The notes under the pieces are model-generated. The model saw only the letters and a list, made by a program, of their open reading frames with translations. It did no database searches and had not been told where the DNA came from. The translations under genes were made by a program, and so were the position numbers. This document shows positions 1 to 37,867 of a stretch of 37,867 bases of DNA, in pieces. Position 1 is the first letter of the stretch. Each line of letters starts with the position of its first letter. The DNA comes from Phycisphaerales bacterium (lineage in GTDB: Bacteria > Bacteroidota > Bacteroidia > Chitinophagales > Chitinophagaceae): contig JASGCP010000007.1 of the NCBI GenBank assembly GCA_030053995.1, positions 1-37,867 of the forward strand, written 5' to 3'.

Positions 1-110
1 GTTAATCATATAAATCACGGTTCAGACAAAAGAAAAAACATTTAAAGGTTCTAACCATGATCCATTAATAAAACCTCTTAGCACCTCAAAAAATGATTTA
101 GCCTATTTTG
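1..110 (+). repeat. R1 dispersed repeat, long copy
   Basis: This stretch matches 35005-35109 over roughly 105 bp. Shared blocks include ATCACGGTTCAGACAAAAGAA, AAGGTTCTAACCAT and the core TTAGCACCTC followed by AAAAAATGATTTAGCC (core at 78-103). It lies at the 3' side of the hexosaminidase gene and holds no open frame. It looks like an extragenic repeat of the kind scattered in Bacteroidota genomes. The window edge cuts its left end, so its full length is unknown. Confidence 0.75.
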
Positions 111-138
111 TGTCAATTATATGTAAAATTCAGAACTA

Positions 139-1770
139 TCAATATCCAATAAAATGATACCATGCCATTAGTTCCGGTAGATGATCTATAAAATTATCTT
201 TATAGTGGGTATCATTTTTCTTATTAAAATTCCAGCCTTTGTCGGCTATTGCTGTTAATCGGGGTAGAACGAAATAAAGGAGTTTATTCCAGTCCGGTAT
301 GTATTCTGTCCACAAACAGCCCTCAATGCCTAATAGTTTAGCAGAATGTTGTTTCATAAAATCATTATCAAACGATAAAATATCTTTTAAGGTAAGGATT
401 GGTTTTTTGTACATCAAAGCGGTATCACCAATATGTTGCAAATTATTTAAGTAAAAATAATTGGAGGGTGCTAGTATAACTTGGTGTTTATAGTTTACTG
501 CTTCCGATTCTATCTTTTTTTTTGTGTTCCAGATCATCACAATGGCAGAAGTATCAACATCCTTATCGAGTATTTCATCCCAACCGATTGTGCGTTTGCC
601 TTTGCCCTTTAGATAAGCAATCATATCATTAATAAAATAGGCTTCAAGATCACTTACATCTTTCAGTTTTTCTTTCTGCATAATTTGCTGTGCTGAATCA
701 GATGCTTCCCAATAATCTGTTTTAACTTCATCGCCACCAATGTGAATATAGGGCGATGGAAATAAGGCGATCACCTCGTCAAGAACATCATGATAAAAAT
801 TTAAAACCTGTGTAGTGGGTGCACTGATGTCTTTAAAAATACCCCATGTTTGTTGTACTTCTTTTTTTGTTCTTGGTCCACCTGCCCAAGTACATTCTTT
901 GGGGTACTCTGTTACCGAATCAGGAAAACAACTTAAAAATGGATAAGCAGCAATTGCAGCAGAGCAATGCCCCGGCATTTCTATTTCAGGAATGACAGTG
1001 ATAGAGCGTTTTGCAGCGTATTGCACGACAGTGCTAATGTCATCTTGCGTATAATAGCCACCGTAAGGTTCATTGGTATTTCCATTACCCGGATACAGCC
1101 CCGTAATTGTTCCTTTGCGTATGCTCCCTACTTGTGTGAGGAGGGGATATTTTTTTATTTCAATGCGCCAGCCTTGATCATCGGTTAAATGCCAATGAAA
1201 ATAATTCATCTTATTTAAAGCGAGCAGGTCTATGTATTTTTCAATCTCAGAAACATTAAAAAAATGTCGAGATACATCCAAATGCATGCCTCTATAAGCT
1301 ACATCAGGGTAGTCGTAGATTGTTAGACAAGGAATGGTTATACTATCCTTGACTTTCATATCCACAGCACGATTGGGAAGCATCTGTATAAAGGACTGAA
1401 TAGCATAAAAAAGCCCTACTTTGGTCGTTGCTTTCAAAATTACTTTTTGTGGTGTTACAACACATTCATAAGATTCTTTTCTATTTAAAGATGTTGATTC
1501 ATTGGTGTCTATGAGTTGTAATTCGATGCTTGTTGTGTTAGTAGCGGGTAATATTTTGAGTCTTAATTGGCAATGACTACTTAAATAATCATCTAAATAA
1601 AGTGCATTTTCAATTTCGCCGGGTTGGTGTGCAATAATAGCTGATGATGCTTGTAGAACAAAGAAGCCCGATTGGTGTTTTATTTCTTTAGGCGTAGGGA
1701 AAATAGCAAAAGATTTAGCGGTGGCACAAAAAAATATTGAACAAAAGAAAATCAATAATGCTTTATTCAT
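139..1770 (-). CDS. Secreted beta-N-acetylhexosaminidase (GH20)
   Basis: A 543-residue glycoside hydrolase family 20 protein, predicted to release terminal GlcNAc or GalNAc from chitin oligomers or glycoconjugates in the periplasm or outside the cell. An N-terminal signal peptide (residues 1 to about 22) precedes a GH20b-like alpha/beta domain (about 23-150) and the catalytic barrel. Seen directly are YRGMHLDVSRHFF near 160, HWHLTDDQGW near 192 and HIGGDEV near 342; the Asp-Glu pair of the last motif is the family's catalytic pair for substrate-assisted cleavage. Length is normal for a single-barrel bacterial enzyme. It stands alone, with a promoter box at 1794-1801 and an R1 repeat behind it. 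The family call is firm; the substrate is inferred. Confidence 0.95.
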   Translation of the reverse strand: MNKALLIFFCSIFFCATAKSFAIFPTPKEIKHQSGFFVLQASSAIIAHQPGEIENALYLDDYLSSHCQLRLKILPATNTTSIELQLIDTNESTSLNRKESYECVVTPQKVILKATTKVGLFYAIQSFIQMLPNRAVDMKVKDSITIPCLTIYDYPDVAYRGMHLDVSRHFFNVSEIEKYIDLLALNKMNYFHWHLTDDQGWRIEIKKYPLLTQVGSIRKGTITGLYPGNGNTNEPYGGYYTQDDISTVVQYAAKRSITVIPEIEMPGHCSAAIAAYPFLSCFPDSVTEYPKECTWAGGPRTKKEVQQTWGIFKDISAPTTQVLNFYHDVLDEVIALFPSPYIHIGGDEVKTDYWEASDSAQQIMQKEKLKDVSDLEAYFINDMIAYLKGKGKRTIGWDEILDKDVDTSAIVMIWNTKKKIESEAVNYKHQVILAPSNYFYLNNLQHIGDTALMYKKPILTLKDILSFDNDFMKQHSAKLLGIEGCLWTEYIPDWNKLLYFVLPRLTAIADKGWNFNKKNDTHYKDNFIDHLPELMAWYHFIGY

Positions 1771-1793
1771 TTTAAAAAAAATTATAAGTTGTG

Positions 1794-1801
1794 CAAAGGT
1801 A
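1794..1801 (-). promoter_or_regulatory. Bacteroidota -7 box for the hexosaminidase
   Basis: On the minus strand this reads TACCTTTG, matching the TAnnTTTG consensus, 23 nt before the ATG at 1770. No clear -33 TTTG was seen. Confidence 0.55.
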
Positions 1802-1845
1802 CAATCTATTTAGCACTATGATAATGGTTAATTATCTTTGTTTAA

Positions 1846-2428
1846 GGTATAATGGACAAAAAGTAGGCTGTTTTTAGATGGTTTGCTCTAATAGACAAAA
1901 AGTAGACTATTTTTTAGCAAAGTTTACAAAGCAAATTTTATTTTGTAGTAACATTGCCAATCAAGTAAGACGGAAGTAGCTCTGCTGGGGAGCAACCTAC
2001 CATGGATAACCTTGAATGCTTTTGGATACTGGCTATCAAAAGAGTGAAAAGCAAAATTCTTTTTATTTTTTTGATAGCTATATTTTAACATCCAATTGCC
2101 CATTATACCTTAAAAAAACCACTCACTATTTTTTGTTTTCTTATAGTTCGTGTTGAACAACTATACTTTAAAACTAATTGACTGTATGTTTGTTTTCCAT
2201 CTGTATATTCAGTCCATATTTGTGCGGGTGATCTTCTAAATCCACCTACAAAATGTTTACTACATGCTAAATATTTATATAGGTGTTTTCCATCTTTTTT
2301 ACCTTTTCTTTTGGTAATTCTTGAGTTGCAAAAAAAGCAGTTTTTTTATTCATATACTTTGATTTGCCTCAAAGGTAATACTATCAAGGAATTTGAGAGT
2401 TTTCAGCCTACTTTTTATCTATTATCCC
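1846..2428 (-). mobile_element. Decayed IS with 25-bp terminal inverted repeats, internally deleted
   Basis: The ends at 1846-1870 and 2404-2428 are inverted repeats matching at 22 of 25 positions and sharing the inner block AAAAAGTAGGCTG. Inside, near the right end, lies the start of a transposase reading leftwards (2103-2353). A segment at 1932-2062 recurs at 18391-18525. The body of the transposase is missing, so this is a non-autonomous deletion derivative. A further end-like motif (AATAGACAAAAAGTAG) at about 1890 suggests nesting or partial end duplication. No target-site duplication is obvious. Confidence 0.7.
2103..2353 (-). pseudogene. Transposase N-terminal fragment, zinc-binding/HTH type
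   Basis: Reading leftwards from an ATG at 2353, with one frame change near 2335, the translation contains CNSRITKRKGKKDGKHLYKY and then WTEYTDGKQTYSQLVLKY and CSTRTIRKQ, ending at a stop at 2103-2105. The pattern (Cys-rich start, a GKQT.QL block, an STRTI helix) resembles the N-terminal zinc-ribbon plus helix-turn-helix of the Bacteroidota transposases called IS256 family, variant Zn-binding type. The DDE catalytic part is absent. The family is assigned from memory of the motif; the fragment status is plain. Confidence 0.6.
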
Positions 2429-2559
2429 AACAATGCAAACACTCAAAAGTTAACAAAGTACACAACAAAAGGGAAGGAAAAGAATAAGTTTTTTCATATA
2501 ATATAGTTGCAAAGATACAATTTAACATATTCAATTTGCCGAGTTGAATTTACTTGGCA

Positions 2560-2737
2560 AAGGCAACTATAGTTCGTTCAACCATTCCATTCGTTTTCGG
2601 TGTGCCCGGTAAAGTAAGTCTGTGTTAGATGTTTTCTTGTTTGCATTTTTGGTCTAATAGAGAGGGTTGGACACATAAATTACCTTTTTGCTTTTGATAA
2701 GATTATTGGTAAATTTCAAGCCATTATCAGTTAAAAT
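2560..2737 (-). pseudogene. IS481/IS3-like transposase fragment (integrase core)
   Basis: The minus-strand translation gives ILTDNGLKFTNNLIKSKK, then after a stop and a frame change HRLTLPGTPKTNGMVER. These are the second Asp (TDNG) and the Glu (NGMVER) blocks of an rve-type DDE transposase, in the right order and spacing for the IS481 group. Both flanks are lost and stops interrupt the frame, so it is a fossil of a second, unrelated IS beside the 1846-2428 element. Confidence 0.7.
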
Positions 2738-2762
2738 ATAATTTATAAAAAAAGAAAAAACT

Positions 2763-2787
2763 CTCAGCACCTCAAAAAATAATTGAG
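2763..2787 (+). repeat. R1 core copy upstream of the cysteine-rich peptide gene
   Basis: Reads CTCAGCACCTC followed by AAAAAATAATTGAG, a diverged copy of the R1 core. It ends about 30 nt before the -7 box of the peptide gene. Confidence 0.55.
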
Positions 2788-2793
2788 ACATTT

Positions 2794-2826
2794 TTTGTCC
2801 TTTTCACTTAAAATACGTTAACTTTG
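2794..2826 (+). promoter_or_regulatory. Promoter of the cysteine-rich peptide gene
   Basis: TTTG at 2794-2797 (-33 element) is followed after 21 nt by TAACTTTG at 2819-2826 (-7 element), a full match to the Bacteroidota promoter pattern. Transcription should start only a few bases before the ATG at 2839, giving a very short leader. The -7 box overlaps an in-frame TTG, which is why the longer reading from 2824 should not be taken as the start. Confidence 0.7.
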
Positions 2827-2838
2827 CAAAAAAAAATC

Positions 2839-3096
2839 ATGAAACAAAAATCAATGAATTTGGGTTCTGTTTTAGGAAGGCATGAGATTAAAGTTGTAAA
2901 AGGCGGGGGGCATAGCTTAAAGGATACCACTTGCTCTGCCGATTCGCAATGTGCCGTTGTGTGTGCAGGTTATCCAGTGTGTAGTAGTTTACCCCCTCGG
3001 AGTTGTAATGCCTGTTATAGCTGTACAGACAATGCGTGTTATATTTGGTGTAATTGTCCTGCCAAATGTCCTGATGCGTATGCTTGTGGCACTTAA
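2839..3096 (+). CDS. Orphan 12-cysteine peptide precursor with double-glycine leader
   Basis: An 85-residue peptide. Residues 1-23 form a leader containing LGSVLGRHEIKVVKGG, which matches the Bacteroidota GG-type natural-product precursor pattern (a Leu-rich helix, then E-[IM]-K and a GG cleavage site used by C39-peptidase ABC exporters). The remaining 61 or 62 residues carry 12 cysteines, at 32, 38, 42, 48, 56, 59, 62, 67, 71, 73, 77 and 83, with few charges. That suggests a multi-disulfide, thioether or metal-binding core. The ATG at 2839 is chosen over upstream TTG 2824 because the promoter overlaps the latter. No modification enzyme, peptidase or exporter lies nearby; the left side is IS debris. 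The leader class is inferred from motif and the activity is unknown. Confidence 0.75.
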   Translation: MKQKSMNLGSVLGRHEIKVVKGGGHSLKDTTCSADSQCAVVCAGYPVCSSLPPRSCNACYSCTDNACYIWCNCPAKCPDAYACGT

Positions 3097-3148
3097 TTGT
3101 GGACATATCAACTACAATCCATAGTAGTAAAATAAACATTAAACAATA

Positions 3149-3156
3149 TATCTTTG
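3149..3156 (+). promoter_or_regulatory. -7 box upstream of the acyltransferase gene
   Basis: TATCTTTG matches TAnnTTTG. It would start a transcript at about 3163, leaving an untranslated leader of about 110 nt before the ATG at 3272. Confidence 0.5.
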
Positions 3157-3162
3157 CGAACT

Positions 3163-3221
3163 ACCTGATGTGTCTGTTTTTAGGGAACTTCTTTAATTTT
3201 GTCCCTTTTGTTACATCAGGT
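3163..3221 (+). promoter_or_regulatory. Nested stem-loop in the 5' leader of the acyltransferase gene
   Basis: ACCTGATGT (3163-3171) pairs perfectly with ACATCAGGT (3213-3221). Inside it AGGGAAC (3182-3188) pairs with GTCCCT (3201-3206) with one bulged A. The outer arm starts where transcription from 3149-3156 would begin, and TTCTTTT follows the structure. It may be a 5'-stabilising hairpin, an attenuator, or a terminator for the upstream peptide gene. Confidence 0.45.
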
Positions 3222-3271
3222 TCTTTTCAGGAATGCGTAGTATTATTATATTGTTAAATTAGGAAGTACAG

Positions 3272-4174
3272 ATGTATTATTTGTTGTTCTGTTTTTTTTA
3301 TTTACTGTCTTTGATTCCTTGGCCAATTATATACCTGATTAGTAGTTGTATTGCTTTTGTATTACAACATATTTTTCGTTACAGAAAGAAGGTATTAGAA
3401 GAAAATATAAATGGTGCTTTCCCTAATTTATCAAAGCGAGATAAACAGGTTATTATTAACCAATTTTATGTTCGTTTCACTGATAATTTTATAGAGTTAT
3501 TAAAATTGTTATCTATTTCTAAGAAGGGTATAAAAAAACGATTTGAGATTAATTTCCCTGTTTGTTACCCCTATCTCAATGAAGGTAAATCGGTACAGGT
3601 TATGTCTGCCCATTTTTTTAATTGGGAGTACCTGAATATTTGTGGTGGTGCAACTTTTAAATATTGTAATCTCTTAGGTATTTATATGCCCATTGAAAAT
3701 AAATATTTTGAAAGATTGATGAAGCATATACGAGAGCGTTTTCATAGCAAAATGCTTTCTGCGTGGAAGGTTTTAAAAATTTACCATACCTGCGATCAAG
3801 GTAATTTTGTATTGGGTGTTATTGCTGATCAAAACCCAACCAATCCCAAGACTTCTTTTTGGCTACCTTTTTTAGGTAGAATGACAGCGTTTACGCAAGG
3901 ACCTGAAAGGATTGCTAAGCGTTATAACAATATTGTGTTGTTTGCCGATATATACAGAAAAAAAAGAGGATACTATAAGTGTACCTTAACCTTGGTAACC
4001 GACAATCCTAAAGAAATGGCTCGCGGTGCACTTACCGTACAAGTTGTCAACATGATACAAACAGCTATTTACACGAAACCTTCTAATTATCTTTGGAGTC
4101 ATAAACGCTGGAAGTTACAGTATGATCCCATACAATATAAAGACAATACCCTTACGCCTTTATCTTCTGTTTAG
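3272..4174 (+). CDS. lpxL: LpxL/HtrB-type lipid A acyltransferase
   Basis: A 300-residue member of the bacterial lipid A biosynthesis acyltransferase family, expected to add a secondary acyl chain to lipid A at the inner membrane. A hydrophobic N-terminal anchor (about 1-33) is followed by the acyltransferase fold. SAHFFNWEY at 112-120 contains the HX4E catalytic motif (His114, Glu119), and GVIADQNPT near 190 fits the family's conserved D-Q-x-P block. Length is typical. AGGA about 7 nt before the ATG supports this start. The gene is monocistronic and converges on dnaE with a gap of about 50 nt. Its predicted leader holds a stem-loop. Which acyl chain is transferred cannot be seen. Confidence 0.88.
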   Translation: MYYLLFCFFYLLSLIPWPIIYLISSCIAFVLQHIFRYRKKVLEENINGAFPNLSKRDKQVIINQFYVRFTDNFIELLKLLSISKKGIKKRFEINFPVCYPYLNEGKSVQVMSAHFFNWEYLNICGGATFKYCNLLGIYMPIENKYFERLMKHIRERFHSKMLSAWKVLKIYHTCDQGNFVLGVIADQNPTNPKTSFWLPFLGRMTAFTQGPERIAKRYNNIVLFADIYRKKRGYYKCTLTLVTDNPKEMARGALTVQVVNMIQTAIYTKPSNYLWSHKRWKLQYDPIQYKDNTLTPLSSV

Positions 4175-4221
4175 TATAATTTTCAAGTGTTTAATCGAGG
4201 GCTATACGCTACCGCTATTAG

Positions 4222-7200
4222 TTATTGCAGTGTATCAATGCTAAATTGTATAGTCAGCGTATTTTGTAAAAAATCAACTATTTCATCCGACATTTCAAAG
4301 GGTATATCTTTATTTACTAAAGAAAGTTCGGTGTCCGATTCCCTATCTTTTAGCACTATTTTTAAAACGGTGTTACCGCGTTTTGTTTTTATTAGTTGCT
4401 GTAAGTTTTTAATAAAATCCTTAGTTAATACATTAGGGTCTTCCATGGTTAAAGTTATTGATCGTGTTTCTTGTTTTTTGAGATCATATAACGAATAAAT
4501 GCTACCGACTTGAAATTCGATGTCTGATTGGTTATAACTCTTCACAAAACTCCCTTTTATATAGACGGCTTGATCTACTTGTAAAAAATGTTTGTATTTA
4601 AGATAGTTTTCAGCCCATATATTAAAGCTTTGACTACCGGTCTTATCTTCAAGTACAAAACTGCCATATTCCCTACCGGTTTTTGTTTTTCGATGCTGTG
4701 CAGCGGTTATCATGCCTGCAATTTTTAGTGTTGTTAAATTTGTTTTATCCCTTCCCGTGCTGTTTAAGGTCATTTCATTCAATAATCGTTCCTTATAGAT
4801 AGCAAAATCTTTTAGCGGAAATATTTTATAACGAGATACAATACCCCCTAATTCAAAGTTAAAAATATCTAAGGGATGTCCACTAATAAACATACCAACA
4901 ATATTTTTTTCGTGTTTTAGTTTTTCTGCTTTCTCCATTTCAGGACAGGGTGGCAATGAAAAATTTTTAGACTTCTCTTCTTTTGTTGGTTCACCAAATA
5001 AAGAAGGTCCTGCATATTTATTCTTACTTTTTTTCTCTATGGAGTCCATCGACTGCAATATTTTTTCTAAAGCAGACAGCCGTTCGCCCGGCGGTGTAAA
5101 GAAGTACTGTGCACGGTGGTATTCTGAAAAACAATCTAATGAGCCGCTATAAGCTAATACTTCAATGCATGTTTTTGTTAAACCTTTGCCGTTTGCTTTC
5201 TTCATTCTCTCAACAAAATCATAAAAATTAGTAAACGGACCATTTATTTCTCTTTCATGCATTACAGATGTAGCAAATGATTCGCTAAGACCTTTAACTG
5301 ATTTTAACCCCATTCTAATATTTCCTTCTTTTTCAGCTAAATAATCCCACGCTGAGATATTGATATCTGGTCGTGCAATTATTAAATTCATTTTATAACA
5401 GTCTTCAAGGCATTGCTCCTTTCGATCAGCTGTGTCAGCCCAATTGAGCACTTGAGACATATATTCCTGAGGATAATTTGCTTTGAGGTAGCCTGTTTGA
5501 AAAGCAACAAATGCATAACAAGTTGAATGTGATTTATTAAAGGCATATTCAGCAAATGATTCCCAGTCCTTCCAAATTTTCTCTAGTTTTTCTAGTGGGA
5601 ATCTTTTCCCCGCTTGGTTCATAAACTTCTCTTTGATTTTATGCATGGTTTTAATATCTTTTTTCCCCATGGCTTTTCTAAGCAAATCGGCGTCCCCTTC
5701 AGTAAATTCAGACAATTTACGCGATAGCAACATAACCTGTTCTTGGTAAACTGTAATTCCGTAGGTTTCGCTTAAAATCTCTTCCATTTCTGGTAAATCG
5801 TATTCGATTTTTTCTTTGCCAAATTTTCTAGCGATGTATGTATCGATATATTTCATAGGACCCGGTCGAAAAAGTGCATTTAAGGCAATGAGATCAGAAA
5901 ATCGATCAGGTTTTAATTTTTTCAACCATTCACGCATGCCACTACTTTCAAATTGAAATAGGGCAAAAGTGTCTGCTCTCTGAAAAAGGGCAAATGTTTT
6001 TTTATCATCTAGCGAAATGCTGTCTATATCGATATCAACACCGTGATTTTTTTTAATTAACGCTAAAGTGTCGTATATAATATTTAAGTTTCTAAGTCCC
6101 AGAAAGTCCATTTTAATAACACCTACCGATTCAATAATATCTTTATGATATTGGGTTAATAAGTAAGGGGACTCTTTTGAAATTGCTACGGGTAATATTT
6201 CTTTTAGGTCTTTCGGTGCAATAATAACGCCGGCGGCATGTACGCCTGTTCCTCGTACAATCCCATCTAATTGTTCGGCTATTTTTAGTATTTTGGATTC
6301 ATCGCTATTACTATTGGCGTATAAACTTCGTAAGGTTTCTATATTTTGTTGGTATCGGGGATCGGTTGAAAATTCATTTTTAACCGATGGGTTGAGTAAG
6401 TCAGATAACAGTATTTCTTTTTGTGTTGCAGGGATTAAGCTATTGAGTCTTGCTGAAAGAGCTAAGGGAAAGTCTAGCACCCGAGCCGCATCCTTGATGC
6501 TACTCTTCGCAGCCATTTTACTGATGGTAATGATTTGTCCTACCTGATCACGCCCGTATTTTTGTGCTACATATTCCATGACCTTAATTCGTCCTACGAC
6601 ATCAAAATCAGTGTCGATATCAGGCATCGATTTTCTATCAGGATTAAGAAACCGTTCGAATAGTAAGCCGTATTTAAAAGGATCTACATTCGTAATTTCT
6701 AAACAATAAGAGACTACGCTACCGGCAACTGAGCCCCGTCCAGGTCCTACTCGAATATTATTGTCTCGTGCATAACGAATAAAGTCCCACACGATGAGAA
6801 AATATCCTGAGAATCCCATTTTTTTTATAGTACTTAACTCAAAATCAAGTCTATTTTGAATGACGGCGGTAATTTCGCCATATCTTTTACGGGCACCTTC
6901 TTGCGTTAAATATTGTAGATACGCCCATTGATTGAGTTTTTCTTCTGCATGTAATTGAAATTCTTTTGGTAGTGGAAAATCGGGAAATATAAGGTCTTGT
7001 TTGATGTCATAAAGTTCTACCCGATCTACGATAATATTTGTGTTATCTAAGGCTTCCGGTATTTCTTTAAATAATATCGACATCTCTTGGGTGGTCTTCA
7101 AATAGAAATTATTGCTTGGAAATTTGAATCGACCTTTTTTTGTTTCTTCCCCATCAGTGAAATCATCCATTCCGGGATCTTTTACCATCGCACCGGTTTG

Positions 7201-7929
7201 CATACAAAGTAAAATATCGTGTACAGTTGCGTCTTCTTTATCCACATAATGAGAATCATTAGTGGCAATAGCTGGTATTTGATATTTTTTTGATAGCTTG
7301 ATCAATACATCGTTAATCTTTTTTTGCTCCTCTATGCCATGATTCTGAAGTTCTATAAAAAAGTCTTTGCCAAAAATATGTAGCCACCATTGAAGTTCTT
7401 GTTCTACTTTTTCTTCACTTTCATGTAAAATATATTGCGGAATAATAGCACCAATGCAACAGGTTGTAGCAATTAATCCTTCATGGTATTGCTCAATCAG
7501 TTTTTTATCAATACGCGGATATTTGCTATAAAACCCTTCTATATAACCTAAGGATGATAGCTTAGATAAATTTTGGTATCCAATTTTATTTTTAGCTAAT
7601 AATAATTGATGGTATCGTTTGTCTTTTTTTTCTTTTGTAAAACTTTTTATAAATCGGTCTTCAACCATATAAAACTCACAACCGATGATGGGTTTAACTA
7701 TTGGTTGAATAATGTCGTTGCCATGATCATCTTTGCCAACTATTTTAACATTATTTTTTTTCCACCCCTCTGCTAAAAAATCCATGACGCCAAACATGTT
7801 GCCGTGGTCGGTAATAGCTAAGGCGGGCATGTTGTCTTTTTTAGCTTTCTCAAATAACTTTTCAGCACTAGCCATACCATCTAAAAGAGAGTATTCTGTA
7901 TGCACATGTAGATGTGAAAATTGGGGCAT
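4222..7929 (-). CDS. dnaE: DNA polymerase III alpha subunit
   Basis: The replicative polymerase catalytic subunit, 1235 residues. An N-terminal PHP domain starts with HLHVHTEYSLLDG (residues 7-19). PGRGSVAGS near 395 and SMPDIDTDFD near 435 mark the family C palm with catalytic aspartates. GTGVHAAGVI near 560 and YGITVYQEQVM near 725 are further DnaE signatures. A helix-hairpin-helix region (about 860-930) and a C-terminal OB domain (about 1040-1110, ITAAQHRKTKTGREYG) follow. It lacks the inserted exonuclease domain of PolC, so it is DnaE type. It is single-gene, convergent with the acyltransferase gene and divergent from the OB-fold protein gene. Confidence 0.97.
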   Translation of the reverse strand: MPQFSHLHVHTEYSLLDGMASAEKLFEKAKKDNMPALAITDHGNMFGVMDFLAEGWKKNNVKIVGKDDHGNDIIQPIVKPIIGCEFYMVEDRFIKSFTKEKKDKRYHQLLLAKNKIGYQNLSKLSSLGYIEGFYSKYPRIDKKLIEQYHEGLIATTCCIGAIIPQYILHESEEKVEQELQWWLHIFGKDFFIELQNHGIEEQKKINDVLIKLSKKYQIPAIATNDSHYVDKEDATVHDILLCMQTGAMVKDPGMDDFTDGEETKKGRFKFPSNNFYLKTTQEMSILFKEIPEALDNTNIIVDRVELYDIKQDLIFPDFPLPKEFQLHAEEKLNQWAYLQYLTQEGARKRYGEITAVIQNRLDFELSTIKKMGFSGYFLIVWDFIRYARDNNIRVGPGRGSVAGSVVSYCLEITNVDPFKYGLLFERFLNPDRKSMPDIDTDFDVVGRIKVMEYVAQKYGRDQVGQIITISKMAAKSSIKDAARVLDFPLALSARLNSLIPATQKEILLSDLLNPSVKNEFSTDPRYQQNIETLRSLYANSNSDESKILKIAEQLDGIVRGTGVHAAGVIIAPKDLKEILPVAISKESPYLLTQYHKDIIESVGVIKMDFLGLRNLNIIYDTLALIKKNHGVDIDIDSISLDDKKTFALFQRADTFALFQFESSGMREWLKKLKPDRFSDLIALNALFRPGPMKYIDTYIARKFGKEKIEYDLPEMEEILSETYGITVYQEQVMLLSRKLSEFTEGDADLLRKAMGKKDIKTMHKIKEKFMNQAGKRFPLEKLEKIWKDWESFAEYAFNKSHSTCYAFVAFQTGYLKANYPQEYMSQVLNWADTADRKEQCLEDCYKMNLIIARPDINISAWDYLAEKEGNIRMGLKSVKGLSESFATSVMHEREINGPFTNFYDFVERMKKANGKGLTKTCIEVLAYSGSLDCFSEYHRAQYFFTPPGERLSALEKILQSMDSIEKKSKNKYAGPSLFGEPTKEEKSKNFSLPPCPEMEKAEKLKHEKNIVGMFISGHPLDIFNFELGGIVSRYKIFPLKDFAIYKERLLNEMTLNSTGRDKTNLTTLKIAGMITAAQHRKTKTGREYGSFVLEDKTGSQSFNIWAENYLKYKHFLQVDQAVYIKGSFVKSYNQSDIEFQVGSIYSLYDLKKQETRSITLTMEDPNVLTKDFIKNLQQLIKTKRGNTVLKIVLKDRESDTELSLVNKDIPFEMSDEIVDFLQNTLTIQFSIDTLQ

Positions 7930-8037
7930 ATTTTTTAGGATTATATGAACGGAATTGAGGATAACCTGTAAACTAAGTGGGGTGTAAATGTATTATTTTT
8001 TTCTTTTTAAAAAGGAAGCTGTTTTTTAAAAAATAGG

Positions 8038-8104
8038 ATAAATCATTTTTTTACGGTGCTAAAAAAGGTAGGACTTAACGCTAAAGATAAAAAATGATTT
8101 AGCC
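8038..8104. repeat. Inverted pair of R1 cores
   Basis: At 8038-8062 an R1 core runs on the minus strand (AAATCATTTTTT then GGTGCTAA), and at 8089-8104 a half core runs on the plus strand (AAAAAATGATTTAGCC). The 12-base arms 8040-8051 and 8089-8100 are perfectly complementary, giving a hairpin with a 37-nt loop. It sits between the divergent dnaE and OB-protein genes. The rest of 7930-8164 is AT-rich with no gene. Confidence 0.6.
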
Positions 8105-8164
8105 TTTTTTGCATCAAAACCAAGTTATTCGTTTTTTTAGTATAACGAATAGCAATAAATTATT

Positions 8165-8172
8165 TACCTTTG
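8165..8172 (+). promoter_or_regulatory. -7 box for the OB-fold protein gene
   Basis: TACCTTTG matches TAnnTTTG, 24 nt before the ATG at 8197 and 60 nt after the R1 half core. It overlaps an in-frame TTG at 8170 that would otherwise extend the gene. Confidence 0.6.
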
Positions 8173-8196
8173 CTATCCAACAAATTTATATATTCT

Positions 8197-8601
8197 ATGA
8201 AGTCTAAAATATTTATCTCCAGTGCTTTATTTTTATGTTACCTATTTTGTGTACAACCCAATGTTCATGCTCAACAAAATCAAGGAATAGGAAAATTTAC
8301 TACAATTGCCTTGTCTGATGTTGATAAGCATATAGGAGAAAAAGTACAAGTTTGTGGTAAAATTTTTGGTGGTAAATTTTTAGCAAAGTCAGATAAAAAA
8401 GTAACCTTGCTTAATATGGGTGCCCCCTTTCCTAATGCACCCCTCACTTTGGCTATTCCTCATTCTGACTCTTTGAATATACCTGCTCCACCCGAACAAT
8501 ATTTTAACAATCAAGAAGTATGTGTTCAAGGGTTACTTACAAAATACAAAGACAAGGTCATTATTCGAATACATCATTTAAGTCAAATCACGCAACAGTA
8601 G
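8197..8601 (+). CDS. Secreted small OB-fold-like protein
   Basis: A 134-residue protein with a signal peptide (MKSKIFISSALFLCYLF..., cleavage probably after VHA near residue 26). The mature part (IALSDVDKHIGEKVQVCGKI ... VCVQGLLTKYKDKVIIRI) has the alternating beta pattern and the 'G-x-x-V-x-V-x-G' spacing of exported OB-fold domains. I chose ATG 8197 rather than TTG 8170 because the promoter box overlaps the latter and the signal peptide begins at 8197. The gene is followed after 27 nt by the deacetylase gene and may be cotranscribed with it. A ligand or partner cannot be named; the fold call is an inference from pattern. Confidence 0.65.
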   Translation: MKSKIFISSALFLCYLFCVQPNVHAQQNQGIGKFTTIALSDVDKHIGEKVQVCGKIFGGKFLAKSDKKVTLLNMGAPFPNAPLTLAIPHSDSLNIPAPPEQYFNNQEVCVQGLLTKYKDKVIIRIHHLSQITQQ

Positions 8602-8628
8602 TTAAGAGCTGATCATAAAAATATAATA

Positions 8629-9564
8629 ATGTACGCCAACAAAAGTTTGATAAAAAAAAATATGTTGCAACGAACACATATTTTTTATTGTGCATTATTA
8701 TTCATTGCTTTGCTCATGCCCGCCTGTCAAAAAGCTAGAGGTACCCGTGCACTCCAGAATGATAGCCTATTAACTAAAAATACACCTGATTCTTTATTGC
8801 CAGAAATGCAGTCGGCTGTACCAATTACTAACGCATCAGCTTTGTCCGATTCTTTTGTAGAAGATACAAACAAATACTATGTGTATTTAACATTTGATGA
8901 TGGACCGCAAAGAGGAACCCTTACTTGTCTAAATATCTTTAAAAAGTTAGGTGTAAAAGCTACTTTTTTCATTATTGCTAATAATTTATATGATAAACAA
9001 CAAATTAACATTTTAGAAAAAATCAGATCAAATTATCCCAATATTGAAATAGGGAACCATAGTTTTTCACATGCCGATAGTCATTATAAGAAATTTTATA
9101 GTCATCCCGATTCTGCCTTGTTAGATTTTCTGGTAGCCCAAACAATGATTGATCCACTTTTTAAAATTATCCGATTACCTGGTAGAAGTGCATGGGTTAA
9201 TCAATCTGGATTAGGGCATGTTTCTAAGGAATTAAAACCGCTTTGTCATTTGTTAGACAGCATGGGGTTTGATGTAATTGGATGGGATGAGGAATGGAAT
9301 TTTACAAGAGATAAATTTTGCAATCCGGTTGAGTCGCCGGGTGTTTTGGCACGCAGAATTAAAAATGACTTATATATGAATAAGTGTAATACACCGAAAC
9401 ACTTAGTTTTGTTGGCTCATGATAGAATGTTCCGTGCCCCTAATTATGCTGACTCTTTATATAAGATGATAAGCATCCTTAAAGAAGACCCCAGAATTAC
9501 ATTTGAAATCATTTCACACTACCCACACTTAAAAAACAACCGTTCAGCAACATCAACTCGTTAA
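8629..9564 (+). CDS. Lipoprotein polysaccharide deacetylase (NodB domain, CE4)
   Basis: A 311-residue carbohydrate esterase family 4 protein, expected to remove N- or O-acetyl groups from an envelope polysaccharide or peptidoglycan. A hydrophobic signal ends in LLMPAC, so Cys33 is the likely lipidation site; a Ser/Thr-rich linker follows. The NodB domain starts with YVYLTFDDGP (84-93, the metal-binding and base Asp pair) and IGNHSFSHA (141-149, the two metal-binding His). RLPGR near 188 is the third CE4 motif, and LLAHD near 265 resembles the last (L-x-H-D). The start could instead be the ATG at 8662, which begins the signal peptide directly. Substrate unknown. Confidence 0.85.
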   Translation: MYANKSLIKKNMLQRTHIFYCALLFIALLMPACQKARGTRALQNDSLLTKNTPDSLLPEMQSAVPITNASALSDSFVEDTNKYYVYLTFDDGPQRGTLTCLNIFKKLGVKATFFIIANNLYDKQQINILEKIRSNYPNIEIGNHSFSHADSHYKKFYSHPDSALLDFLVAQTMIDPLFKIIRLPGRSAWVNQSGLGHVSKELKPLCHLLDSMGFDVIGWDEEWNFTRDKFCNPVESPGVLARRIKNDLYMNKCNTPKHLVLLAHDRMFRAPNYADSLYKMISILKEDPRITFEIISHYPHLKNNRSATSTR

Positions 9565-9600
9565 TTATCTGTAGAAATACTATGCTCAGTTTCTTTTTTA

Positions 9601-9819
9601 GCTCTATGACGAAATAAGTGAGTAAGTTAGTTACATTTTATATTTAATTACCGTTGAGGATATCAGCAAAACGCCCTCAGAGGAAGGGCTTGATTTTTTA
9701 TTTGTTTCTTTCTTTTGTATCAAGACAAAAGAAAGAAAAATAACCTTATAAAATACCAAATTGTCATTTTTAAAGTCATCAAACTTCTAACATTTTACCC
9801 ACCCTTTTCGTCATAGAGC
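9601..9819 (+). mobile_element. R2 miniature inverted-repeat element, short copy
   Basis: Left end GCTCTATGACGAAATAAGTG and right end CACCCTTTTCGTCATAGAGC form terminal inverted repeats. It shares the left 90 bp and right 110 bp of the full element at 17972-18383 but lacks the central palindrome. A perfect hairpin, CTTTCTTTTG (9708-9717) with CAAAAGAAAG (9726-9735), is kept. No ORF. It lies at the left border of the restriction-modification pair. Confidence 0.8.
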
Positions 9820-9954
9820 ATCTTTTTTAAATCAAGTATTAACTAAACCTTTGTAATTAAAGCAACTATAACTTGTACGATGGCGGAGATAAGCATATAA
9901 AACACATCAAAGTAAAATATCATTAAAACCCAAGCACATCCCTTAATTTTTGAG

Positions 9955-9962
9955 TAAATTTG
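9955..9962 (+). promoter_or_regulatory. -7 box for the methyltransferase gene
   Basis: TAAATTTG, a TAnnTTTG match, 27 nt before the ATG at 9990. It overlaps the in-frame TTG at 9960, arguing against that start. Confidence 0.5.
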
Positions 9963-9989
9963 TATATTGAAGCCAATTTAAAACTACGA

Positions 9990-11336
9990 ATGATAACAAA
10001 GGACATTATTAAGGAAATGAAGCAACAAGGACATGGTGCCATCGCTAACCTTGTGAAAAGTCAACATGATGTTGGAACAATCAATTTTATTCTTGAACAT
10101 TTAGGACAACTCCCCAGCAATTTTGATAGCTCATTTTTGTACGAACTTTTAACCCATCAACATCATCAAGTACGACTCAATGCCGTTAAAAATATTGGGA
10201 AACTTAACAGCAAAACAGATATTTCAAAACTTTCGGATCGCTATAAGATAGAAACAGATACAACCGTAAGACGTGAAATAATATCTTCTATTGGCAGACA
10301 AAGAAGCACGCATAACAAACCGCTTTTATTTGATTTCTTAAATGATGAAGACCCTAAAATAGTTTGTCAAGCCATTCGTGGACTGTTGGTTTTTGAAAAA
10401 GATAAAGAGGTAGAAGATCATCTTAAGCCTTTAATAAACCACCCAAACGAAATGGTTAGAACCGTTATTTATAAAGAATATTTTGCCCAAGACAACAAAA
10501 ATGTAGATGGATTACCGCATCATGAAACCCATAATTTCCTAAAAAATGTTGTTGTCAATGCTGATGTTTTGCAAGCATTAAAATATGTTCCTGATGAAAG
10601 CGTACATCTGACTTTCACATCACCACCCTATTACAATGCAAGAGATTATTCAATATATCCAAGCTATCAAGCATATTTAGAATTTTTAGAAGAAGTTTTT
10701 AAAGAAACACACAGAATAACAAAGGAGGGACGATTTTTAATTGTCAATACCTCACCAATCATTATAGCAAGAGTTAGTCGTGCCCATGCTAGCAAACGAT
10801 ACGGTATTCCATTTGACTTGCATCCGTATTTAGTAAAAAACGGATGGGAATTTATTGATGACATCGTTTGGCTTAAACCTGAAGCCAGTGTAAAAAATAG
10901 AATTGGTGGTTTTATGCAACATCGTAAACCTTTAGGCTATAAGCCAAATGCTGTTACCGAATACTTAATGGTTTACAGGAAATCAACCGAAAAACTTTTA
11001 GATTGGAATATGCGAAGTTATGATCATCAAACTGTTGAAAACAGTAAGGTTGCAAATGGCTACGAAACAACAAATGTTTGGAAAATAGATCCTTGTTTTG
11101 ATAAAGTACATACAGCAGTCTTTCCTGTTGAATTATGTAAAAAAGTAATTCAATATTACTCATACAAGGGTTATTTGGTATTTGATCCCTTCGGCGGAAG
11201 TGGCACCGTTGGTAGAACGGCTAAAGCATTGAATAGATTATTTTTTTTGACCGAGAAAGAACAAAATATTTTCAATATATGCAAGCCCAAACTAAACCGC
11301 AAGGTATGTTCCATGAACGACAAACTAAATTTTTAA
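9990..11336 (+). CDS. HEAT-repeat DNA methyltransferase of a type II system, frameshifted near its end
   Basis: A beta-order amino-methyltransferase. From ATG 9990, residues about 45-165 are HEAT-like helical repeats. Motif IV TSPPYYNARDY follows at about 210, and motif I DPFGGSGTVGR (AdoMet binding) at about 400. SPPY favours N4-cytosine, though N6-adenine cannot be excluded. The catalytic core is intact, but the tail is not: restoring one A in the A-run at 11263-11266 gives LTEKEQKYFQYMQAQTK. The frame then stays open past the present stop to 11428, overlapping the endonuclease start by 65 nt. As written, the last 20 or so residues (IFNICKPKLNRKVCSMN...) look like out-of-frame sequence. This may be a real mutation or an assembly error. 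Confidence 0.85.
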   Translation: MITKDIIKEMKQQGHGAIANLVKSQHDVGTINFILEHLGQLPSNFDSSFLYELLTHQHHQVRLNAVKNIGKLNSKTDISKLSDRYKIETDTTVRREIISSIGRQRSTHNKPLLFDFLNDEDPKIVCQAIRGLLVFEKDKEVEDHLKPLINHPNEMVRTVIYKEYFAQDNKNVDGLPHHETHNFLKNVVVNADVLQALKYVPDESVHLTFTSPPYYNARDYSIYPSYQAYLEFLEEVFKETHRITKEGRFLIVNTSPIIIARVSRAHASKRYGIPFDLHPYLVKNGWEFIDDIVWLKPEASVKNRIGGFMQHRKPLGYKPNAVTEYLMVYRKSTEKLLDWNMRSYDHQTVENSKVANGYETTNVWKIDPCFDKVHTAVFPVELCKKVIQYYSYKGYLVFDPFGGSGTVGRTAKALNRLFFLTEKEQNIFNICKPKLNRKVCSMNDKLNF

Positions 11337-11363
11337 CATTAGAAGAATTTAAAGAAATTGTCC

Positions 11364-12272
11364 ATGACACGCACAGACCAAGTGGTAAAAAACATCATCA
11401 AACGACTTATAAAAGGACAAGATTATAGAATTGATGTAGTTGCACTTATTAACGCTGAATTTCTACAATTTGCAATTGATTTTTTTAAAAAAGTGATAGA
11501 AGCCAAACTTGCCAATAAAGATGTAACAATTGATTGGTATAAAGAAATTTTTTTGAATAGCAAATTAAGTGCTGATGAAATTGCAATTAATTCAGGACTT
11601 AACAAGAAGACGATTACCAATATGTATAATTCAGCATCTAAAGAAATTGTTATTGAGGCTTCGAATGAGCACTACGACATATTACATCAATCAATAAGTC
11701 GCATGATTGAAAACGAAAATGACATTGATCTAACACTAACAATTAAACTCCGAGGTGTTAGTGTTGAATTGAACATCAACGAAAGTCTTATTGTAATTAA
11801 TACGCTTGCAGTAAAGCGATCGGCTCTTCGCGGTGGACTTTGGAGTACGGCAGGAAAACGCGTTGAGAAATACCTAATGGCTACGCTTTGTAAACTTTAT
11901 TCTGTACCATTTGAGCATTTTGATCAAAGCAAAGTTCCTGCAAGTATGCGCGATGTTGATTTTTATTTGATCAGTAAAAACACCTACGCTCGTTGCGAAG
12001 TAAAACTAATGGGGCGTGGGAACCCCGAAAGTGCCGAAGCAATATTTGCACGAGAAACTAATGTTTTTGTAGCTGATAAATTATCTGACTTAAACAAACA
12101 ACAAGCCGATATGCTTCAGGTCAAATGGGTTGAACTGCGTAGCAATGATGGATATAATCGGTTTGGAAAAATTTTAAAAGAACTTTGTATTCCACACACT
12201 GCATTTAATGGCGATTTAGATAAATATTTAGATAACATATTGACCGAGTTATTCGATGAATATGCAACATAA
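11364..12272 (+). CDS. Type II restriction endonuclease, CfrBI-like
   Basis: A 302-residue partner of the methyltransferase gene before it. The N-terminal half is helical and contains a helix-turn-helix-like run (SADEIAINSGLNKKTITNMY, about 70-90). The C-terminal half holds RDVDFYLI near 196 followed by CEVKLMGRG near 211, giving the D...ExK arrangement of a PD-(D/E)XK nuclease. The sequence resembles proteins annotated as the CfrBI family; if right, the site would be CCWWGG-like, but that is inference from memory. ATG 11364 is preferred over TTG 11358. It is in the same reading frame as the present methyltransferase stop but 27 nt on. No controller (C) protein gene was found. Confidence 0.7.
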   Translation: MTRTDQVVKNIIKRLIKGQDYRIDVVALINAEFLQFAIDFFKKVIEAKLANKDVTIDWYKEIFLNSKLSADEIAINSGLNKKTITNMYNSASKEIVIEASNEHYDILHQSISRMIENENDIDLTLTIKLRGVSVELNINESLIVINTLAVKRSALRGGLWSTAGKRVEKYLMATLCKLYSVPFEHFDQSKVPASMRDVDFYLISKNTYARCEVKLMGRGNPESAEAIFARETNVFVADKLSDLNKQQADMLQVKWVELRSNDGYNRFGKILKELCIPHTAFNGDLDKYLDNILTELFDEYAT

Positions 12273-12306
12273 CAACTAAAGAATAAATAATTCTTTTCAA
12301 CCTCAA

Positions 12307-12422
12307 CTAATACGCCACCGGAAAATGCTCGGCTATTACCCTATTGCTTAAACTTGCATTTTGTAGTTGATTAGTACCGTTTTCAACTAATTCCATTCAG
12401 CAGAAGTAAATTTTGGCAACTC
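12307..12422 (-). pseudogene. Decayed gene fragment, possibly DUF2958-like
   Basis: The minus strand reads ELPKFTSAEWN, then after a one-base frame change LVENGTNQLQNASLSNRV and IAEHFPVAY before a stop. The pattern recalls the N-terminus of DUF2958-type proteins of plasmids and conjugative elements, where a 'FPV' block precedes the core. The assignment is weak; that this is a coding remnant is more secure. The rest of 12273-12632 shows no gene. Confidence 0.35.
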
Positions 12423-12632
12423 AATGTTTATCTAAATGAAACTAAAAAGCATTTTTAACAATTTTATCGCAGTAAAAATAGTTGAAAAGCATTCTACCTA
12501 AAAACTGAATCGTACTTGCAAATTTTAGGTTCCAAACGATTGATTATAATTTGGAATACCAGTTATTTTAGATACGATTTACGACCATAGCCATCTGTAA
12601 AAACTTGCCCCTTAGTTTATTGAATTATTTAC

Positions 12633-12640
12633 TAAATTTG
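12633..12640 (+). promoter_or_regulatory. -7 box for the GNAT gene
   Basis: TAAATTTG matches TAnnTTTG, 38 nt before the ATG at 12679. No distinct -33 TTTG. Confidence 0.45.
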
Positions 12641-12678
12641 TGAACTCTTAAACACATTTCTTATATATCTTAACTTTT

Positions 12679-13263
12679 ATGGATGAACATCCCAGCGATA
12701 TTATAGTCCGCGTGGCCATTCCTGAAGATGCACAATATGCGGAAATTATATGTAAGGAAATAGAAGATTCTGCAAAAATAAGGGGCACGGGTATTGCTAA
12801 AAGATCGGTGGAGTATATTGTTGCTAAAATTTGTTTAGGAAAATCCGTTGTGGCAATTCAAAGAGATGGTACTTGGGTTGGTTTTTCATATATGGATAGT
12901 TATGAAAACGACTCTTTTGTATCAAATAGTAGTCTGATTGTAGCACCTGCCTATAGAAACACGGGTATTGCAAAGCGGATTAAGCAAATGATTTTTGATT
13001 TGAGTAGAAAAACTTATCCGCATGCAAAGATATTTTCTATTACGACAGGACTAGCGGTTATGAAAATGAATTCTGAATTAGGTTATGTACCGGTTACCTT
13101 TGCCATGCTTCCCCAGGAGAACAACTTCTGGGATGGCTGTAAAGGCTGTGTTAACTATTCTATTCTATCTTCAAAAAATCGAAAAAATTGTTTGTGTACG
13201 GCTCTGTTGTATGACCCACAAGCAAAAAATAAAAAGTCATTGTCTAATGACGAAAATGAGTGA
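12679..13263 (+). CDS. GNAT acetyltransferase with cysteine-rich tail
   Basis: A 194-residue GCN5-related acyltransferase. The fold runs from VRVAIPEDAQYAEII (about 10-24) through SSLIVAPAYRNTGIAKRIK (about 84-102). The latter holds the acetyl-CoA pyrophosphate loop in the form R-N-T-G-I-A rather than the classic Q-x-x-G-x-G/A. LAVMKMNSELGYVPV follows (about 122-136). A distinct tail contains GCKGC (CxxC) and NCLC (CxC), which could bind a metal. Close homologues in Bacteroidota, as I recall them, sit beside argG in arginine biosynthesis clusters; no arg gene is seen here. The substrate is unknown. Confidence 0.75.
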   Translation: MDEHPSDIIVRVAIPEDAQYAEIICKEIEDSAKIRGTGIAKRSVEYIVAKICLGKSVVAIQRDGTWVGFSYMDSYENDSFVSNSSLIVAPAYRNTGIAKRIKQMIFDLSRKTYPHAKIFSITTGLAVMKMNSELGYVPVTFAMLPQENNFWDGCKGCVNYSILSSKNRKNCLCTALLYDPQAKNKKSLSNDENE

Positions 13264-13311
13264 TTAAGGCAATAGGTTAGTCATTTATGTACCTATAAAT
13301 TTTATATCAAT

Positions 13312-14016
13312 ATGTTATTTAAAATAGCGTGGTGGAAGTGGTTAACGATGGGGCTACTGTTATATGTTTGCATGGATGGTTTCTTTGTACCAGTACCTTT
13401 TTTAGATGGGCGATTACAAGAAACGATACGAAATTTATTTTTTCATGTACCTATGTGGTTTGGTATGATGATTTTATTAACGGTATCGGTTATCTATGCC
13501 ATTAAATTTTTACATGCCGGTTATCCTTATTATGATCTTGTGTCGCACACATTTGCACAAACGGGTATTTTGTTTGGTTTTTTAGGTATAACCACTGGGG
13601 CGGTATGGGCAAAATATCAATGGGGCATGGCATGGAGTGGTGATCCCAAACAAAATGGTGCTGCTTTGGCGTTATTAATATATTTAGCGTACATAGTTTT
13701 GCGGGGTACGGGTAAAAATACAACTTCTACCGATAAAATAGCACGATTGGCAGCCGTATATAACATATTTGCTTTTTTTATGCTTTTCCCTACAATTTGG
13801 ATATTGCCAAGACTTACTGAATCCTTGCATCCGGGTGGGCGGGGTAGTATGGGTAACCCTGGTCTTAATGGAGCAGATTTATCGCCAGCTTTGCGTATGG
13901 TTTTTTGGCCTGCCGTTTTTGGTTGGACATTATTAGGTGTTTGGATATCGTGCGTTCATGTTAAAATCAAACAGTTTCGCCTACAATCAACAATTTTCCA
14001 TCAACACAATCGCTAA
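13312..14016 (+). CDS. ccmC: Cytochrome c maturation heme-handling membrane protein CcmC
   Basis: A 234-residue inner-membrane protein with about six transmembrane segments, acting in heme delivery for c-type cytochrome assembly. FFHVPMWFGMM (about 43-53) and SLHPGG (about 171-176) supply the two conserved histidines flanking the periplasmic tryptophan-rich motif. That motif is seen as WAKYQWGMAWSGDPKQNGA (about 99-117), the Bacteroidota form of WGxxWxWDPR. Length fits CcmC, not the larger CcmF or CcsA. ccmD follows after 5 nt. ccmA, ccmB and ccmE are not adjacent, unlike many ccm operons. Confidence 0.92.
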   Translation: MLFKIAWWKWLTMGLLLYVCMDGFFVPVPFLDGRLQETIRNLFFHVPMWFGMMILLTVSVIYAIKFLHAGYPYYDLVSHTFAQTGILFGFLGITTGAVWAKYQWGMAWSGDPKQNGAALALLIYLAYIVLRGTGKNTTSTDKIARLAAVYNIFAFFMLFPTIWILPRLTESLHPGGRGSMGNPGLNGADLSPALRMVFWPAVFGWTLLGVWISCVHVKIKQFRLQSTIFHQHNR

Positions 14017-14021
14017 ATTTT

Positions 14022-14249
14022 ATGTTACAATTTTTAAAGAAAATTTCACTGTTTATCATCTTCCAATTTTTAACGATCATTGCTATGTCGCAAAATCTTG
14101 AGCAACAGGCACAAGCCCCTAAATCTATACTTTACCAAGATGGTAAAATTTTTGTTGTGTTCTTAGTTTTATTAATAATACTGGTAGGTATATTTATTTA
14201 TCTGATTACTTTAGATAGAAAAATTACTAAACTTTTACAGAATAAATAG
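14022..14249 (+). CDS. ccmD: CcmD-like small membrane protein
   Basis: A 75-residue protein with an N-terminal hydrophobic segment (about 7-23, possibly a signal) and a second transmembrane helix (KIFVVFLVLLIILVGIFIYL, about 42-61), then a short basic tail with RKITKLL. The last helix and basic tail after a 'YQDGK' block match the Bacteroidota CcmD family, which helps release holo-CcmE. It is cotranscribed with ccmC (gap 5 nt). The call rests mainly on position and topology. Confidence 0.75.
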   Translation: MLQFLKKISLFIIFQFLTIIAMSQNLEQQAQAPKSILYQDGKIFVVFLVLLIILVGIFIYLITLDRKITKLLQNK

Positions 14250-14339
14250 TAGGCACCTCTAAAAATTGGAGGGACTATTTATGCAATGGTAACTAACTTT
14301 TAACAATTATCATTTTTAATATCTAATTAATTAGTTACC

Positions 14340-14438
14340 CATTAATCATTAAAAAAATCATTAAACATTAATGGAACACCACAAAAAATGATTTAGCATG
14401 GTTCACTCATTGCACCTTAAAACGACATTTTTTATTTT
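14340..14438 (+). repeat. R1 core and AT-rich shared blocks upstream of the hydrolase gene
   Basis: CACCACAAAAAATGATTTAGC (within 14377-14397) is an R1 core. Before it, CATTAATCATTAAA (14340-14353) is the reverse complement of a tandem unit at 34831-34858. After it, TTGCACCTTAAAACGAC and an ATTTTTTATTTT run (14410-14438) closely match 34867-34896. The block fills the gap between ccmD and the hydrolase gene. Confidence 0.6.
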
Positions 14439-14466
14439 GCAAACAACAGATTCTATCTTAAATTTG
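14436..14466 (+). promoter_or_regulatory. Promoter of the hydrolase gene
   Basis: TTTG (14436-14439), 19 nt, then TAAATTTG (14459-14466): a full Bacteroidota -33/-7 pair, 37 nt before the ATG at 14504. Confidence 0.65.
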
Positions 14467-14503
14467 CATCAAAACAGTTCAAAAAATTACCCACAGCCTA
14501 CCG

Positions 14504-15466
14504 ATGCGAAACTTCTTATTTTTATTAATGCTTATCCTTTTCAGTACTTCAATTTCTTGGAGTAAGCAAGTAGTAGAAACTAGCGAAGGATATATACCAG
14601 TTAAGGGTGGAAAAATTTGGTATCAGGTGGTTGGTAGTTTGAAACAAAACCCGCCAATTTTATTATTACATGGGGGACCCGGATGTCCTAGCTATTATTT
14701 AAAACCTTTACATGCCCTTAGTGCAGACCGTCCTGTTATTTTTTTTGATCAATTAGGTGCAGGCCATTCTACACGCATAACGGATACTGCCTTGATGACC
14801 ATAGATAACTTTGTAGAACAAGTAGAAACTGTAGTCAAATATTTAGGGTTAAAGGATTATTATTTGTACGGTCAATCATGGGGAACAATGCTCGCCACAG
14901 ATTTTTATAGTAAATATCCTGAAGGTATTCGTGCTATCATTCTCTCAAACCCTTCAATAAACATGCACCTTTGGGAGCATGATGCACAAATACTAATCAG
15001 TACCTTACCCGATTCTATTCAAACCATTATCAAAAAAGGTGAGCAGGATATTAATTATACTAAGTCCGACGCTTATCAGCGTGCAATCGTATTTTATTAC
15101 CATCAATTTGTTGCAAGAAAACAACCATGGGCTCCTGATTTAGATAGCAGTGTAGCACAAATGTCTGATACGATTTATCACTATATGGTAGGTCCTAGTG
15201 AGTTTACTATTAATGGTACTTTAAAAGATTACAATCACACTCATTTATTAAAACAATTTAAGGTGCCTACGCTATATATTTACGGTCAGTACGATGAAGT
15301 GCGTCCCAGTACAATCCGGTATTATCAAGCACACACTAATAATGCGATAATAAAAATGATACCGGCCGCAGCTCATGTTACCATGCAAGATCAGCCGACG
15401 CTCTATAATGAATCTTTATCTAATTTTTTGACACACTTAGATAAAATTCAATCTGACAAACGATAA
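14504..15466 (+). CDS. Secreted alpha/beta hydrolase, proline iminopeptidase type (S33)
   Basis: A 320-residue exported hydrolase. A signal peptide (about 1-20) is followed by an alpha/beta-hydrolase fold. LLHGGPGCPSYYL (about 53-65) is the oxyanion HGGPG motif of the prolyl iminopeptidase group. FFDQLGAGHS follows (about 82-91). GQSWG (about 123-127) is the nucleophile elbow with Ser125. YGQYDEVRP near 263 and AAHVTMQDQP near 288 supply the acid and His. Family knowledge suggests removal of N-terminal proline from peptides, but lipase-like substrates occur in this fold. It is a single gene with its own promoter. Confidence 0.88.
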   Translation: MRNFLFLLMLILFSTSISWSKQVVETSEGYIPVKGGKIWYQVVGSLKQNPPILLLHGGPGCPSYYLKPLHALSADRPVIFFDQLGAGHSTRITDTALMTIDNFVEQVETVVKYLGLKDYYLYGQSWGTMLATDFYSKYPEGIRAIILSNPSINMHLWEHDAQILISTLPDSIQTIIKKGEQDINYTKSDAYQRAIVFYYHQFVARKQPWAPDLDSSVAQMSDTIYHYMVGPSEFTINGTLKDYNHTHLLKQFKVPTLYIYGQYDEVRPSTIRYYQAHTNNAIIKMIPAAAHVTMQDQPTLYNESLSNFLTHLDKIQSDKR

Positions 15467-15600
15467 TAAAAAAAAATAGGTAGTTCTTTAAAAATTGTTT
15501 TGGTGTTCAGGAGTTAAAATTTACCTGTTATAATTATTTGTAGAAAAAATAATTATCTAAAAAAGTAAATAAGCATTCTGTAATAAAACTAACTTAGACA
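15467..15600. other. Intergenic region between hydrolase and feoB
   Basis: AT-rich with no gene. A 9-bp AT-only inverted repeat, ATAATTATT (15530-15538) with AATAATTAT (15548-15556), could be a weak end-of-transcript structure for the hydrolase gene. Confidence 0.3.
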
Positions 15601-15608
15601 TAATTTTG
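15601..15608 (+). promoter_or_regulatory. -7 box upstream of feoB
   Basis: TAATTTTG matches TAnnTTTG, 97 nt before the ATG at 15706. No clear -33 element and no Fur-like palindrome noticed. Confidence 0.4.
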
Positions 15609-15705
15609 CTGAGGGGTTAAAAATGAATCAATAGTTAATAAAAAAAATTGTCATAATCTGATAAGCGTTTGAGCTTATTCTGATAAAGATAATTAATTAC
15701 GCAAT

Positions 15706-17829
15706 ATGTCTTCTATTAAAAGTAAGTTTAATGTAGCATTAGTAGGTAGCCCTAACTGTGGTAAGACATCACTTTTTAATGCACTCACGGGATATAATCA
15801 AAAAGTAGGCAATTTTGCCGGTGTTACGGTAGAAAAAAAAACGGGACCAGTACACCTTTCAAAAAATATCGAAGTAACGCTGATTGACCTGCCAGGCATG
15901 TATTCAATGTATCCACGTCAAGAGGATGAGTGGATAGCTTATAAAGTTTTAATGGGCGTTGACTCCGAAATTATTCCCGATGCTATTATTTTAGTAGCTG
16001 ATGCCAGTTCACTAAGGCGCAATTTATGGTTCTGTAGCCAGATTATCGATATTAAGATACCAATTTTGATGGTTTTGACGATGAATGATATCGCCTTAAA
16101 AAAGGGGATATTCATCAATGTGGAAGATTTGTCAATTGATATTCATACACCAATTGTAGTCATTAATCCTAGAAAAGAAGAAGGCTTAGATGGATTAAAA
16201 AAATCACTAAAATTGTTATTGTCGAATGTGGACCTATATAGTCAAAGAACAGAATTTATACCCTTACAACTAACGGATCCCAGTGTAATAAAACAAGTAA
16301 AAAATATCATTCCCAATATTAGCACCTATCAAGTCCTTCATTATTTGTACAATTACGAACGATTATGTAGCGATGAAGGCGTGCAGAATAACATAAAAAA
16401 TATTATTAATAAAAATAATTTTAATACGGTTAAGCAGCAAGCTGATGAAGTACTACTAAGATACCAACGGGTCGATAAGATCATTCAAAAAAATGTCAAA
16501 GAAGATAACGGATTAACGCAGAAGTTTATTTCACTGAAAATTGACAATCTATTACTACATCCTGTATGGGGGTATGTGTTTTTTCTATCAATTATGTTTC
16601 TTGTGTTTCAAAGTATTTTTGCATTTGCCCGAATACCAATGGAATACATACAAAATTTCTTTGCTTACACGAGTGCCTATGGTAAAGCAATGTTGCCAAA
16701 TATTTGGATAACAAGCTTACTTATTAATGGGGTATGGGCGGGATTAGGAGGCATTATAACCTTTGTCCCTCAAATCATGATATTATTTGGATTAATAACA
16801 ATTTTAGAAGACTCAGGCTACATGGCTCGTATTAGCTTTTTAACTGATAAAATTATGCGAAGCGTAGGGTTAAATGGCAAAAGTGTCATGCCTATGATTA
16901 GCGGTTTTGCGTGTGCAATTCCTGCTATTATGAGTGCCCGAACAATTCAGAATAAGAAAGAACGGTTAATTACTATTTTAATTACCCCCTTCATGAGTTG
17001 TAGCGCAAGATTACCCATTTATACTATTTTAATTGGACTCGTTGTTCCTAGCAAATATTTATGGGGTATTTTTAATGTACAAGGATTAGTCATGTTATTC
17101 ATGTATCTACTAGGTATTAGTATGGCTTTACTGGTTAGTTTTATCTTAAACAAATGTATAAAAAACACCGAGAAGAGTTACTTTCTTCTTGAACTTCCTT
17201 ACTATAGAATGCCTCGATGGAAAAATATGATGATCCTCATGCTATCTAAAGCTAAAACTTTTGTTTTGGATGCGGGTAGAATCATTATCATTATCAGTAT
17301 GATACTTTGGTTTTTAAGCTCTTTTGGACCAGCTCAATATCAAAAAACGGTCAATAACAAATATGAACGATTGGTGGCAGAAAAACCGCAGTTAGTTGAT
17401 TCGCTTAAACGAGCATGGGCGAGTGAAAAATTATCCGTTTCATACGCAGGAATCACAGGCAAATTTATTGAACCGGTTATTCGTCCTTTAGGATTTGACT
17501 GGAAAATAGGAATAGCACTCATTACATCGTTTGCAGCTCGAGAAGTTTTTGTTAGCACCATGGCTACAATTTATAGTGTTGAAAATAATGATAAAGGATC
17601 GCTATCTGAACAAATGCATGAAGCTAAGCGTGATGATTTAAAACCAACCTTTTCTTTGGCAACTTCATTATCGTTGATGGTTTTTTATGCCCTAGCTATG
17701 CAGTGTATGAGCACCGTCGCCATTACCAAAAAAGAGTTAGTATCTTGGAAGTGGGCTATTGCACAATTAGTAGGCATGACCTCCATTGCTTATATAATGA
17801 GCTTTATTATTTTTCATATATTTCGTTAA
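15706..17829 (+). CDS. feoB: Ferrous iron transporter FeoB
   Basis: A 707-residue GTPase-coupled inner-membrane Fe(II) importer. The cytosolic G domain has G1 GSPNCGKT (14-21), G2 Thr41 in GVTVEKK and G3 DLPGMYSM (61-68). At the G4 position it reads TMND (125-128), with Thr in place of the usual first Asn of NxxD. A helical spacer (about 200-270) leads to the membrane part with two Gate regions: SGFACAIPAIMSAR (about 400-413) holds the conserved Cys, and ITSFAAREVFVSTM (about 606-619) the second gate. Length is usual. No feoA or feoC is adjacent, so it acts as a lone feoB. Confidence 0.95.
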   Translation: MSSIKSKFNVALVGSPNCGKTSLFNALTGYNQKVGNFAGVTVEKKTGPVHLSKNIEVTLIDLPGMYSMYPRQEDEWIAYKVLMGVDSEIIPDAIILVADASSLRRNLWFCSQIIDIKIPILMVLTMNDIALKKGIFINVEDLSIDIHTPIVVINPRKEEGLDGLKKSLKLLLSNVDLYSQRTEFIPLQLTDPSVIKQVKNIIPNISTYQVLHYLYNYERLCSDEGVQNNIKNIINKNNFNTVKQQADEVLLRYQRVDKIIQKNVKEDNGLTQKFISLKIDNLLLHPVWGYVFFLSIMFLVFQSIFAFARIPMEYIQNFFAYTSAYGKAMLPNIWITSLLINGVWAGLGGIITFVPQIMILFGLITILEDSGYMARISFLTDKIMRSVGLNGKSVMPMISGFACAIPAIMSARTIQNKKERLITILITPFMSCSARLPIYTILIGLVVPSKYLWGIFNVQGLVMLFMYLLGISMALLVSFILNKCIKNTEKSYFLLELPYYRMPRWKNMMILMLSKAKTFVLDAGRIIIIISMILWFLSSFGPAQYQKTVNNKYERLVAEKPQLVDSLKRAWASEKLSVSYAGITGKFIEPVIRPLGFDWKIGIALITSFAAREVFVSTMATIYSVENNDKGSLSEQMHEAKRDDLKPTFSLATSLSLMVFYALAMQCMSTVAITKKELVSWKWAIAQLVGMTSIAYIMSFIIFHIFR

Positions 17830-17971
17830 GATCATTAGCACTATGGAGACTATAAAAAAGATGGTGTAAATAGATATTCTCGCCTCCGCAAAATTATTTA
17901 TTATATTTTAATAATTATCAACGACTTGCAACCATTTTTTTATATAAGGTAATTGGGGGTTAAATAAAAGG

Positions 17972-18383
17972 GCTCTATGACGAATCAAGTGGGTAGAAAT
18001 GAATTGGTTTTTAAAACTACAATTTGATATTTTATAAGGTCATTTTTCTTTCTTTTGCCTTGATACAAAAGAAAGAAACAAAGAAAAAATCAAGCCTGCA
18101 GAGTAAGGGCTGCAAAACTACGGCTCACTTCGTTATCGAAAATGAATGGCATCGGATATATAGAAAGCGAGTGGTAGCGATTAGATATTACTTGCTTCCA
18201 CCTTTACGATTGTTGCATCGCTACCAATAGCTTTCTTTGATATATTCGCCGTCGCCCATTTTCGATAGCCACTTCGTTCGCCTTGTTTTGCAAAGCCCTT
18301 CCTCTGAGGGCGTTTTGCCTATATCCTCAACGGTAATTAAATATAAAATGTAACTAACTTACCCACTCATTTCGTCATAGAGC
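17972..18383 (-). mobile_element. R2 miniature inverted-repeat element, full-length copy
   Basis: Ends GCTCTATGACGAATCAAGTG and CACTCATTTCGTCATAGAGC are inverted repeats. The interior is a long imperfect palindrome: the arm at about 18093-18175 (AGAGTAAGGGC ... GTGGTAGCGAT) is complementary to about 18222-18318 (ATCGCTACC ... GCCCTTCCTCTGAGGGC). A second perfect hairpin, CTTTCTTTTG/CAAAAGAAAG, lies at about 18051-18078. It has no transposase, so it must move in trans. The orientation is opposite to the copies at 9601 and 34210. The GGCTCT start recalls ISL3-family ends, a tentative link. Confidence 0.85.
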
Positions 18384-18390
18384 CAAAAAA

Positions 18391-18555
18391 AATTGCTTTT
18401 CACTCTTTTGATAGCCAGTATCGTATCCAAAAGCCTTCAAGATTATCCCTGTTAGGTTGCTCCCCAGCAGAGCCTACTTCCGTCTTACTTGATTGGGCAA
18501 TGTTACTACAAAATAAAATTTGCTAAAAAACAGCCTACTTTTTGTCTATTATACC
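18391..18555 (+). mobile_element. Truncated end of the 1846-2428-type IS
   Basis: The terminal repeat (CAGCCTACTTTTTGTCTATT, 18531-18550, through 18555) and the 130-bp segment before it match 1846-2062 inverted. The other end is missing. The segment begins 8 bp after the R2 element ends, so R2 insertion or a linked deletion removed the rest. Only short out-of-frame reading is left. Confidence 0.7.
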
Positions 18556-18574
18556 TAGATTTTTTATGTTTTTG

Positions 18575-18616
18575 CAAAGTTAGCATACTGAAGCGAAAAG
18601 GAAAAAACATGATTAA
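18575..18616 (-). promoter_or_regulatory. Stranded promoter-like sequence resembling that of the peptide gene
   Basis: On the minus strand it reads TCCTTTTCGCTTC, then TATGCTAACTTTGCAAAAA. It aligns with 2798-2833 at most positions, including the TAACTTTG -7 box (18575-18582). The IS end at 18555 starts about 20 nt downstream, so whatever it once drove is gone. Confidence 0.4.
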
Positions 18617-18726
18617 AAGAAAGTTAAAATAACTTGTTTTTTAGTACAATAGGGACGCGTAATAAAAACAACCATCCCAACAACATAAACCAATTAATTA
18701 CAGTTGAGATTATCTCGTATCAACAA

Positions 18727-19803
18727 TTATTGAGAATAATTATTGAGCGTAGGCGTAGCGATGGGGACAATATTAAAAAGAGCACGAACACTTTTTTTGG
18801 ACATAAAATAAGCATTAGGCGACCAAGTATTACCACCATCTTTACTTTGTAACAAAATAGGAACTTTATTTGTAGTATCCTCGCCGGTTACCCAAACAGA
18901 TTGGCGATAAGCATACACACTTTGCCAAAGTATATTACCATCTTGATAAACTATGGTCGGCGAAGTTGTCAATCCGTCATTTGTCCTTAGAATATATTTA
19001 TCGCCCACTAAATAGCCGTTATTATCGTCTTGAAAAAAAGATTTATTAATTAGTGTAGAAATATTACTACTTACAATATTCCAAGATTGTCCGCCATCCA
19101 TTGTTTTTGCTATTAATCCACCAAAACCTGTAGCATATCCTACATTGGTATCTGCAAAAAACATATTTACAAAAGCTCTATTGGCAACTGGGTCTATGGC
19201 TTCAATAAAAGAAGCCCCGCCATCTGCAGAATAAATAATAGTACCCCAATCTGGTTTGGGCGTACTTATTCCCATTATAAGCAATTTAGGGGATGACTGC
19301 GGTATTGTAAATACATTCCATACCGTACTAATCAAACTACTAAAATTATTCAAAAGTGCCCATGTTCGTCCACTATCCAGCGTTTGATACAGTATGCCAG
19401 CCGCAAATCCTGCAACTATTGCCATATAGCCATTATCAGGTGTGGGGAATGACATACCAGCAGCTATATACTCCATAGGGAAAACTGTGGTTATAGAGTT
19501 AGACCAACTAAGTCCCCCGTCAGTAGTCTTAAAGAAATTAGTAATAGCGGCTGTAGAAACAGTAACACAATATCCTAATTGACTGTTAAAGAACAATACA
19601 TTAACAATATTTTCATTAGGGTCGCCACCAATTGTCTTTTCTGTCCATGTTAAACCCGTATCATAAGAAATAAAGAATTTACCATTATCGCCACTAACGA
19701 AAATAGCAGGTGGTAATTTTTGTGCGGGGGAATTAGTACTATTCTTTTTACAAGAACAATAAATAAAAGAAAAAAATAGTACAACAATGATCTTATTGGT
19801 CAT
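18727..19803 (-). CDS. Asp-box beta-propeller lipoprotein (YCF48/BNR-like)
   Basis: A 358-residue predicted lipoprotein. The N-terminus MTNKIIVVLFFSFIYCSC ends in a lipobox-like FIYCSC (Cys16 or Cys18). The rest is a propeller with recurring Asp-boxes: SYDTGLTW, TTDGGLSW, TLDSGRTW, SADGGASF, TMDGGQSW and SKDGGNTW, spaced 45-70 residues apart. YCF48-type relatives assist photosystem assembly in cyanobacteria, but in Bacteroidota most copies have no known role and may bind glycans or proteins at the surface. It is a single gene, its 3' end next to IS debris. Confidence 0.82.
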   Translation of the reverse strand: MTNKIIVVLFFSFIYCSCKKNSTNSPAQKLPPAIFVSGDNGKFFISYDTGLTWTEKTIGGDPNENIVNVLFFNSQLGYCVTVSTAAITNFFKTTDGGLSWSNSITTVFPMEYIAAGMSFPTPDNGYMAIVAGFAAGILYQTLDSGRTWALLNNFSSLISTVWNVFTIPQSSPKLLIMGISTPKPDWGTIIYSADGGASFIEAIDPVANRAFVNMFFADTNVGYATGFGGLIAKTMDGGQSWNIVSSNISTLINKSFFQDDNNGYLVGDKYILRTNDGLTTSPTIVYQDGNILWQSVYAYRQSVWVTGEDTTNKVPILLQSKDGGNTWSPNAYFMSKKSVRALFNIVPIATPTLNNYSQ

Positions 19804-19976
19804 AAAAAAACATACTAAGGTTTATTTGCAAAATACAGACATCAAACCACAAAGCTACAGTCTTTATAGTTTTTTAAACTGAATAAATGATAAATACAAT
19901 ACTCGAAATAATTATGCCATAGATGTACAGAATCTTGTGCCGTACCTCATGAAACATGACCATTAAACATTAATTC

Positions 19977-19999
19977 GCCCCCCTTTTTCGTCATAGAAC
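19977..19999. repeat. Relic of an R2 element end
   Basis: CCCCCTTTTTCGTCATAGAAC closely resembles the R2 right end (CCCACCCTTTTCGTCATAGAGC). No second end was found nearby; 19804-19976 otherwise holds nothing recognisable. Confidence 0.45.
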
Positions 20000-20021
20000 A
20001 AAATACAGCATATAAAAAAAG

Positions 20022-20047
20022 AATCCCCACATAAAAATATGGGGATT
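20022..20047 (-). terminator. Intrinsic terminator of the bacilliredoxin gene
   Basis: AATCCCCA (20022-20029) pairs with TGGGGATT (20040-20047) over a 10-nt loop. On the minus strand the stem is followed by CTTTTTTTATA. It lies 38 nt past the stop. Confidence 0.75.
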
Positions 20048-20084
20048 TAACTAACTATTAAACAAACTAATTTAAGACACATAT

Positions 20085-20501
20085 CTACAAACAATGCTTT
20101 TCTAATTCCGCTACTAAATGATTAGCTAAAACATTCGCTGGTCTGCCCTCAATATGATGCCTTTCAGTCATACTCACTACTTTACCGTCCTTAATAATAG
20201 CAATCGCCGGTGATGACGGTGGATAAGGTAAAAAATATTCTCTGAGTTTTTTAACGGCATCAACATCGTATCCTGCAAACGAAGTAAAAAGATTGTTGGG
20301 TTTCTTTTTTGCTTTTTTAACTGCATCAATAGCTGCCGGTCTGCACGATCCTGCCGCACATCCGCAAATAGAATTAATAACAATTAATGAAGTGCCCGTT
20401 TTCTTCATTGCATTATCAACAGATTCAACAGATAATAATTCCGTAAAACCTTGCTTTGATAATTCTTCCTTCATAGGCTTTACAATCTCTATGGGATACA
20501 T
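20085..20501 (-). CDS. BrxA/BrxB family bacilliredoxin (YphP/YqiW)
   Basis: A 138-residue thioredoxin-fold protein of the bacilliredoxin family, which removes bacillithiol from mixed disulfides on proteins after oxidative stress. The active-site motif ICGCAAGSCRPAA is at 45-57, with Cys46 and Cys48 in the CGC arrangement and an additional Cys53. Length matches the family. It implies bacillithiol as the low-molecular-weight thiol of this organism, which is known in Bacteroidota. It is divergent from hsp20, with a shared inverted repeat between them, so both may be stress regulated. Confidence 0.93.
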   Translation of the reverse strand: MYPIEIVKPMKEELSKQGFTELLSVESVDNAMKKTGTSLIVINSICGCAAGSCRPAAIDAVKKAKKKPNNLFTSFAGYDVDAVKKLREYFLPYPPSSPAIAIIKDGKVVSMTERHHIEGRPANVLANHLVAELEKHCL

Positions 20502-20588
20502 ATTTTTGATGATTTTATTTTATAAAAAACTTACAGACCGCAATTTAGCATTTTTTTTTATTTTTTTTAGATTATTTCACATTTTTTA

Positions 20589-20630
20589 GACAAAATGTCA
20601 GTTTTACTTAACAAAACATGTCATTTTGTC
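20589..20630. promoter_or_regulatory. Candidate stress operator between bacilliredoxin and hsp20
   Basis: GACAAAATGTCA (20589-20600) and TGTCATTTTGTC (20619-20630) are inverted repeats with one mismatch, 18 nt apart. The same bases can be read as a direct repeat of ATGTCA followed by a T-run. The position in the divergent intergenic region fits a regulator binding site. Confidence 0.5.
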
Positions 20631-20702
20631 TTAATTTGTATTGTGAATTAATATTGTTTAGGTGCTTTTTAAATATTTCTTTAACCTTAAAATAATCTAT
20701 TT

Positions 20703-21116
20703 ATGAACATCTTATTAAATCAATCATTCAAAAAACCTGAAATTGTATGGCAAAATTTTGCCGATATTTTAGAAGACGATCTATTAAAAAAACCGTTAAC
20801 CAATATCTATGAAATCGATAATGGTTATTTAATTGAACTTAGTGCTCCGGGTTGTGCAAAAGAAGATTTCAAAATTGCTATGGATAAAACATTGCTTACC
20901 ATAGAGTACAACCATCGAGCAGAAGTTAATGAGCAAGCAAACAAAAAATCAATTAAAGTCGAGTTTAAAAACCATAGTTTTAAGAAAAACTTTTATTTAG
21001 ATGAAGATATTCAAACAGAGCATATTAAAGCTAAATACGATAATGGTATTCTTACAATTTCGCTACCCAAAAAAGAAAGTAGTGCACTTGCAGCAATGAA
21101 TATTCAAGTTCAATAG
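20703..21116 (+). CDS. hsp20: Small heat shock protein (Hsp20/alpha-crystallin)
   Basis: A 137-residue ATP-independent holdase that binds unfolding proteins. The alpha-crystallin domain spans about 36-125, beginning with NIYEIDNGYLIELSAPG and ending with AKYDNGILTISLPKK, which holds the conserved A-x-x-x-[DN]-G-[VI]-L motif. The short N-terminal arm and C-terminal MNIQVQ tail carry a weak I-x-V oligomerisation motif. It is a single gene with a strong terminator behind it and an inverted repeat upstream. Confidence 0.95.
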   Translation: MNILLNQSFKKPEIVWQNFADILEDDLLKKPLTNIYEIDNGYLIELSAPGCAKEDFKIAMDKTLLTIEYNHRAEVNEQANKKSIKVEFKNHSFKKNFYLDEDIQTEHIKAKYDNGILTISLPKKESSALAAMNIQVQ

Positions 21117-21134
21117 TTTGAATAAGATAGAGTC

Positions 21135-21166
21135 AAAAAAGCCCAGCACTATCGTTGGGCTTTTTT
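21135..21166. terminator. Bidirectional intrinsic terminator
   Basis: AAAAAAGCCCA (21135-21145) pairs with TGGGCTTTTTT (21156-21166), extendable by a G-T and a G-C pair. U-tracts on both strands serve the convergent hsp20 and flippase genes. Confidence 0.9.
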
Positions 21167-22645
21167 ATTTCTTGAAATTAAGGTAAACCATTCATCGCGT
21201 TCTATAAATAAAACAACAACCATGAATGTAATAAAGAAGATGGAGGATAATAATAATCGCTTTATAAAATGATCAACAAGTAAGTGAAGATATTCATGAA
21301 TATAAAATAAACCAAATGATAGGACTAAATACAAAACAATCCTACCAACGGGGTAAGGAATAAAAAAGTGTCGCTGTCCCCACCAGTAACTAATAACCAT
21401 CATCGAACCGTAACAAGCAAAGGTAGCCCAAGCACAAGCCATATAACTATAGTAAGGAATAAAAAAATAATTAATACCAAGTGTTATAATCGATCCAACA
21501 ATCGTTATCCAAGCACCAACACTAGTTTTGCCAGTTATTTTGTAGCTGATACTTAAATTATAATACATACCTAAAAACATATTGGCAAATAAGAGTATGG
21601 GTACAACCGACAAACCAACCCACATATTCGTATTTCTGATAAAATACTTCCAAATATATAAGTAAAGCGTCACAAAAAGAAACATCATACAGATGACAAT
21701 TACAAAAAATTTCATTACACGGGCATATATCTGTGGGGCGTCTTCGCGTTTAGTTTGTTTAAAAAAAAATGGTTCAGCACCCATGCGGAAAGCTTGAACA
21801 GATAATGTGATTAATATTGAAATTTTATAACAGGCCGAATAAATGCCCACCTGTGCTTGTGCTTGCGTTACCGTGCGAACAGGTGCCCACCACCCTAACA
21901 TAATTCTATCAAAAGTCTCATTAATCATACCACCAAAACCGGCAATTAATAGCGGAATACTATATAAAAACATTTCACGCCATAACTTAAAATCAAACTG
22001 AAATTTAAAACCCAGAAATTCCTTAAACAATAAAATGAAGGTCAAAAGCGATTGTATCAAATTAGCCAGCAACACATACCCTACATACCATTGCGGATTA
22101 TATAAATTTAAAAAAAGACCGCCACTTACCGACAAACGAGGCAACACACTGAGAAAAAAGAAAATTGATAGGACATTAACTAATACCCCCACTATTTTAA
22201 TTGAAGCAAATTTTATAGGCCGACTATCTTGCCGTAATTTAGCAAATGGAATAGTTGTTAAGGCATCAAACATGATGATCAGTGTAATCATCAAAAAATA
22301 GGTTGGATCAGCAGCGATTTGTAAAAGTTTAGATAAAGGCTCAAACATCAACAACAATAAACCTGATAACAAAAACGACGAAAAAATTAAAGATATGCTT
22401 GCCGTGTTGTAAACTGAATCAGAAGCAACCCTATTTGAATATCGAAAATAGCTCGTTTCCATACCGTATGTAAATACCACATTCATAAAAGGTATGAAGG
22501 CGTACAAAATACTCATTTGACCATAAGCTGACTCAGTAAATTTATAAGTCAAATAGGGCGTTAATAAATAGTTAAAGAAACGTGCAACAATGGTACTCAT
22601 ACCATACCAAAGTGTTTGCCCCGCTAATTTTTTTAATTGACTCAC
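21149..22645 (-). CDS. Polysaccharide/lipid-linked oligosaccharide flippase (MOP superfamily)
   Basis: A 498-residue polytopic membrane protein with 12 to 14 predicted helices, of the Wzx/MurJ-like polysaccharide biosynthesis family. The opening (LAGQTLWYGMSTIVARFFNYLLTPYLT, about 6-32, quoted in part by position) with YGQMSILYAFIPF (about 41-53) and YFRYS is characteristic. Such proteins flip undecaprenyl-linked sugars across the inner membrane. No glycan gene cluster surrounds it, so the substrate (O-antigen, exopolysaccharide or lipid II) is open. It overlaps the shared terminator at its 3' end. Confidence 0.85.
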   Translation of the reverse strand: MSQLKKLAGQTLWYGMSTIVARFFNYLLTPYLTYKFTESAYGQMSILYAFIPFMNVVFTYGMETSYFRYSNRVASDSVYNTASISLIFSSFLLSGLLLLMFEPLSKLLQIAADPTYFLMITLIIMFDALTTIPFAKLRQDSRPIKFASIKIVGVLVNVLSIFFFLSVLPRLSVSGGLFLNLYNPQWYVGYVLLANLIQSLLTFILLFKEFLGFKFQFDFKLWREMFLYSIPLLIAGFGGMINETFDRIMLGWWAPVRTVTQAQAQVGIYSACYKISILITLSVQAFRMGAEPFFFKQTKREDAPQIYARVMKFFVIVICMMFLFVTLYLYIWKYFIRNTNMWVGLSVVPILLFANMFLGMYYNLSISYKITGKTSVGAWITIVGSIITLGINYFFIPYYSYMACAWATFACYGSMMVISYWWGQRHFFIPYPVGRIVLYLVLSFGLFYIHEYLHLLVDHFIKRLLLSSIFFITFMVVVLFIERDEWFTLISRNKKAQR

Positions 22646-22724
22646 GATCTTTTATGTAAACTCTTTATGCGAACAGTATATGCCCTCTTTTAATTTTTTA
22701 AACCTTTGTTTACGAACCAATCAA

Positions 22725-22732
22725 CAAATTTA
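22725..22732 (-). promoter_or_regulatory. -7 box for the flippase gene
   Basis: Minus-strand TAAATTTG, 79 nt before the ATG at 22645. Confidence 0.4.
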
Positions 22733-22746
22733 TTTTAAAAATTCTG

Positions 22747-22754
22747 TACCTTTG
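22747..22754 (+). promoter_or_regulatory. Distal -7 box upstream of adc
   Basis: TACCTTTG on the plus strand, about 195 nt before the adc ATG. It could give a long untranslated leader or a short independent RNA; no ORF follows directly. Confidence 0.35.
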
Positions 22755-22897
22755 TATCGTGATTGAATGACGCATAAATTAAACTTCTTAACAGCGTGCA
22801 ATTTACAATAAGTTTAACCTTGCTCAGCGTAAACTATTATGTATTTTTTAGCACGATATTCTTATTGAGAAATTACTTTTTACTACCTAAAAAAAGT

Positions 22898-22905
22898 TAC
22901 ATTTG
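22898..22905 (+). promoter_or_regulatory. Proximal -7 box for adc
   Basis: TACATTTG matches TAnnTTTG, 42 nt before the ATG at 22948. Confidence 0.5.
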
Positions 22906-22947
22906 TTTCTTAAATCTAAGAAATAATTACCACCTAAAACAAAAATA

Positions 22948-23676
22948 ATGAGCTCCTATTTTAACATGCCTTACGACCGTTTTAATAAAAGTTATCCTAA
23001 CGGACCGTTTCGTTTTATCAATCGTGAATACTTTAATATTTTCTATAAAACAGATAAAGAAAAACTAACTGAAATCTTGCCACATCCTTTAAAACCAATT
23101 GGCGATGAAATAATTTTTGAATTTATCAAAATGCCGGATTCTATCGGTTTGGGTAGTTATACCGAAGCAGGACAAGTTATTCCAGTTAGTTATAATGGAG
23201 TTGAAGGAAATTTTGTTACGACAATGTTTTTGGATGCTTTTTCATCAATTGCTGCTGGGCGAGAAATTTGGGGGTTTCCTAAAAAGTACGCTAAACCTAC
23301 TTTGGAAGTCGATGTGGATACCTTACTGGGTACTTTACATTACGGGAAAGTACAAGTGGCTACCGCTACTATGGGTTATAAATATCAAGAAATTGAACAT
23401 AAAAAAGCACGCACTGCCCTTCAAAAACCAAATTTTCTTTTAAAAGTTTTACCAGGCGTTGATGGCAAGGCAGAAATATGCCAGCTCGTTGCTCTTCAAT
23501 TAGAACAAATTGAAATACTCGGTGCTTGGGCAGGACCAGCAACTATTGAACTACACCATCATATCCATGCACCAGTAGCACATTTTGATGTTAAAAAAGT
23601 TATTGGGGCTACACATCTGATTGCTAACCTTACTTTGCCTTACGGAAAAGTTGTTGAGAATTACTTAAAAAAGTAA
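22948..23676 (+). CDS. adc: Acetoacetate decarboxylase family protein
   Basis: A 242-residue protein close in length to clostridial Adc (about 244), which converts acetoacetate to acetone and CO2. AGREIWGFPKKYAKP (103-117) carries the adjacent lysine pair. By family knowledge the first (Lys112 here) forms the Schiff base and the second lowers its pKa. Glu73 in SYTEAGQ matches the conserved active-site acid region, and Arg26 in INREYF a substrate-binding Arg. No CoA-transferase or thiolase is adjacent, so a role in acetone formation or another beta-keto acid is open. The ADC superfamily also includes aldolase-dehydratases; the conserved Lys pair does not exclude these. Confidence 0.85.
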   Translation: MSSYFNMPYDRFNKSYPNGPFRFINREYFNIFYKTDKEKLTEILPHPLKPIGDEIIFEFIKMPDSIGLGSYTEAGQVIPVSYNGVEGNFVTTMFLDAFSSIAAGREIWGFPKKYAKPTLEVDVDTLLGTLHYGKVQVATATMGYKYQEIEHKKARTALQKPNFLLKVLPGVDGKAEICQLVALQLEQIEILGAWAGPATIELHHHIHAPVAHFDVKKVIGATHLIANLTLPYGKVVENYLKK

Positions 23677-23775
23677 GGCGGATTATTCTGTAATAGAATT
23701 TATCCCAATTATTCAGTAACAACCTATCACGCTATATTATCGGTTATATATTGTCCCCCCCTGTCCATACACGGT

Positions 23776-25311
23776 TTATTCACCCATTCTTTTATCCAAT
23801 GTTTTTTTATTCGGTAGAAATAATATATAAATAATAGCACAAACAATCCCCCCCACAATAGGATATAATAAACCCGCTGTAAAATATTCAGGATACGGAA
23901 TAGGCTGATGTTGTACAAGTGCCATTTTGTTCAACTGCTGTTCTCGCTGAACAAAATAAGTAGCAATAGGAACAACAATCCCCCCTAACACCGTGGCACC
24001 AATATACGATATACCAAAAGAAGACGACCGAAGTTTTGTAGGAAATAAAGACATGATAAAAGGGGCAACGGTTGCATTGACAGCAACTGAAATAACAACA
24101 AAGTATAATAAATACCATGTTAAAATTATTTTTTGATGATCGGATAAAAAAATAGTTTTATTCTCTTGTCCTATCATATTTGATTGGTGATATTGCTTTT
24201 GAATTACTTCTTTCATTTTGTTTTGATAGGTATTCGTTATCGTGTAAACATCAATCGTATCATGTTTGTCATTTTTTTGAGAAGCCTTAGTAACAGTTGA
24301 TTGTAATACAAATTCTTTTTTATTATTGGTATCGACTAAATGATACATTTTTGAATATACCCCGCGTACCGATAAACTAAAAGCAATAATAGAAACAATA
24401 AACAACCACTTACTTCCATAATAATCATGATACCATCCTAACAAATAATATAGGGGAAGTGTTATTGCCAGTACAATAGCAAATAACCAGCTAGCAGTTT
24501 CTATATTAATATGTAGGGTATTTTCGATAAAAAATAACGAATAAATAGTTGCCCCATTTGATATAATTCCTGTAGCAACGCTAATACTAAAAGATAAGAG
24601 CAGCCATTTGATGTTATGAGCTTGAAAACTTTCTTTCAGAGGATTTTCAGCACATTCTTTTTTTTCTTTAAGTTTGGTATATAGCGGGGTTTCCATTAAC
24701 TTTAGCCGTATACTCAAGGAAAATAGAATTAAGAAAGCCGAAAACCAAAAGGCAATACGCCACCCCCATAATAAAAAACTATCAGGACTAAGTACAAATT
24801 TTAAAGTGGCAATGATACAAACAGAAAAGAGAACACCTAAGGAGGGCGTTATTTGTACCGATGAAGTATATCGACCCCAAAATTTATAAGGGACATACTC
24901 AGCTATATAAATGGCAGCATTGTTATATTCCCCGCCTAAAGATATCCCCTGGCATATTCTTAGTATTAACATCATAATTGGAGCAATAATGCCAATAGCA
25001 TGATAAGAGGGAATACAGCCTATTAAAAATGTACTAATCCCCATGAATGACATGGTAAAGAGTAGCGAAGCACGCCTTCCAATTTTATCGCCAATATACC
25101 CAAATACAATACTACCTAATGGTCGAAATATATATCCCACGGCATACAACAAAGTGGTAGAAAGAACAGCAAAATAAGGATTGTTAACAGAAAAAAAAGT
25201 ATATGAAATAATTGTGTTAAGACTAGCAAATGTACAAAAATCGTACCACTCAACTAAAGAACCTAATGATGATGCTAATATTACAAGCGGTATTGAATTT
25301 TGTTTTTTCAT
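23776..25311 (-). CDS. MFS transporter, metabolite:H+ symporter (MHS) type
   Basis: A 511-residue major facilitator with about 12 helices. LGSLVEWYDFCTFASL (about 15-30) is the hallmark first-helix motif of the MHS/ProP group, and GDKIGRRASLL near 78 is the MFS A-motif. GISLGGEYNNAAIYIAEY near 123 matches the MHS 'G-G-E' block. A hydrophilic insert of about 80 residues (about 333-410, from YSKMYHLVD to FLSDHQK) separates two helices of the C-terminal half, which is longer than usual. Substrates of relatives include proline/betaine, citrate and alpha-ketoglutarate; none can be assigned here. The gene lies upstream of nothing obviously functional. Confidence 0.85.
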   Translation of the reverse strand: MKKQNSIPLVILASSLGSLVEWYDFCTFASLNTIISYTFFSVNNPYFAVLSTTLLYAVGYIFRPLGSIVFGYIGDKIGRRASLLFTMSFMGISTFLIGCIPSYHAIGIIAPIMMLILRICQGISLGGEYNNAAIYIAEYVPYKFWGRYTSSVQITPSLGVLFSVCIIATLKFVLSPDSFLLWGWRIAFWFSAFLILFSLSIRLKLMETPLYTKLKEKKECAENPLKESFQAHNIKWLLLSFSISVATGIISNGATIYSLFFIENTLHINIETASWLFAIVLAITLPLYYLLGWYHDYYGSKWLFIVSIIAFSLSVRGVYSKMYHLVDTNNKKEFVLQSTVTKASQKNDKHDTIDVYTITNTYQNKMKEVIQKQYHQSNMIGQENKTIFLSDHQKIILTWYLLYFVVISVAVNATVAPFIMSLFPTKLRSSSFGISYIGATVLGGIVVPIATYFVQREQQLNKMALVQHQPIPYPEYFTAGLLYPIVGGIVCAIIYILFLPNKKTLDKRMGE

Positions 25312-25387
25312 GATTTAAAGTATGCTTAATCTTTATTTTTGTTGCGTGTAGTACCGCTTTGCTGGTTAATCTTTGAAGTTATATTTT

Positions 25388-26341
25388 TTAAGATTGGCCA
25401 TCTATCTTTTTAATTTCTTCAATTGCATCAAGAACTTGCTTGTCAGTAAAAGTGCAACAGCTCAATTCTTCACTCGTATTCTTTAGTAAACATTGAGCAT
25501 CATTACCATTATTTTGGATATGATAACAAAAAGGTTTAGTACAGGGATTTTGTAAAACAATGCCTTTAAATAAGGAATTATTTTGTATGTATGCTGGATT
25601 GATAGCTCCAAAGAAAATAATTGCAGGGGTTTGCGTAGTTTTAGCAATATGACTGGGTCCTGAATCGCTTCCAATAAAAAATGATGCATAGTGCATATAA
25701 ACGATTAAATCGTCTAATTGTTTTTTTAGCGGTTGAGCACCAGCTATAATTTTGCTATGAGCATGTTCTATTAATTGAAAAACTTCATAATTCTCTTGGT
25801 TGAGTTGTCTGATTATTTTTTCCCAATTAACACCATAAATATGTTTAAATGGTAACTGTTCATTGAGTTCTTTAATATGTAAAATTACATATTTTTTAGG
25901 GGGATAAGGATTGACATAATTACCCTGATTCAGAAAAAAAAATACTGGTGATCTTACTATGTATGGCAACCCAAAATATTGTGCGATCCATTTAACCATA
26001 TTTTCAGCTTCTAACCCTTTCTTAACATTATCGACTTCCAAGGCATGGAAATCTAATAAATTCATATCATAAAAATTAGGGAGTCCTTTTACATGAATCT
26101 GTTTTATTAGGAACTTATTAACCCAATGAAGTAATTTGACATATCGCCGGTGTAATAAGCTCATCTGTCCAATGGCTTTTAAACCTTTATAAGGATAATC
26201 TTTAAATATTGCCGGGTATTTTGTCCATATAACTACGTGCTTACCGGATTCTAATAATTGGCGTACAATAGGTTCTAATGCAATTGTATCTCCTAAATGC
26301 ATATTACGAGCATATATGTAGATAACCTGTTTTTTCATCAT
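25388..26341 (-). CDS. Glycosyltransferase family 9 (heptosyltransferase-like)
   Basis: A 317-residue GT-B glycosyltransferase of family 9, as used to add heptose to LPS core. The N-terminus YIYARNMHLGDTIALEPIV fits the G-D-x-[IV]-x-x-x-P motif. FIGSDSGPSHIAKTTQTPAI (C-terminal third) is the ADP-sugar binding region with the usual D-S-G-P-x-H. A Cys-rich patch near the end (NPCTKPFCYHI, ELSCC) is typical of the family. I place the start at ATG 26341 or the next codon because AAGGACG lies about 9 nt upstream; the reading from 26368 includes the ribosome site. It follows the peptide transporter gene in the same direction. Confidence 0.85.
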   Translation of the reverse strand: MMKKQVIYIYARNMHLGDTIALEPIVRQLLESGKHVVIWTKYPAIFKDYPYKGLKAIGQMSLLHRRYVKLLHWVNKFLIKQIHVKGLPNFYDMNLLDFHALEVDNVKKGLEAENMVKWIAQYFGLPYIVRSPVFFFLNQGNYVNPYPPKKYVILHIKELNEQLPFKHIYGVNWEKIIRQLNQENYEVFQLIEHAHSKIIAGAQPLKKQLDDLIVYMHYASFFIGSDSGPSHIAKTTQTPAIIFFGAINPAYIQNNSLFKGIVLQNPCTKPFCYHIQNNGNDAQCLLKNTSEELSCCTFTDKQVLDAIEEIKKIDGQS

Positions 26342-26377
26342 TTCGTCCTTATATATTTTGATAAACAATAGAATGGT

Positions 26378-28060
26378 TTATTTATCCTTCATAACCTCGT
26401 TTAAAGATTTAAGTTTTAATAATATAGCAAATCCTCCAAACACGGCAGCAAGGGTAAGAATTAAAAAATAATCTTTTTTGTCAACAAAACTATCCCAATA
26501 AGTAGTCATAATACCTGCTAATTTACCACCGATAGCAATGGACAAAAACATACCAGCCATCATCACCGCCGTTAAACGAGGTGGCGATAATTTTGATACT
26601 AAGGAAAGACCAATTGGACTTAATAGAATCTCACTAATTGTGAAAATAAAATATGTTAAGAACAACCAACCTGCCGCAGTTTTATTGGTGTAAACCGAAG
26701 GAACAGACAGAATGGCTAAAACCATAACAAAAGCTGATAAACCTGCAATAAAAAGAGATAAGCAAAATTTACTAGCACTCGAGGGTTCTTTATTTCTTTT
26801 GCGCAAATAGTTAAAAAAGGGTAGTATTAATAAAGTAAGTAGAATAATAAAAAAAGGGTTAATCGATTGGAAAATCTCAGCATTGACCACATCAGTCGTA
26901 CCATGCTCTATTTCACTATGAGGGACATTTGCAAAATACGGATCCGGACCCATATATTGTATTGGATGATCGTGTGCATCGACAATTTCAACCATGTGAT
27001 TATCTAACTTAGCAGTCATTCTGGGCGTATCCGACAATGCCTTGGTTATACCCAAAGGGGCAATTAACCGTTCTGTTTGTTTGCTGACCGATCGATCAGT
27101 AAACTTTTCAGCCCATAAAGTTAGTCCTGTTGCATTCTGATTGTAAATTGTCCAAAATATAATCGATACAATAAAAATGAATAACAAAGACCCTATTTTC
27201 TTTTTTTCTAAATCCTTTGCTTTGCGCCATATATCAACATAATAAGCCATAAAAAAAACAGAAGCAAAAATAAAAGCATCATTAGAACGGCTACCTAATA
27301 AACTATGATGTACCAGCAATATTGGTAAGAACCAGCCAACAAGTGCAGCTATTATGGCAGGAACAAAAATTAACAGGATAATTTTTTTCATCGACATATC
27401 ATGCGGTCCGCGTTTTGTTTTTTTATTTCCACTTTTTACTGAGGATATAAAAAATAACATGTTTAATAAACCTAACAACAAACCAATACCCGCTGCGGCA
27501 AAAGCTGCCCCCCATCCATAATTATTTCGTAAATAAGCCGCAATAAAATTACAAATAATAGCACCTAAATTAATACCCATATAATAAATGTTGTAGGCAT
27601 TATCTTTTAGGTGGTTTAATTCTTCTGTATTATATAAATTGCCCAGTAAGCTAGAGATATTGGGTTTAAAAAAACCATTGCCAACAATAATTAAGGTTAA
27701 AGAGAGTAAGAAGGTGGAAGGGGTGTTCATGGCTAAGCCAAAATATCCTAAAGCCATAACTATCCCGCCTATAAATATACTTGGTAAATATCCCAGATAG
27801 CGATCCCCAATAATGCCCCCTAGAAAAGGACTAATATATGCTAATGCAATAAAATTACCAACAATGCCACCGGCGTCTTTGTCATGGAATCCCATGCCAT
27901 TTTTGTCAATTAGATATAACAAGAAAATTCCGATCATTAAATAATAGGCAAATCGCTCCCACATTTCAGTAAGAAAAATAACATATAACCCCTTAGGATG
28001 TTTTACGCGCTGATTAGTTAAGTGATTCATAAAATTTTGATAATGGTTATATACTTTCAA
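26378..28060 (-). CDS. POT/PTR2 family oligopeptide:H+ symporter
   Basis: A 560-residue proton-coupled di/tripeptide transporter. FLTEMWERFAYYLM (about 29-42) is the signature ExxERFxYY motif of helix 1 that couples protons. GGIIGDRYLG (about 80-89) and GNGFFKPNISSLLG (about 126-139, the PTR2 signature) follow. A hydrophilic segment (about 318-400) separates the two halves, longer than in many bacterial members. An alternative start is Met11, nearer the conserved region. It probably feeds peptide catabolism; the secreted peptidases in this window may supply substrates, an inference only. Confidence 0.93.
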   Translation of the reverse strand: MKVYNHYQNFMNHLTNQRVKHPKGLYVIFLTEMWERFAYYLMIGIFLLYLIDKNGMGFHDKDAGGIVGNFIALAYISPFLGGIIGDRYLGYLPSIFIGGIVMALGYFGLAMNTPSTFLLSLTLIIVGNGFFKPNISSLLGNLYNTEELNHLKDNAYNIYYMGINLGAIICNFIAAYLRNNYGWGAAFAAAGIGLLLGLLNMLFFISSVKSGNKKTKRGPHDMSMKKIILLIFVPAIIAALVGWFLPILLVHHSLLGSRSNDAFIFASVFFMAYYVDIWRKAKDLEKKKIGSLLFIFIVSIIFWTIYNQNATGLTLWAEKFTDRSVSKQTERLIAPLGITKALSDTPRMTAKLDNHMVEIVDAHDHPIQYMGPDPYFANVPHSEIEHGTTDVVNAEIFQSINPFFIILLTLLILPFFNYLRKRNKEPSSASKFCLSLFIAGLSAFVMVLAILSVPSVYTNKTAAGWLFLTYFIFTISEILLSPIGLSLVSKLSPPRLTAVMMAGMFLSIAIGGKLAGIMTTYWDSFVDKKDYFLILTLAAVFGGFAILLKLKSLNEVMKDK

Positions 28061-28479
28061 AATAAGAATTAGGGGACGGGGATATTAAAAACGAATGTAT
28101 ATTTTTTTTATCACTATTTAAAGGGGTTTGTAAAATAGATGGTTTTTGCACGAACAAAGCTTAAAAACATACAAAAAATATGTGCACATATAAAACAAGC
28201 TAAGCCATGGATACACACGATGCGAATATCATGTGTCGCTAAGATATAGCCAAGCATCTATTTTCTTATTGCAAGTTTAAGATTTTATTTTAAAATTCTT
28301 CTCGTGCAGTTGTAAAACCTTTCTAGTTTTTACTTCATCCATGTTTCAATTGCTTCAATAAGTATGCTAACTTATGTTTTTTAAAAACACGCCCTATAAT
28401 TTTTATATTTTAAAAACTATACGCTGATACAAATAGAAAATTATTATTTACACTTTTTCATGTATTTTGCAAATACAGC
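28061..28479. other. AT-rich intergenic region without a recognisable gene
   Basis: No open frame or repeat from the two families was found. GTATTTTGCAAATACAGC directly before the ATG at 28480 resembles the sequence GTATTTTGCAAATAAA in front of the propeller lipoprotein gene (minus strand, about 19822-19838). It may be a variant -7 box that is one base shorter than consensus. Confidence 0.4.
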
Positions 28480-29685
28480 ATGAAGAATATTACCACTATA
28501 AAAAATATGTCCTATCTTTTTTTAGATAAGAAAAGTCATGATCGACTGCAACCATTTAGTCTAATTCATTCTTTTATCGACTCGCGGATTGGTTTATTTT
28601 CTTTGAAAGAACGATGGCAAAGGTTATTAAAAACTAATTTCTTAATAGATACAGTTGACTATTTACAAGGTATTTATGGGTATCCCGTTATCCAAGACAA
28701 CTATCCACTCACAGTTATTGATACAAGCGTTTTACCACTTGCCGATCATCTCCAATTTTTAAATAACTTACCACCCAATCATGCTTATTATAGTTCCACG
28801 GGCGATTTATTAGTTGCCAAGATAAATAGTTATAAACCTAATATTAGTTTGGATGAACAATTATCTTATTTAAGTAGAATCGTATCGACCGAGATACTAT
28901 ACCTTTGTGCACCGCATGAACTTTTAATACACCTCAATAAAATCCTTATTGATGATTTTATTTTTCTAAAAAATAATAGCCCTACCTTATATTGTAGTCA
29001 AGGTGTCCAAGCAATTAATAGTGATAATATATGGATTGATGAGACGGCTCGCTTATCACCGGGTTATTTGAATGCTCAAGATGGTCCTATTATTATTGGT
29101 CCTCGTGCCGTTATTTTAGAGGGTGCTTGTATTCGGGGCACAACTTCTATTGGCGAAGGTGCACTAATAAAAATGGGGGCAATGATTTACGGCACTACGG
29201 CGATAGGACATAATACAACTATTGGTGGTGAAATAAAAAATGCTATCGTCATGGACTTTAGCAACAAAGGCCATGACGGGTATATAGGCGACAGCATCAT
29301 TGCAGAATGGTGCAACTTAGGGGCGGGTACCATTATTAGCAATCTTAGAAATGACGCAGGTATTATAAAATTATGGAATCCTTTTTTGCAAAAAGAAATA
29401 GCAGTCGGTATAAAAATGGGGGCATTGATTGGTGCATATAGTAAATTAGCGATTCACAGTTCTATTAACTCGGGGTCTTATATTGGTATCAGCAATAATA
29501 TTTTTGGTGCAGATTTATGTAAACGCCGGTTAGACAATTTTATATGGGGTAATCAAGGAACGGATATATATCAACTTTCTAAAGCTTTAGAAAGTATTGC
29601 CCAGTGGAAACAATTAAAAAATCAACCTTTAGAAGAATTGGAAAAACAAATTATTACTCATATCTTTAAGAAAACATACTATTAA
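28480..29685 (+). CDS. GlmU-like sugar nucleotidyltransferase (alternate Bacteroidota type)
   Basis: A 401-residue protein of the Bacteroidota 'alternate GlmU' family, thought to make UDP-GlcNAc for the envelope. The N-terminal region (LQPFSLIHSFIDSRIGLFSLKERW, near 20-45) corresponds to the family's 'RP-x-x-D-x-R-x-G-I' segment rather than the canonical GlmU pyrophosphorylase loop. The C-terminal half (about 195-350) is a left-handed beta-helix of hexapeptide repeats, for example IIIGPRAVILEGACIRG and GEGALIKMGAMIYG, as in acyltransferases. Met10 is an alternative start. It is followed after 5 nt by tpiA, a conserved-looking operon linking sugar phosphate metabolism to cell-wall precursors. 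Confidence 0.85.
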   Translation: MKNITTIKNMSYLFLDKKSHDRLQPFSLIHSFIDSRIGLFSLKERWQRLLKTNFLIDTVDYLQGIYGYPVIQDNYPLTVIDTSVLPLADHLQFLNNLPPNHAYYSSTGDLLVAKINSYKPNISLDEQLSYLSRIVSTEILYLCAPHELLIHLNKILIDDFIFLKNNSPTLYCSQGVQAINSDNIWIDETARLSPGYLNAQDGPIIIGPRAVILEGACIRGTTSIGEGALIKMGAMIYGTTAIGHNTTIGGEIKNAIVMDFSNKGHDGYIGDSIIAEWCNLGAGTIISNLRNDAGIIKLWNPFLQKEIAVGIKMGALIGAYSKLAIHSSINSGSYIGISNNIFGADLCKRRLDNFIWGNQGTDIYQLSKALESIAQWKQLKNQPLEELEKQIITHIFKKTYY

Positions 29686-29690
29686 AATTT

Positions 29691-30455
29691 ATGCGTACGC
29701 AAATTACCGCGGCTAATTGGAAAATGAATCTTTCATACCCACAAGCCGAAGAATTAATAAAGGGACTTTTACTTCATGATATACCATTACAGCCCCATCA
29801 TCAAATAATACTTGCAATTCCTTTTCCATATTTGGACATGGCTTCTAAAAAAGTCCATAATCTTAGAAATATTGCTATTGCTGCTCAAAATTGCTACTAT
29901 GAAAACCAAGGAGCCTTTACCGGTGAGGTGAGCATACCTATGTTAGCATCTTTAGGCGTTTCGTTTGTCATTGTTGGACATAGCGAACGAAGAATCTTAT
30001 TTGGTGAAGATAACGATTGTATTCGCAAAAAATTATTGGCTTGTTGCAATAATAACATAAGACCCATATTTTGTTGTGGTGAGCCATTAGATATAAGAAG
30101 GCAAGGGGCTGAAAAAGATTTTATTGCCCAGCAATTAAAGGAATCTTTATTTTATTTATCACCAGAACAAATAAGCCAAACGATCATAGCTTATGAACCG
30201 ATTTGGGCAATTGGCACGGGACAAACTGCCACACTAGAACAAATAGAGGATATGCACCGTTCTATACGAAACCAAATAGATGCACAATATGGCAAGAATA
30301 TTGCCGATACAATCTCTATTTTGTATGGTGGGAGTGTTAAAGCAAACAATGCTACCGACATTTTCAAACAAGCTCATGTTGACGGTGGTTTAGTAGGCAA
30401 TGCTTCGCTTGTAGCACAGGAATTTATATCAATAGCTCAGAGCATGAAAAGGTAA
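29691..30455 (+). CDS. tpiA: Triosephosphate isomerase
   Basis: A 254-residue TIM-barrel enzyme interconverting dihydroxyacetone phosphate and glyceraldehyde 3-phosphate. TAANWKMNLS (6-15) supplies the Asn-Lys pair. VGHSERR (about 95-101) contains the electrophilic His. AYEPIWAIGTG (about 166-176) contains the catalytic Glu and the flexible loop. LYGGSVKANN (about 209-218) closes the phosphate site. Length and motifs are standard. It is translated from the same transcript as the GlmU-like gene and ends at a strong hairpin shared with nrdJ. Confidence 0.98.
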   Translation: MRTQITAANWKMNLSYPQAEELIKGLLLHDIPLQPHHQIILAIPFPYLDMASKKVHNLRNIAIAAQNCYYENQGAFTGEVSIPMLASLGVSFVIVGHSERRILFGEDNDCIRKKLLACCNNNIRPIFCCGEPLDIRRQGAEKDFIAQQLKESLFYLSPEQISQTIIAYEPIWAIGTGQTATLEQIEDMHRSIRNQIDAQYGKNIADTISILYGGSVKANNATDIFKQAHVDGGLVGNASLVAQEFISIAQSMKR

Positions 30456-30532
30456 AACTGTCTTTTTAATTGAGTTTATACCCATGAATCGGGCTGATGC
30501 TGTAAACAAAATGTTTTAATAATATAACCAAC

Positions 30533-30568
30533 GGTATATCTTCTATCAAAGGGGATAGAAGATATATC
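30533..30568. terminator. Perfect hairpin between convergent tpiA and nrdJ
   Basis: TATATCTTCTATC (30535-30547) pairs with GATAGAAGATATA (30554-30566) without mismatch over a 6-nt loop, extendable by two pairs. There is no long U-tract, so it may work by blocking or stabilising 3' ends of both transcripts. Confidence 0.65.
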
Positions 30569-30580
30569 ACAATATAGAAA

Positions 30581-33500
30581 TTAACTACATCCCATACTAG
30601 TACCACAATTCAAACATTTATAGCAAGTACCGCTACGCACGGTAATATGCCCACAAGTATTACAAGCTGGGGCATCCAATTGCATATTCTTAGACATTTG
30701 ATTCACCATTTTTAAATCTGCCTGTGCATTGGTATAGATATTATGATGAGCAGATACATGTAAAGAACCGTATTGATCTTTGCCCGTCACAATTGGTGTT
30801 TCTTTAGAAAAAATATTTTCTTTATCCTTTACAGGAACAATCATTGGTTCGTCTTGCACATGCACCAAATGTTCCATACCTAAGTACTCATAGCCTAAAT
30901 GTCTAAATACGAGATCAATTAATGATGTGGTACTTTTTATATTCTTGTGTCCATATACCATACCGCAGGGCTCAAATCGGGTATGTACAAATTTTTCAAC
31001 AAATTCTTCTAAGGGCACACCGTATTGCAGTCCTACCGATACTGCTATTGCAAAACAATTCATTAAGCTACGGATTGTAGAACCTTCTTTAGCAAGGTCA
31101 ACAAAAATTTCGCCTAAAGTGCCGTCATCATATTCGCCTGTTCTAATAAAAACAGTTTGGTGTCCAATTTTCGCTTTTTGGGTAATCCCCCTTCTTCTAG
31201 CAGGTAGTGTTTTTCTTTCTATAATACCACTTAATTTTCGTTTTAAACTTGTATCAGTTGAAGCTTGCATTCTATTGGTAACTTCTTCTAACAAGGTATC
31301 TAAACTAATCAATTTTAAATCAACCAAATCATTATCTATTTTTTTTTCAACAACAACAACCTCTTGCTTATCTTCATGAGTGGTTTTCTTTTTACTATCT
31401 GACTTATTACTCAGGGGTTGTGAAAGTTTAGAACCATCACGATACAAAGCGGTAGCTTTTAAGCCAATCTGCCAACTCAATTGATAACAATCGGCGATAT
31501 CATCGATTGTTGCCTCATTAGGTAGATTAATCGTTTTTGAAATAGCACCACTTAAAAAAGGTTGACAAGCCGCCATCATTTTAATATGCCCGTGTGCGTG
31601 AATATATCGGGTGCCTTTTTTTCCACATTTATTTGCACAGTCAAATATTGGTAAATGCTCTGATTTTAAATAAGGTGCCCCTTCCAACATCATACTACCA
31701 CAAACATAATCATTCGCTTCATCAATTTCTCTATCTGAGAAACCCAAGGCTTCAAGCAAAACAAAATCTGCACTACTATATTGTTCTTCATCAAAGCCCA
31801 TTCTTTTTAAACAAGGCTCGCCCAAAACATATTTATTAAAAATAAAATTAATATCAAATGCACCTTTTACCATTTGATTAACTTTAGCAATCTCTTCTTG
31901 TAAAAATCCTTTTTGCAACAATACTTGTGAATTAATATAAGGGGCACCATCAAAAGAAGCAGCACCGACTGCATATTTAATGATCGCATCAATTTCTGGT
32001 TGTGTGTATTTCAAATTTTTAAGTGCACTTGGAACGGCTTGATTAATAATTTTAAAATAGCCACCACCTGATAGTTTCTTAAACTTCACCAATGCAAAAT
32101 CGGGCTCAATACCGGTAGTATCACAATCCATGATTAGACCAATGGTACCAGTAGGGGCGATAACAGTTGTTTGTGCGTTTCTATAACCATATTTTTCACC
32201 CCATTGCAAGACAGTATCCCAAACAGTTGTAGCTTTTTTTGCTAAATACTCAGGACAATATTGGATGTTAATACCCAGTGGCTTGATATGTAATCCATCA
32301 TAAGCATCCGCATCATAAACTGCTGATCGGTGGTTATGCATCACACGCAACATATCTTTCCTATTTTCTTGATACTTATCAAAAGTACCAAGAAAGCTAG
32401 CTAGTTCAGCCGAAGTTTTGTAGGCTACGCCCGTCATAATTGCGGTTAATGCTGCAGCCATTGCTCGAGCACGTTCACTATCATAAGCAATGCCACTAAC
32501 CATAAGAATTGTGCCCAAGTTAGCAAAACCCAACCCCAATGTTCTATAATCATACGATAGTTGAGCGACTTCTCTTGAGGGGAACTGTGCCATCAGAACC
32601 GATATTTCAAGAATAACTGTCCACAAACGCGACATATACTCCAATCCTTCAACATCAACCACACATGTATCATCATTAAAGAATTTTCGTAAATTAAGCG
32701 ATGCTAAATTACAAGCGGTGTTATCCAAGAACATATACTCGCTACACGGATTGGACGCATTGATATTACCACCTTTAGGGCAAGTATGCCAATCATTAAT
32801 TGTTGTATTAAACTGCAGTCCTGGATCAGCAGATCGCCAAGCGGCATAATTAATTTGATTCCAAACCTCGCGTGCTGGAATTTTCTTGAATACACCACCG
32901 TCTGTTCTAGCTTTTAATGCCCAATCACCATCTTTTTTTAAAATCTCAAAAAAAGAATTAGGTATTCTTACTGAATTATTAGAATTTTGTCCTGATACAG
33001 TAGCATAAGCTTCACCTTCATAACTATTATCATAACCGGCTTCTACTAATGCAGCAACTTTTTTTTCTTCTTCTACTTTCCAATTAATAAATTCCATAAT
33101 TTCGGGGTGGTCCAAATCCAAACAAACCATTTTGGCGGCTCTACGAGTTGTACCACCGCTTTTAATAGCACCGGCTGCCCGATCACCTATTTTAAGAAAA
33201 CTCATTAAACCACTAGAAGTACCACCACCCGCTAACTTTTCACCTTTACCTCTGATAGAAGAGAAATTTGAGCCAACCCCAGATCCATATTTAAAAATCC
33301 TAGCTTCACGAATCCATAAATCCATAATACCGCCTTCATTTACCAGATCATCAGATACCCCCAAAATAAAACAAGCGTGAGGTTGGGGGCGTTCATAAGC
33401 ATTATCTGATTTTTTTAATATACGATCATGGGGATCTACATAATAATGACCTTGTGCTTTCCCGGTAATACCATAACTTTCAAAAAGTCCCGTATTAAAC

Positions 33501-33919
33501 CACTGCGGTGAATTAGGCACACAAGATTGATTGATTATGCTATATACCGCTTCATCATAGAATATAGTAGCATCCTTGGGCGTATTAAAATAACCATATT
33601 TTTCTCCCCATACTTTCCAACAATTAGCCATTCGATGGGCTACCTGCTTAATACTATTTTCAGACCCTAAAGTTCCATCTGGTAGGGGTACCCCTGCCTT
33701 TCTAAAATATTTCTGTGCAAGAATATCGGTAGCAATCTGACTCCAATGTGTAGGGACTTCCACATTTTTCATCTCAAAAACAACCTCGCCCTTAGGGTTG
33801 ACTATAACGCTTCTCTTTAAAGCATATTCAAATAAATCGAAAGGCGATACCCCTTCTTTTGTATAATATCGTTCAAATTGAAGACCTTTTTTTTTGATAG
33901 CAGGAGACATATTGAGCAT
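30581..33919 (-). CDS. nrdJ: Adenosylcobalamin-dependent ribonucleotide reductase (class II)
   Basis: An 1112-residue enzyme that reduces ribonucleotides to deoxyribonucleotides with a B12-derived radical, independent of oxygen. CVPNSPQWFNTG near 132, NPCSEYMFLDNTACNLASLNL near 388 (quoted by its ends) and TVIAPTGTIGLIMDCDT near 585 are the catalytic barrel motifs. A linker (about 850-900) leads to a C-terminal domain ending in CNTCGHITVRSGTCYKC and a CGTSMGC tail. This is a zinc-ribbon-like region with redox cysteines, the usual NrdJ form. The start at 33919 is supported by a -33/-7 pair upstream; Met4 is possible. It implies cobalamin uptake or synthesis elsewhere. No B12 riboswitch is visible. 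Confidence 0.97.
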   Translation of the reverse strand: MLNMSPAIKKKGLQFERYYTKEGVSPFDLFEYALKRSVIVNPKGEVVFEMKNVEVPTHWSQIATDILAQKYFRKAGVPLPDGTLGSENSIKQVAHRMANCWKVWGEKYGYFNTPKDATIFYDEAVYSIINQSCVPNSPQWFNTGLFESYGITGKAQGHYYVDPHDRILKKSDNAYERPQPHACFILGVSDDLVNEGGIMDLWIREARIFKYGSGVGSNFSSIRGKGEKLAGGGTSSGLMSFLKIGDRAAGAIKSGGTTRRAAKMVCLDLDHPEIMEFINWKVEEEKKVAALVEAGYDNSYEGEAYATVSGQNSNNSVRIPNSFFEILKKDGDWALKARTDGGVFKKIPAREVWNQINYAAWRSADPGLQFNTTINDWHTCPKGGNINASNPCSEYMFLDNTACNLASLNLRKFFNDDTCVVDVEGLEYMSRLWTVILEISVLMAQFPSREVAQLSYDYRTLGLGFANLGTILMVSGIAYDSERARAMAAALTAIMTGVAYKTSAELASFLGTFDKYQENRKDMLRVMHNHRSAVYDADAYDGLHIKPLGINIQYCPEYLAKKATTVWDTVLQWGEKYGYRNAQTTVIAPTGTIGLIMDCDTTGIEPDFALVKFKKLSGGGYFKIINQAVPSALKNLKYTQPEIDAIIKYAVGAASFDGAPYINSQVLLQKGFLQEEIAKVNQMVKGAFDINFIFNKYVLGEPCLKRMGFDEEQYSSADFVLLEALGFSDREIDEANDYVCGSMMLEGAPYLKSEHLPIFDCANKCGKKGTRYIHAHGHIKMMAACQPFLSGAISKTINLPNEATIDDIADCYQLSWQIGLKATALYRDGSKLSQPLSNKSDSKKKTTHEDKQEVVVVEKKIDNDLVDLKLISLDTLLEEVTNRMQASTDTSLKRKLSGIIERKTLPARRRGITQKAKIGHQTVFIRTGEYDDGTLGEIFVDLAKEGSTIRSLMNCFAIAVSVGLQYGVPLEEFVEKFVHTRFEPCGMVYGHKNIKSTTSLIDLVFRHLGYEYLGMEHLVHVQDEPMIVPVKDKENIFSKETPIVTGKDQYGSLHVSAHHNIYTNAQADLKMVNQMSKNMQLDAPACNTCGHITVRSGTCYKCLNCGTSMGCS

Positions 33920-33973
33920 TTTTTTTATTTATTAATTTGTATCCCCTCATTTCTGTTTATTGTATGGGGGGGG

Positions 33974-34003
33974 CAAAAGTATATTTTGTTTGTTATTTTC
34001 AAA
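33974..34003 (-). promoter_or_regulatory. Promoter of nrdJ
   Basis: On the minus strand TTTG (34000-34003), 18 nt, then TACTTTTG (33974-33981): a Bacteroidota -33/-7 pair about 55 nt before the ATG. A run of eight C follows the -7 box on that strand. Confidence 0.6.
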
Positions 34004-34209
34004 AACATTTTTTTGCACATTTTTTAAACATAAATAAAAATAAATATGTGTAGAAGTCAGAATTGATTTTGAGAATATCCCCTGCTCAAGTAAAAAAATA
34101 GTATGCACCATAATTACAAAAGCAATCTTTGCGAAAAAAATGCAGGGGAAATGTTAAAAAAAACCTAATTTGCCGTGTTAATGCAAATGTGTATTATTCT
34201 TTTTAAATG

Positions 34210-34575
34210 GCTCTATGACGAAATGAGTGGTTAAGTTAGTTACATTTTATATTTGATTACCGTTGAAGATATAGGCAAAACGGCCTCAGAGGAAGGGCGT
34301 TGCAAAACAAGGCGAACGAAGTTGGCTATCGAAAATGGGTAGTGGCCAATATATCAAAGAAAGCGAGTGGTAGCGATACTAAAATTGTAAAGAAGCAGGT
34401 AAATAAAATCTAATCGCTACCAATCGCTTTCTATATATCCGACGCCATTCATTTTCGATAACGCAGTGAGCCGTAGTTTTGTAGCCCTTACTTTGCAGGC
34501 TTGATTTTTTCTTTGTTTCTTTCTTTTGTATCAAAACAAAAGAAAGAAAAATAACCTTATAAAACTTTAAATGGT
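34210..34575 (+). mobile_element. R2 miniature element, full palindrome, right end lost
   Basis: The left end GCTCTATGACGAAATGAGTG and the whole central palindrome match the 17972-18383 copy in opposite orientation (arms about 34288-34371 and 34411-34500, both with the GGTAGCGAT/ATCGCTACC tips). Similarity stops after the CTTTCTTTTG/CAAAAGAAAG hairpin and ATAACCTTATAAAA near 34565. The expected right terminal repeat is not recognisable, so this copy should be immobile. Confidence 0.8.
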
Positions 34576-34999
34576 CGTTTGGAAAAGCAACTTTTTAGCT
34601 CTAATTTATGGGTATATTTAGGCACTCTTTTTTTACTTTTAAATTTACATTTTACAGCCTTACTCCCCACAAAATTAAACTTGCCCGTTTTTTACATAAT
34701 CCGGAAGTAATAACAACCCTGCATTTTGGTTTTTTTAATTTGTATGTTCATGATAATGTTATTTACACATTCAATGTTAAACCCTTTTGGATTTATTGTA
34801 AATTTCATTTGTAAACATCAATAATTAATTTTTAATGATTAATGTTTAATGATTAATAATCAACTAATTGCAACTCAAAACGATATTTTTTTATTTTTCT
34901 TTATTGGTTTTTAAAATGATAGTTTGGTGTTTTACAATATATCTGGGGTGCTTAGCAATCCGTGTAGCCGTGATTCAGAAAAAAGAACAATCATGCCAA
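34576..34999. other. AT-rich intergenic region with a tandem 14-bp unit
   Basis: TTTAATGATTAATG (34831-34844) is followed by TTTAATGATTAATA (34845-34858), a tandem duplication. At 34867-34896 TTGCAACTCAAAACGA and the T-rich run after it match 14410-14438. Two short open frames (34608-34814, 34868-35077) have no start signals or recognisable features and are not called as genes. Confidence 0.5.
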
Positions 35000-35004
35000 T
35001 CATC

Positions 35005-35109
35005 ATTTAATCATATATATCACGGTTCAGACAAAAGAAACAATATTTTCAAGGTTCTAACCATTATCCAACTCTAAAACCTCTTAGCACCTCAAAATAT
35101 AATTTAGCC
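35005..35109 (+). repeat. R1 dispersed repeat, long copy upstream of the metalloprotease gene
   Basis: Matches 1-103 along its length, including ATCACGGTTCAGACAAAAGAA and the core (35084-35109, TTAGCACCTCAAAATATAAT then TTAGCC). A TTCAGAAAAAAGAACAAT segment at about 34975-34992 is a diverged partial duplicate of its first part. It ends about 40 nt before a TACCTTG box (35149-35155) that may be the -7 region of the next gene. Confidence 0.75.
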
Positions 35110-35236
35110 AATAAAATAGGGTAGGGGGATTTGTTAAATAATAATCGTACCTTGCATTTCTTACATGTTAAGACTTCGTAAATAAACTGCTCTTTACCGT
35201 TCCTTATTTATTCCGCTCATTTTACAATACCCCAAT

Positions 35237-37807
35237 ATGTTTAACAAATTTAATTGTCAGCTTTTTGTTGTGATTCTATTGTCCATGATAACTATACAGG
35301 TTTATGCTAAAGAAAAAGCACCGATTAAACGAAAATCCCTTGCTACTGACACGACGGCAAAACTCTTAACGACACCGCAAGCTAATATGCCCCCCAAAAT
35401 TGGACCAATAGCATTTAAGGATTTAATTACGAATGGTAGCATCACTAAAGCTGGACTTTTTACAGTATATCAAGTAAACGATAAATATTATTTTGCTATT
35501 CCTGATTCCTTACTCAATAAAGAAATATTATCCGTAACCCGTTTTATTAAAGTACCCGCAGGCGGTAGAATTTATGGTGGTGAAAAAGTAAACTACCTAA
35601 CCCTGCAATTTGAGAAAGGACCCAATAAAAATATATTTTTACGCGTTTTAGCAGTATTCAGCGAAGCGGATAGTAGCGATGCAATTTATAAAGCAGTTAA
35701 AAATTCTACACTCAATACAATTGTGGCAGCTTTTGATATAAAAGCCTATACGCCAGATTCTACCGCCACACTTATTGATGTTACTGATTTCTTTAAAGGC
35801 GATAACCAAGTTGTTGCTTTAAGTCCTGATCAAAAACGAAATTTCTCTATTTTGGCATTGGCACCTGATCGATCCTATATCAGCAAGATTAAAACATTTC
35901 CAACCAATACGGAAATTAAAACCGTTAAAACTTATGCCGTCATGCCTCCGCAACCATTTAGCCCCTTGAGCCCAATACCACCCGCTAATTCATTTCCTAT
36001 TGGTAATATCAGCGGTGCTGTTACTATGGAACTCAATACTTCATGGGTACTCTTGCCTTCAAAACCAATGTTAAAAAGACAATACGACCCGCGTGTAGGA
36101 TTCTTTACAACAGGCTATGATGTGTTTAGCGATACACAACAACGCGTTAACCCTGAAAATTATATCGTCCGCTGGCGTTTAGAGCCCAAACCTGAAGATG
36201 TTGAAAAATATAAAAAGGGTATTTTAGTAGAACCACAAAAACAAATTGTTTACTATATCGATCCCGCTACGCCTAATCAATGGCGCCCTTATTTTATTCA
36301 AGGCGTTAACGCATGGAACAAGGCTTTTGAACAAGCAGGATTTAAAAATGCTATTTGTGCTAAAGAATGGCCTGAAAACGACTCGGCTTTTGACTTAGAA
36401 GACGCACGATATTCTGTTATTCGATATTTCGCTTCCGATATAGCCAATGCCTACGGTCCTAATGTCCACGATCCCCGAACAGGTGAAATTATTGAATCAC
36501 ATATCGGCTGGTATCATAATGTTATGAAAATTTTACATGATTGGTATTTCATTCAAACCGCCGCCGTGGATTCTAATGCTCGTAAAATGGTCTTTAGTGA
36601 CTCGCTGATGGGTAAACTTATATCTTTTGTCGTTACACATGAAGTAGGGCATACACTCGGACTAAGACATAACATGGGTAGCAGTAGTACAGTACCTGTT
36701 GCTTTACTCAGAGATAAAAAATGGTTGGCAGATCACGGACATACGCCCTCAATAATGGACTATGCCCGCTTTGATTATGTAGCACAACCAGAGGATTCTA
36801 TACCAGAAGAGAGTTTGTTTCCAAAAATTGGTGCTTACGACAAATGGGCTATTCAGTGGGGCTATCGTTATTTAGGTGTTGATGACGTAAAAAAAGATAA
36901 GGATACCGTTAGTAAATGGGTAAACGATAGTTTGGCAAACAATAAAATGTTGTATTTTGGAACAGAAAGTAACCCTTACGATCCAAGAGATCAAACTGAA
37001 GATTTAGGCGATGATAATATGCAAGCAGACAGCTATGGCATTTTGAATCTACAAAGAGAAATTAAACATTTGGCTACATGGACTTATGTATCAGGTGATT
37101 TATATGATAATTTAGATGAGATGTATCAAGTACTTGTGCGGCAGTATAAGACTTATATCTTTCATGTAGTTAGAAATATTGCTGGTGTATATGAAACGCC
37201 GAAATCAGTAGATCAATCAGGGGCAGTTTACAAGCCCAATCCTAAGTATAAACAAGAAGAAGCAACGGATTTCTTAAACAAACAGCTTTTTCAAACACCT
37301 TATTGGTTGCTTGATACCGCTATTCTTAATAAGGTAAGTTATCCTATTAGTAACGATGCCGTTGCCGATATTCAAAAAACTACACTCACAGCATTGTTAG
37401 ACCCTTCCAAACTTTATATACTGTTATTGTCAACAAACCGTTTTGGCGTAACTGATAGTTATACCATTGAGGAATTTTTAAAATCTTTGCAACAGTCTAT
37501 TTGGACAGAGCTATCTACCCATAAACCTATTGATTTTTATCGCCGTAACCTACAAAAAATTTATGTTACGCAATGTTTGAATCTTGTTGCCATGAATAAC
37601 AATCCTGCACCCATTGCTAATCCATTTTCAGGAGGCAATGCTAATACTATTGCCCTGCAATCTGATATTTCTTCGTTAGTAAAAGTCTATCTTAAAAACT
37701 TAAAGAAATCAATCGATGCTAATATTAATTTGATTCCCGATAATTTATCACAGTATCATTTGCAGGATATTAGCGATCGTATAGCAAACGCCTTTAAAGA
37801 TAAATAA
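35237..37807 (+). CDS. Secreted zinc metalloprotease (DUF5117/DUF5118 type)
   Basis: An 856-residue exported protein. Signal peptide residues 1 to about 24 (ending near VYAKE) are followed by a propeptide-like N-terminal domain. Residues about 80-300 (FTVYQVNDKYYFAIPDSLLN onward) fit the DUF5117/5118 architecture found before this metzincin-like domain. HEVGHTLGLRHN near 470 is the extended zinc site HExxHxxGxxH, and SIMDYARFDY near 505 is a Met-turn-like segment. The C-terminal 300 residues are helical with no known motif. It probably degrades extracellular or periplasmic protein. It lies between two directly repeated R2 elements, with an R1 copy upstream. Confidence 0.88.
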   Translation: MFNKFNCQLFVVILLSMITIQVYAKEKAPIKRKSLATDTTAKLLTTPQANMPPKIGPIAFKDLITNGSITKAGLFTVYQVNDKYYFAIPDSLLNKEILSVTRFIKVPAGGRIYGGEKVNYLTLQFEKGPNKNIFLRVLAVFSEADSSDAIYKAVKNSTLNTIVAAFDIKAYTPDSTATLIDVTDFFKGDNQVVALSPDQKRNFSILALAPDRSYISKIKTFPTNTEIKTVKTYAVMPPQPFSPLSPIPPANSFPIGNISGAVTMELNTSWVLLPSKPMLKRQYDPRVGFFTTGYDVFSDTQQRVNPENYIVRWRLEPKPEDVEKYKKGILVEPQKQIVYYIDPATPNQWRPYFIQGVNAWNKAFEQAGFKNAICAKEWPENDSAFDLEDARYSVIRYFASDIANAYGPNVHDPRTGEIIESHIGWYHNVMKILHDWYFIQTAAVDSNARKMVFSDSLMGKLISFVVTHEVGHTLGLRHNMGSSSTVPVALLRDKKWLADHGHTPSIMDYARFDYVAQPEDSIPEESLFPKIGAYDKWAIQWGYRYLGVDDVKKDKDTVSKWVNDSLANNKMLYFGTESNPYDPRDQTEDLGDDNMQADSYGILNLQREIKHLATWTYVSGDLYDNLDEMYQVLVRQYKTYIFHVVRNIAGVYETPKSVDQSGAVYKPNPKYKQEEATDFLNKQLFQTPYWLLDTAILNKVSYPISNDAVADIQKTTLTALLDPSKLYILLLSTNRFGVTDSYTIEEFLKSLQQSIWTELSTHKPIDFYRRNLQKIYVTQCLNLVAMNNNPAPIANPFSGGNANTIALQSDISSLVKVYLKNLKKSIDANINLIPDNLSQYHLQDISDRIANAFKDK

Positions 37808-37814
37808 TTAGGGG

Positions 37815-37867
37815 GCTCTATGACGAAATGAGTGGGTAAGTTAGTTACATTTTATATTTGATTACCA
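37815..37867 (+). mobile_element. R2 miniature element, left end only (cut by window edge)
   Basis: Begins GCTCTATGACGAAATGAGTG and continues identically to the left end of the 34210 copy for over 45 bp up to the edge. It starts 7 bp after the metalloprotease stop codon. Confidence 0.85.

Follow-up and report, generated by a model that had tools for sequence, protein, structure and literature searches.

The bacteroidetocins, a group of class IIf bacteriocins described by Coyne et al. (2019), carry four cysteines, their gene regions hold no immunity gene, and active toxin depends on a C39 exporter as well as on a thiol oxidoreductase (PMC6671954). A second point of reference is the SyncA-SyncM set of marine picocyanobacteria, with up to 79 substrates (PMC9872173). 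The gene analyzed here lies at positions 2839-3096 (+) of the window, that is, the whole stretch of 37,867 nucleotides under study, and shares features with both. The gene is real and is neither an orphan nor a relic, but belongs to an exceptionally numerous group of probably exported, disulfide-rich peptides in a genome of the Chitinophagaceae.

The open reading frame starts with ATG and is translated into a precursor of 85 aa with 12 cysteines. The double-glycine leader MKQKSMNLGSVLGRHEIKVVKGG (2839-2907, +) ends in KGG at residue 23 and scores 54.3 bits (E = 4.9e-14) with leader model A2. The core that follows (2908-3093, +) is 62 aa long and contains all 12 cysteines, with none left in the leader, in the framework C-x5-C-x3-C-x5-C-x7-C-x2-C-x2-C and more. 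An earlier sequence-only reading had described a leader of this type and a 12-cysteine core of about 61 residues, and both are borne out, the core at 62 residues. It had also proposed aligning homologues for cysteine conservation: leader and cysteine framework are indeed conserved among the paralogues, where M1, K2, L8, G9, R14, K18 and G22 of the leader are invariant and the cysteine columns of the hypervariable core are kept while the loops diverge. Eight precursors share the window-gene frame C-x4-6-C-x3-C...C-x2-3-C. The window peptide has no significant match in Pfam, NCBIfam, PADLOC or PDB sequence searches and none at E ≤ 1 to NF047798 or TIGR04149, and no core homologue with a solved structure or known activity was found in Pfam, NCBIfam and PDB sequence searches. 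Its predicted fold, with a mean pLDDT of 49, is uninformative.

A whole-peptide search of the own assembly (2.28 Mb in 203 contigs, 89.9% complete) returned 14 full-length matches, namely the window gene and 13 paralogues, the best of these at E = 3e-10. A search for other leaders of this type, as suggested in the sequence-only reading, marks 110 places at E ≤ 1 with a leader-only model. Iterating the leader model on the stretches fetched around these matches (at least 45 aa, E < 0.01) gives 96 distinct intact precursors. They are spread over 57 contigs, and 33 contigs carry just one. The label "orphan" given to the gene in that reading is thus wrong. The idea that it survives from a cluster broken by IS elements is likewise rejected, since the 96 precursors are scattered among unrelated genes, many of housekeeping type as judged by eye, with no recurring partner gene. 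The neighbor survey found neither a recurring immunity-like family nor a linked receptor family beside the own-genome precursors, and the sole sizeable recurring group is a lipoprotein-like family (n = 9). An open reading frame remnant at 2654-2791 (−) of the window, with the motif LTDNGLKFTNN, looks by eye like a degraded integrase or transposase core and is probably the IS trace noted before.

Two leader shapes occur in the family: the window gene has the short form, and in the longer form GG is preceded by an additional xxxxLK segment. Leaders share a mean pairwise identity of 46% as compared to 24% for cores, and the mean cysteine frequency of the cores is 13.4%, against 1.2% in the large open reading frames of the window. 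The number of core cysteines is even in 86 precursors and odd in nine (n = 95, p = 3e-17), as expected for disulfides; a few precursors have odd counts or only zero to two cysteines, and CxC and CxxC motifs are found in several cores. Positive selection on the cores is left undecided by dN/dS values of about 0.3 to 2 in close pairs with few changes. We also noticed a duplicated precursor on contig C9 (L061:6628-6870 and 7691-7933) in which the leader is present and the core has no cysteine, consisting of a repeated MPAGYTPS-like sequence; each copy adjoins a peptidyl-tRNA-hydrolase-like open reading frame, partly truncated.

Upstream of the window gene, a predicted promoter of the Bacteroidota −33/−7 type, whose consensus we take from prior knowledge, was read by eye at 2794-2826 (+); it consists of TTTG (2794-2797), a 21-nt spacer and TAACTTTG (2819-2826), in agreement with the promoter proposed earlier. 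It is preceded at 2768-2789 (+) by the end of a dispersed repeat, CACCTCAAAAAATAATTGAGAC (consensus CACCTCAAAAAATGATTTAGCC), pointing toward the gene. The repeat occurs at window positions 82, 2768, 14377 and 35088 and at about 56 other sites of the genome, and related sequence upstream of the end CACCTCAAAAAATGATTTAGCC extends for up to about 270 bp. A reading of the repeat as the end of a coding gene was rejected because stops run through all frames, so that it is taken as non-coding. Among the 60 copies in 428 kb of fetched own-genome DNA, 22 face a precursor gene no more than 260 bp away, against a naive expectation of about 6%, a comparison to be read with the fact that repeats and precursors both avoid coding DNA. 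Precursors with a flanking repeat may be mobile cassettes. A different element, the ECF-sigma-like TTAAC-N13-21-GTCTAA, precedes 16 of the 96 precursors as compared to 2 of 188 control genes; it is absent upstream of the window gene and, in the form TTAAC-N17-GTCTAA, suggests a shared regulon for a subset of precursors. A second shared 5′ element, ATTATTAAnCGA, is found upstream of eight precursors (eg, L002 and L018), in some of them followed by a short inverted repeat, GAGGTTTTGCAAACCTC.

The sequence-only reading had supposed that the exporter might be encoded elsewhere and had called for a genome search for C39-peptidase ABC exporters and HlyD-like proteins; both were found on contig C113. 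C39 domains occur in only two proteins of the genome, which are adjacent there. The gene order is a C39-like/VKOR/thioredoxin fusion (553 aa), a C39 ABC exporter (741 aa), an HlyD-like protein (456 aa), directly behind this machinery a GG-leader peptide (82 aa, 8 cysteines), and then a DsbD-like protein. The VKOR, thioredoxin, C39, ABC and HlyD domains all score over their Pfam cut-offs. The exporter retains the C39-site residues Q10, C16 and H90, and the C39-like part of the fusion aligns to the profile only from position 32 and hence lacks the catalytic cysteine. The VKOR part of the fusion has a CxxC motif (Cys301, Cys304) and loop cysteines Cys214 and Cys225, the thioredoxin site reads CNPYCGPC, and these cysteines are conserved in seven homologues. 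VKOR-thioredoxin fusions make disulfides with a quinone as acceptor, and we infer the same chemistry for the C113 protein. The locus likely encodes the shared machinery for the precursors; further exporters could be missing from an assembly that is about 90% complete and split into 203 contigs.

When 84,980 species genomes were scanned for the fusion, 200 relatives were obtained; 77 loci were read, from Chitinophagaceae, Sphingobacteriaceae, Flavobacteriaceae and others. At least one GG-leader peptide is found at 62 of the 77, usually one to five per locus and 97 in total, and 58 of the 92 on the same strand begin no more than 700 bp after the fusion. Six cysteines are found in 53 of the 97 and eight in 30, with some at four or ten; counts are even or zero in 91 and odd in six (p = 7e-21). 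Chance is rejected as the source of the leader matches, since the same peptide scan of the reversed DNA of the fusion loci gave none and a model of the own leader gave only three single matches among 397 other genomes of the order (E ≤ 1e-3). A broader leader model has matches in 63 of 395 other genomes of the family with a maximum of nine, as compared to at least 22 in the own genome, a figure that is the number scored. In a set of 395 Bacteroidota genomes, high numbers of leader matches are otherwise confined to two, with 56 and 62 (E ≤ 1). These two (G534 and G747) are Flavobacteria-class genomes of one genus in the same class, and their expansion is independent of the one described here. 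Their peptides, about 60 each (L251-L254, L259, L260), mostly have four to six cysteines and are encoded in tandem close to an exporter module of the same kind. A collection scan with a profile built from the peptide alignment gave no confirmed relative. The module thus recurs across Bacteroidota and the large expansion does not recur in the family. The window gene and its genome show the full pattern of the module, namely the leader motif LxRxxxKxxxGG, an even number of core cysteines, and the C39-VKOR-thioredoxin fusion with a C39 ABC exporter and HlyD. No paper describing a VKOR-C39 module was found in the open-access collection searched, although one may exist.

We consider it probable that the precursors are exported, leader-cleaved and disulfide-bonded peptides, most likely antagonistic, that diversified around one exporter. 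The single C39 ABC exporter of C113, with its HlyD partner, would bind the shared leader, probably cleave it behind GG, and export the core. The fusion would oxidize the core cysteines and feed the electrons to quinones through its VKOR domain, while its C39-like domain, devoid of the catalytic cysteine, may dock the leader. Cores framed by disulfides would then be released, and would be free to diversify into a large arsenal because export and oxidation would read only the leader. The proposed export and disulfide steps draw on a strong domain anatomy, and the secreted, disulfide-rich peptide that had been proposed before is supported by the GG leader, the even-cysteine bias and the co-encoded, predicted disulfide-forming fusion. 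As to the role, the analogy to bacteroidetocins makes antagonism the most likely, bacteriocin-like against competing bacteria and perhaps against predators or hosts. The missing immunity-like neighbor is unusual for bacteriocins, and the bacteroidetocin regions likewise lack one. A bolder and tentative extension is a venom-like system, in which one exporter and oxidase would serve about 100 hypervariable disulfide-framed peptides, knottin-like ones included, encoded by single scattered genes that would evolve as copies are made and their cores diverge, perhaps with the flanking repeats helping them to spread, and acting on neighbors or a eukaryotic host.

The same chemistry could instead serve a role other than antibacterial, with the peptides as effectors directed at a host or predator, for example in a symbiont of a eukaryote. 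This is considered because some cores resemble animal knottin toxins: a paralogue on contig C184 (L049:3829-3990) has cystine-knot spacing in its core and is nearest to the Pfam family Toxin_18 (conotoxin O-superfamily; E = 1.8e-4, under the curated cut-off), and a loose cystine-knot spacing fits five cores, the window core itself fitting no C-C-CC-C-C spacing. The genome is also small for the family, at 2.28 Mb. However, the module has simple relatives in genera that live free in soil and freshwater, and a search of the own genome for an ATP/ADP translocase gave no match, which is uninformative as the control was silent too. We regard such a role as rather unlikely. Signaling or surface and structural functions (matrix, adhesion) by the same secretion route appear improbable. 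Some Gram-positive bacteria use GG peptides as pheromones, and the genes behind the ECF-sigma-like promoter may be co-regulated, but nearly 100 hypervariable cores with no receptor family linked to them speak against this reading.

Metal binding had been named as an option in the sequence-only reading, and metallothionein-like or redox-storage peptides, retained or exported, would account for the high cysteine density and the CxC and CxxC motifs; the even-cysteine bias in two independent sets, the export leader, the association with a presumed disulfide-forming fusion and the absence of any metallothionein Pfam match in the window peptide and its paralogues make them very improbable. A lantibiotic, sactipeptide or other thioether peptide, also raised in that reading and suggested by leaders that resemble TIGR04149 of radical SAM-modified peptides (the sibling at the exporter locus reaches 19.7 bits against a cut-off of 25), is rejected as very improbable, since neither a SPASM radical SAM protein (TIGR04085; control positive in 10 of 14 genomes) nor a LanC-like protein (PF05147; control positive in only 1 of 14) was found in the roughly 90% complete assembly.

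The C39-like/VKOR/thioredoxin fusion and its C39 exporter appear to form a widespread and so far unnamed Bacteroidota route to disulfide-rich peptides. Provided that the machinery depends on the leader to the extent that it seems to, it would offer Gram-negative bacteria as ready hosts for secreting such peptides, open up many unexplored candidate antimicrobials, and parallel the evolution of conotoxins in a bacterium.

The likeness to bacteroidetocins is one of features: a Bacteroidota GG leader, a C39 ABC exporter, a dedicated thiol oxidoreductase, disulfides (here presumed), and no immunity gene found. Bacteroidetocins, however, have their four cysteines in about 42 residues as compared to 12 in 62 for the window core, and a single precursor encoded within a compact region of four genes, whereas here about 96 precursors are dispersed, with exporter and oxidoreductase on C113, away from the window gene; the oxidoreductase, a C39-like/VKOR/thioredoxin fusion, also differs from theirs. 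The prochlorosins and SyncA-SyncM resemble the present set in that one leader-reading machine would serve tens of precursors whose leaders are conserved and whose cores are hypervariable. Prochlorosins are lanthipeptides made by LanM, while disulfides are the most likely crosslinks here. A similar leader core, LxRxxxKxxxGG, is found in NF047798 (leader_Chryseo, bacteriocin-like protein) and TIGR04149, and several relatives score just below their cut-offs; unlike the TIGR04149 type, the present set comes with no SPASM radical SAM protein in its assembly, and its window peptide is unmatched. Cone snails, too, have extensive families of toxins held by disulfide bonds, and with the conotoxin and knottin superfamilies of animals only the pattern is alike, a conserved leader before hypervariable disulfide frames; no homology is claimed, and leader, export route and maturation all differ from those of the bacterial set.
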